Positions 1 through 43,634 of a DNA stretch of 43,634 nucleotides are shown piece after piece (the first letter of the stretch is position 1; each line of letters begins with the position of its first letter). The notes under the pieces are model-generated. The model was not told the DNA's origin, searched no databases, and saw only the letters and a program-made list of their open reading frames with translations. The translations under genes and the position numbers were made by a program. This DNA comes from Methanobacteriota archaeon (GTDB lineage Archaea; Thermoplasmatota; Poseidoniia; Poseidoniales; Poseidoniaceae). The DNA lies in assembly GCA_004195515.1 (NCBI GenBank), contig PSPR01000024.1:1-43634 (forward strand), given 5' to 3'.

Positions 1-1468
1 TTTTCTCTTCTTTGAACTCATGTTCGTCCATTACTGCATCAGCCGGATTTGAAGGCAGGTTATTCCAACCTTCAGGCAAAGATTGCTTCTTCGGTTTGAC
101 CGCTCTCCAACCAGGCGTGGTTAGATGTCTTTGTTCTTTGATAAAATTTTGTCCCTGCTTAGCAGCGGTTCGCTTTTGTACGTCCCACACCGATTCGGGG
201 TGGAAGGAAGCCAAGAATTGGCGGCAGATTAAATCGTAAAGCCGAGCGGCATCTCCGTCCAAATTACCAGGTGGTAATTTACCGGTTGGAATGATAGCAA
301 AGTGATCTGAAACCTTTGAATTATCAAAATTCCGACCGACATTTTCAAGGCCGTCATCGACCAATCTTTTTGAATGAGGATGGAGTGAATCCTGAGCGCC
401 TAATTGGCGGACGATTTTGGAGACCTCCTCCATCATATCCTCGGGCAAGTGCCTTGAATCAGTTCGAGGATATGTGGTTAATTTGTGGGTAGCGTATAAT
501 TCCTGAGCCGCACCTAATGTTCTACGGGCAGCCCAAGACCAGGTGCTATTCGCTTCTCGCTGCAAGGTTGTTAAATCGAAGTTTAACGGTGGTTTTTCCT
601 TTGCATCACGATTGGTTTGCTTTACTTCGAACGCACCATCGCTTGCGATAACTTGTTCTAACATCTCTTTTTCAGATCGTTCTAAAATCCGGTGAGCTTT
701 ATGTTCTGGCTGCTCTGAATTATCTTTGTGACCTGCTCGCTCCCAGCGAGCGGACCAAGTCGCATCTCCAGCACTAAAGGTCGCTTCCAATTCCCAAAAT
801 GGCATTGGATTGTGGCCGAGGATTTCAATTTCATGGTCGACTATTATCGCTAATGTCGCGGTTTGAACCCGACCTAATGATAGTGAACTCTTGTCCTTTC
901 TGCTGGTTCGCAAAAATGTCGAAGCGACACGGCTACCGTTCATTCCGATGATCCAATCGGCTTCAGCTCGGCTGACTGCAGCATCGCGTAAAGGCGAATA
1001 TTCGTCTGCGCTAACTCGACTATCCCAAGCGTTTTGGATAGCATCATCCGTCATCGATTGTAGCCACATTCTGCTCATCGGTGCCTTGACCTGAGCGAAT
1101 TCAACGATGCGTCTGAAGATCAATTCACCTTCACGCGCTGCGTCACAAGCATTTACGACCTCTGTGCAATCCTTTGCACTAATCATCTTCTTCATAGCGG
1201 TCAACTGCTTTCTATTCGAGCCCCGACCTGTAATCGGTTTGAGCAAAAACTTTTCTGGAATGAACGGCAATTGGTCGATGGTCTTTCGCCAATTTTTGAA
1301 GGCCTCATCATATTCTTCTGGAGTCTTTAATTCGAGTAGATGACCAACAGCCCAGGTCACTATGATTTCATCGGATTGCCAATGGGTTTCCATTTTATTT
1401 TTGATCCCCAATACCTTGGCGATATCGGCCGCCACACTTGGCTTCTCAGCGATGATGACGGTTGGCAT
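1..1468 (-). CDS. topB: DNA topoisomerase III (type IA), C-terminus off the left edge
   Basis: A type IA topoisomerase that would cut one DNA strand through a 5'-phosphotyrosine and pass the other. It is absent from the ORF track because it runs off the window. I translated it from ATG 1468 (MPTVIIAEKPSVAADIAKVL), the Toprim start with the acidic Glu of IAEKPS; the acidic patch NACDAAREGE follows near residue 100. The catalytic Tyr lies in TTYPRTDSRHLPE at about residue 333, close to its position in bacterial topoisomerase III. LGRVQT and SDHFAI fit the family. About 489 residues are visible and the C-terminal region is missing. The unknown gene at 1562-1945 lies about 90 bp upstream on the same strand. 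TopB-like is favoured over TopA because the N-terminus lacks TopA features and the active site reads YPRTDSRHL. Confidence 0.92.
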   Translation of the reverse strand, partial: MPTVIIAEKPSVAADIAKVLGIKNKMETHWQSDEIIVTWAVGHLLELKTPEEYDEAFKNWRKTIDQLPFIPEKFLLKPITGRGSNRKQLTAMKKMISAKDCTEVVNACDAAREGELIFRRIVEFAQVKAPMSRMWLQSMTDDAIQNAWDSRVSADEYSPLRDAAVSRAEADWIIGMNGSRVASTFLRTSRKDKSSLSLGRVQTATLAIIVDHEIEILGHNPMPFWELEATFSAGDATWSARWERAGHKDNSEQPEHKAHRILERSEKEMLEQVIASDGAFEVKQTNRDAKEKPPLNFDLTTLQREANSTWSWAARRTLGAAQELYATHKLTTYPRTDSRHLPEDMMEEVSKIVRQLGAQDSLHPHSKRLVDDGLENVGRNFDNSKVSDHFAIIPTGKLPPGNLDGDAARLYDLICRQFLASFHPESVWDVQKRTAAKQGQNFIKEQRHLTTPGWRAVKPKKQSLPEGWNNLPSNPADAVMDEHEFKEEK

Positions 1469-1561
1469 GATTCGGGTCGGGATTGACGAGGCTACTTGAA
1501 GGTGCGCCAAACATGGATTCTGAGCAGGTACTATAGTACCTGTATTTTTTATGGTATTTTT

Positions 1562-1945
1562 TCAAGCCAAAAACAACCTTCTCCGAGCGGCTTCATCCCA
1601 CTCACCTTCTGCTCCGGGTCCGGCACATCCTACACAACCAGGATAACCGGCTTGCAAAAGGTCCAGAACCTGTTGTTCAAAATCAGTCCAGCCACACCTC
1701 GGAACCCAGCATATTGTGTCAGCGGGTTCTTCGCCGCCGATTTGGAAAATCCCCTCAGCACTTAATGAGCCTATTTTCAATAATGGAAATTCTAAACGAG
1801 CAGGAATATGATCTGCGATTGCTTGAATCAAAATATTTGCAGATTCGATATCTTTTTCTTTAACCGAAAGTATACAACTTTCGCTTTTCAAAAACCGTCT
1901 CGCCGCTTCTCTTAACGATGGCCAGCGTACATCTGTCATCTGCAT
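1562..1945 (-). CDS. hypothetical protein, Cys-rich C-terminal half
   Basis: I do not recognise this family. It is a 127-residue protein with a helical, basic N-terminus (WPSLREAARRFLKSE), a predicted alpha/beta middle and a C-terminal segment containing CWVPRCGW and PGCVGCAG. These four cysteines could bind a metal or be redox-active, but that is inference. The start could be ATG 1945 or the second Met at 1939. It is divergent from pyrD with only about 33 bp between the starts, and it precedes the topoisomerase on the same strand, so the two may be co-transcribed. Composition reads as real protein, and the overlapping plus-strand ORF 1496-1765 does not. Confidence 0.6.
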   Translation of the reverse strand: MQMTDVRWPSLREAARRFLKSESCILSVKEKDIESANILIQAIADHIPARLEFPLLKIGSLSAEGIFQIGGEEPADTICWVPRCGWTDFEQQVLDLLQAGYPGCVGCAGPGAEGEWDEAARRRLFLA

Positions 1946-1978
1946 TATCCATGGCGATGTTAGCCCAAGACTTGAAGG

Positions 1979-3049
1979 ATGCGCTCCTCAGCCATCAGTA
2001 CAATGGGACTAGGTCATGCACTCATCGCAAGGCCGCTGATGGCTTTGATGGATAGTGAAAAGGCCCATAGAAGATCTCTATTGGCCCTCATTGGCCGCTT
2101 GATGCTCAGAGTACTTTACAAACCCAAGCAACTCAAATCCAATATTTTCGAATTGGATTTTTCCAATCCGCTCGGATTGGCTGCAGGAATGGATAAGAAG
2201 GCCGAAGCGATGACCGGCTGGGAAAACATCGGATTCGGTTTCATTGAAATTGGCGGTATCACCATGGAAGAGCAAGATGGTAATGCCAAACCTAGAATGT
2301 TTCGTTCATCCAAAGATAAAGCTTTAGTCAACCGAATGGGATTCAATAACCCCGGCTCCAAAAAGATGGCAGCACATCTTGGCAATTGCAAAAAACCTTC
2401 AATTCCTCTATTCCTTAATGTCGGGAAATCAAAGATTACCCCACTAAGTGATGCCGCGGGCGATTATGCCAAAACCGTCAAGCGCTGCTGTCCATACGTA
2501 GATGGCTTCGTCATCAATGTCTCTTCACCGAATACCCCTAATCTCAGGGAATTACAAAAGGACGAGGATTTGGCAAAAATCATCATCGCTGTTAAAGAGT
2601 TCAGCGCACATAAACCTGTATTGATCAAGATAGCACCCGATCTTGAAGATAATCAAATAAAGTCGATAGTAGATACAGCTCGCAATCTTGATTGTCAAGG
2701 AATAATCGCAACCAATACAACTGTCGAAAGACCTCATCAAAGCGGCATCATGAACCAAACCGGTGGATTATCGGGTGCTCCGCTCAAAATACGATCTACC
2801 GAAGTTATCCGGATAATTGCTGACCATACCGATGGAAGTTGGCCGATAATTGGAGTCGGTGGAATTTCAAATGCTGATGATGCTTGGGAGAAGATTATCA
2901 ACGGTGCTTGTTTGATTCAAATTTACAGTTCACTAGTATTTGGCGGTGCTGGTACCATCAAAAAAATAGTAAATGGGTTAAATAAAAAACTTAAAGCCCA
3001 TAATTTAGAAAACATTGACCAAGCGGTTGGTCTTGCTAGGAGGTCTTGA
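1979..3049 (+). CDS. pyrD: dihydroorotate dehydrogenase, class 2 (quinone-type)
   Basis: Oxidises dihydroorotate to orotate in UMP synthesis using FMN and passes electrons to quinone. At 356 residues it has the class 2 architecture: an N-terminal helical extension (PLMALMDSEKAHRRSLLAL) for membrane and quinone contact, NPLGLAAGMDK, the FMN/substrate segment NRMGFNN, and the catalytic serine region NVSSPNTPNLRELQ. TNTT and GVGGISN follow near the C-terminus and bind the FMN phosphate. Class 2 enzymes are typical of bacteria and mitochondria, while many archaea carry class 1, so this gene may have been acquired laterally. The start at 1979 follows the track, but Met 2003 (MGLGHALIARP) fits the family N-terminus slightly better. 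The next gene begins one base after its stop. Confidence 0.95.
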   Translation: MRSSAISTMGLGHALIARPLMALMDSEKAHRRSLLALIGRLMLRVLYKPKQLKSNIFELDFSNPLGLAAGMDKKAEAMTGWENIGFGFIEIGGITMEEQDGNAKPRMFRSSKDKALVNRMGFNNPGSKKMAAHLGNCKKPSIPLFLNVGKSKITPLSDAAGDYAKTVKRCCPYVDGFVINVSSPNTPNLRELQKDEDLAKIIIAVKEFSAHKPVLIKIAPDLEDNQIKSIVDTARNLDCQGIIATNTTVERPHQSGIMNQTGGLSGAPLKIRSTEVIRIIADHTDGSWPIIGVGGISNADDAWEKIINGACLIQIYSSLVFGGAGTIKKIVNGLNKKLKAHNLENIDQAVGLARRS

Positions 3050-3050
3050 A

Positions 3051-3437
3051 TTGCTAACCCACCGGACCAGACTTTTGCTAATCGGGGCAGTGCTTACTCT
3101 CGCCCTTGCGGCTACTTTGCTCATACAAACTCCTGAGGCCACCAGAACAATTGAGGAAGTGCTCAATGACCCAAACAGCCTTGAAGGGCGTAAAATCGCT
3201 ATCAGGGGGGAAGTTCTCGATGGTTCCATAGATAACTCAACTAATAGTTTTGTAATTCATGGTGAAACGATGAGTTTAGATGTTGATTTTTCTAAGGCTG
3301 CTGTTTCAAATGGATTGGATGATAATCGAACGGTTTACGCCGAAGGTACCTTGATAAAAAAAGATGGCGTCTGGGTTTTTGAGGCTGAGATAATCAAGAC
3401 TTCTTGTCCCTCAAAATACGAAGAACAGGCTGAATGA
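3051..3437 (+). CDS. ccmE: CcmE-like cytochrome c heme chaperone (CXXXY type)
   Basis: CcmE carries heme covalently in cytochrome c maturation on the outer face of the membrane. I chose TTG 3051 as start because GGAGGT lies six bases upstream, just inside the end of pyrD; the track start (3015) lies inside pyrD. The 128-residue product has one N-terminal membrane helix (LLLIGAVLTLALAATLLI), then an OB-fold-like domain (GRKIAIRGEVLDG, TVYAEGTLIKKDGVWVFEAE). Near the C-terminus is CPSKY, matching the CXXXY heme-attachment motif known in some archaeal and Desulfovibrio CcmE proteins in place of HXXXY. Other Ccm genes are not visible here. The fold assignment is by motif and length, so moderately sure. 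Confidence 0.72.
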   Translation: MLTHRTRLLLIGAVLTLALAATLLIQTPEATRTIEEVLNDPNSLEGRKIAIRGEVLDGSIDNSTNSFVIHGETMSLDVDFSKAAVSNGLDDNRTVYAEGTLIKKDGVWVFEAEIIKTSCPSKYEEQAE

Positions 3438-3463
3438 TCACTATTGCAAATTTAGCAATGGCA

Positions 3464-3470
3464 TTTTATT
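3464..3470 (+). promoter_or_regulatory. candidate TATA box for SRP RNA
   Basis: TTTTATT lies roughly 20-26 bases upstream of the inferred SRP RNA 5' end, the expected place for an archaeal TATA box. It overlaps no essential coding sequence because ccmE ends at 3437. Confidence 0.4.
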
Positions 3471-3483
3471 TGAACAAACTACC

Positions 3484-3827
3484 CCGGTGGGTTCAAAACG
3501 GACAGGGCCCACCGCCATTCGGGATAGGAGGGGAGTTTGCGTGCCCTTTTCCGCAAATCGTTGATGGCGGTCCGAACACCGAGGGGCGGTTCAGCCGGTC
3601 CGGAGGATTCCCGCAGGCGGACGTCGATGTCTCGCCCCCACGTGACCCGGGTGTCATGAACCGAAGCCGGAAGGAATCGGGAACCGAATAACCGGGGGAT
3701 CAGGTCAGGCCGGGAACGGAGCAGCCCTACCTGGGGCCATGGGTGCCGTGGGGTATCGGGACGGAGGAAGTCTGTGGAATTGGTCCACTGGATACGAGAA
3801 TCCACCTTTGGGATTCCCACTTTTTTT
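3484..3827 (+). ncRNA. ffs: signal recognition particle RNA (7S RNA)
   Basis: RNA scaffold of the signal recognition particle. The diagnostic domain IV (helix 8), CAGGTCAGGCCGGGAACGG followed by AGCAGCCCTACCTG, lies at about 3701-3732 and matches the conserved SRP54-binding loop (GUCAGG paired against AGCAGCC). The 5' half has the Alu-domain-like segment GGGCCCACCGCCATTCGGGA, with a complementary GATGGCGGTCC downstream. The ends pair as GTGGG (3487-3491) with CCCAC (3816-3820), followed by a run of seven T. The region is far richer in GC than its surroundings. The exact ends are inferred from pairing. ORFs 3434-3691 (+) and 3479-3820 (-) in this stretch are spurious. Confidence 0.93.
3821..3827 (+). 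terminator. T-run terminator of SRP RNA
   Basis: TTTTTTT directly follows the closing CCCAC of the terminal SRP stem, as expected for archaeal oligo-T termination. Confidence 0.6.
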
Positions 3828-3838
3828 CCATCTCAATT

Positions 3839-4306
3839 TTAAATGTCAAAGACGACATCTGCGTACCAGCCCGGCCCTTCGAAAGATGGCACTTCAGGCC
3901 ATTGAGAGTGTATTACTTGTCCTGCTTCCACTTGTTTGAATGCAAATTCATGAGTGGTAACAGCCTTAATTTCCACTTCTAATTCGACCAGGTTTTTATC
4001 AACAAATGAAACTTGAACCTCTATGAAACCATCTTTGACCATCGGTTGGCAATCGACTAAAAATTCATCGTTTCCCTCACAACGGTATAATACTTCATCG
4101 AGCCATTTTACCACTAAAAGATCGATATCGCCATCGTGTTGTACCTCCCATTTGGCGACATTTCTAACCACTGAATTTGTATCACAATTGTCCGAGACCA
4201 AAATTGACTGCATGCCTAAGGTCAATTCTTTGACCAGTTCGGAAGCATTCCGGGCGAATGCTCGCAATCCAATATCTGCAGTGGTCGGTCTGACCCAATA
4301 ACTCAT
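3839..4306 (-). CDS. archease, activator of tRNA ligase RtcB
   Basis: Archease speeds guanylylation and turnover of the RtcB RNA ligase that joins tRNA halves after splicing. The protein starts MSYWVRPTTADIGLRAFARN, matching the family ADIGIRA motif with its metal-binding Asp. It continues with WLDEVLYRCEGNDEFLVD, the EIKAVTTHEF segment (family KAvTYH) and ends in WYADVVFDI, equal to the family VVxDI C-terminus. I chose ATG 4306 because AGGTGA lies eight bases upstream; the longer track start adds MIGA. At 155 residues it is slightly longer than usual. It sits just downstream of the PfkB gene, and the tRNA-splicing endonuclease lies about 2 kb away. Confidence 0.88.
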   Translation of the reverse strand: MSYWVRPTTADIGLRAFARNASELVKELTLGMQSILVSDNCDTNSVVRNVAKWEVQHDGDIDLLVVKWLDEVLYRCEGNDEFLVDCQPMVKDGFIEVQVSFVDKNLVELEVEIKAVTTHEFAFKQVEAGQVIHSQWPEVPSFEGPGWYADVVFDI

Positions 4307-4314
4307 GGCGCCAA

Positions 4315-5367
4315 TCACCTCTGTGAAATTTGCATATTCCAGGCGACTTCGGCCAAGCGGTCTGCTAAGTCAGCACCGGTTAAAGTGAAATTGTCATCTG
4401 AACCCATAATACATTCAACCGCAGCATTGGCTAATTGTGCAGCTTGATGATTAGTGAGAGATAATTTTAGAGCAGCTGCTAATGCTACTCCTGCTGCATC
4501 GATAATTCCTGTTACGCCTCTAGGCTCTTCAAGTGTACATTCGAGACTGATGACTTCGCCGTCTGAACTATGGACAGTAACTCCTTTTTCTCCTTCTAAA
4601 ACCAATAGGTTACCCCATTGGTTATCAGCAACCAGTTGTTTTGCTGCTTGATATGAATCCTCGATTCCCATTCTTTTAGCCATTAGATCCAAACCTCTGG
4701 TTTGAAAAATCACCCAATCTGCACCGGTTATTCGGTTTAGACCAGTCAACTTTGGATCGCAAATTATTGGAACATTTGCGGCCTTTGCAGCGCCAATCAA
4801 TTTGCTTGCTCCGTGGTCTGTGATTACACCGTGACCATAATCTGAAATGATAAGTACATCTGCAGAATCCAGTTTGTTAATCGCTTGTTCAATTATCAAG
4901 TCCAAAGCCTTTTCAGCGATTGGTCCATCGTCTTCGATATCCCATCGCAATAATAGTTGTTGGTTGGTGATAAGATATTCTCTTCCGGCGATGAGGCGAT
5001 TTTTGACGGTTGTAATTCGGCCTTCCACCATTTCGATTCCATCGCAATCAACCTCTTCTGCCTCCAAAGCTTTGATGATATTTACTCCGGCCCTATCATT
5101 GCCAACTACACCGAATAAAAATGCGTTAAGTCCGATATTTTCCAAGCCTCGGGCGACGTGTGCAGCAGCGCCAACATCTTCGTAGCGGCGGGTTTCTTTG
5201 AGGACTGGGACGGGGGCACTCGAATTGAGATTATTCGCATATCCATGGATATATCGGTCGAGCATAATGTCGCCGACCAAGACAACATCACCGTGAAGAT
5301 TTTTAATCTTATTTTGCAGATCGACCAGACGGTCATGAATCTCGTGTTGTTGGTCACTCATTCCCAT
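4315..5367 (-). CDS. RfaE/HldE-like PfkB-family sugar kinase, altered active site
   Basis: Related to the kinase half of HldE, which phosphorylates D-glycero-D-manno-heptose-7-phosphate. Family features include VVLVGDIMLDRYIHG, NSSAPVPVLKET, a QQLLLRWDIE segment, and SDYGHGVIT. Start ATG 5367 is chosen because AGGTGA lies five bases upstream; the track GTG at 5400 overlaps the preceding stop. The PfkB anion-hole motif, normally GAGD, reads GIID here. The usual GGAANVA is VGAAAHVA, and the nucleotide-side PNxxE segment is not recognisable (IFQTRGLDL). The catalytic Asp of GAGD is kept. It may therefore be a kinase with altered nucleotide binding or a non-catalytic relative. No heptose pathway partner is seen nearby. 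Confidence 0.8.
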   Translation of the reverse strand: MGMSDQQHEIHDRLVDLQNKIKNLHGDVVLVGDIMLDRYIHGYANNLNSSAPVPVLKETRRYEDVGAAAHVARGLENIGLNAFLFGVVGNDRAGVNIIKALEAEEVDCDGIEMVEGRITTVKNRLIAGREYLITNQQLLLRWDIEDDGPIAEKALDLIIEQAINKLDSADVLIISDYGHGVITDHGASKLIGAAKAANVPIICDPKLTGLNRITGADWVIFQTRGLDLMAKRMGIEDSYQAAKQLVADNQWGNLLVLEGEKGVTVHSSDGEVISLECTLEEPRGVTGIIDAAGVALAAALKLSLTNHQAAQLANAAVECIMGSDDNFTLTGADLADRLAEVAWNMQISQR

Positions 5368-5396
5368 GATTTTCACCTGCGTTCTAATCCAACTAA

Positions 5397-5783
5397 TCAC
5401 TCTTTTCTATCGAGTAGTTCCGCTAATAATGAAGCGTGCTTTGAATCGCTGATATCCATTGTCTTTCTTAGAGTTTGAAGCATGGCGTCTTCATCTGATG
5501 AAATCATTCCGTCTTCGAGAGCTGTGACCAGAGTGGCCCGGTAAGCCATAGTCTTCTCATCAAGAATCGGATCTTCCCTGGCTTCAGCCAATAGTTGTTC
5601 GTGAGTTTTGGAATCGATCTCGAATGCTACCCGCATCGTTTCCAGTAATGCGACCTCATCCTCAATAATTTCACCGTCGTCCAAAGCCTGACGCAACATG
5701 TCAAGATAAACCTCCTCGGGCGGAGGTGCGTTCATTGATTTTCGTGCTTCATCTGAGAGTCGGCGAACCCGATCTGGATGCAT
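5397..5783 (-). CDS. helical repeat protein (TerB/EF-hand-like repeats), probable frameshifted C-terminal half
   Basis: Not a family I can name with confidence. It holds tandem units of about 40 residues of the pattern LxxALxDGxIxxDExxLLxxLR: MLRQALDDGEIIEDEVALLE and LVTALEDGMISSDEDAMLQ. A third unit (VLARAWEDGKITKDEQHLLS) is encoded upstream of ATG 5783 in the same frame, with no ATG, GTG or TTG to start it. The upstream winged-helix ORF ends at 5858 in another frame inside this extra unit. The pattern resembles TerB-like or EF-hand-like helical pairs. The reading is that this is the C-terminal half of the winged-helix gene, separated by a one-base frameshift near 5870-5873. Its stop overlaps the upstream GTG of the PfkB ORF. 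Confidence 0.6.
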   Translation of the reverse strand: MHPDRVRRLSDEARKSMNAPPPEEVYLDMLRQALDDGEIIEDEVALLETMRVAFEIDSKTHEQLLAEAREDPILDEKTMAYRATLVTALEDGMISSDEDAMLQTLRKTMDISDSKHASLLAELLDRKE

Positions 5784-5857
5784 GCCAACAAATTCGACAA
5801 CTTCGGAAAGTAAATGTTGTTCGTCTTTGGTAATTTTTCCATCTTCCCAAGCCCGAG

Positions 5858-6307
5858 CTAAAACTCGCCTTTTGAAACTGGAGATATAACCGGATTTTCG
5901 TGGAATACCATACCTTCATCGACGTGAGATAATAAATCAAGAGTTAGTTGTCCGCCTCCTCTTAAATTTGAAACCTCTACTCTTTCCCCTTTGAGAATTA
6001 CGACTTCGGCTAGGATTTTATTACGAAGTGCACCTGCTCGCTCTTTGCCTACAGAAGTCAATCCATAGACTCGACGTCGTTGTTTTGCACCGGGGACGTG
6101 GCGTTGTCCAGTGATTAATTCCCCCCGTTGCTCAAGACGTTTGAGAGTTCTAGGAACGTGCTTTCGTTGAACGTGGACCGCAGCGGAAATACCCGCTTGG
6201 GTTACCGCCGCTGGTGCTTCCCATTGGCCCTCTGGAAGCGGGTTGTCAAAAAGATGCAAAAGCATCCTTTCTTCTGTGGTGAGCGTGCCAAGATATCCGT
6301 CGACCAT
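5858..6307 (-). CDS. winged-helix transcription regulator-like protein (N-terminal half of a possible frameshifted gene)
   Basis: ATG 6307 follows a strong GGGAGGTAGG site, so the track's longer start at 6421 is rejected. The 149-residue product reads MVDGYLGTLTTEERMLLHLF, then AAVTQAGISAAVHVQRKHVP and RTLKRLEQRGELITGQ, then RRVYGLTSVGKERAGAL. That is a MarR-like winged helix with recognition helix and wing. The family of archaeal regulators with a winged helix in front of repeat domains is known in general, but I cannot name a ligand. The protein ends abruptly at SKGEF, and one extra A in the AAAA at 5870-5873 would fuse it in frame to the repeat ORF downstream, giving about 303 residues. 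It is divergent from the splicing endonuclease. Confidence 0.68.
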   Translation of the reverse strand: MVDGYLGTLTTEERMLLHLFDNPLPEGQWEAPAAVTQAGISAAVHVQRKHVPRTLKRLEQRGELITGQRHVPGAKQRRRVYGLTSVGKERAGALRNKILAEVVILKGERVEVSNLRGGGQLTLDLLSHVDEGMVFHENPVISPVSKGEF

Positions 6308-6372
6308 CCTACCTCCCCTAAACCGGTGAGGTGGGGTGAGGCACATAAGGCTGGCTCTGTGTGCAGTTGCAC

Positions 6373-7323
6373 ATGGGAACTGGGAAAGGCGGCAGGCCGA
6401 GGCAAAGACCCTCGCGTCCAATCGGCCTCAATTCGATTGGTGCTCCATCGATTCCCAACCCTGAACCTGTAGCAAAGGATGGAAAATGGTTCATACCAAA
6501 TCCAGTTGCTTCAAGACTATATCAAAAATCTGCACTCGGTACACCGGTAACCGATGGTATCCTGATGAGTGCTGAAGAAGTAATGTTTTGCCATTGGCAC
6601 CGCCATATTCCAGTAAGTGAAGAATGGGTTGGTCAAAGGTTGATTGAAGATCCTGATTTTGCTCATCGCTGTGTCGCATTTGACATCGCTAGATCCGGTG
6701 GGGAGAAAACCATCCCTATAGATGGAAAATGGCTGCGTTGGCCCCGCGATTCTCACCCCTCCATATCCGGCCCGGTCGCACAAATAAAATGGGCTCGAAC
6801 CGGCGATGATTTTGATTGGGAGAGTCTATTTTCTTGGGTCGAGGAAGTGAATGATTCGGGATTGATTCCAGAGTTGGCTTTGGTCGACGATGAGATGGAC
6901 GTTACGATGTACCGACTCTCCTCAATCGATCCTAGAGGTTCACTAACGCCTTCATCACCATCAAATCCTAACCAACATATCGGTGTCGAACATCTTTCAC
7001 GGCGATTTTACCGGGCCGATGAAAGCGCGTGGATGGCCGGTGATTCAGATGATGTGAGTAGATTATTTGGCGAATTGAATTCGCGTGGTTTAATGATGCG
7101 GCCCGGATTCAAATATGGCTGTCGTTGGCGGGTTTACACTACGCCAATCGATGAAGAACACGCTCCTTGGTTGATGCAATTACAATCGGATGCACCACAG
7201 GATTGGGAAGGAGTTTGTCTATCGGTCAGGTTGGCTGAAGGGGTTAACAAAGGCTGGGTCGTGGCCCTCGATTCCAATGGATGGAACTTCTTGATGTTCC
7301 GTCGTCACCTTCCGGGTCGTTGA
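6373..7323 (+). CDS. endA: tRNA-splicing endonuclease
   Basis: Cleaves introns from precursor tRNAs at bulge-helix-bulge sites. The C-terminal nuclease domain is clear: RGLMMRPGFKYGCRWRVY, EHAPWLMQLQS, and SVRLAEGVNKGWVVALDS. These supply the expected catalytic Tyr, His and Lys. The N-terminal half (IPNPVASRLYQKSALG, LMSAEEVMFCHWHRHIPVS) looks like a second, non-catalytic copy of the family's N-terminal module, so this is the duplicated, about 316-residue form that works as a homodimer. The start is ATG 6373; the track's GTG 6361 adds MQLH. Its last 105 bases overlap the 3' end of the M6 protease gene on the other strand. Confidence 0.88.
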   Translation: MGTGKGGRPRQRPSRPIGLNSIGAPSIPNPEPVAKDGKWFIPNPVASRLYQKSALGTPVTDGILMSAEEVMFCHWHRHIPVSEEWVGQRLIEDPDFAHRCVAFDIARSGGEKTIPIDGKWLRWPRDSHPSISGPVAQIKWARTGDDFDWESLFSWVEEVNDSGLIPELALVDDEMDVTMYRLSSIDPRGSLTPSSPSNPNQHIGVEHLSRRFYRADESAWMAGDSDDVSRLFGELNSRGLMMRPGFKYGCRWRVYTTPIDEEHAPWLMQLQSDAPQDWEGVCLSVRLAEGVNKGWVVALDSNGWNFLMFRRHLPGR

Positions 7324-9309
7324 CCTAATTCCAAGAATTACCCAGAGAGAAGCCAATACCAGCGCAATCGGAACCATAGTCGATGGTTCGCGCCATTTAT
7401 TCAACGGGTCATCTTGTGAGGATTGGGCAATTAATTCGACTTCAATTCGCCATTGGTGACCAGAATCCGAAGCGAGGATCAAATCGCCAGATGCAAGCAT
7501 TTGTGGACTCAGCAAATCGTTCGGCACGATTTCCAAGGTGACGATTGACCCATCTTTGAGGTCTTGTTTATTGCTGGTTGATGCGATTCTTTCGATCGGT
7601 CCATCGATGCCGACCAGCCAAAATTGGCTATAATCGCCATCCATCTCGATTGGGATCTCGAGAGTGCTTGCTGAATCGTATGGAATAGTCGCTTTGAATT
7701 TGGATTCGATTGGGATATTTCCCAAGACTTCGAATTCGTGAATGATATCTATTGGTGTGCCATTATTTGCGCAGGTAATCGTCCCAGAAATCGTTCCGAT
7801 CACCCCTTTTATTCCAGGGGCTGAGAATACTAACTCCCCATCGGTAAAAGTGAGGTTTCTTCCATCTGAGCTGACTAGATTTGTGGTTAAACCATCACAA
7901 CTTGCTATCATCGGAATATTATCATTGGCAGTTAGAACAGAGCCGTGGTCGGGCAGGTCCACTTCAATATCGTGGCCGCAACCTTCACTGCTGAATCCAA
8001 CCGAATATGTACCGTTTACAATACTGACGTTTGCGGTCCAATCAACTAATATTCCATCTCTATTACGAATTTGGATTCCCTCAGCACCAAATTGTGTACC
8101 ATTTTGGAACAAGTCGCTCGATGTCCCTTCATTCTTGCCTTGAACCATGTCTTGTGCCCCATCGGCTTCTATCACCTTGAGCCAGGGTCTTTCAGGATGA
8201 GAATTAACCAAATTATTATCTGGGTCACCGCTGCGTAAATCCTGTTGTAATACCAAAATCCCATGACCTGGTAATCGCGTGTCATAGCCAGAATCACTAC
8301 GTAACTCAACCCAAATGAATTCATCATCAGAAATTCTAATTTTTAGGCCATATCCTGATTCAGATATGCCTTCCATTTCAATTTCAGGTCCAGAACAAGA
8401 CGAATTATCCAGCCATTCCAATACCACATCTTGGTGCCAAAGTACTCCTAGAGTTTCTCGGCTAGGCGAAGTCGGCACCGCAGGCCAAACACCATTGCCA
8501 TTCCAGTTTCCAGATGCCATAATGTCCCACTTTCCAACGCCTTTCCAATTCTGTTGCACGGTTGAATCATGGACGGGATAAAGATCTAAACCTCCGAATT
8601 GGTGGTACATTTCATGGATAATTGTCCCAAAATTATTCCCCGACTTTTGACTTGCAATTGTATAATGACCTATTTTCAAATCGCCATCGAGGTTTACCAC
8701 ATCTTCAGTGCTCGAAAAATGCGACCATATCCTGGATGAAGAACCACCACCATCCTCTTGTGGGCTTGCACAGTGCAAGATGAGGAATCTATCGACCCAG
8801 CCATCTTTATTGAGGTCGAAGCGGTCCCACTCAACATCATCTTTGATGGCATCAATTACTTCATTGGCTAAAGTGTGAGGGTTCTTTCCATCGATGCCTT
8901 GGTCACGGTCTGAACCGACATCGTTGCCATATGTCGCCATGCCAAATTTAGTTGGAATGATTTGGTCATGGTAGGTTATTCTCAAGTTAACATCCTTTCC
9001 GTTGGTTTGGCTTAAATGATTATTTGCGGCAACATCTAGCATATTTGACGCTCTTTGTTGATTGCAATTGGCTAGTTCATCTTGGTCCGGGAAATCGATG
9101 AGAACAACCAACCAATTTTCATCCGGTTGAATGCCAACCAAAGGCCCTTCTTCGTTTTGGATGATGATGGCATGGTCTGCAATCCATTCCTCTAATGCAT
9201 CGCCATTGGTCCAAAATCCACCCGCTAAAAGCAGGAGAGTTATGGCGATTGGCCAGCCTATACTCGGACGCATCAGCCTTTGGCTGATTCTAAGTACGGT
9301 ATCAATCAT
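7219..9309 (-). CDS. membrane-anchored M6-family (immune inhibitor A-like) metalloprotease
   Basis: A 696-residue predicted extracellular zinc protease. An N-terminal hydrophobic segment (IGWPIAITLLLLAGGFW, residues 18-34) acts as signal or anchor. The zinc site is HEMYHQFGGLD (about 232-242), the M6 HExxHxxGxxD form. Before it are DRFDLNKDGWVDRFLILH and IWSHF, typical of the M6 fold, and after it the family motif GKWDIMASGNWNG. The C-terminal half is beta-rich and Cys-containing. A C-terminal transmembrane helix (VPIALVLASLWVILGI) is followed by a short cytoplasmic tail that overlaps endA on the opposite strand. Its start overlaps the stop of tatC by ATGA, so it is translated from the same transcript. 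Confidence 0.86.
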   Translation of the reverse strand: MIDTVLRISQRLMRPSIGWPIAITLLLLAGGFWTNGDALEEWIADHAIIIQNEEGPLVGIQPDENWLVVLIDFPDQDELANCNQQRASNMLDVAANNHLSQTNGKDVNLRITYHDQIIPTKFGMATYGNDVGSDRDQGIDGKNPHTLANEVIDAIKDDVEWDRFDLNKDGWVDRFLILHCASPQEDGGGSSSRIWSHFSSTEDVVNLDGDLKIGHYTIASQKSGNNFGTIIHEMYHQFGGLDLYPVHDSTVQQNWKGVGKWDIMASGNWNGNGVWPAVPTSPSRETLGVLWHQDVVLEWLDNSSCSGPEIEMEGISESGYGLKIRISDDEFIWVELRSDSGYDTRLPGHGILVLQQDLRSGDPDNNLVNSHPERPWLKVIEADGAQDMVQGKNEGTSSDLFQNGTQFGAEGIQIRNRDGILVDWTANVSIVNGTYSVGFSSEGCGHDIEVDLPDHGSVLTANDNIPMIASCDGLTTNLVSSDGRNLTFTDGELVFSAPGIKGVIGTISGTITCANNGTPIDIIHEFEVLGNIPIESKFKATIPYDSASTLEIPIEMDGDYSQFWLVGIDGPIERIASTSNKQDLKDGSIVTLEIVPNDLLSPQMLASGDLILASDSGHQWRIEVELIAQSSQDDPLNKWREPSTMVPIALVLASLWVILGIRSTTRKVTTEHQEVPSIGIEGHDPAFVNPFSQPDR

Positions 9310-10601
9310 TGGCTCTCATGTACGATTGAAATGCCTTTTTCTTCTAGTGATTGCAAGAGCAAATCACTTGGATTCTTTATCCATGCTTGACCTTTTACAA
9401 CCTGCATTCCAAACGGTATTTGCTTACCGTAATGAATGGTTTTTAGCTCATTATGACGAATAATCTGTTGAATTTTTTCATCCGAGTTTTTCTGGGACCA
9501 AGGACCGACTAATCCTGCCATTGCTAAGTCCATATCTACCAGATCACCATCGGTTCGAATCGTTGATAAATGTGCTAGGTCCAAACTTGAAATTTCGACG
9601 GCTAAGAATTTGAATGATTGAGTTAAATTAAATTGTAGTTCACTAATATTGCAACCAGAAAATACCAATTTATTAACTCTGAATTTTTTCACAATATCCA
9701 ATAAGTGATTTTGTTGGGTTTTATCATCGCAAACATTTTGAAATTTTATAATTCCCATGCCATGTAATGGTTTAATCGATGGAGTGGTGTCATGACAGGA
9801 ACAATTGACATAGAGGATACGATTAACTCCACCATCCACATCTAATAAATCCCTCAAGCCATGACCGGATGGCAAGGCTGAGTTGAAGAATTTTATTCCC
9901 GCTAATTCGACCAACATTATTGCAAATACAGTCAATGTTACCATCAATCCAGGCAAAGTTGACGGGATGACCAGCCACAATAGCATGACCATCATTCCAT
10001 GAACCCTCAATCTCCACCAACCGGCATTTCCTTTCCAGATCAATTTTGCACTGCCTGCGATAAATACGATACTAACCGCTGCCAAAACCAGTACCATCAT
10101 CCATGACAGAGATATGGCTACCCTCAATATTTCTGCAGCATCATAGCGACCGACCAGCCCACTTGCTTCGCTCGAACTGTGAGCAATTTCGTATAACCAT
10201 GGTAAGAATTCCATGGTGGTCCACCAAAGGGTCAAACAGGTCACACAATACATGATCACCATCCAGATGATGAATGATTTTCTTTCACTTGGTAAAAGTC
10301 CAGGCTTTAGGAAGCCATATGCTTGTACAATTATGAATGGTGCAGTTGTAAATATACCGAAAATCGCGGCACTAAGCCATCTTGTTGCAGCCCATTCATC
10401 GGGTGCAAAAATGTTAACACAATTTTCAGCACAAGGGTCTAATCTCATGAGAATTGTATGCAGAATTTGGTCGATCGATAATGACCAAATAGCCGTCAAA
10501 ATCAACCACAAAATGACGACCATCGTTAGTCGTCGACTCAATTCATCCAAATGTGATTGAATTGGAGAGCTGTCATCATCGGACAGGCTCAAGTGATTCA
10601 T
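9306..10601 (-). CDS. tatC: TatC-like protein with a large extra C-terminal Cys-containing domain
   Basis: TatC is the receptor of the twin-arginine translocase. The N-terminal 250 residues carry the family marks: SHLDELSRRL at the cytoplasmic N-terminus, FAPDEWAATRWLSAAIFGIF, VQAYGFLKPGLLPSERK, and about six membrane helices. Typical TatC proteins are near 250 residues, but this one continues for about 170 soluble residues: ILYVNCSCHDTTP, FQNVCDD, VNKLVFSGCN, then a mixed alpha/beta tail ending at ISIVHESQ. The Cys spacing and the KLVFSGCN strand recall the N-terminal region of HdrA-type proteins, but this is a weak resemblance. It lies between the CSCH membrane protein (6 bp upstream) and the M6 protease (4-bp overlap). 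TatA is not seen here. Confidence 0.82.
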   Translation of the reverse strand: MNHLSLSDDDSSPIQSHLDELSRRLTMVVILWLILTAIWSLSIDQILHTILMRLDPCAENCVNIFAPDEWAATRWLSAAIFGIFTTAPFIIVQAYGFLKPGLLPSERKSFIIWMVIMYCVTCLTLWWTTMEFLPWLYEIAHSSSEASGLVGRYDAAEILRVAISLSWMMVLVLAAVSIVFIAGSAKLIWKGNAGWWRLRVHGMMVMLLWLVIPSTLPGLMVTLTVFAIMLVELAGIKFFNSALPSGHGLRDLLDVDGGVNRILYVNCSCHDTTPSIKPLHGMGIIKFQNVCDDKTQQNHLLDIVKKFRVNKLVFSGCNISELQFNLTQSFKFLAVEISSLDLAHLSTIRTDGDLVDMDLAMAGLVGPWSQKNSDEKIQQIIRHNELKTIHYGKQIPFGMQVVKGQAWIKNPSDLLLQSLEEKGISIVHESQ

Positions 10602-10607
10602 AGCGCA

Positions 10608-11555
10608 TCAAACAATGTCTTTTGCTTGTTTTGGTGCACGTGCTTGTACCACGGTTCGGTAAACACCGAAAATGCCCCAAAGAGTGCACATTCCAATCAC
10701 TAGGCTATAGCCCCAGGGGAGATGAGAATCAACTGCCCATCCGAGTAAGATGAGCATAGAGAGGGTCATCACACCACGGATGATTGCTTGAGGAACCGCC
10801 AAGGACATGTCTAGATGTTGGGGCCCGCCGGTGAACCGTCGTTCGTAGAATTCCCCTTGAATTACCGCAGCAACGATTAGTATCGATAAAGTGGTGTAAA
10901 AGTATAGATTGCCATTGGTAAAGTAATCATCAGCGAGTTCTGCTTGGTGTTCAGCCTCAATTTGCTCAGCGGATTTTTGCCCGAATAGTGAATCGTAATC
11001 ACCGATGCTGATGGTTCGAAGACTCGGGTCTTCGTCGATTGTGGCTGTGCCGGGAGAATTAATTGTAAATGTCAATATATTCCATGCATCGCCATCAGAA
11101 AACATCTCATCACCATCAACCGCATTTCCGACCATCGAGATATGAACATCTCCTTGGTCGCTATCGGGAGCGACCCATGTAATGGTCCAATCATTTCCAG
11201 GGGTGGATTGTGAAAGTGCACCAGGGGAGTCGGCGACAACTTGGGAACCCTCTCCTGGAGTTAGGCTTCCAGTGCCATAATCCCAGATCATGAATCCACC
11301 ATTTGAGTTGGTGTTATGAGTTAATGAGATTATCATATCGTAAGATTCACCGGCAGTATAAGCTCGTGGCACACCACTGATAGAAATGGTAACTTCACTT
11401 GAAGGAGATTCGCCAGCGCCATGGCACGAACAGCCCTCTTCGGGTATGATGCGGTCATTGCGTTCCCACGGTGGCCCTTCGGAGTAGCCCATGGCCGGAG
11501 CAGCCAATAGAAGAGCGAGTGTCGCGACCAACAAGATGGTGAATCTTCGTGACAT
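10608..11555 (-). CDS. secreted/membrane protein with CSCH motif and Reeler-like beta domain
   Basis: A 315-residue protein with a clear signal peptide (ILLVATLALLLAAPAMG). The mature N-terminus has EEGCSCHGAGES, then a beta domain: EVTISISGVPRAYTAGESYD, FMIWDYGTG and WTITWVAPDSDQGDVHISM. This layout matches the Reeler/choice-of-anchor V type, where bacteria usually have CxxCH; here it is CSCH. The C-terminal third has about three membrane helices (YTTLSILIVAAVIQG, GVMTLSMLILLGWA, LVIGMCTLWGIFGVY). The start at 11555 follows AGGTGGAG. It is the first gene of a run with tatC and the M6 protease. CSCH could bind heme or metal, but CXCH is not the standard heme c motif. Confidence 0.65.
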   Translation of the reverse strand: MSRRFTILLVATLALLLAAPAMGYSEGPPWERNDRIIPEEGCSCHGAGESPSSEVTISISGVPRAYTAGESYDMIISLTHNTNSNGGFMIWDYGTGSLTPGEGSQVVADSPGALSQSTPGNDWTITWVAPDSDQGDVHISMVGNAVDGDEMFSDGDAWNILTFTINSPGTATIDEDPSLRTISIGDYDSLFGQKSAEQIEAEHQAELADDYFTNGNLYFYTTLSILIVAAVIQGEFYERRFTGGPQHLDMSLAVPQAIIRGVMTLSMLILLGWAVDSHLPWGYSLVIGMCTLWGIFGVYRTVVQARAPKQAKDIV

Positions 11556-11618
11556 CGATTTACTCCACCTGTGCCTTGTTATTGAACATTACCAAGCAAT
11601 TTCCTTGTTATGATGGAA

Positions 11619-13016
11619 TCAGAGTTCCTTGATAGCACTATTCAATTCGGTCATCATTGCCTTTCCGTCTCCGAATAACATCATGGTTTTGTCCTCGTAA
11701 AATAGGTCATTATCGACACCAGCATAGCCAACGGTGCGTGCTTGGTCGACGTCGATGATTGGCATTCCTGCCAATGGACCAGTATCTCCACGTGCTGCTG
11801 GATTTGTTGTATCGTTTGCTCCGATAACGATCGCCATGTCACAATTTGCGAATTCTGGATTGATTTCATCCATCTCAATCAATTGTTCGTAAGGAACATT
11901 TGCCTCTGCCAATAATACGTTCATGTGGCCGGGCATTCTGCCTGCGACCGGATGAATAGCATATTTGATTTCGGTTTCGAATTTACTTTCCATCAGATCT
12001 GCGAACTCCTTGACTTGGTGTTGACATTGGCTGACCGCCATTCCATAACCTGGTATGATGATAATTTTTTGAGCACCATCTGCCATCATAGCGACCTCTT
12101 CGGCATCGGTACCAACCTTTGTTCTGGTCAAGTCTTGCTTTTCGGTGCCGCCAAATGACTTGAACAATACGTCACCCAAGGTTCTATTCATCGCTTTACA
12201 CATGATGAATGTCAATATCAATCCAGATGCACCGACAAGACTTCCCGCGATAATCAAAACACTATTTCCGATAATGAACCCAGTGAATGCCGCTGCTATT
12301 CCCGATAATGAATTGAGAAGACTCACAACTACTGGCATATCTGCTCCACCTATTGGTAATACCAATACGAGTCCGAGAATACATGAGATTGCAATGATTG
12401 CCCAAAGATAATTTGTGTTGGTAATGTCATTGATTGAAAGGTAGATCAATGCGATAACCGAGAAGAATAGAATTCCTTTGATAGGGTTCAACCAAGCAGG
12501 TCCCCATGTTGGGGTTTTTATCCACTTGCCAAAAATTTCCACGCCGCCTTTTAATTTATACATAGCCAGCAAAGAACCGGTCAAAGTCATCCAACCGACA
12601 AGAGCCGAAAGCCCAGCAGCGATAACGATCACAGGGAGGTCGAGTCCGGTTGGAGCAACTTTCCCTTCGTAAATATAAGTCCAACTTTCAGATAGTGCGA
12701 CCAAAGCAGATGCTGCTCCGCCGAATCCGTTGAAAAGTGCGACCAACTCGGGCATTCCAGTCATTTCGACTCTTACTGCCATGATATAACCGATGATTGA
12801 ACCGGTGAGAACACCAGCAATGATCAGGGTCCAAGAAATAATGCCTTCCTCGCCTAATTGCATTTGGGCGACGGTTGTAATAACAGCAACAGCCATTCCC
12901 ATCATACCGTATTGGTTTCCTTTTGGTGCAGTCCGTGGATGACCCAATTTCTTGAGTCCAAATATGAACAATGCTGCAGAGACAAGATAGCCGATAGTTA
13001 TCCAAGATGCTTCCAT
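11619..13016 (-). CDS. pntB: NAD(P) transhydrogenase subunit beta
   Basis: The membrane and NADP-binding subunit of the proton-translocating transhydrogenase, which uses the proton gradient to make NADPH from NADH. The track start (13043) is trimmed to MEASWITIGYLV at 13016, with GAGGAGGG upstream. About nine membrane helices come first. The dIII domain follows (IIIIPGYGMAVSQCQH, HPVAGRMPGHMNVLLAEA, ANDTTNPAARGD), ending with FGDGKAMMTEL. This is the family NADP-binding order. It is the last gene of the pntA1-pntA2-pntB unit, whose genes overlap or nearly touch. Length is normal at 465 residues. Confidence 0.96.
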   Translation of the reverse strand: MEASWITIGYLVSAALFIFGLKKLGHPRTAPKGNQYGMMGMAVAVITTVAQMQLGEEGIISWTLIIAGVLTGSIIGYIMAVRVEMTGMPELVALFNGFGGAASALVALSESWTYIYEGKVAPTGLDLPVIVIAAGLSALVGWMTLTGSLLAMYKLKGGVEIFGKWIKTPTWGPAWLNPIKGILFFSVIALIYLSINDITNTNYLWAIIAISCILGLVLVLPIGGADMPVVVSLLNSLSGIAAAFTGFIIGNSVLIIAGSLVGASGLILTFIMCKAMNRTLGDVLFKSFGGTEKQDLTRTKVGTDAEEVAMMADGAQKIIIIPGYGMAVSQCQHQVKEFADLMESKFETEIKYAIHPVAGRMPGHMNVLLAEANVPYEQLIEMDEINPEFANCDMAIVIGANDTTNPAARGDTGPLAGMPIIDVDQARTVGYAGVDNDLFYEDKTMMLFGDGKAMMTELNSAIKEL

Positions 13017-13017
13017 T

Positions 13018-13326
13018 TCAAGCCCTCCTCTTCTTACCTGCAATCATTTTCAACATTTTATTGGTTACAGTAAATCCGCCTACTACGTTGATCATCGCTA
13101 AGACGATTGCAACGAAAGCAAGAAGACCAGAAACTGCAGTATTGCCGCCATCGAATGCGACATTTGCACCAAAGAGAGCACCTACTACACTGATGCCCGA
13201 AATTGCATTCGCCCCACTCATGAGCGGGGTGTGAAGCATCGAAGGTACCTTGGTAATCAATTCAAATCCGAGGAAAATTGCAAGTACAAATAATGTTATT
13301 GAGCCGATTAAAATTTCTGGGGTCAT
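13018..13326 (-). CDS. pntA2: NAD(P) transhydrogenase subunit alpha, membrane part
   Basis: The small membrane half of the split alpha subunit: three or four helices starting MTPEILIGSITLFVLAIFLG, with the conserved HTPLMSGANAISGI segment that lines the proton path. ATG 13326 shares one base with the stop of the upstream NAD-binding gene (TGATG), with GGAGGTG before it. In many bacteria the alpha subunit is one protein or split in just this way. The stop lies next to the pntB start. Confidence 0.95.
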   Translation of the reverse strand: MTPEILIGSITLFVLAIFLGFELITKVPSMLHTPLMSGANAISGISVVGALFGANVAFDGGNTAVSGLLAFVAIVLAMINVVGGFTVTNKMLKMIAGKKRRA

Positions 13327-14489
13327 CAAAGAGCACCTCCTAAGCGGGTTTGTTTCGGATGTAATTTTCCATCTTGACAGATTAGAACTCCACCCATTCC
13401 AGAGACATAAAAATCGCTATCTTCCGGAGCACCGACCAAAATATCATCACTATCACTAAGACCGAATCCATTCTCCTTGTCAACCAAAGAGGTGATGAAA
13501 GAGGTCATGTTATTTGAGAAGAGCATCGAGGCCGAGTTCGCAAGAGTACCTGGAAGGTTTGAGGTTCCAACGATGATAACTCCATTATCGGTAACATGAA
13601 TTTCACCGGGTTTGGTGAGTTCACAATTTCCGCCAACATCTGCGTTCATATCGACGATGACGGCACCTGATTTGAAATTTGCAACCGCACTTGCTGGAAC
13701 AGTAATAGGTGCTGGCCGCCCGAAAATACGCGCGGTTGTAACGATGATATCAGCATCTTGTGCCACTCCACAAACAGTATCGTTTACCTTTTGGATGAAT
13801 TCCATCGTCAAAGGTTTAGCATATCCTGATTCATCTTCGAAATCATCCATTCCTTCGACTTCGATGAATCGGCCGCCGACCGATTCAATTTGCTCAGCAG
13901 CAGTTTTTCTGACATCGGATGCATAGACTACTGCACCGATTCTCTTAGCTGTTGCAATCGCTTGGAGTCCTGCGACTCCAGATCCCATGATCACAACTTT
14001 TGCTGGTCGAATAGTTCCAGCGCTTGTGGTCATCATAGGAATGCCCCGGGGTACATGAGCAGCACCCAATATAACCGCCTTATATCCTGCTAGATTGTCT
14101 TGGCTAGAGTTGACATCCATCGATTGAGCTCTCGAAAGCCGACGAGGGATCATATCCATGCTAAGCAAGGTAATGCCACCGTCGATACAAGCCTGAACCT
14201 TTTGTGGGTGACGGAAAGGATCTGATACACATGCGATGATTTGGCCCTTTGATAATTCGGAACAATCGACCATTCTTATCGCGATAATGATTTCACAAGC
14301 CAATACATCGGCCCTTGAACCAACCGTTGCACCAGCCTCGCTATAATCCGAATCTGAATAGTTTGCACCATCGCCAGCACCTTTTTCGACTATTACTTCA
14401 AAACCGGATTTGATCAACTTTTTCATGCTTCCCGGAATTATTGCAACTCGGGGTTCACCTTCAGGTTCCATAGGTACTCCAATCTTCAT
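13326..14489 (-). CDS. pntA1: NAD(P) transhydrogenase subunit alpha, NAD-binding part
   Basis: The soluble dI subunit that binds NAD(H), related to alanine dehydrogenase. It begins MKIGVPMEPEGEPRVAIIPG, the family start, and carries VIMGSGVAGLQAIATAKRIG, a Rossmann GxGxxG nucleotide site, then ASDVRKTAAEQIESVGG. ADIIVTTARIFGRPAP and VIVDMNADVGGN follow. At 387 residues it is the usual length. It is divergent from mdh with about 160 bp between starts, and I see no recognisable element there beyond AT-rich promoter sequence. Confidence 0.95.
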   Translation of the reverse strand: MKIGVPMEPEGEPRVAIIPGSMKKLIKSGFEVIVEKGAGDGANYSDSDYSEAGATVGSRADVLACEIIIAIRMVDCSELSKGQIIACVSDPFRHPQKVQACIDGGITLLSMDMIPRRLSRAQSMDVNSSQDNLAGYKAVILGAAHVPRGIPMMTTSAGTIRPAKVVIMGSGVAGLQAIATAKRIGAVVYASDVRKTAAEQIESVGGRFIEVEGMDDFEDESGYAKPLTMEFIQKVNDTVCGVAQDADIIVTTARIFGRPAPITVPASAVANFKSGAVIVDMNADVGGNCELTKPGEIHVTDNGVIIVGTSNLPGTLANSASMLFSNNMTSFITSLVDKENGFGLSDSDDILVGAPEDSDFYVSGMGGVLICQDGKLHPKQTRLGGAL

Positions 14490-14652
14490 GATTTCACCAA
14501 CTCACATGCACGTACACATGCTCGATATTTGCGCCCACCCATAACCGGTTCTTGAACGACTCGGTCAATATCGCAAAACCAAGTGTTATCAAAAACACCG
14601 GCTATCCTTATGGTCATCCTATGTTTGGACCAAGATACTGGAGTGGTCAAAT

Positions 14653-15591
14653 ATGGCAACAGGTCGCAGAAAAATAGCAGTTATTGGAGCAGGAAATGTC
14701 GGTGCAACTTGTGCATTTGTATTAGCGCAAATGAAAATTGCAGATATTGTTTTATTGGATATCTTTGAAGGCTTCGCAAAAGGAAAAGCCCTAGATATGA
14801 GTCAAAACTCCAACGTTCTCAACTATAACGGAACCATCACCGGTACCGCGGATTACACAGATATAACCGGTTCCGATGTAATCGTTGTCACCTCTGGTTT
14901 CCCTCGTAAGCCAGGAATGACCCGAGAAGACCTCATCGGAAAAAACGCCGATATTGTATCACAAGTCGGAACAGGCATCAAAGAACACGCACCCGATGCA
15001 ATTATCATTATGGTTACCAACCCACTAGATTTGATGACTTACCATATGCAAAAAGTCACAGGATTCCCAACCAACCGTGTTATCGGCCAAGCAGGAGTTC
15101 TCGATAGTGCTCGCATGGCTCATTTTATCGCTCTCGAACTAAATTGTGCTGAGGAAGATGTTTCACCAATGGTCCTTGGTGGCCATGGAGATACCATGGT
15201 TCCTCTACCTCGCTATACAACCGTAGGCGGAATACCAATCACCCAACTCATCAGCGAGGACCGCATCGAGGCAATCGCTGCACGCACCGCTAGCGGTGGC
15301 GGTGAAATCGTCAAACTTCTCGAGCGAGGCTCGGCGTTTTACGCACCGGGCTCGGCAGCAGCAATCATGGCAGAAGCGGTTTTGAACGACCGACGCAGAG
15401 TCATCCCAGCATCGTGTTATCTGACCGGTGAATACGGATTGGAAGATGTTTACATCGGCGTTCCATGTATCATCGGCGCAAATGGGGTCGAGGAGATATT
15501 CGAACTCGATTTGAGTACTGAAGAAATGGATTCATTGCAAGGCTCTGCAAATTTCTACAAAGGACAACTCTCTGACATTCTCGGATATTGA
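14653..15591 (+). CDS. mdh: malate dehydrogenase (LDH-like type)
   Basis: Interconverts malate and oxaloacetate in the TCA cycle. It shows the N-terminal Rossmann motif VIGAGNVGATCA and the acidic residue LLDIFEG, which favours NAD. The substrate loop GFPRKPGMTRED carries Arg at the malate-selecting position. MVTNPLDLMT, VLDSARMAHFIA and the catalytic His in LGGHGDTMVPLPR complete the site. At 312 residues it belongs to the tetrameric, LDH-like group common in archaea and many bacteria. It faces away from the transhydrogenase operon, which uses the same nicotinamide pool. Confidence 0.95.
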   Translation: MATGRRKIAVIGAGNVGATCAFVLAQMKIADIVLLDIFEGFAKGKALDMSQNSNVLNYNGTITGTADYTDITGSDVIVVTSGFPRKPGMTREDLIGKNADIVSQVGTGIKEHAPDAIIIMVTNPLDLMTYHMQKVTGFPTNRVIGQAGVLDSARMAHFIALELNCAEEDVSPMVLGGHGDTMVPLPRYTTVGGIPITQLISEDRIEAIAARTASGGGEIVKLLERGSAFYAPGSAAAIMAEAVLNDRRRVIPASCYLTGEYGLEDVYIGVPCIIGANGVEEIFELDLSTEEMDSLQGSANFYKGQLSDILGY

Positions 15592-15602
15592 AGTTGATAT
15601 TG

Positions 15603-16607
15603 ATGGTGCGGGATCTAAGAATAGATTTTCTGCGCTCTATCGCAATCTTGTTTATGGTCGAGGTGCATATCGCTGCGACCATTGCTCCAGAAAACATCGC
15701 CAAGGGTTCGTCCTTAGGTCTATTATCGGCTTCGATCGGGGGATTAGCAGCTCCTCTCTTTGTGATGATAGCAGGGTGGGGTGCTGCAAAATCATCAAAT
15801 AATGGAATATGGTTGAGATTTTCCTTCTTAATGCTAGCTCAATTGCTTGTAAATTTGATAGCATCTCACGTTTTTAATTGGTATACGCCAGGAATTCTTA
15901 GCCTACTCGCTGTTTGTGGACTTGTTTCGCCAATGTTGAGGAGAATCAATGCGAGAAACTTGAAAATCTCATTCGCATTCTTACTGGTTTTGCCATTTTT
16001 CCTCTATCGAATAGATGGAACTTGGACTTCTGTTATTACTGCTGACGGAATTATTGAATGGTTGAAGTTATTGTTGATTGATGGCACTTATCCACTTATC
16101 CCATGGTTAGCATTTTTCGTGCTTGGGTTTATAGTTGCACAAAATCAACAGAAACATATTTTGGCCACTACGAGTATTTTATCGCTAATTATTGCTCTTT
16201 ATGCGCTGGAGAAAAATTTGGCTTGGGCATTGACTAGCGGTGATGCATTATTGACCTTCTTTCCTGCAAGTTCATTCTTCATCATCAATGCGACCTTTGG
16301 TATTTTGTTATTACATTCACTCTTGGCCAAACTAAAAGATGAATTTTTCTCGAGTACAGTTAGTTTGAGTTTTGCCCGTACTGGCAAATTGTCGCTTACG
16401 ATTTATATTTTACATTTCATTCCAATTCGATATTTGGATTTGATTGATTATCATGGGTCAACAATAACTTTAACCTTTGTATTAATTTTAGTATATTGTC
16501 TGGTCTGGTGGGTATTTTCCCATCTTCAATCCAAATATTTTAGCAAATTTAGTGCCGAACATTTGCTGAAATTTCTAAGCGATAAATATAATCCAGTAAC
16601 CGATTGA
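15603..16607 (+). CDS. multi-pass membrane acyltransferase-like protein (DUF1624/DUF418 type)
   Basis: An integral membrane protein of about ten helices starting MVRDLRIDFLRSIAILFMVE, followed by VHIAATI. The pattern RxxFLRxxAILFMVxxH is the start of the heparan-glucosaminide acetyltransferase-like and DUF418 families. GKLSLTIYILHFIPIRY near residue 270 resembles the DUF418 C-terminal motif. The substrate is unknown; modification of a cell-surface lipid or sugar is an inference. I prefer ATG 15603 to the TTG at 15588, which overlaps the mdh stop. Its 3' end overlaps the convergent CPBP protease gene by about 33 bp. Confidence 0.6.
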   Translation: MVRDLRIDFLRSIAILFMVEVHIAATIAPENIAKGSSLGLLSASIGGLAAPLFVMIAGWGAAKSSNNGIWLRFSFLMLAQLLVNLIASHVFNWYTPGILSLLAVCGLVSPMLRRINARNLKISFAFLLVLPFFLYRIDGTWTSVITADGIIEWLKLLLIDGTYPLIPWLAFFVLGFIVAQNQQKHILATTSILSLIIALYALEKNLAWALTSGDALLTFFPASSFFIINATFGILLLHSLLAKLKDEFFSSTVSLSFARTGKLSLTIYILHFIPIRYLDLIDYHGSTITLTFVLILVYCLVWWVFSHLQSKYFSKFSAEHLLKFLSDKYNPVTD

Positions 16608-17264
16608 GAATACTACGATATCGCACAATGCATGGGTGATGTATGGTATCCAAATCGATTCAAATTTAATATAGAGCCAACTAAAACTACAACCTCCAAC
16701 AAATAAACCAAAGCATGCTAATAGGTTTAGGCCGATAGGGAATCCTAAAAACCAGAGTGCGAAAAAATGATGTAAAACAAATATCAATGCCGATAGAATA
16801 ATTATTGTATTTTTGCTGGATGATAGATGAGATAGCTTTTCGACTATGAACCATCGGAAGACAAATTCTTCTAAAACCGAGTTGATCAATATCCAGAATG
16901 ATGCTGCAGCGATATAAACAAATACATTGGTTAATCCAAATGGTTGAACCGCATTCCTTAGACTGGATGAATCAACTTTGTCGATTCCAAATAAGATCCA
17001 AGCCCCGATCATTATTACTGAAAATGCACCACCTATGAACATGGCTTCCTTGAAACCTCCACGTTTTGGTCTTGACCAAGATAACGGTTTTTTATCGACC
17101 TTCAGATGCCATAAAAGTGGCAATCCAAACATCCACAATTTTGTAGAGGTCCATGCGATTTTACCAATGACTCCATCTCCAGTTCCAAACGATGCTAGAA
17201 CCGAAATTGTCGGGGCTATACCAACTAGGAAAAGACCAAGCAGGGCCTTTGTTTTCGTTTGCAT
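16575..17264 (-). CDS. CPBP-family intramembrane metalloprotease (CAAX protease/Abi-like)
   Basis: A predicted membrane protease of the Rce1/CPBP group with about seven helices. The three family motifs are present: EEFVFRWF (EExxxR), FVLHHFFALW (FxxxH) and THALCDIVV (HxxxD). These supply the Glu and His residues of the active site. Substrates are unknown; some relatives act on lipoprotein or prenylated peptides. The start is ATG 17264, just past the YgfZ-like gene stop at 17270 on the same strand. Confidence 0.85.
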   Translation of the reverse strand: MQTKTKALLGLFLVGIAPTISVLASFGTGDGVIGKIAWTSTKLWMFGLPLLWHLKVDKKPLSWSRPKRGGFKEAMFIGGAFSVIMIGAWILFGIDKVDSSSLRNAVQPFGLTNVFVYIAAASFWILINSVLEEFVFRWFIVEKLSHLSSSKNTIIILSALIFVLHHFFALWFLGFPIGLNLLACFGLFVGGCSFSWLYIKFESIWIPYITHALCDIVVFSIGYWIIFIA

Positions 17265-17269
17265 ATGTA

Positions 17270-17917
17270 TCACTTACGAATTACCAAACTGTGGGTTTCC
17301 CCTATTGTCGTCGCATCTTCAGCGGGATTCTCAATCCGAATTAATCGCTTGCCTTGGCGCCCTCTTGATCGCATTCTAGCGAGGATTTCTTGGCCGATAT
17401 AACACCCTTTATTTTCATGGACAAGATGTCCCAATCCACAAGATAATGGATGAACATTTTGAGTAATTTCATGACCCTGGTGAGGTATAATGTTGTTAAC
17501 TCTATATTCATCAAATTGTTCTTTGGTGAGATTTTCTTTAGGGCATTTATCTTTAGGTCCAATGAGCAACCACCCTCTGAAGGTCTTGACTTTTGTAATG
17601 GAAGTACCAAGATTAATGTCTTCGGTTGACAACATTACTTGATTAGAATCTGATGCATCACCAATCGTAATCTTTGAGCCAAGTACTTTCGCAGTTAAAT
17701 GACTTAATATTTGGTCCTTATATGGTCCGTAGCCAACCACTGCGACAAGATCTCCGATTGGAATTATTTCTACCATATCGATAATTTTAGCGTTTTTTGT
17801 GGTGAAGACGGTGGTACAATTACCATCGACCAAATTGGTTGATAGGCCATCAATAAAATCTAAAATTCTATCTCCACGCAATATTAAAACATAGCCATCC
17901 AAGGCTATTATACCCAC
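17270..17917 (-). CDS. ygfZ: YgfZ/IBA57-like folate-binding Fe-S cluster protein
   Basis: A GcvT-fold protein thought to help build or repair 4Fe-4S clusters using folate. The family signature is NKGCYIGQEILARMRSRG, with the conserved Cys. The N-terminus reads ALDGYVLILRGDRILDFIDGLSTN (shown in part), the usual GcvT-like entry. I use GTG 17917 because GAGG lies upstream and the gap after the Fe-S carrier stop is then 10 bp; the track start would overlap that gene. At 215 residues it is shorter than E. coli YgfZ but similar to small archaeal and bacterial versions. It pairs with the A-type carrier immediately upstream, as ISCA and IBA57 do in mitochondria. Confidence 0.85.
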   Translation of the reverse strand: MGIIALDGYVLILRGDRILDFIDGLSTNLVDGNCTTVFTTKNAKIIDMVEIIPIGDLVAVVGYGPYKDQILSHLTAKVLGSKITIGDASDSNQVMLSTEDINLGTSITKVKTFRGWLLIGPKDKCPKENLTKEQFDEYRVNNIIPHQGHEITQNVHPLSCGLGHLVHENKGCYIGQEILARMRSRGRQGKRLIRIENPAEDATTIGETHSLVIRK

Positions 17918-17927
17918 ATTAAAAACC

Positions 17928-18308
17928 TCAGGAGAATGACTCACCACAGCCACAAGAAGAATCCGCATTAGGGTTATTGATCTTGAAGCCGCCACCCATC
18001 ATTTTCTCGACATAATCGATTTCGATACCATCGAGCAAATGGCTTGTAGCGTTTGGGATAAGTATTCTGAAGCCATCAATATCCAGCTCTTGGCAATCTT
18101 GGTCGGTGGATTCTACGATTTGTAAATCATACATGTATCCGGAGCAACCACCCGATAAAACGCCTACTAGAAGCGCGTGTGAACGGTCGTCACCAAAAGC
18201 TGATGCTAACATTTCATTGGCTTTTACTGTCATGGTTAGATCGACTTGGACGACCTCGGGTACATTGATTGTGATCGCTGGGGCTGAGTCACAGGTATTG
18301 CAGTCCAT
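17928..18308 (-). CDS. A-type iron-sulfur cluster carrier (IscA/ErpA family)
   Basis: Carries Fe-S clusters to target enzymes. The three conserved cysteines are in GGCSGYMYDL and SSCGCGESFS, and the family strand FKINNPNA precedes the last pair. An N-terminal stretch, MDCNTCDSAPA, adds two more cysteines ahead of the usual start and is not typical. The start is ATG 18308 rather than 18323. AT-rich sequence (AATAAATATTTTATT) about 40-50 bases upstream could hold its TATA box. The gene is followed by the YgfZ-like gene on the same strand. Confidence 0.92.
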   Translation of the reverse strand: MDCNTCDSAPAITINVPEVVQVDLTMTVKANEMLASAFGDDRSHALLVGVLSGGCSGYMYDLQIVESTDQDCQELDIDGFRILIPNATSHLLDGIEIDYVEKMMGGGFKINNPNADSSCGCGESFS

Positions 18309-18363
18309 GAAACTAGTTGGCAAGCAGGTTCCATATGAACATGTGTGCTAATAAAATATTTAT

Positions 18364-19719
18364 TTATTGGATTTGTTCGATTTGTAATTCAAATAAGCAA
18401 TGGTCGTGTCCTTTTGAAGTACATGCTCTCTCAGAAGCGATTACATCAACCCCATGACGCTCTTTCAGAATTCCTTCCAAAACCCCTTCGTCCATATGGC
18501 ATAAAACCGAACCTATGGCTGGTGATGTTTCACATTTTGAGGATTCCTTAACGGTAACAACTTTGGGTGGAACCGAATCTATCTCTAGATTCCCCATGCC
18601 CAACTTATTCCATTGAATAGCCAATTTAGTCCAAAATAAAGCATCATCTACTACTTCTCGGAATTCAAGAGCTAATTCGCGGCCAATTCTTTGGCCGACC
18701 GTACGCAATATTACAGACATATCGACACCGAGATCGTTTAATGTTGACTCGGAAATCCCCATTGATGGTATCTCGTTAGGCCGCCTCAAAATTGCATTTG
18801 TAAAGCCAACACCCTCTTGGTCATCTAGCATATTCTGCAATCTTTGGTAAAATGAGCCTTGACCAATGGTAAGTTGCAATGGTTCGGTAATCATTCCATC
18901 GACCAACCTTGCTCTTGCAGCAATATATGCTGTCGCGGTTGCCCATTGGCAACCAATCAATTCTAATTCTGCATTCAAAAAGTCGATGGACTCAATCAAT
19001 AATGCGGTATCTTCTTTGCCTCGACCGGTTGGTTTTGCTTCAACATTTACAAATTGAATCCCAACCTCTTGGTCAACAAAGGCACCCTGATGACCCATGT
19101 GGTCAAGGTGTCTTATCTCGATTCTATCATCGAGTTGGTCAAAAAATCTAATGGTATTTGAGTTTACATTTGCCACAATTTTGACAATTACCCCTCGTTC
19201 TACCGCTTCGGTAAGCGCATCACCGACACCTGAACGTAAAATATGGAGAATTCCCCATTTGCCTAATGTCAACCAAATACTTTCTTCAGATTCTGAAATG
19301 ACATTTTCAAAAGTTGCCATAATATTATGGCGGTCCTTGAGTACAGTAAAAGTGGGTTCTTGAAAAACACTCTCGGGATTCATCATTACCACATTATTCC
19401 CTTGTTGTATGTCATCTAAATGTTGCTGAAGCCTTCGAATTTGAGCCTCTTCAGTTTTGATCAATTGCTTGAAGATATCGGTAATTGGTATGCCGGTAAA
19501 CCTCATCGGTTTTTCCATGGTTGCCTTGACTAAGCCCTTGTCTTGCAATTTTTTCAAACTATTATACGCATCCATTCTACTAATGCCATTCATCCTGCCT
19601 ATTTCTGAGGCTTTTAGTGGCGGATGGCCATTAATTGCTGTGAGAATTTTAGCAAACTTCTCTTCCAAACCACCTTCGACCAAACGATTAATTACATCGG
19701 TCATGGGATCGATATTCAT
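18364..19719 (-). CDS. TrmB-type regulator with C-terminal V4R domain
   Basis: A 451-residue predicted transcription regulator. The N-terminus has the TrmB winged helix (PPLKASEIGRMNGISRMDAY, then LKKLQDKGLVKATM) followed by a coiled segment (EEAQIRRLQQHLDDIQQ). A middle domain (SIWLTLGKWGILHILRSG, VIVKIVANVNSNTIRF) looks like the phospholipase D-like sensor module of TrmB proteins. The last 150 residues form a V4R (4-vinyl reductase) domain: IGSVLCHMDEGVLEGILKE, VDVIASERACTSKGHDHC. V4R domains bind small hydrocarbons or metals through those Cys residues. It is co-directional with the TPR gene 6 bp upstream, and its targets are unknown. Confidence 0.82.
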   Translation of the reverse strand: MNIDPMTDVINRLVEGGLEEKFAKILTAINGHPPLKASEIGRMNGISRMDAYNSLKKLQDKGLVKATMEKPMRFTGIPITDIFKQLIKTEEAQIRRLQQHLDDIQQGNNVVMMNPESVFQEPTFTVLKDRHNIMATFENVISESEESIWLTLGKWGILHILRSGVGDALTEAVERGVIVKIVANVNSNTIRFFDQLDDRIEIRHLDHMGHQGAFVDQEVGIQFVNVEAKPTGRGKEDTALLIESIDFLNAELELIGCQWATATAYIAARARLVDGMITEPLQLTIGQGSFYQRLQNMLDDQEGVGFTNAILRRPNEIPSMGISESTLNDLGVDMSVILRTVGQRIGRELALEFREVVDDALFWTKLAIQWNKLGMGNLEIDSVPPKVVTVKESSKCETSPAIGSVLCHMDEGVLEGILKERHGVDVIASERACTSKGHDHCLFELQIEQIQ

Positions 19720-19725
19720 TTTTGA

Positions 19726-21876
19726 TCAACTCAAATTACGTTGTTGTTCTTTCAATAAAATATTACATCGTCGAATTTGCTCTTTTGCCAATTTGACCTG
19801 AGAATCATCAAGTCCACGTGGCATCGATTGCTCAAAGCACTTTAGTGCATCGGTAAAGCGTTGCATTTCTGCATAAGCAGTTCCCATATTGTACAGGGTT
19901 TTGCCTTGAACTCCTGACGGATTAATGATCATTGCTTGATGGTATGCTTCAACACATTTGGGGTAATCAGCCAAATAATATAGTGCATTTCCACGACCGT
20001 TTATAATTCTGATAACCATTTCATCATCACCAGCAAAAGAAGGTAGTGCCCGGTCGAAACAAGAGAGGGCTTCACGGTATTTTTTATCCTCTATCAATCC
20101 AACGCCTTTGTTATACCATTCAATATCTTGATTAGCGATAGATCTAGAATTAGCATTCTTGGGTACTGGTGCGCCCATCATATTGTTCGAAGCCTCAAGA
20201 GTTGCAGCTGCAAGGTTGATGTCAAGTCGTTCTTCTTGAACCACTTGAACTGGTTCAGGTCTTTCAGTCATCTCAGGTAGGGGCATTTGCACAACCGCCT
20301 GTTGGACCGCAGTTGGTACTACTTGAACCGCCTCTGGAATTGCTTGTGGCAATGGGAATTGTGGAATCGCTTCTACATGAGGAAGTGGTGCTGGTTCAGG
20401 TACTGGTGTTGGTGCCAGAAGGGATTCAAATGGGTCGGCAGCAGGAGGGGCAGGATTTCGCATGAGTTCTGCTTTTTCATGGCAGCGCTGTGCGGTAGCT
20501 AAATCGCCCGCAGCTTCGAGTGCACGAGCCAAACCGGTATTTTGAATTAGTGTTTTCCAACACATAACCGCTTGGGTATGTTGGCCGGATGCAGATAGGG
20601 CCCGCCCCATCAATGGTGTGTTTTGGTCACACAATCCTGCAGCTTCAGAGGCCAATGCTGGACCCTCAGGAATGGTTGGTGGAAGTCCAGTTGAGTTCTC
20701 CAAGATAGCGGATTCACCCTCAGCCAATTCAACTAATAAAGTTGCGAGATTGAGTCGAGTGCTTGGATCGAGATTTACCATTATTCGATGAGCATCTAGT
20801 AATGCGCCAAGGTCGCCATTTTGGTCAGCTAGTGAAATTAGCTGTGCGGCTGCTTTAATATAATTAGGATCTATTTCTAGTGCTTGTTCAAAGCATTTTT
20901 TAGCCGCTTGGTAATTTTCTTTTCTTTCATGAATTGCACCAAGATTAAACATTGTCTTAGCGTGGTTTGGATCGATACCAACCGCATGAGTAAATGCCCC
21001 GATAGCGTGGTCATCCAAGCCCATTGTCGCCATTGCGCTTGCAGCGATTCGCCAAGCATCAAAATGGTTCGCAGCATCGCCGTGAAGATGTTCTTTCAGT
21101 AGGTTAAGTGCACCTTTTGAATCTCCAGCACCGAGCAAAGATGTAGCCTCAGAACATAATTGGTCTAGGTCGATAGCGACGATACTGAAAGTATCTTCTA
21201 TTACTTCTTCAACAATTTTTTCTTCGAATAACTCTTCTACTGAAGAACCGACCGCAGTATGAATTTGCTGGCCGGAATTCATTTCTTGAGAATGAGGCAT
21301 CACTTTTGGAACTGTACTAATTTGAGCCCCGGCTGCTTTAGCCTTGTCGGTGATTGTTGTCAGCGATGGGTGGCCAGGGAAGTGGTCTAATGCCCGGGTA
21401 GCGATTTCGAGTGCGCCATCATTATCTTCGATACGGTCCAGAAGAACAGCAAGATTAGCCAATGCAGGTCCATGATTAGAATCGAGGTCCAAACAAATTA
21501 CAAAGGATTGTTTTGCACCTTTTGAATCTTGTTCTGCTTCGAGTAAAACACCACGGTTAAACCAAGCCATAGCATTTGACGGATCCATTGCAATCGCCTT
21601 GTTGAAGGCTTCTAGAGCACGGCTATGGTCCCCGTTGCGGTGAGCGTTTTCACCTTCGGTTACCAAGGCTTCGACATCCAACACAAAATCTTGCTCACCC
21701 TGTACTTCGACAACGGGTTCGGGTGCGGAAGTTGGTATCACCGATTGCACGACCTCAGCCATTGATGTCATCATTGCGCTGCTGATCTCTGCAGCGGTGT
21801 CAATCGCATTTGCGACTGGATTTTTGTCTGGAGTCTCTGACATACGGGGGGTCACCGGACTGAGGTCCACTTCCAT
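19726..21876 (-). CDS. TPR-repeat protein
   Basis: A 716-residue soluble protein with several tetratricopeptide repeats. Examples are AMAWFNRGVLLEAEQDSKGA, AKTMFNLGAIHERKENYQAA, IEWYNKGVGLIEDKKYREAL and KTLYNMGTAYAEMQRFTDAL. The N-terminus is acidic and Ala/Pro-rich. A Pro-Val-rich linker (PTPVPEPAPLPHVEAIP) separates two TPR blocks at about residues 460-560. Such proteins serve as scaffolds; no enzymatic site is seen. The start may be ATG 21876 or Met 12 at 21843. It sits just upstream of the TrmB-V4R regulator with 6 bp between them, so a shared transcript is likely. Confidence 0.85.
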   Translation of the reverse strand: MEVDLSPVTPRMSETPDKNPVANAIDTAAEISSAMMTSMAEVVQSVIPTSAPEPVVEVQGEQDFVLDVEALVTEGENAHRNGDHSRALEAFNKAIAMDPSNAMAWFNRGVLLEAEQDSKGAKQSFVICLDLDSNHGPALANLAVLLDRIEDNDGALEIATRALDHFPGHPSLTTITDKAKAAGAQISTVPKVMPHSQEMNSGQQIHTAVGSSVEELFEEKIVEEVIEDTFSIVAIDLDQLCSEATSLLGAGDSKGALNLLKEHLHGDAANHFDAWRIAASAMATMGLDDHAIGAFTHAVGIDPNHAKTMFNLGAIHERKENYQAAKKCFEQALEIDPNYIKAAAQLISLADQNGDLGALLDAHRIMVNLDPSTRLNLATLLVELAEGESAILENSTGLPPTIPEGPALASEAAGLCDQNTPLMGRALSASGQHTQAVMCWKTLIQNTGLARALEAAGDLATAQRCHEKAELMRNPAPPAADPFESLLAPTPVPEPAPLPHVEAIPQFPLPQAIPEAVQVVPTAVQQAVVQMPLPEMTERPEPVQVVQEERLDINLAAATLEASNNMMGAPVPKNANSRSIANQDIEWYNKGVGLIEDKKYREALSCFDRALPSFAGDDEMVIRIINGRGNALYYLADYPKCVEAYHQAMIINPSGVQGKTLYNMGTAYAEMQRFTDALKCFEQSMPRGLDDSQVKLAKEQIRRCNILLKEQQRNLS

Positions 21877-21942
21877 ATGGGATAAGCATTACCTGTTTTC
21901 GCTTGGGGCGCATTGATACCAATAATTCACTTGCATTGATTT

Positions 21943-22623
21943 ATGGGGCCCATGTTTAGCAATGATTCGGGCGGTAGTTTCACTTTGATTGAACCTGGTG
22001 AATTCAAAATGGGGGATTCTTCAGGGAGTCGATTTGAAAAACCCGTCACCATCATCAAAATCGAGCAACCATTCTTCATTGGGGTTCGTCCACTAACACA
22101 GATTGAATGGTTCACAATTATGGATTCAAATCCGTCAAAATTCCAAGACGGCTGGACAGCAGGCTTGAGGCCTGTCAAGAGAATTTCATGGCACGATGCA
22201 ATGGAATTTGTCAATCGACTCAATCAAATTGATCAAAAAGAAAAACTTGGCCTTAAAGGGAGTTGGAGATTACCGACCGAAGAGGAATGGGAATTTTCTT
22301 GCCGGGCCGATTCAACGAGCCGCTGGTTCCATTCCGATGTCGATAGAGAACTCGATGAAGTCGCTTGGCATGCAGGTAATTCAGGAGCGACTACTCGCGA
22401 AGTTGGTCAGAAAAAAGCCAATGAGTGGGGTCTTTTCGATATGCACGGAAATGTTGCCGAATGGACTTCATCAAGATGGCAAGGAGATGATTTGCGCCGG
22501 GTTCATCGTGGCGGTTCTTGGTTCACAGAATCTGATGCAACCAGGAGTGGGGCACGTGCAAGTGCAGTAACTGATAAGGTCAGTGATGGCATCGGTATGA
22601 GATTAGTTTGGTCACCATTTTGA
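21943..22623 (+). CDS. formylglycine-generating enzyme-fold protein (SUMF1/FGE-sulfatase family)
   Basis: A 226-residue single-domain protein of the FGE-sulfatase family. Motifs are IEPGEFKMGD, RPLTQIEWFTIMD, RLPTEEEWEFSCRA, LFDMHGNVAEWTSS and HRGGSWFTES. In active formylglycine-generating enzymes two cysteines follow the GGSW region and bind copper; here that segment reads DATRSGARAS and holds none. The only Cys is in EFSCRAD. It is therefore probably a family relative with another role, such as a ligand-binding or structural one. The start could be 21943 or the second ATG at 21952. It overlaps no neighbour and precedes the ArsC-like gene on the same strand. Confidence 0.85.
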   Translation: MGPMFSNDSGGSFTLIEPGEFKMGDSSGSRFEKPVTIIKIEQPFFIGVRPLTQIEWFTIMDSNPSKFQDGWTAGLRPVKRISWHDAMEFVNRLNQIDQKEKLGLKGSWRLPTEEEWEFSCRADSTSRWFHSDVDRELDEVAWHAGNSGATTREVGQKKANEWGLFDMHGNVAEWTSSRWQGDDLRRVHRGGSWFTESDATRSGARASAVTDKVSDGIGMRLVWSPF

Positions 22624-22649
22624 AGTACGATTACCTCCCCGTCATACCT

Positions 22650-22985
22650 ATGTCCTACCGGCTTTATCACAACCCTCGATGCTCAAAATCGCGTCAAGCA
22701 TTGTCATTATTGCAAATTCGAAAAATTGAATTCGATGAGTATCGTTATTTGGATTTAGGTGTTAAACCCGAGGATCTTGAGATTCTTTGTAAATTGGACG
22801 ACATTATTCGAACAGGAGATGCCGAATACAAAGCTTCACCCATAAACCTTGAAGATCAATACGAAGTAAATGCCTTATTGCAAACATCGCCAAACCTCTG
22901 CCAAAGACCAATTTTGATCGCTAATGGAAAGGCTGTCATCGGAAGACCGCCCGAAAACATCCTCACTCTTCTTCCTGAGGCTTGA
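22650..22985 (+). CDS. ArsC-like thioredoxin-fold reductase
   Basis: An arsenate-reductase (ArsC/YfgD-type) family protein with MSYRLYHNPRCSKSRQALSL at its start, giving the catalytic CxxSR site. LCQRPILIANGKAVIGRPPE near the end carries the two conserved Arg positions. The start is ATG 22650, since the track's extra residues lie in the end of the FGE gene. Without an ars operon here, arsenic resistance is not implied; many YfgD relatives have other thiol roles. It overlaps the 3' end of the PqqD-like gene on the other strand by about 23 bp. Confidence 0.85.
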   Translation: MSYRLYHNPRCSKSRQALSLLQIRKIEFDEYRYLDLGVKPEDLEILCKLDDIIRTGDAEYKASPINLEDQYEVNALLQTSPNLCQRPILIANGKAVIGRPPENILTLLPEA

Positions 22986-23364
22986 AAACCGTTACGACAT
23001 TTAGTCGAACAAAAACCTCGAGATATGCTTGAACTCTTGGCCCCACAGGTACGATATCTTCGTGATATAACCGCTCCATAATTGAGCAAATTTCTAAAAA
23101 ATTTCTTTGATTATCTATCAATTCCCAAAGCATTGATTGCGTTGGATGCATGGTTCTACGAACCTGCTTGGGTGCACGTAGAATTTTTGCCAACATTCTT
23201 TCGAAGCGATTGAAGGTTTTGGTAATTAAAAAAACTACCGATCGTCCACGGATTCCTTCGATTTCTGGATGAATCGCAGCATCGCCAATAAACTCCCACT
23301 CAACATCGAGTCGATGGGGGATGAATCGTGCCCAAGGGTGCTTTTCAAGCGCAGGATTTTCCAT
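22963..23364 (-). CDS. PqqD-like protein
   Basis: A 133-residue protein with the PqqD-type winged helix: RRTMHPTQSMLWELIDNQRN, FLEICSIMERLYHEDIV and YLEVFVRLNVVTVF. PqqD domains bind precursor peptides or act as adaptors, but no PQQ genes or radical-SAM partner are adjacent. An N-terminal extension (KHPWARFIPHRLDVEWEFI) precedes it. ATG 23364 overlaps the stop of the upstream small membrane gene (TAATG), so translation is coupled. GAGGGA lies a few bases upstream. Confidence 0.6.
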   Translation of the reverse strand: MENPALEKHPWARFIPHRLDVEWEFIGDAAIHPEIEGIRGRSVVFLITKTFNRFERMLAKILRAPKQVRRTMHPTQSMLWELIDNQRNFLEICSIMERLYHEDIVPVGPRVQAYLEVFVRLNVVTVFKPQEEE

Positions 23365-23558
23365 TATAATCCCTCGAGATTCCATGTGATCCACACCAAG
23401 CCAAGCATTGAAATCGCTCCCGAGATTCCAGCGATTCGCTTAAGCTCTTCCCGGTCACTAAAATTGTGTAACCACCAAGTGCAAACCCCAAGGATGGATA
23501 CTAAGGCCAATAGGCCGTACCACATCGGAGGCATAGTCACCATGGGTTTGGCGACCAT
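23364..23558 (-). CDS. small membrane protein, two helices
   Basis: A 64-residue protein, unknown family, with two predicted membrane helices: MWYGLLALVSILGVCTWWL and IAGISGAISMLGLVWITW. A charged loop, NFSDREELKR, lies between them. I use ATG 23558 because it lies 6 bp after the stop of the giant upstream protein; Met 23543 is an alternative. It is coupled by overlap to the PqqD-like gene. Confidence 0.55.
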   Translation of the reverse strand: MVAKPMVTMPPMWYGLLALVSILGVCTWWLHNFSDREELKRIAGISGAISMLGLVWITWNLEGL

Positions 23559-23563
23559 GGTCG

Positions 23564-26500
23564 TTATTGTGAACCTTGCGCCGCTTGCCAAGTTTCATAT
23601 TCAGCAAGTTTACGATTATATTCGGCAACCTGTTGTTCGTATTCCGACATTGCAGGGGCAGGTGCTTGAACAACCGGTTGAGTGGTGCTAGGCGGCCCTG
23701 CGAACGCGGTTGTTGCAGGAACTTGAGTAGGTGCTGCTTGGGTTAGTTGGACCGGCTCAACCTCATCCTCCTCATCGCCGTTTCTTCGGCGCAGAACCAT
23801 AATAATTACAGCTAATAAGAGAACACTACCCACTATGATGATGACTTGATTGGTGCTGATAATTCCTTCCTCGACCGGTGGTTGTGACCAAGATAATTGA
23901 GACGAGATTGTTTGGTTGAGGGTACCATCAGCATTTGTGATAAAGATCTCTACTTTGCCATCATGCTCCCCGGTTTGACGCATTATTTCACAGCGAATAT
24001 TGTACTTTTGTGGGTTGAGATGACCGGTCTCCAACTCGACGGTGATTGGTTCCAAATGAATCGCATTACCGTCGCACAAAACACCCCAACCTTCAGGAGC
24101 ACTTGCATTGATAGATATCGTTTCAGATTGGGTTGAAGTTGAGCTCAGGTTCACCCATAATATCCCGGCACTACCCGAATCGAGTTCGCCTTCTAACGGT
24201 GAGATTTCTCCTAAGTTAACAGCTCTACGTTTTGTAACCATCAGCATTGAATCTAGAGTATGCAAAATTGGTCTGCCGATCTCGTCAGATCCACCCTCTA
24301 ATTCGATTTTAACCGAAATTCTTGTATTGAGGGCAGTTTCTTCATTAACTAAAATCTCGGCAATTAAATCAATCGATTCGGTAGGTCCTAAATTTAAATT
24401 TATCCAAACTCCTGCTTCGACCGAGGCACCTGTGCTTGAGGAGAGAAATCCGATGACAAAATTTGTAGGTGGGGATGTGCTAATCTCCAATCTTGCTCTG
24501 ATTGTTGAATCTGCAGCATTGCCGATATTCCATGCAGTTGCATTGATGGTTTGTATACTACCTGTCTCTATTTCCATTTCTTGTCCAATGCCGTCCAAGC
24601 GAGGACTTCGGACGACTTCTGTAACCGCTTCAAAAACCTCTGAATTATCTTCAGGGGCAATGTCATCGCCAATCTCTGGACTAACAGATATTGTGATTTC
24701 ATGGTGTTCACCTGCGGCGATTTCCTTTATATTTTGCAAATCATAAGAAACGGACAAAGGAACCCCATCGGTCACATTACTTCCTTCGTGTAGTGCCCAC
24801 CAAACCCATGTATCAGGCACCCAGGGCAAATCGATAACAGCGGTATCGGCACCATTGCCGTCGTTGGTGATGAGAATGTTGATCAAATTTGCACTTCCAG
24901 GGGAAAGAATCGTTGGTGCTAAAGTGATGTTGAGTTTAAGATCATGAAGAGTGTCAACTCTGAGCCCTTGCCATCCATCGCCGATAATTAATTCACCCGA
25001 ACGTAAAGAAAGGGCTTTGGGCGAAATCATTGGGCCCGGATCTTGAGCTTGGGCATTTTGAGGGGCTGAAATTCTAACAGAATATGTAGATGAAGAACCA
25101 GGGTTTATCGCTAAATCTGGAGTTGTTAGTAATACGACCGACCAGCCTGTGGAGGTAGTCGCCTCGATTTGAGGACGGAAAATATCCATTCGGCTGGCAT
25201 TATTATATATTCTAAATGTAACATCAACGATATCACCTGCCTCGATTAATTGCAAGGATTCGACACCGGCATCAACCGTGATTTCGGCATTGCTAGTCAT
25301 TGCAGCAGCAACTTCGATGACCTCGGTATCGAGCCTTCTACTATCGTTGGTGCTGGTTGCGGTGAGCCAGACCTCTGCTGTAGTATCGGCTGGGGCATCG
25401 GCCGGAGTTGTGACGGTAAGCCATAACTCGACAGGGCTATCTGTCCTAACCAGTACCGAATTGGATTGATTCAAGGAGAGGTCAATCGACCAACCAGCCG
25501 GGATATTTTTATCTGCAACATCAATGGTGAATACATCGGTTGCTTCACCAATATTTTCCAATGTTATCGGGAACTCACAGGTTGAACCAGGAGCACATCT
25601 TGGGGTAATTTCAGGGACTATAATATCTGGCTCTCGGTCTGGTAAAACTTTGATAATTGTATTTAGGGAGTCCATTATATCGGAGTGAGTATTGCTTGAA
25701 AGGTTAACCGTAACAGGGAGATTTCCTTGGCTAGCATTTTCGTCTACCATTACCCGGAGATCAAAATCAAATGATTGTCCTGGTAGTAATTCAATCCCAT
25801 TCGAACCGATATTAGCACCATTTTCTTTGGCGAAATAATGATTCCATCCGATTGGAAGTCCGGATGCTATCGGTGTGAAAAGTTCAGATATATTTCCAGT
25901 ATTGGTTGCTCTCATCCTTGTGACCGACCAATCTCCAGGTAAACCACCTAAAGTGCTCACTCCGCCAATATCAACATTGAATTCTTCTTTCCGTGCCGCT
26001 TGGTCGTAAATAAAAACCATATCATCGATCCAGAACCCAATGTCTTCACCGCTTGCATCGGATGTAAACTCCAATTTAAATTGAGTATTTGCATGTAGAT
26101 GCTCTGCTTGAATCGGGATTAGAGGGGAATTCCTTCCACCAAAAGCAACCGACCATGTTTGCCAATTGACGCCATCGTTGAAGTTGCTATCAATCGAACC
26201 CGAAACCGAGAATAATTCATCCCAATTTCCGGCTCCATCCTTTACATAACCCTTCAGCTCATCACCGGTTCCAGCCCCACCGGTGTAGAAAAAGGAGAAA
26301 CCAATCGCACGATTATGGTTTGCTAAACCATCCGTCATATCTATGATTGGGGTGATGAGGGTTGAAACGGTATTTGCACTATAGGTCGATGATGACCCAC
26401 TCCCAACGTGGCATGCGCTCGATTGTGAAATCGAAGTATCGGAGTTTGTTCCGAATTGGCCGGTGGTAACCCATTGGGATAAGTCATCACAATTATCGTA

Positions 26501-27016
26501 AATATTTGCAATTGTAAAATGACGAGATAGATCATTATTTGCATTATTGTCATCGCCATTAGCATTTGAAACCGAGATTTGAAGAGTATGATTGCCGGCA
26601 TAGGTCGGGGTCCAAGGGACCATAATCGAGCCAGCGGAAGCTCCTGAAATCGGTGTCATGGAACTTGTAAAATTTAATAATTCGAAATGGGTATATTCAT
26701 TATGTAAAATCAAGAGGTCAAAAGTAATAAATCCTGATTGAACCGAACCCAAATTATTCACGATAATATCTATTTCCAGGGGTACACCAAGAACCCCATC
26801 GGTGACATATAATAGTTCAGGCCTATTGAAATTGGAAATGGGATAATTGGATGAAAACATCTGATATAAACTCTGATTGGTTGAATCAGCATATGTAATA
26901 TCGATATCACCAACCTCCAAATCAATATTGACTGCACGACCTTGAGTTGCCTGAGCCATAGGCAATAGAGTCGGCAAAACCAGTACGGCCAAACAAAGGA
27001 TAGTAAGGGTTCGCAT
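23564..27016 (-). CDS. giant secreted, C-terminally anchored beta-rich surface protein
   Basis: A protein of about 1,150 residues with a signal peptide (MRTLTILCLAVLVLPTLLPM) and repeated beta-sandwich domains typical of NPCBM-associated (NEW3) and CARDB domains. Examples are VPEITPRCAPGSTCEFPITL, ITNDGNGADTAVIDLPW and TAWNIGNAADSTIRARLEIS. A domain around residues 170-350 (SSACHVGSGSSSTYSAN, WIDDMVFIYD) looks like a carbohydrate-binding or MAM-like jelly roll. It ends with a membrane helix (VIIIVGSVLLLAVIIMVL) and a Pro/Ala/Gln-rich cytoplasmic tail. A role in adhesion or cell-surface assembly is inferred. The start is ATG 27016, with the track's 27025 as alternative. Confidence 0.8.
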   Translation of the reverse strand: MRTLTILCLAVLVLPTLLPMAQATQGRAVNIDLEVGDIDITYADSTNQSLYQMFSSNYPISNFNRPELLYVTDGVLGVPLEIDIIVNNLGSVQSGFITFDLLILHNEYTHFELLNFTSSMTPISGASAGSIMVPWTPTYAGNHTLQISVSNANGDDNNANNDLSRHFTIANIYDNCDDLSQWVTTGQFGTNSDTSISQSSACHVGSGSSSTYSANTVSTLITPIIDMTDGLANHNRAIGFSFFYTGGAGTGDELKGYVKDGAGNWDELFSVSGSIDSNFNDGVNWQTWSVAFGGRNSPLIPIQAEHLHANTQFKLEFTSDASGEDIGFWIDDMVFIYDQAARKEEFNVDIGGVSTLGGLPGDWSVTRMRATNTGNISELFTPIASGLPIGWNHYFAKENGANIGSNGIELLPGQSFDFDLRVMVDENASQGNLPVTVNLSSNTHSDIMDSLNTIIKVLPDREPDIIVPEITPRCAPGSTCEFPITLENIGEATDVFTIDVADKNIPAGWSIDLSLNQSNSVLVRTDSPVELWLTVTTPADAPADTTAEVWLTATSTNDSRRLDTEVIEVAAAMTSNAEITVDAGVESLQLIEAGDIVDVTFRIYNNASRMDIFRPQIEATTSTGWSVVLLTTPDLAINPGSSSTYSVRISAPQNAQAQDPGPMISPKALSLRSGELIIGDGWQGLRVDTLHDLKLNITLAPTILSPGSANLINILITNDGNGADTAVIDLPWVPDTWVWWALHEGSNVTDGVPLSVSYDLQNIKEIAAGEHHEITISVSPEIGDDIAPEDNSEVFEAVTEVVRSPRLDGIGQEMEIETGSIQTINATAWNIGNAADSTIRARLEISTSPPTNFVIGFLSSSTGASVEAGVWINLNLGPTESIDLIAEILVNEETALNTRISVKIELEGGSDEIGRPILHTLDSMLMVTKRRAVNLGEISPLEGELDSGSAGILWVNLSSTSTQSETISINASAPEGWGVLCDGNAIHLEPITVELETGHLNPQKYNIRCEIMRQTGEHDGKVEIFITNADGTLNQTISSQLSWSQPPVEEGIISTNQVIIIVGSVLLLAVIIMVLRRRNGDEEDEVEPVQLTQAAPTQVPATTAFAGPPSTTQPVVQAPAPAMSEYEQQVAEYNRKLAEYETWQAAQGSQ

Positions 27017-27068
27017 GTTGCTCAAATTGGCCTACAATAGTCAAAGGATATGAATCCTTCATCTAAAT

Positions 27069-27875
27069 CTAATTTTCTTCATCGAGTACTGATTGGGCCT
27101 TTTCCAATGCCAAATCGACTCTTTTCTGTTTTGCTCTTGCAGCAAAATAAACCGTGAATGAAGGAATTAAGACCATGCTAAAACAGCCTATAACAGCAGC
27201 CAATGCCCACATCATCTCGGTTGCTGCATCGATTTGGAATAGTGCTACTGAATCATATTGTTCATTAGTAATCTCCAATATTACGAGTGGAGTTGTGGTT
27301 CTATTACCTTGCTCAATAACTGTTATTTGAACGCTAGTCGGTTTGTGTTCTCTCGAGATAATGTCTTGTGCCTTCTCTTGGGCCTCAGCCAAGGATTTAG
27401 CAAATACAGTTCCTTTTCCCCTCAATGCCGGATTGGGGTTGGACAGTAAAATAATTTCAACAGAGCCATCTTCTTCAATCCCATAATGACTGGTTTTGTT
27501 CAAGCAAAACTCGGCACAAGAAAACCGATCAGCATCAGGATTCCCTAAATCTGGGTGACTGAACAAGCCACCAGCATTCGAGATTCTCACTTCGGCATTA
27601 TTTGATAAATGGCTCACGGAAAGATTGACCCAACTCAAATTTTCAGAAATCATTTCGCCACGCCATAACCAAGTGGTCGTATTTTCCGCTTCATCATAAA
27701 ATGGTTCGGCATCACCCAAGAATACCTCTGAGCGATTTGCCTTCGAATCATAAATATAGTAATCAGGGCTGATGGTTGCACCGTAAACAGCGTAACTGAG
27801 GAGCACGATAAGGGTTAATCCCAATCCGATTAATGTTCGCAATAGGTTCGGGTTCTGAGCCAATGCCTTGCGCAT
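27069..27875 (-). CDS. membrane protein with extracytoplasmic domain, two helices
   Basis: Unknown family. An N-terminal helix (LLRTLIGLGLTLIVLLSYAV) leads to an outside domain of about 180 residues with beta character (WLWRGEMISENLSWVNLSV, FSCAEFCLNKTSHYG). A C-terminal helix (MMWALAAVIGCFSMVLIPSF) and a short charged tail follow. The two Cys in CAEFC could form a disulfide. I place the start at ATG 27875 (MRKALAQ); the track's 27917 adds 14 residues. It lies upstream of the giant surface protein on the same strand, with about 50 bp between them, and is divergent from the ribosomal operon. Confidence 0.6.
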   Translation of the reverse strand: MRKALAQNPNLLRTLIGLGLTLIVLLSYAVYGATISPDYYIYDSKANRSEVFLGDAEPFYDEAENTTTWLWRGEMISENLSWVNLSVSHLSNNAEVRISNAGGLFSHPDLGNPDADRFSCAEFCLNKTSHYGIEEDGSVEIILLSNPNPALRGKGTVFAKSLAEAQEKAQDIISREHKPTSVQITVIEQGNRTTTPLVILEITNEQYDSVALFQIDAATEMMWALAAVIGCFSMVLIPSFTVYFAARAKQKRVDLALEKAQSVLDEEN

Positions 27876-27973
27876 ATTCTGGGCGAGAAACGAGACCTTC
27901 AAGAACCCTCCCACCACAGGGTCACAATAGCGACACGGTGTGCCGCTTTTGACCCCTGCTAAACAGTTTCATT

Positions 27974-27980
27974 GATATAG
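27974..27980 (+). promoter_or_regulatory. candidate TATA box for the ribosomal protein operon
   Basis: GATATAG lies about 37 bases before the eS19 ATG at 28014, predicting a transcript start near 28003 and a very short leader. It is the best AT-rich element in the short divergent region. Confidence 0.4.
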
Positions 27981-28013
27981 GGGTGTAAGGTCGGCAGGTT
28001 GCTTGGTGCTTCT

Positions 28014-28505
28014 ATGACGACGTTTTACGATGTCCCCGCTGGAATTCTGACTCCAGCTCTCGCTGAAAAGTTAGCTGATGTGAAAGAAATCACCATGCCA
28101 GAATGGGGTGCTTATGTCAAGACTGGCGTACACCGTGAAAAGCCTCCTAGCCAGGAAAACTGGTGGCAAATTCGATGCGCTGCTCTAATGCGCAAAGTTG
28201 CTCGTGAAGGCCCAATCGGCGTCAACGCACTAGCACAAGCATACGGTGGGCGCAAGGATAATGGATCTAATCCAAACACACCAGCAATCGCCAGCCGCAA
28301 TGTTATTCGAACTGCTCTTCAACAATTGCAAGACGCTGGCTTTGTCGATATGAAATCGACAAAAATAGTTTCTTCAGTCAATGGCGACCAAAAATTATAC
28401 GCAGGTCGAACTATTTCAGCCGCTGGCCACAAGATGCTCGACGAAGTCGCTCATTCGGTCCGTGGCGAGGCAGAAGCAGCATACCCAGGACTTGCTAAGT
28501 ACTGA
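28014..28505 (+). CDS. rps19e: 30S ribosomal protein eS19
   Basis: Small-subunit protein found only in archaea and eukaryotes. Recognised by MTTFYDVPAGILTPALAEKL and KPPSQENWWQIRCAALMRKV, then VNALAQAYGGRKDNG and AGRTISAAGHKMLDEVA. At 163 residues it is normal length. ATG 28014 is preferred over the track's 27999 from the TATA position. It leads the operon PDCD5, eL39, eL31, eS17, an unknown small gene and a SpoU methyltransferase. Confidence 0.95.
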   Translation: MTTFYDVPAGILTPALAEKLADVKEITMPEWGAYVKTGVHREKPPSQENWWQIRCAALMRKVAREGPIGVNALAQAYGGRKDNGSNPNTPAIASRNVIRTALQQLQDAGFVDMKSTKIVSSVNGDQKLYAGRTISAAGHKMLDEVAHSVRGEAEAAYPGLAKY

Positions 28506-28537
28506 TTAGAATTTAGGATGTGGAGGAAGTGAGTGCA

Positions 28538-28897
28538 ATGTCAATCTCTGGTGATGACGAGTTGGCCCAATTGCGAGAGCAGCGCCGGCTTGAACTTCAG
28601 CAACAGATTGAGCAACAAGCTACCGTACAAGCGGACGCTGAGGTCCAAGCACAACAAGATGCTCAAAATCATGCAGCGCTCGATTCTGCAATGAAAACAG
28701 TACTTACTCCTGAAGCACGCTCCCGATTGGCTAGCCTAAACTTGGTCAACCCTGATTTGACTACTAAAGTCAAATCCCATCTGGCAACACTTGCGGGTCA
28801 GAACAAGATCGCAACCCCGGTTAGTGATGAACAACTCAAGCGAATCCTTGGTGGATTGAATGAAAACCGCCGAGAGATGAGCATTCGGAGAATCTGA
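28538..28897 (+). CDS. PDCD5/TFAR19-related DNA-binding protein
   Basis: Archaeal relative of human PDCD5, a small helical protein reported to bind DNA. The N-terminus is charged and Gln-rich (DDELAQLREQRRLELQQQIE), then TVLTPEARSRLASLNLVNPD, then LKRILGGLNENRREMSIRRI. That is the family order, and the usual length is about 115-125 residues. Start ATG 28538 is taken because the track's MEEVSA overlaps a GGAGG site. In archaea it is usually found between eS19 and eL39, as here. Confidence 0.94.
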   Translation: MSISGDDELAQLREQRRLELQQQIEQQATVQADAEVQAQQDAQNHAALDSAMKTVLTPEARSRLASLNLVNPDLTTKVKSHLATLAGQNKIATPVSDEQLKRILGGLNENRREMSIRRI

Positions 28898-28908
28898 GGT
28901 GAAATATG

Positions 28909-29064
28909 ATGGCACGAAACAAGCCGGCTGCAAAGAAAATCCGCCTATTGAAGGTTGGAAAGCAAAACCGACGCGTACCTGTTTGGGTTATGCTCAAAAC
29001 AGCGCGTAATACCGTATCTCATCCAAAGCGTCACCACTGGAGACGCAGCAAATTACAGAGGTGA
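28909..29064 (+). CDS. rpl39e: 50S ribosomal protein eL39
   Basis: A 51-residue, very basic protein, too short for the ORF track. [20 protein letters not shown], then [20 protein letters not shown] and [11 protein letters not shown] match the family end to end. AGGTGA lies just upstream; ATG 28906 directly precedes ATG 28909, and the second is preferred on spacing. It sits between PDCD5 and eL31, its conserved place in archaea. Confidence 0.96.
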
Positions 29065-29070
29065 TTTTGA

Positions 29071-29346
29071 ATGGCACGTGGAGCAGTTAGCGAATTGATA
29101 GTTCCTTTGAGGAACGCATGGAATATTACCCGATACAAGCGTGCACCGCGCGCTGTAAAGATCATTAGAAATATGGTAGTTCAACATCTAAAGGTTACAG
29201 AGGATGAAGAAATCTGGATTGACCCCGCTGTGAACGAACACATTTGGGCTCGAGGAATTGAGAACCCACCTCGCAAGATACGCTTGCAGATCACTCGACA
29301 CGATGAACCAGATATTCCGATCGAAGTAAAATTAATGGAGGAATGA
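29071..29346 (+). CDS. rpl31e: 50S ribosomal protein eL31
   Basis: Binds near the peptide exit tunnel. VSELIVPLRNAWNITRYKRA, then PRAVKIIRNMVVQHLKVTED and IWIDPAVNEHIWARG match the family. Length is 91 residues. AGGTGA lies six bases upstream of the ATG. It follows eL39 by 6 bp. Confidence 0.96.
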   Translation: MARGAVSELIVPLRNAWNITRYKRAPRAVKIIRNMVVQHLKVTEDEEIWIDPAVNEHIWARGIENPPRKIRLQITRHDEPDIPIEVKLMEE

Positions 29347-29348
29347 AT

Positions 29349-29540
29349 ATGGGAAATATCCGTCCAACTTTTATCAAACTACGCGCAAAGATTCTATGTG
29401 AAGAGCATGGTGAAAAATTCACCGATTGTTTCGATCATAACAAGGTAATGGTCAACAAATTAAGTGATGTTGAATCGAAGAAAATCCGAAACTGGATTGC
29501 AGGATACGTCACTCGATACCGCCAACGCCGCGTTGATTAA
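29349..29540 (+). CDS. rps17e: 30S ribosomal protein eS17
   Basis: A 63-residue protein recognised by MGNIRPTFIKLRAKILCEEH, then DCFDHNKVMVNKLSDVESKK, then IRNWIAGYVTRYRQRR. This matches archaeal eS17, which in many archaea lies elsewhere in the genome. GGAGGAATGAAT precedes ATG 29349, so the track's earlier ATG is less likely. Its presence in this operon is a small difference from the common archaeal order, where eIF6 and LX usually follow eL31. Confidence 0.92.
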   Translation: MGNIRPTFIKLRAKILCEEHGEKFTDCFDHNKVMVNKLSDVESKKIRNWIAGYVTRYRQRRVD

Positions 29541-29551
29541 GGTGGTATGTT

Positions 29552-29755
29552 ATGGCGATTCGAGTCGCCTGGGACCGTAGACCTGTTAGCGTTCATGGTT
29601 CTAGAGTAAAATTGGAATTACTGATTCAACATCTTCGTAATACCCACGGTCTGCGCAAGCATTCGATAATTATGCCAGACCGTGAAAACGATGAGGAAGC
29701 GGTATTTTTCCTCTATGTCCCTTGTGACCCCCGTTGGATTACGGAGGTTGAATGA
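29552..29755 (+). CDS. conserved-looking small basic/acidic protein in the ribosomal operon
   Basis: A 67-residue protein I cannot name. It reads MAIRVAWDRRPVSVHGSRVK, then LELLIQHLRNTHGLRKHSII and AVFFLYVPCDPRWITEVE. The first part is basic and the middle acidic (PDRENDEE). It is not LX, eIF6 or any r-protein I recognise. The position, 11 bp after eS17 and overlapping the SpoU gene's start region, suggests a role linked to translation, which is inference only. Confidence 0.72.
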   Translation: MAIRVAWDRRPVSVHGSRVKLELLIQHLRNTHGLRKHSIIMPDRENDEEAVFFLYVPCDPRWITEVE

Positions 29756-30592
29756 ATGGGTGACAGACTGAACGTCGAACTCCCTAGTTCGACCTATGAC
29801 CTACAGATAATTCTTGTTGGAATAAATCACCCTGGCAACCTTGGAGCAGTTTGCCGAGCAATGCTAAATCACGGCTTCACAAATTTACGTCTTGTCGCTC
29901 CCGAATGTTCACCATTAGATGAAGAAGCAAGAAACAGAGCTAAACATTCGAGGTCAATTCTAGAACATTCAAAAACATTCGAAACATTTGAGCAATCGAT
30001 CGAGGATTGTTCTTTGGTGGTAGGAACTAGTGGAAAAAGGGAAATCGGTTCCAAAATATTGTCTCGTCATTTTGTTCTACCATGGGAATTTGCTGAAAAA
30101 ATACGAACATATCAAGGCAAAGTAGCATTGGTCTTTGGGGAAGAAGGAAAAGGATTACCCACCGATTTATTGGAAAAGTGCGATTTTCTCCTAACCTTAC
30201 CAACTTGGGATGGCTACCCGATTGCAAACCTTAGCCAAGCGGTTGGACATTGTGTTTACGAATTACATCGCGATAGAGTAATCAGTGGATTAAACGTTTT
30301 AGGAGTTGATCAAAATCGTTCTCTTGACCCAACACTACGACAAATACTTCGCCAATCATTTGATGAATTTGGTCAAGCACTCAGTATCAATAAAAGTGAA
30401 TTAGTTACTGAGGTTTTTGAGAGAATAATAATGAGATCTTTGCCCAATGACAATGAGGCTGAGCGGTTGTTAGGTGCGATAGTTGAGGCAACAACCGCAC
30501 TTCAAAAAGTCAAAGGAGACGATGATTGGCAAAGAAACCGCAGAAAGAAAATCATGCCCGCCAAGTCGCCCAAGACTTCGGAGTCTCTCTGA
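29756..30592 (+). CDS. SpoU/TrmH-family RNA 2'-O-methyltransferase (TrmJ-like)
   Basis: A SAM-dependent, trefoil-knot methyltransferase. Motif 1 is NHPGNLGAVCRAMLNHGFTN. Motif 2 (KVALVFGEEGKGLP) and motif 3 (LPTWDGYPIANLSQAVGHCV) form the knotted cofactor site. TrmJ methylates tRNA ribose at position 32, and the N-terminus and alpha-helical C-terminal tail suit that group; the target is inferred. ATG 29756 follows the upstream stop immediately (TGAATG). Its last 41 bases overlap the convergent QueD gene. Confidence 0.88.
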   Translation: MGDRLNVELPSSTYDLQIILVGINHPGNLGAVCRAMLNHGFTNLRLVAPECSPLDEEARNRAKHSRSILEHSKTFETFEQSIEDCSLVVGTSGKREIGSKILSRHFVLPWEFAEKIRTYQGKVALVFGEEGKGLPTDLLEKCDFLLTLPTWDGYPIANLSQAVGHCVYELHRDRVISGLNVLGVDQNRSLDPTLRQILRQSFDEFGQALSINKSELVTEVFERIIMRSLPNDNEAERLLGAIVEATTALQKVKGDDDWQRNRRKKIMPAKSPKTSESL

Positions 30593-31001
30593 CATTCATA
30601 GCGACCAACTTCAAGCGATTACCGTACGAAGTCTTGATATGTGGTTCGACTTGGTCGAATGCCCATTTTGCCAAATTTTCAGCGGTAGGAATGAATGGTA
30701 CCCGCACAATTCGATGATCGGGTGGTAATTGTTCAAACATTTTCAGTAACAATTCATCGTGCTCGTATACCACGAAAGCATGATCGATAATATCGTGAAC
30801 ATATTGATTTAGTATATTCGAAATATCCGAAAAATCAATCAGCATTCCCTCTTCAGAAACTCCTTTCTCGGTGACAATATCACCTTCAACTTCGGCTTCA
30901 AATCGATAGCGATGCCCGTGCATATGACGGCATTTGCTCTTATGATTAGGTACTCTATGTCCGGTGTCGGTTTCTACATATCTTCGAATTATTGTTGTCA
31001 T
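30552..31001 (-). CDS. queD: 6-carboxy-5,6,7,8-tetrahydropterin synthase
   Basis: Second enzyme of preQ0 synthesis, turning dihydroneopterin triphosphate into carboxytetrahydropterin. Zinc ligands are in DTGHRVPNHKSKCRHMHGHR, which also supplies the catalytic Cys. LIDFSDISNILNQYVHDIID, HAF and FIPTAENLAKW complete the family pattern, and the late conserved Glu is in NVRETP. ATG 31001 has GGAGG eight bases upstream. It is the last gene of the RHH-folE-queE-queC-queD run, two bases after QueC-MsrB. Confidence 0.94.
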   Translation of the reverse strand: MTTIIRRYVETDTGHRVPNHKSKCRHMHGHRYRFEAEVEGDIVTEKGVSEEGMLIDFSDISNILNQYVHDIIDHAFVVYEHDELLLKMFEQLPPDHRIVRVPFIPTAENLAKWAFDQVEPHIKTSYGNRLKLVAMNVRETPKSWATWRA

Positions 31002-31003
31002 TT

Positions 31004-32146
31004 TCATTCCTCCTCAAATTCCATCGATGCCGAGTTTATACAATATCGCTCGCCACCAAAATCTGCTGGGCCATCTTCAAAAACATGACCCAGATGAGCA
31101 TCGCAACTTGCACATTTCACTTCAACACGACTATGGCCTAGTGAATTATCTGCAATTCTTAGAATCCCAGAACTTTCATGCTCGGTATGAAACGAGGGCC
31201 AACCACAACCGGAATCATATTTTGATTTTGATTCAAATAATAAATGATCACAGCAAATGCAACGATAATTACCGTGACGTTTTTCATCCCAATACATACC
31301 GGAAAAAGCGGGCTCTGTAGCAGACTTTCTAGTAACTTGATATTGTAAATCACTCAAACGGTCAAGATATTGTTTATCTTTGTGCGAAGCTTCGGTTCTG
31401 AGAGCAGATTCCAATACATCCTCCCACGAATTTACATATTGAACCGGGTCTTTTCTTCCAATGGCATGGAAGGCTAAAATTCTCTCAACATCAGCACCGC
31501 TAGTACCACTTGAGCGACCGAACTCATCTGGATTATAGGAGGTATTTGTATTGGCAAAAACAACGTCAAAATCTAGATTTAGAGCGCCGATTGCCAACGA
31601 AGCATCTCTAAGAATTAATTCTTTATCTCCCTCGATATATGGCAAATGGAAGGATACTTTTTCAGAATCCCAATTTCCTTCGATGAATGCATGTTCTAGT
31701 GCCGAGTAAAATTCAGGTCGGCAATCGGGATAGATCGCATGATCGCCACTATGAACTCCGAGAGCGATGACGACGTTGGTGTTTTCTCTCAATGCGATTG
31801 AGAGGGCATATCCATAAAGAATCGAGGCAAAGATTGCATTTCGATTGGGTACAACGGTCGCTTTCATTTGATCTTGCTCATAATGTCCTTCAGGAATATC
31901 TTCTCCTCCTTTGAGCAATGCAGATTCAAAAATACCCATCGCACTACTCAAATCGACGATGCTATGGATTACATCGATACCATGTTGGTTGAGATACTCG
32001 ATATTTGCTTTTGCTCTCTCAAGTTCGATGTTGTGTTTTTGGCCATATTCGTAGGAGATACAATCGACCTTGTAACCATCGGCTAATAGTCGCATCAATA
32101 AACCGGTTGAATCCATTCCACCGCTTAATGCCATTACTGCTCTCAT
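31004..32146 (-). CDS. queC: QueC (7-cyano-7-deazaguanine synthase) fused to methionine sulfoxide reductase B
   Basis: One 380-residue protein with two enzymes. Residues about 1-240 are QueC: VMALSGGMDSTGLL is the ATP-pyrophosphatase loop, followed by VVPNRNAIFASILYGYALS, VHSGDHAIYPDCRPEFY and the tail SYNPDEFGRSSGTSGADVER. In QueC that tail carries four zinc cysteines (C...CxxCxxC), here Ser, Ser, Ser and Asp. Residues about 260-380 are MsrB: TEPAFSGMYWDEKRHGNYRC, KYDSGCGWPSF, CASCDAHLGHVFEDGP, and GERYCINSAS with the catalytic Cys. Its two CxxC zinc pairs and resolving Cys are intact. ATG 32146 overlaps the queE stop by one base. No internal stop or restart signal separates the halves. Confidence 0.94.
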   Translation of the reverse strand: MRAVMALSGGMDSTGLLMRLLADGYKVDCISYEYGQKHNIELERAKANIEYLNQHGIDVIHSIVDLSSAMGIFESALLKGGEDIPEGHYEQDQMKATVVPNRNAIFASILYGYALSIALRENTNVVIALGVHSGDHAIYPDCRPEFYSALEHAFIEGNWDSEKVSFHLPYIEGDKELILRDASLAIGALNLDFDVVFANTNTSYNPDEFGRSSGTSGADVERILAFHAIGRKDPVQYVNSWEDVLESALRTEASHKDKQYLDRLSDLQYQVTRKSATEPAFSGMYWDEKRHGNYRCICCDHLLFESKSKYDSGCGWPSFHTEHESSGILRIADNSLGHSRVEVKCASCDAHLGHVFEDGPADFGGERYCINSASMEFEEE

Positions 32147-32742
32147 CAAGCCACCCCCATCCATTTATGGGTCTGTAAAGACAATCGCCAACCAGGATTT
32201 TCTTTGACCAATTTTTCAACGGTTTGAAAGGACTTTCCGTTTTGTTCAACACTATCGGTTTCGATATAGCAAGGCTGAACGAAATGGTGTTCGAAACCTT
32301 GTTTTAAACTATCGTACATGGATAAATCTTGACCACAGTATACCACTTTGAGTTCATTGCCGACCGTCTGTTTTATGGCAACGCTTGGGTAGAGCTGGTC
32401 CTTGGGTGAAACGCAGATCCAATCGATAACATCAGGAACCAGGATTGTGCCATTCGTTTCGATTGAAAGATGAATATTATGCTTTTTTAACTCGGTTCCA
32501 ATTCTATTCAAATCTTGAAGACATGGCTCGCCGCCTGTAAAAATCACTCTATCACAATTAAATGACAGAACTTCAGCAATTATTGTTGAAAGTTCCATCT
32601 CTTCGAATTTCATAAAATCTGTATCGCACCATTCACATCTAAGGTTACAATTTCCAAAGCGAATAAACACATGGGGAATTCCCGCGTGAAAAGCCTCTCC
32701 TTGAACGGAATGGAAAATTTCAACGATTGGATAAGTACTCAA
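32146..32742 (-). CDS. queE: 7-carboxy-7-deazaguanine synthase (radical SAM)
   Basis: Third step of preQ0 synthesis, a radical SAM ring contraction. The cluster motif is CNLRCEWCDTDF, CxxxCxxC, preceded by FHSVQGEAFHAGIPHVFIRF. FTGGEPCLQD (the GGEP motif) and SIETNGT follow, then CVSPKDQ. At 198 residues it is a normal QueE. Its ATG overlaps the folE stop by four bases and its stop overlaps the QueC start, showing tight coupling. Confidence 0.95.
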   Translation of the reverse strand: MSTYPIVEIFHSVQGEAFHAGIPHVFIRFGNCNLRCEWCDTDFMKFEEMELSTIIAEVLSFNCDRVIFTGGEPCLQDLNRIGTELKKHNIHLSIETNGTILVPDVIDWICVSPKDQLYPSVAIKQTVGNELKVVYCGQDLSMYDSLKQGFEHHFVQPCYIETDSVEQNGKSFQTVEKLVKENPGWRLSLQTHKWMGVA

Positions 32743-33311
32743 AGATCTCGGCTCCGAATCAATTGCATTAGTTCAGTTCGCGCTTCGGATTTATCGAAAA
32801 ACACACCGCGCATTGCCGAGGTTGTCATGATACTATTCTGCTTCATCACGCCACGACATTGCATGCAACCATGGGCTGCCTCGATTATCACAGCAGCGCC
32901 AAGTGGATTGAGATGAGTTTCGATATCGTCAGCAACACTCTTTGTGATTCGTTCTTGGTTTTGCAAACGTCGAGCATGTAAGTCAACTATACGAGCTAAT
33001 TTGCTGATTCCAACAATTCGGTCTGTTGGAATGTAAGCGACATGAGCTCGACCTTTGAAAGGCTGAAGATGATGTTCACAGGTCGAATGAAATTCAATAT
33101 CTCTCAACAATACAATGCCATCATAACCTTCCCCATTGAAGGTTGATGCCAAGACTTCAGAGGATTCCTGAGTATATCCTGCAAAGATTTCATCAAAAGA
33201 GTCAATCACTCTTTTTGGAGTTTTTTCTAAGCCTTCTCTAGTTGGATTATTTTCCAAGTAATTCAGCAGAGTGAAAACAGCTTTTTCGGCTTCTTTTCTA
33301 GTAATCATCAT
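32739..33311 (-). CDS. folE: GTP cyclohydrolase I, type IA
   Basis: Makes dihydroneopterin triphosphate from GTP, the entry to preQ0 and to folate-like cofactors. Zinc ligands lie in STCEHHLQPFKGRAHVAYIP and in AAHGCMQCRGVMKQ. VGISKLARIVDLHARRLQNQ and GAAVIIEA are family core. The start is ATG 33311 (or 33308), four to seven bases after GGAGG. It overlaps the RHH stop by one base. Being in the queE-queC-queD operon argues that here it serves 7-deazaguanine synthesis. Confidence 0.96.
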   Translation of the reverse strand: MMITRKEAEKAVFTLLNYLENNPTREGLEKTPKRVIDSFDEIFAGYTQESSEVLASTFNGEGYDGIVLLRDIEFHSTCEHHLQPFKGRAHVAYIPTDRIVGISKLARIVDLHARRLQNQERITKSVADDIETHLNPLGAAVIIEAAHGCMQCRGVMKQNSIMTTSAMRGVFFDKSEARTELMQLIRSRDL

Positions 33312-33583
33312 TATTCCTCCAGACGGCCATGGCGAGCATCGATAATGTCGAGTTGGTCAAGCATCTTACGACAAGCAGTGCGAATAGCATCAGCTACTGA
33401 AATAAATTTTCCATCATCTCCAACATGGAGTTTTATGTCGTCCAGCAATTGTGCTGGCATGTCGAGGCTAACCTTTGGCATGGCCAAGGCTAAAGCCTCA
33501 ATCATATCAAGGTATTCGTATATGAATACTCTACGATTATTTGGATTTATGTGATCTCGCGATTCGAGCGCGCATTCCGCCAT
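33311..33583 (-). CDS. ribbon-helix-helix regulator heading the preQ0 operon
   Basis: The 55-60 C-terminal residues are an RHH DNA-binding fold: MPKVSLDMPAQLLDDIKLHV (beta strand and first helix), then SVADAIRTACRKMLDQLDII (second helix). The start is uncertain. The track's ATG 33583 adds a 34-residue N-terminal stretch (NNRRVFIYEYLDMIEALALA in part), while Met 33505 or 33481 would give a shorter protein closer to a bare RHH. A TATA-like AATATAAT near 33635 agrees best with the long form. It sits at the head of folE-queE-queC-queD with a one-base overlap, and palindromes lie around its promoter, so autoregulation is a reasonable inference. No metal-sensing domain like NikR is attached. Confidence 0.72.
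   Translation of the reverse strand: MAECALESRDHINPNNRRVFIYEYLDMIEALALAMPKVSLDMPAQLLDDIKLHVGDDGKFISVADAIRTACRKMLDQLDIIDARHGRLEE
33512..33529. repeat. inverted repeat GTATTC-N6-GAATAC
   Basis: Perfect six-base arms with a six-base spacer (GTATAT). It overlaps the N-terminal extension of the RHH ORF if the long form is used, or lies just upstream if translation starts at 33481. It could be an operator. Confidence 0.45.
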
Positions 33584-33613
33584 CCCATGCTTGCATACTG
33601 TCGGCTAGGTACC

Positions 33614-33628
33614 TGAAGAGTCTCTTCA
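33614..33628. repeat. palindrome TGAAGAG-T-CTCTTCA
   Basis: Perfect seven-base arms around a single T, placed between the candidate TATA box and the expected transcription start of the RHH-folE operon. A bound repressor there would block polymerase. Confidence 0.5.
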
Positions 33629-33630
33629 TG

Positions 33631-33640
33631 AATTATATTG
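33631..33640 (-). promoter_or_regulatory. candidate TATA box of the RHH-folE-queECD operon
   Basis: On the minus strand the sequence reads CAATATAATT. Its distance predicts transcription starting near 33608-33610, giving about a 25-base leader before ATG 33583. It lies between two palindromes. Confidence 0.45.
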
Positions 33641-33646
33641 TGTAGT

Positions 33647-33665
33647 CGGTGTTATATTAACACCG
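33647..33665. repeat. inverted repeat CGGTGTTA-TAT-TAACACCG
   Basis: Perfect eight-base arms with a three-base centre, just upstream of the preQ0 operon TATA box and 14 bp after the permease stop. It lacks a following T-run on the minus strand, so an operator is more likely than a terminator. Confidence 0.55.
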
Positions 33666-33678
33666 GGGTGGAGAACCC

Positions 33679-34896
33679 TCAAGAAATCGATGCAACTAGA
33701 TCTTCTCGCTTGAATTGTTTAGCTGCGTACCAAGCAGCCATTGCAGCATAAAGTGTCGAAGAGGTCAACCAAATCACAACATGTTCAGCAATTACCCGGT
33801 CGAGCAACAATTCACGCATTGCGATTAAAATATTTACCAGAGGGATTGCAAACCACCATGATTCGATTCCATCGAGGTTTATCACTTGGGTGAAAATTGC
33901 TGGGAACATGATGAATATTATCGCCGGTGCGAGCAGTGAACCTGCTTCTTTGACGCTATGGGCTTTCATCGCTAGGGCTAACTCGAAAGCTACTACCATC
34001 ACTACGAATATTACAACTGCGCCGAGCAATAATAGAGCGGATAGAATAGAAATCGTTGGAACTCCAATTATCGAAGAGGAAGCTAAGAAAGTAATTGCGA
34101 AAATCAATCCACCTATTTGTAAGGCAACACCGGTGCTGGTTATTGTGGCTACAGCTAACCACTTTCCTGCTAATAATTGCAATCTGGAACAAGGTAAGCA
34201 CAAAAGGGCCTCAAGTGTGCCTCTTTCTCTCTCACCTGCAGTCATATCGATCGCAGGTTGAATTGCGCTGCTAGCAGTCCAAATAGCGATAACCATCGGA
34301 ATAAACATCGAGAGCACCATTCCCGCTTGCTCTCCTTTGGTTGATGAATCTGCCGAATCGAGATTACCGTCCCACTGAACAGGGTCGAGTGTTGTTTCAG
34401 GGTCCAAACCGGCGTCGATTAGAGTAGCATTTATCACACCGTCTTCCCAACCATTGATCTGAACAAGAATTCTTGACATTGCTTCACGTGAATGTTCGGA
34501 GGTTGATTGATGAATAATCGCATATGTCCATGAGGTCTCATTTACCTTTTGTAATCTAAATATGACATCGATTTCATCATTCCTGACCCTCTGTTCATCA
34601 CCGATGTCGGATAAATTATTCAAACCGGACGGCAATTGCTCCAGACTGACATTAAGTTTGGTTTCGCTGAACAGATTCAACAAATCAGTTTCTGGTTCAC
34701 CTTGCCAAACCACATCTAATTCCAAGGCGTCCAATTCTGCGGCCTCGGATTGCAGCAACATCGGCAAAGCGATGAACAGAGCCGGGAATAAGAGTAATGG
34801 AATTACGATTAACGCCAAAAGTGTGCGCCAATCTCGGACAAATTCGATGATTTCCTTTTTGGCGATTGTGGTAATAAATCTAAACGATTCACTCAT
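33679..34896 (-). CDS. ABC-2 type exporter permease (NatB-like)
   Basis: Membrane half of an ABC exporter. The N-terminus (TIAKKEIIEFVRDWRTLLAL) and first helix lead to a large outside loop, then a cluster of five helices. AIQPAIDMTAGERERGTLEA (with LLCLPCSRLQLLAGK after it) is the motif of NatB/YhaP-type ABC-2 permeases. ATG 34896 has GAGGTGG six bases upstream and overlaps the ATPase gene's end by eight bases. The substrate is unknown; sodium export is the role of the namesake, not shown here. Confidence 0.88.
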   Translation of the reverse strand: MSESFRFITTIAKKEIIEFVRDWRTLLALIVIPLLLFPALFIALPMLLQSEAAELDALELDVVWQGEPETDLLNLFSETKLNVSLEQLPSGLNNLSDIGDEQRVRNDEIDVIFRLQKVNETSWTYAIIHQSTSEHSREAMSRILVQINGWEDGVINATLIDAGLDPETTLDPVQWDGNLDSADSSTKGEQAGMVLSMFIPMVIAIWTASSAIQPAIDMTAGERERGTLEALLCLPCSRLQLLAGKWLAVATITSTGVALQIGGLIFAITFLASSSIIGVPTISILSALLLLGAVVIFVVMVVAFELALAMKAHSVKEAGSLLAPAIIFIMFPAIFTQVINLDGIESWWFAIPLVNILIAMRELLLDRVIAEHVVIWLTSSTLYAAMAAWYAAKQFKREDLVASIS

Positions 34897-35713
34897 CTTC
34901 AACCACCTCGCTTTTTGGGGTTGAACCGGTTAGGAAATAACGCCACCAGCGTGATAATTTCCCCTCTTTCGCATCATCTTCTGCCCTTGCTCTTGCTTTG
35001 TCTGCTGTTAGAGAAACATAGGCTTCTTCGAGTGATTCACAATCTGTAAGTTCCAATAATTCATTTGGAGAACCGTCAGCACGAATTGTTCCGTTATGAA
35101 CAATAATGATTCGATCGCAAACCTGATGAGCTTCTGCCAAATGATGAGTGCTGTAAATTACCGTACCACCTTCATCACGCAATTGTTGTACCAAAGAACG
35201 AACTGTTCTAGCACTTGTGACATCTAATCCAGCGGTTGGTTCATCTAAAAGCAATATGTCGGGCCCATGGGCTAATGCCCGAATTAAAGCAGTCTTTTGG
35301 CGCATTCCTCGACTGAATCCTTTGGTATGTCGAGGAAGAGCATCGAGGATATCGAGACGCTTGGCGAAGTGAGAAACTCGGTTCCAAGAATCATTATCAT
35401 CAACGCCGTACATTCTAGAATGATATCGTATATTTTCCCAGGCGGTTAATCTTGAATAAAGACCGGTTGATTCGGGTACAACACCGAGTCTTTTTCTCAT
35501 CTGAGACACAGGCTTATTTTCAAATGTAATAGTACCTTTAGTGGGCTCCATCACTCCGGCCATAAGTCGCAATAATGTGGTTTTACCAGCACCGTTACCA
35601 CCGACCAAACCAATGATTTGTCCACTATGAATTTGGAGGTCAACCAAACTGAGTGCTTCGATCTCACCAAAGTGTTTTGCGACGCCGACCAAGTTCAACA
35701 TTGGACTCGCCAT
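34889..35713 (-). CDS. ABC transporter ATPase (NatA-like)
   Basis: Walker A is GLVGGNGAGKTTLLRLMAG, the signature is FSRGMRQKTALIRALAHGP, Walker B is ILLLDEPTAGLD, and the switch His is in YSTHHLAEA. These are complete, so it should hydrolyse ATP. The C-terminal extension (ARAEDDAKEGKLSRWWRYFL) is a short basic tail. ATG 35713 follows GAGGCACTTCAC; the track's 35740 overlaps the preceding gene. It works with the permease at 33679-34896. Confidence 0.94.
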   Translation of the reverse strand: MASPMLNLVGVAKHFGEIEALSLVDLQIHSGQIIGLVGGNGAGKTTLLRLMAGVMEPTKGTITFENKPVSQMRKRLGVVPESTGLYSRLTAWENIRYHSRMYGVDDNDSWNRVSHFAKRLDILDALPRHTKGFSRGMRQKTALIRALAHGPDILLLDEPTAGLDVTSARTVRSLVQQLRDEGGTVIYSTHHLAEAHQVCDRIIIVHNGTIRADGSPNELLELTDCESLEEAYVSLTADKARARAEDDAKEGKLSRWWRYFLTGSTPKSEVVEDE

Positions 35714-35723
35714 GTGAAGTGCC

Positions 35724-36023
35724 TCAACGACCCAGTTCAACAGTCTTGTCCAAGCCGGGATGCTTTTCTTCCAGTCTCATCGCTCTAATGATTTGCTGAT
35801 TTACTAATTCTCGGATTTCCTTTTGTGCAATTCCCATATCGATATGGTTTGCAATCATTTCTAGTGCACCTTGGATAGCTCCTGCATCCAAAAATGCATC
35901 GTTAGTGATCAGACCGTTTTGACGACACTCTTCTAAACGTCCGGTGATGAATTCGAATTCATCTCGAACTCTTGGTGCGTCCACATGGGCTTGGGCTACG
36001 AGTCTGTCTAAACATGTGCGCAT
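35724..36023 (-). CDS. hypothetical helical protein
   Basis: A 99-residue, mostly helical and soluble protein I do not recognise: RVRDEFEFITGRLEECRQNG, then AIQGALEMIANHIDMGIAQK, then QQIIRAMRLEEKHPGLDKT. It is 10 bp upstream of the ABC ATPase on the same strand and 48 bp downstream of the epimerase. An accessory or regulatory role for the exporter is possible, from position only. Confidence 0.6.
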   Translation of the reverse strand: MRTCLDRLVAQAHVDAPRVRDEFEFITGRLEECRQNGLITNDAFLDAGAIQGALEMIANHIDMGIAQKEIRELVNQQIIRAMRLEEKHPGLDKTVELGR

Positions 36024-36070
36024 GGTTTGCCGCTTTGTTCACTACCTTTGAGGGCTTCGGAGTTCAAGTT

Positions 36071-36481
36071 TTATTTTTGAGTGAGCTCTACCAAAACACC
36101 GCCGGTACTTTTTGGATGTACAAATGCAATCAAAGCACCATGTGCACCGGTTTTTGGTACTGAATCAATCATTTTCACACCATTATCCAGCAGATGGGCG
36201 ATTATTTTTTCGAGGTTTTCAACTCTAAAACATACTTGTTGGACACCGGGGCCACGCTTGCCCAAAAAGCGACCGATTGGAGTATTTTCCCCTGTTGGTT
36301 CAAGCAATTCGATCATTGGGGCCTTGGTGTCGTTTTCGCTGGTGGCAAAAAAGCGAGTTGTTACGCCTTGTTCTTCGACGGTTTCATCATCGCCTTGTAT
36401 CAATCCAATCAGGCGCCAAAAATGACTCGCTTCCTTCAAATCCTCGCAAGCAATTCCAATATGGTCAAGATATATTTTCAT
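36071..36481 (-). CDS. mce: methylmalonyl-CoA epimerase
   Basis: Converts (S)- to (R)-methylmalonyl-CoA for the mutase. A glyoxalase-fold protein with YLDHIGIACEDLKEASHFWR, IELLEPTGENTPIGRFLGK, GVQQVCFRVENL and FVHPKSTGGVLVEL, giving the His and Glu metal ligands. AGGTGA lies upstream of the ATG. It follows the mutase gene by about 10 bp, which is the usual partnership. Confidence 0.96.
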   Translation of the reverse strand: MKIYLDHIGIACEDLKEASHFWRLIGLIQGDDETVEEQGVTTRFFATSENDTKAPMIELLEPTGENTPIGRFLGKRGPGVQQVCFRVENLEKIIAHLLDNGVKMIDSVPKTGAHGALIAFVHPKSTGGVLVELTQK

Positions 36482-36492
36482 AATTACTCACC

Positions 36493-38055
36493 TCAAAATC
36501 CACTAGGGGCCATCCAGGTCCCAAATTCGTCCTTCATAGCATTGATGATTTCACCTAGTGTACAATCCAATTGTAACGCTTTTACAACATGTGGGAATAG
36601 GTTTTCTTCGGTGGTTGCAGCAGACCTAATACCGTTTAAGGCCAATCTGACTGCATTATCGTCTCTCTTTGCTCGTAAAGCCGCTAATTTGTCCTTTTGG
36701 TTTTGTTCAAGTGTTAGATCAGGCTTGAGCACCGGTGGAGATTCATCTTCATCTAATACCCCGTGATTCAAGCCGATGATCAGCCTTTCACCCGCCTCTA
36801 CTTTTGATAGATGGTCCCAAGCAGATTCATGGATTTCTCGTTGCTGATAGCCAGCTTCAATCGCCTTCATAGCCCCACCCATGGCTTCGATTTGCTCGAT
36901 TTGTTTTAGGGCTTGTTCATAGATTTCAGTGGTTAAGGCCTCAACATAATGAGAACCACCCAGTGGGTCCACAACGTTTGCAGCACCGCTTTCTTCTGAA
37001 ATTATTTGCTGGGTTCGCAGGGCGACAGTTGCACTTTTTTCCGTAGGTAAGCCAAGAGCTTCATCATAGGAATTTGTGTGTAAACTCTGAGTTCCGCCAC
37101 ACACAGCAGCCAATGCTTGAATAGTTACACGGGCGATATTGTTTAGCGGCTGCTGTGCGGTGAGAGAGACTCCAGCAACTTGAGTATGGAATCGTAACAT
37201 TGCGCTTTTAGGGTTTTTCGGATTATATCGCTCTGTGATCAAATCATGCCATAATTTTCGAGCCGCTCTGAATTTACTAGCTTCCTCGAAGAAATCATTA
37301 TGACAATTAAAAAAGAAAGATAATCGAGGTCCAAATGTGTCGATGTCAAGCCCTTTGTCAACCGCTGCTTCAACATATGCAAGAGCATTCGATAATGTGA
37401 ATGCAATCTCTTGTACCGCGGTTGAACCTGCTTCTCTGATATGGTAGCCCGATATTGAAATCGTATTCCATGCCGGAATATTTTCGGCGCAATGCTCAAA
37501 AATATCAGTAATCAATCTCATCGAGTGTTTCGGTGGGAATACATAGGTTCCGCGGGCAATATATTCTTTGAGAATATCGTTTTGAATAGTACCTCTTACG
37601 CTCTCTTGACCAACGCCTTGTTCTTCTGCAATAGCGACATACATGGCCAGCAATATCATCGCCGGTGCATTGATCGTCATCGAGGTCGAAACTTTGTCTA
37701 GTGGGATTCCCTTCAGCAATATCCTCATATCATCTAAGCAAGATATCGAAACCCCAACTTTGCCGACCTCACCTTCGCTCATTTCATTGTCGGCGTCCAT
37801 TCCTAATTGGGTCGGTAAATCGAATGCTACCGAGAGTCCTTTCTGGCCTCTGTCCAATAATAATTTGAATCGTTCATTGGTAGATTCTGCACTGCTAAAT
37901 CCTGCATATTGACGCATTGTCCAGCGACGTGAACGATACATTGTATTGTGAATACCACGGGTATAAGGTGGTTTACCAGCCTCATCGGGCCCGTAGGTTT
38001 TGGCGATGTCAATACCGCCAAGGGTCTGCCAGTTTTCCTCATCCTGGCTTGCCAT
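36493..38055 (-). CDS. mcmA1: methylmalonyl-CoA mutase, catalytic (large N-terminal) subunit
   Basis: Interconverts methylmalonyl-CoA and succinyl-CoA with adenosylcobalamin. The family start is YTRGIHNTMYRSRRWTMRQY, then AGFSSAESTNERF. GQKGLSVAFDLPTQLGMD, MTINAPAMILLAMY, TISISGYHIREAGSTAVQE and GGTQSLHTNSYDEALGLPTE fit the catalytic barrel. The B12-binding domain is absent, as in archaea where it is a separate small subunit; that gene is not in this window. The start at 38055 has GGGGAG upstream. It precedes the epimerase. Confidence 0.96.
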   Translation of the reverse strand: MASQDEENWQTLGGIDIAKTYGPDEAGKPPYTRGIHNTMYRSRRWTMRQYAGFSSAESTNERFKLLLDRGQKGLSVAFDLPTQLGMDADNEMSEGEVGKVGVSISCLDDMRILLKGIPLDKVSTSMTINAPAMILLAMYVAIAEEQGVGQESVRGTIQNDILKEYIARGTYVFPPKHSMRLITDIFEHCAENIPAWNTISISGYHIREAGSTAVQEIAFTLSNALAYVEAAVDKGLDIDTFGPRLSFFFNCHNDFFEEASKFRAARKLWHDLITERYNPKNPKSAMLRFHTQVAGVSLTAQQPLNNIARVTIQALAAVCGGTQSLHTNSYDEALGLPTEKSATVALRTQQIISEESGAANVVDPLGGSHYVEALTTEIYEQALKQIEQIEAMGGAMKAIEAGYQQREIHESAWDHLSKVEAGERLIIGLNHGVLDEDESPPVLKPDLTLEQNQKDKLAALRAKRDDNAVRLALNGIRSAATTEENLFPHVVKALQLDCTLGEIINAMKDEFGTWMAPSGF

Positions 38056-38074
38056 TTGAGATTACTCCCCCGCA

Positions 38075-38548
38075 TCAGTGGTGGTGGCCACCAGGTCCAT
38101 GAGCATGGCCGTGGGTAATCTCTTCTTCGGTTGCAGAACGAACTTCAATGACTTCGATGTTAAAGGTTAGGGATTTTCCTGCAAGTGCGTGATTAAAATC
38201 TACTATTGCAGTTGTTTCTCCAACTTCTGATACATTGAATGGACCACTATCGCTCATCAGAGTCATTCCAACTTCGGGAGTAATTTCTCCAAACATTTCC
38301 AATGGGACTTCTTGAATGGCATCGGGGTTGTGTTCTCCATATGCTTCTTCTGCACTAAGGGTGAATTCAACTTTATCTCCTGCCGATTTACCCATCAATT
38401 CTCTCTCAAACCCAGGGATCATTTGTTTGTGTCCTACCAAAAATGTTAGCGGATCACGGTCGATACTACTATCGAAAGTTTTGCCGTTTTCTGGTAAAGT
38501 TCCGGTATAGTGTACGGTCGCTACTGTATTATTTTCTATTGCAGTCAT
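38075..38548 (-). CDS. FKBP-type peptidyl-prolyl isomerase, SlyD-like
   Basis: Catalyses proline isomerisation and may act as a chaperone. VATVHYTGTLPENGKTFDSS and MIPGFERELMGKSAGDKVEF are the FKBP core. The inserted segment (AYGEHNPDAIQEVPLEMFG) and VDFNHALAGKSLTFNIEVIE match the SlyD form with an insert-in-flap domain. The tail HGHAHGPGGHHH is metal-binding, as in SlyD. The start has AGGTGA upstream. It lies between the mutase and the KP-rich gene on the same strand. Confidence 0.93.
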   Translation of the reverse strand: MTAIENNTVATVHYTGTLPENGKTFDSSIDRDPLTFLVGHKQMIPGFERELMGKSAGDKVEFTLSAEEAYGEHNPDAIQEVPLEMFGEITPEVGMTLMSDSGPFNVSEVGETTAIVDFNHALAGKSLTFNIEVIEVRSATEEEITHGHAHGPGGHHH

Positions 38549-38554
38549 TATTAA

Positions 38555-39565
38555 TCACCTTTTAGTTGTGTATCTTTTTACAATTTTTCTGAAGGCATCA
38601 GCTACTTCTTTTGGAATGACTAGTTCGGCTTCCTTCTGATCGATAAATTCGAGTGCATCCTCAATACCAACACGTTCGCCTTTAGCCCAAATCTGACCTA
38701 GAACATTGCTGCGGTTCTCTTCTTTAACCGCATCATTATCGAGTAAATCTTTTGCCACATATTTGTACTCAAGATATTTTCTTCGGTCTAATTTCCGAGT
38801 TTGAGGTTGCCTACCTCCACCCTTTTGTTCGCCAAATTTCTTCCTCTTTGGTCTTTTATCAGGCTTCTTCTTTTGAGTAGCCTCAATTGTTTTGAATACA
38901 TTAGAAACACCAGCACTGATAACCTTCTTTTTTGGTTGAACGACGACTTTAACCTCTTCGATAATAGGTTCAACTTCGATAACTTCAATCATTGCTGGCT
39001 CTACAGTTCCTCTTTTAGCATCTTGTGCCGCTTTTGCAAATTCTGCAGTAGCCGCTGATTTTGCCCTTAGAGCAGCCAATCGGTCTTCACGGTTATCGCC
39101 GACTTTCTTTTCCATCTTTGGAGGTGATCTTGGTTTTGGCACCGCCCTAGGTTTTGGAACGTGAACCGGTGCAGGGGCTGGTTTTGGAGTAGGTTTTGGT
39201 TTTGGCTCAACCTTTGAAACCGGTTTTGGCTCAATCTTTTTTGTTGGTACCGGTTTGACTTCTGGAACCGGTTTAGGATCTGGTTCAACTGGTAGTTCAA
39301 CCTTTGGAGTAGGTTTCGGTTCGACTGGGGTTTGAACCGCGGCTTGACGTTTTGCTAATTCAGCCAAAGCAGCTCTTTGCTTTGCAGCCAAATCCTGTTT
39401 TGGATTAGGGCTTGTTTGAGTTGGAGCTTCAGGACGAGGGGCTCTGCGTGCCCGTTGTTCCTTACGAACACGGGCCTTTTTATCGGCATTAGGAGCAAAT
39501 GGATTGAATGGTTCATCCTTGCGCCTTCGCCTGTCCATGAGTTGGGGGCCCGGCTTGCCTTTCAT
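38555..39565 (-). CDS. KP-rich low-complexity protein with basic C-terminal domain
   Basis: Unknown family, 336 residues. A basic N-terminus (MDRRRRKDEPFNPFAPN after the first Met), then a long Lys/Pro/Val/Glu-rich stretch with repeated EPKP and KPVPxV units (about residues 80-150). A basic region (KKPDKRPKRKKFGEQKGGGR) follows, and then a compact C-terminal domain (YKYVAKDLLDNDAVKEENRS, ALEFIDQKEAEL). The linker suggests a disordered tether and the basic parts suggest RNA or DNA binding, both inferred. The start may be 39565 or Met 39538. Confidence 0.65.
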   Translation of the reverse strand: MKGKPGPQLMDRRRRKDEPFNPFAPNADKKARVRKEQRARRAPRPEAPTQTSPNPKQDLAAKQRAALAELAKRQAAVQTPVEPKPTPKVELPVEPDPKPVPEVKPVPTKKIEPKPVSKVEPKPKPTPKPAPAPVHVPKPRAVPKPRSPPKMEKKVGDNREDRLAALRAKSAATAEFAKAAQDAKRGTVEPAMIEVIEVEPIIEEVKVVVQPKKKVISAGVSNVFKTIEATQKKKPDKRPKRKKFGEQKGGGRQPQTRKLDRRKYLEYKYVAKDLLDNDAVKEENRSNVLGQIWAKGERVGIEDALEFIDQKEAELVIPKEVADAFRKIVKRYTTKR

Positions 39566-39592
39566 AACCCTTCGGATAATCGCAATAGGCTA

Positions 39593-40609
39593 TCAGGGCC
39601 ATGTGATGGGTGTTTGGTCGGTTCGCATTTCTTGATCAACAGCCGATTCATCCAATCTGGTCAATCTTCCTTGGTCGTATTCCAACCGACCCAACAATGC
39701 TATCATCGTCCCGTTATCGATACAATATTTTGGCTCAGGCACAAAACTCTCGGCTTCCCTTTCGCCACACATTATTCTCGACATAGATCTAATTCTTTGG
39801 TTACAAGCAACGCCTCCACCAAGTAAAACCTCCGACTTTCCAGTATGTGCTAAAGCTCTCTCTGCTACCTCGATACATGCTGCAAAAGCATGTTCTTGTA
39901 AACTCCAACATACTGCATCTAAAGATTTACCATCACCAACCATTTTTGTAGCCGCGGTGAGTAGACCACTAAATGCCAAATCCATCCCGTGAACAGCATA
40001 AGGTAATTCTAATCCCTCCAAAGAAGCATCGGGATTTTGGTCGAGCCACCGTGAAGCATTTTTTTCAACTACTGGCCCGCCTGGGAATGGAATTCCATGA
40101 TTTCTTGCGAATTTATCGAGCATATTTCCAATTCCTATATCCAAGGTTTCGCCTAGGACTCGATAATGCCCGTCCAAGCGTGCGATAACTTGGGTATTTC
40201 CTCCACTTACATAGAGTAAAATTGGATCTTCACAACCGCATTGCTCTCTGCCGATTTCGATATGGGCTACACAATGATTAACTCCAACCATTGGGATATT
40301 GAGATGTGTCGATAACGATCGGGCTACTGCGGCTCCGATACGAAGACAAGGACCCATTCCTGGTCCTTGGGAATAAGCAATTAATTCAATTTCCTTTGAG
40401 GATATATCTTCACGCGCTAGAATTGATTTCAACAATTGTGGTGCTAAGGCTACATGGTGGTCAGCGGCCTCTCTGGGGTGAATTCCTCCAACATCAGGTC
40501 GCAAAGTGTCCGAACTAGATGGAAGCGGAATCCCTTCCGGGTCTACCAACCCAAACGAGAATGTGTGAGCCGTGGACTCGATGCCCAAGACCCAACCTTT
40601 GTTTGCCAT
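39593..40609 (-). CDS. kae1: tRNA N6-adenosine threonylcarbamoyltransferase (Kae1)
   Basis: Catalytic subunit of the KEOPS complex that makes t6A in ANN-decoding tRNAs. KGWVLGIESTAHTFSFGLVD is the ASKHA start, HCVAHIEIGRE carries the metal His pair, LYVSGGNTQVIARL binds nucleotide, and LGGGVACNQRIR and CIDNGTMIALLG complete it. The frame ends after 338 residues with no fused Bud32 kinase, unlike some euryarchaea. ATG 40609 is used since the track's extra residues precede the family start. It is divergent from hutI. Confidence 0.95.
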   Translation of the reverse strand: MANKGWVLGIESTAHTFSFGLVDPEGIPLPSSSDTLRPDVGGIHPREAADHHVALAPQLLKSILAREDISSKEIELIAYSQGPGMGPCLRIGAAVARSLSTHLNIPMVGVNHCVAHIEIGREQCGCEDPILLYVSGGNTQVIARLDGHYRVLGETLDIGIGNMLDKFARNHGIPFPGGPVVEKNASRWLDQNPDASLEGLELPYAVHGMDLAFSGLLTAATKMVGDGKSLDAVCWSLQEHAFAACIEVAERALAHTGKSEVLLGGGVACNQRIRSMSRIMCGEREAESFVPEPKYCIDNGTMIALLGRLEYDQGRLTRLDESAVDQEMRTDQTPITWP

Positions 40610-40662
40610 ATCATCTTGGTCGGACGCATATGCTATCAAACCCGTTGCCCTCTCGTTGCAAT

Positions 40663-41904
40663 ATGGCCCGCCTCCTCTTCAATGCCGGGCCAATCGCTCA
40701 TTTAAGTGGAAATGGCGCACTGAGTGGCCATTCTATGTTGGATGAGAGTCTGGTTTACCCAAAAGGTATGGCACTTTTAATCAAAAACGAAACCATTCAC
40801 AAAATTGGTCATACCGAAGAGTTACTAGAGGAGTATCAGGATGCACAATTACTAGATTTAGAGGGCAGAGCAGTTATTCCCGGGTTAGTAGATGCACATG
40901 CTCATCTCTTATGGGATGGAGACCGCTCACGAGAGGTATCTTGGAAACAGCAAGGTAAATCCTATCGCCAAATTGCGGATTTGGGAGGAGGTATCGCCTC
41001 TACTGTCGCTGCAACAAGGAAAGCAAATGAGGGCAGATTGCTTCACTTAGGTGTGGAGCGTCTCAGGGAGGCTCTTAGACATGGCACAACTCATATGGAA
41101 GTAAAATCAGGTTACGGACTCAATACTGAATGTGAATTGAGATTATTGGAGATCGCTGAAGTTTTGAGCGCACAATCAAACCTACCATCATTGGATCCGA
41201 CTTGGCTTGGCGCTCACGCAGCAGCTCCCGGTTTAACAATTGAGCAATATCACGAGGAAATCTTGAGTGAGCAATTGCCTCAGGTTCTCGAACAAGGAAT
41301 TGCTCGAAGTGCCGACGTCTTTTGTGAACCAGGGTGGTTCAATGTCGAACAAAGCGAAGAGATTCTACAACAATCAAGAGCCGGTGGTCTTGACTTAAGA
41401 ATTCACATCGACGAATTTGTCGATGGTGGCGGTGCTGATTTAGCAGCCGAATTAAAGGTAACATCCGCTGACCATGCACACCATACAAATGACGAGTCGC
41501 GCCAAGCGATGACCGACGCTGGTGTAAATACCGGCTTCTTGCCAGGAACACCTTATGCAATGGGTGAGAATTACCCGCCCTTCCAATCCTGTATTGAGAA
41601 TGAATGGATTTGGTCCATTGGTTCAGATTTCAATCCAAATTGTCGAACCATGAGTTTGCCCTTCTTAGCATCGGTTTTAGTTCAGCGAAACAATGTCGAT
41701 CCATTAGCAGCATTAGTGGCTTGTACAAGAAACCCCGCTCAAACAACACCTCATCCGTCTGAGTTGACCCATGGACAAATAGTCGAAGGTGGAATCGCCA
41801 ATTTGAATATATTAGAAAGTGAATTCTGGCAGGCTTGGTGTTTACAACCAGGTCATTCTCCATTTTCAGCAACCATAATCGAGGGCCAATTGATTTCCCA
41901 TTAA
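40663..41904 (+). CDS. hutI: imidazolonepropionase
   Basis: Opens imidazolonepropionate in histidine breakdown. The amidohydrolase metal site starts GLVDAHAHLLWDGDRSREVS, and GGGIASTVAATRKANEG is the family signature. MEVKSGYGLNTE, RIHIDEFVDGGG, SADHAHHTN and GSDFNPNCRTMS carry the remaining ligands and substrate residues. I start at ATG 40663, dropping 48 track residues that are antisense to the kae1 start. Other Hut genes are not adjacent. Confidence 0.95.
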   Translation: MARLLFNAGPIAHLSGNGALSGHSMLDESLVYPKGMALLIKNETIHKIGHTEELLEEYQDAQLLDLEGRAVIPGLVDAHAHLLWDGDRSREVSWKQQGKSYRQIADLGGGIASTVAATRKANEGRLLHLGVERLREALRHGTTHMEVKSGYGLNTECELRLLEIAEVLSAQSNLPSLDPTWLGAHAAAPGLTIEQYHEEILSEQLPQVLEQGIARSADVFCEPGWFNVEQSEEILQQSRAGGLDLRIHIDEFVDGGGADLAAELKVTSADHAHHTNDESRQAMTDAGVNTGFLPGTPYAMGENYPPFQSCIENEWIWSIGSDFNPNCRTMSLPFLASVLVQRNNVDPLAALVACTRNPAQTTPHPSELTHGQIVEGGIANLNILESEFWQAWCLQPGHSPFSATIIEGQLISH

Positions 41905-41954
41905 CTAGCCAATGAACAGGTATTACGGTAATCACTATCAGAGGAGGATTAGTT

Positions 41955-42275
41955 ATGAAATCAACAGAGGCGTACTGGCTCGAAACTGTCGTATGCTCAG
42001 CCCGGCGAGGAGTTGATGCAAGATTGAAGAGAATGCTCGAGGCTCGTCAAGAACTGAAGAGAAGATCTCCTGGATGCCTCAAAGCATGGGTTTCAAAATC
42101 AAAAGATGGCCAATCGATGTTTTTAGTTCAAGCGGTTTTTGAAAATGAAGAAGCTTGGCATATCGCATCAAAAGAAATCCTAGAAAAACTCGATTCACGT
42201 GATGGTGGTATCGAATCTCTACTCTCTGGACCGCCTTTGGTTGGTATTTTTGAATTACCGGCAAAAGACCTCTAA
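41955..42275 (+). CDS. small alpha/beta-barrel-like protein (ABM-type dimeric fold?)
   Basis: A 106-residue protein. The pattern AYWLETVVCSARRGVDARLK, RSPGCLKAWVSKSKDGQSMF, LVQAVFENEEAWHIASKEIL matches the dimeric ferredoxin-like barrel used by ABM monooxygenases and stress proteins. A fold call is reasonable, but a function is not. GGAGGATTAGTT precedes the ATG. It follows hutI by 50 bp. Confidence 0.65.
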   Translation: MKSTEAYWLETVVCSARRGVDARLKRMLEARQELKRRSPGCLKAWVSKSKDGQSMFLVQAVFENEEAWHIASKEILEKLDSRDGGIESLLSGPPLVGIFELPAKDL

Positions 42276-42290
42276 TTCTCGTGCCCCATG

Positions 42291-42316
42291 TGTCGCATAA
42301 TGTATGTTATGCGACA
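42291..42316. repeat. inverted repeat TGTCGCATAA-N6-TTATGCGACA
   Basis: Perfect ten-base arms with a six-base spacer, 16 bp after the stop of 41955-42275. No T-run follows on the plus strand. It may be an operator or a hairpin processing or termination site. Confidence 0.7.
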
Positions 42317-42333
42317 ACGTATTGATATTGGTG

Positions 42334-42343
42334 TTCTAAAATA
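42334..42343 (+). promoter_or_regulatory. candidate TATA box for the hairpin RNA
   Basis: TTCTAAAATA lies about 26 bases before 42366-42371, where the hairpin RNA begins. Nothing else starts there. Confidence 0.45.
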
Positions 42344-42370
42344 CTCGCAGTACAGCGTTTAGGCACTTGA

Positions 42371-42441
42371 GGATTCAAAGATTTGCAATTATTACCATCG
42401 GAGGGTAGGGGCTAAAGGCAATAACTTCCAATCTTTGAACA
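42371..42441 (+). ncRNA. candidate structured RNA, hairpin with internal loop (H/ACA-like shape)
   Basis: TTCAAAGATT (42374-42383) pairs with AATCTTTGAA (42430-42439) as a ten-base lower stem. TGCAA and CTTCC form a five-by-five internal loop. TTATTACC (42389-42396) pairs with GGCAATAA (42417-42424) as an upper stem with one mismatch. A 20-base G-rich apical loop follows (GGAGGGTAGGGG inside). ACA overlaps and follows the base of the lower stem (42439-42441), where an H/ACA RNA would have its box. No ORF is present. An archaeal H/ACA guide is a possibility, not proof. A TATA-like element sits at the right distance upstream. Confidence 0.4.
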
Positions 42442-42487
42442 ACCATAGTATTCATATCTTCAACACCGGGTCGACGGTTTGGTCCTT

Positions 42488-42640
42488 ATGACAGATGTTA
42501 GCGGTTTTTGTATGAAATGCAAAACATATGGCAAGATAAAAGATGGCAAGTTAGTCAAAATGAGTAATGGTCGGACCAGATGTGCAGGGACATGTTCTCA
42601 AGAAAGCTGTACTGGCAAGATTTCCAAGATTGTTTCTTGA
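42488..42640 (+). CDS. tiny zinc-binding protein, DUF5679-like
   Basis: A 50-residue protein missing from the ORF track. MTDVSGFCMKCKTYGKIKDG, then KLVKMSNGRTRCAGTCSQES, then CTGKISKIVS. The order FCxKCK, MxNGRxxxxGTC and a last Cys resembles DUF5679, a zinc-ribbon-like family. The Cys set could bind one zinc. Its function is unknown. A TATA-like TTCATATCTT lies about 30-38 bases upstream, suggesting a nearly leaderless transcript. Confidence 0.75.
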   Translation: MTDVSGFCMKCKTYGKIKDGKLVKMSNGRTRCAGTCSQESCTGKISKIVS

Positions 42641-42660
42641 AACGCATTGACCGATTCGGA

Positions 42661-42666
42661 TATATA
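42661..42666 (+). promoter_or_regulatory. TATA box of tRNA-Val
   Basis: TATATA is centred about 29 bases before the tRNA 5' end, which fits an archaeal tRNA promoter with a short leader. Confidence 0.6.
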
Positions 42667-42692
42667 CCGCATCGAAGTGGCCGATAATGTAA

Positions 42693-42765
42693 GGGCTCGT
42701 GGTCTAGGGGCTATGACGTCGCCTTGACATGGCGAAGATCGAGAGTTCAATTCTCTCCGAGCCCA
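42693..42765 (+). tRNA. tRNA-Val, anticodon GAC
   Basis: GGGCTCG (5') pairs with CGAGCCC (3'). The anticodon arm is TCGCC-TTGACAT-GGCGA, giving anticodon GAC. The T arm is GAGAG-TTCAATT-CTCTC. The discriminator is A and the CCA is not encoded as such (A followed by CC, then TTA). No intron is seen. Confidence 0.95.
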
Positions 42766-42865
42766 CCTTACAAAATTCCTAACATCAACTCTTATTGATT
42801 TGACAGTAATCGCAAATGAATTAATGTTTAATGTAGTGGCTTATTAAAATACAATTAAATCGAAA

Positions 42866-43198
42866 TCAATCGGAATGAATTAATTCGTCCTTCAAACATT
42901 TTTCATCATCTTCAAATGAAAAATCTGAGCTTCCACCTTTCCAATCCTTAACTGCAGATTCATCACCTTCAAATTTCTCGTCTACGATAGCAGAATCCGG
43001 ATTTACTGAATAATCATTGGGGTCTACATTCTTTGGTTCTACCCTTTGCTCAGGTAACGGTGGAGCTCTTTCCTCTAGATGTAAACCGCCATGAAATGTC
43101 CCACATTCTGGGCATCTCAAAGTACCTTTATTGGCTATTGTTCCACAAGCAGGACAACTCTCCATTCCTTGGAGAATATGGAGTTTATCCTCAGACAT
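42866..43198 (-). CDS. zinc-ribbon protein with acidic tail
   Basis: A 110-residue protein with an N-terminal double CxxC zinc ribbon (ESCPACGTIANKGTLRCPEC, then GTFHGG), followed by a Pro-rich and then acidic, probably disordered tail (DEKFEGDESAVKDWKGGSSD). The function is unknown. I start at MSEDKLHILQG (43198), which lies directly after the stop of the upstream acidic gene; the track's 43222 adds MTTRMTTE from within that gene. It is probably co-transcribed with it. Confidence 0.8.
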   Translation of the reverse strand: MSEDKLHILQGMESCPACGTIANKGTLRCPECGTFHGGLHLEERAPPLPEQRVEPKNVDPNDYSVNPDSAIVDEKFEGDESAVKDWKGGSSDFSFEDDEKCLKDELIHSD

Positions 43199-43199
43199 C

Positions 43200-43634
43200 T
43201 CAGTCGTCATCCTCGTCGTCATCGTCCTCTAGGAACATATCGTCTTGATCACCGGTAATCTCATCGCCGTCTTCGGTCTCGATTGTAACAGTGTCTTCTT
43301 CGTCATCAAATTCTATTATCTCACCAAAGAATTCTTCGCCGTCGACCTCTAATCCAATGTGATCTCCAACGCTAATGCCATCTTCGTCATCATCTTCAGA
43401 ATCTTCGTCATCATCTTCATCTTCGGAGTCCTCCTCAACCTCAGAATCATCATCGTCTTCAGAATCATCATCGTCCTCAGAATCATCATCGTCTTCAGAA
43501 TCATCGCCTTCCTCAGAGTCTTCTTCATCCTCATCGGATTCACCATCTTCGGAACTATCATCCGATTTTCCAGATTTGCCTCGTTCACGCAGTTCTGGTG
43601 CGTATTTTAGATGTAAGAATAGGCTCCCAGTAAG
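43200..43634 (-). CDS. highly acidic Asp/Glu/Ser-repeat protein, N-terminus off the right edge
   Basis: Open at the window edge, so only the C-terminal 144 residues are seen and it is not in the ORF track. The visible start reads LTGSLFLHLKYAPELRERGK. A run of DSEDDDDSEDDDDSEDDDD repeats follows, then ISVGDHIGLEVDGEEFFGEI and VTIETEDGDEITGDQDDMF, which look like a small beta barrel (Tudor/SH3-like), and an acidic end. The acidic run suggests a DNA-mimic or a histone or chaperone-like role, which is inference. The zinc-ribbon gene starts one base after its stop. Confidence 0.75.
   Translation of the reverse strand, partial: LTGSLFLHLKYAPELRERGKSGKSDDSSEDGESDEDEEDSEEGDDSEDDDDSEDDDDSEDDDDSEVEEDSEDEDDDEDSEDDDEDGISVGDHIGLEVDGEEFFGEIIEFDDEEDTVTIETEDGDEITGDQDDMFLEDDDDEDDD
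43441..43503. repeat. 18-bp tandem repeat encoding DSEDDD
   Basis: The unit TCAGAATCATCATCGTCT recurs at least three times with one-base changes, giving the Asp/Ser repeat in the acidic protein. It is a likely site for copy-number change. Confidence 0.8.

Follow-up and report, generated by a model that had tools for sequence, protein, structure and literature searches.

A candidate ribbon-helix-helix autoregulator heading the preQ0 operon of marine Poseidoniales archaea

Ribbon-helix-helix (RHH) autorepressors of the Arc/CopG type, found in bacteria, phages and plasmids, are tiny proteins whose binding units lie one helical turn apart in an operator over their own promoter. In archaea, preQ0 leads to archaeosine. 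A haloarchaeal RHH regulator, CdrS, has been described from the cdrS-ftsZ2 locus (PMC7439475, PMC8406309), and in Haloferax it seems to act as an activator, from sites that lie upstream of promoters (PMC8406309). In the open-licence literature that was searched, no earlier report of transcriptional regulation of preQ0 or archaeosine genes in archaea, or of such a regulator, was found. Here, a candidate regulator of this kind is described from a 43,634-nucleotide stretch of DNA (the window) of a Marine Group II archaeon, not a bacterium, of the order Poseidoniales, whose 1.92-Mb genome is 85% complete.

Like CdrS, the protein is archaeal, consists of a single RHH domain with about 60 residues in all, heads a short operon and has a symmetric motif (here predicted), and the two share a weak profile similarity. 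Unlike CdrS, it leads folE and que genes instead of ftsZ2 (folE lies directly after the RHH gene in 77 of 77 named loci); it has one predicted target, compared with 18 binding sites for CdrS, and its array abuts the TATA box, whereas CdrS sites lie well upstream. With the Arc/CopG autorepressors it shares its tiny size, an 11-bp spacing that recalls Arc half-sites and an array at its own promoter, but differs from them in the archaeal TATA/BRE promoter, the three units and the pathway served, which makes a tRNA-modification precursor. Like preQ1 riboswitches (PMC5372724), the system would exert local control over genes of 7-deazaguanine synthesis, but through a protein and a predicted DNA operator in place of RNA, and in an archaeal pathway towards archaeosine.

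On the minus strand of the window, the gene order RHH-folE-queE-queC/msrB-queD constitutes a preQ0-making set by Pfam and TIGRFAM profile matches (Table 1), with RHH and folE overlapping in TAATG. An earlier, sequence-only reading of the window had placed an RHH gene first in this operon and three inverted repeats upstream of it; the profile matches bear out the order, and all three repeats are present where they had been reported.

Table 1. Features of the preQ0 locus and its upstream region (strand "." where a feature is symmetric or unassigned)
Feature	Position	Strand	Basis or remark
queD	30552..31007	-	PF01242, TIGR03367
queC fused to msrB	31004..32164	-	PF06508 and PF01641
queE, 7-carboxy-7-deazaguanine synthase	32146..32742	-	TIGR04508 E 1e-40, below cut-off; Radical_SAM
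folE, GTP cyclohydrolase I	32739..33311	-	PF01227 E 1e-67
Candidate RHH regulator gene, 56 aa (MPKVSLDMPAQLL...), stop 33311-33313	33311..33481	-	Homology; CdrS profile; hhalign
TATA box TTGATAT of RHH operon, -29 to -23 from RHH ATG	33504..33510	-	A+T peak in 90 promoters
GTATTC-ATATAC-GAATAC, two predicted operator units 11 bp apart	33512..33529	.	GTATTCA 33523-33529 and CGAATAC 33512-33518 (minus strand); inverted repeat, 6-bp arms, 6-nt spacer
Degenerate third, upstream unit ATAATCG, 11 bp further	33534..33540	-	Alignment column; profile match 33505-33545
30-codon gene, unlisted before, MKRLFRYLADSMQAWDGGMRARIARSHKSK	33537..33629	-	Homologues in relatives; purifying selection
TGAAGAG-T-CTCTTCA, in codons 1-5 of small gene	33614..33628	.	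Inverted repeat, 7-bp arms, 1-nt loop; absent in relatives
Conserved palindrome CGGTGTTA-TAT-TAACACCG	33647..33665	.	Inverted repeat, 8-bp arms, 3-nt loop; read as promoter of small gene, not of RHH operon
Putative small-gene TATA box TTAATATAA, inside palindrome, -31 to -23 from small-gene ATG	33652..33660	-	Sequence

The start of the RHH gene was set at position 33481, which is M35 of a mechanical 90-codon ORF, since the alignment of relatives begins at this residue and many of them carry stop codons upstream; the 90-aa start was rejected on these grounds. Across the order the protein is strongly conserved, 53–63 residues long, with the N-terminus MPK[VI]SLD. Against the CdrS family NF058555 it scored 22.5 bits (E 8e-5), far below the cut-off of 100, and none of 41 genomes gave a match to this family above cut-off; with 22.5 of 100 bits and no ftsZ2 synteny, identification as CdrS was rejected. 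No significant direct Pfam match, RHH_1 included, was found for the protein, and Pfam Arc gave a weak match (E 0.0047) in only 1 of 12 family members. Alignment of the family by hhalign with paralogues that match Pfam RHH_1 above cut-off gave a probability of 90 and an E value of 1.7e-6. In a monomer model of middling confidence (pLDDT 76), the N-terminal residues are unpaired and helices span residues 10–19 and 29–50; a fold search with this model returned no usable PDB match. These profile relationships, weak in score, point to membership of the ribbon-helix-helix (MetJ/Arc/CopG) superfamily.

The upstream region was compared across about 130 related loci in all. When the promoters of 49 genomes were stacked, a repeated unit, GTATTAC/GTAATAC or CGAATAC, was seen before the RHH ATG, usually three times, with 53 pairs of units at 11 bp, 17 at 22 bp and few at other distances. 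A further 77 loci, drawn from named records and largely overlapping in species with the 49-genome set, held 130 pairs at 11 bp and 64 at 22 bp, versus 5 and 2 in 1486 control windows of downstream coding DNA. The consensus array, GTAWTAC/CGAATAC, consists of three units with an exact 11-bp period, and the TATA box adjoins its end; it persists throughout the order and recurs in a second family of the same class. The window's own two units are weaker, each agreeing with GTAWTAC at 5 of 7 positions, and its third unit overlaps the stop codon of a small ORF. As judged by this conservation, GTATTC-N6-GAATAC is a real regulatory element, a weaker form of the three-unit array.

Among 90 distinct RHH promoters, a TATA-like block with an A+T content of 89–100% is fixed at -26 to -23, and a Shine-Dalgarno-like motif could be found in just 5. 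The position of this block and the rarity of such motifs suggest that the RHH transcript is leaderless and starts at the ATG. Of the three units, the one closest to the TATA box lies at about -36 to -30, the expected location of the BRE, and the other two begin near -57 and -46. A further feature of the same 90 promoters is a G/C doublet, with 98% and 91% G+C at positions -9/-8 relative to the start codon; a weaker dip is seen genome-wide in one genome (G036, 174 genes), and leaderless promoters of the order may share this element generally.

The specificity of the array was then examined at the genome scale. The pattern GTATTMN6KAATAC has a single match in the window's 1.92-Mb genome, at this promoter, and the exact pattern GTATTACN4GTAATAC, with no mismatch, occurs seven times in 61 genomes, every time at an RHH promoter. 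A sequence-only profile of the array, built from 36 promoters, found a match in 46 of the 61 genomes, essentially all at the RHH promoter; this sensitivity is partly circular, most matches being training sequences, which is not so for the near-absence of other targets. Two weak matches were found elsewhere in the 61 genomes (E 0.013 and 0.022), and none in the 8 genomes that lack folE, in a scan that scored up to 104 candidates per genome in full and so may miss weak sites. A wider regulon for the array was rejected, as none was seen in the 61 genomes by exact pattern or profile. The array is therefore best described as a conserved predicted operator confined almost wholly to the RHH gene's own promoter.

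The RHH gene was found in 51 of the 61 genomes, FolE in 53 and QueC in 53; in the two genomes with FolE and without RHH, FolE sits at the first bases of its contig. This co-absence of RHH and folE adds little, being partly trivial for adjacent genes in incomplete MAGs. The succession RHH-folE-queE-queC is as conserved as the array. Over 390 genomes of the phylum, clear RHH matches are confined to the order and to a single genome from a different family of the class (G203), which has the same array, RHH gene and operon, with one membrane-protein gene between RHH and folE. This Poseidoniales locus is also carried by a contig labelled Phycisphaerae bacterium (L124, NZFX01000056.1), which is likely mis-binned.

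We propose, with a probability of roughly 0.7, that the preQ0 operon is governed by a dedicated, local, single-target autoregulator, the RHH protein at its head, which would act by negative autoregulation through the array. We infer the RHH protein to be the binder of the array, where its dimers would occupy the three short units GTAWTAC/CGAATAC on one face of the DNA, given their spacing of exactly 11 bp, and presumably cooperatively. Because the gene-proximal unit directly adjoins the TATA box, at the place of the BRE, access of TBP/TFB would most likely be blocked. The effect of binding would then probably be repression of the presumably leaderless RHH-folE-queE-queC-queD transcript, that is, negative autoregulation. 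Homeostatic autoregulation or a partner protein would be likelier than direct sensing of preQ0, as 56 residues leave little room for a ligand domain. With somewhat more belief than doubt, we extend this proposal to a 56-aa RHH family wholly dedicated to preQ0/archaeosine-precursor synthesis. Throughout a class of uncultured marine archaea, such a protein would have its own operon as sole target and would act on an operator of three units, phased at 11 bp and adjacent to the TATA box. The locus offers a concrete candidate regulator, operator and promoter, testable with a 56-aa protein and 40 bp of DNA.

It is also conceivable, if unlikely, that the RHH protein binds the array but activates the operon, the mode proposed for Haloferax CdrS, with TBP/TFB recruited from a position immediately upstream of the TATA box. 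Two units of the array do lie upstream of the BRE, and CdrS binds 41–110 nt upstream of start sites, its depletion lowering ftsZ1 (PMC8406309); the third unit, nearest the TATA box, would however clash with TFB at the BRE. We consider it improbable that some other transcription factor uses the array as its operator and that the RHH protein acts elsewhere. Such a factor is at hand in a two-domain paralogue with a true Pfam RHH_1 domain, which is encoded in these genomes and could bind a similar site, but the array profile finds almost no other target, and none in the 8 genomes without RHH and folE. Moreover, the array is placed at the RHH gene itself, and it still precedes RHH in G203, where another gene separates RHH from folE. 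In several Poseidoniales genomes (L116, L119 and L120) this second RHH paralogue, of about 120–150 aa, is found upstream of an apparent helicase gene.

The other two palindromes are associated with a small gene flanked by the RHH promoter and, upstream, by an ABC permease gene. Homologues were found at the same place in 9 other compared genomes of the genus and in the contig L124, amounting to about 11 species of one genus, and their peptides follow the pattern M....L...M..WDGG....IAKSK; in one further locus (L016), seemingly just the decayed 3' end of the gene is left. Pooled pN was 0.31 against a pS of 0.62, with close pairs down to 0.02 versus 0.52, and by this sequence measure the small gene is under purifying selection in the relatives. 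Most relatives have GGTGTAAATATTACACC between a TATA-like block and the small-gene ATG; the palindrome of the window is shifted upstream by about 18 nt compared with these and covers the small gene's putative TATA box. Because of this placement at the gene's TATA-like block or ATG, in relatives and window alike, we take CGGTGTTA-TAT-TAACACCG to be part of the small gene's promoter. For GGTGTWNWWWNWACACC, the idea of a wider regulon was rejected, the off-locus matches being few, scattered and as rare as the control, and the inspected sites having no common function. The repeat TGAAGAG-T-CTCTTCA occurs in one species only and is probably incidental. Comparative anatomy thus tells the true operator from the palindromes of a hidden small gene.

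In dinucleotide shuffles of the 200-bp stretch that holds the palindromes, 0.38 repeats were expected (arms of at least 6, loop of at most 6), with a probability of about 0.02 for at least three repeats and about 0.014 for at least two with arms of at least 7; the palindrome set is unusual relative to shuffled sequence, modestly so by statistics alone. All the palindromes lie within 190 bp upstream of the RHH gene, and the sequence-only reading had treated them as a single control region for the RHH operon and AATATAAT as the TATA box of that operon. Comparison with related loci led us to reject this arrangement, which is now very improbable: AATATAAT (33632-33639, minus strand) lies over 150 nt away from the start of the RHH gene and just 3–10 nt before the small-gene ATG, two of the palindromes lie over the conserved small gene, absent in most relatives, and the GTATTAC array and its TATA box stay at a near-fixed distance from the ATG. 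The true box of the RHH operon is TTGATAT. On alignment, which that reading had suggested as a check, GTATTC-N6-GAATAC was kept, CGGTGTTA-TAT-TAACACCG was kept as well but belongs with the small gene, and TGAAGAG-T-CTCTTCA was not kept. Conservation, and the almost exclusive placement of the array at this promoter, give good support to the idea that the RHH protein controls its own preQ0 operon, although only one palindrome of the three would belong to that control.

Control by a preQ1 or preQ0 riboswitch in the leader, common as it is for bacterial queuosine genes (PMC5372724), is scarcely credible here, since the promoter geometry leaves no leader, and an Rfam search that included the preQ1 families, with E values up to 1, gave no match bar a chance snoRNA elsewhere. 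The archaeosine enzyme arcTGT is encoded in 57 of the 61 genomes, including all 8 without the preQ0 operon. The contrast with preQ1 riboswitches drawn from the sequence alone was thus misplaced, the host being an archaeon with arcTGT, whose preQ0 feeds archaeosine, and without a riboswitch match. Eight genomes (G003, G014, G016, G017, G033, G049, G050 and G053) lack folE, queC and RHH yet encode arcTGT. A preQ0 importer of the YhhQ/COG1738 type was found in 0 of the 61 genomes, and on this ground YhhQ-type import was rejected for those without the operon; these eight may either take up preQ0 by an unknown route or have lost the locus from an incomplete assembly. The fusion of queC to the methionine sulfoxide reductase gene msrB is present in some relatives and absent from others, as the lengths of the open frames suggest.
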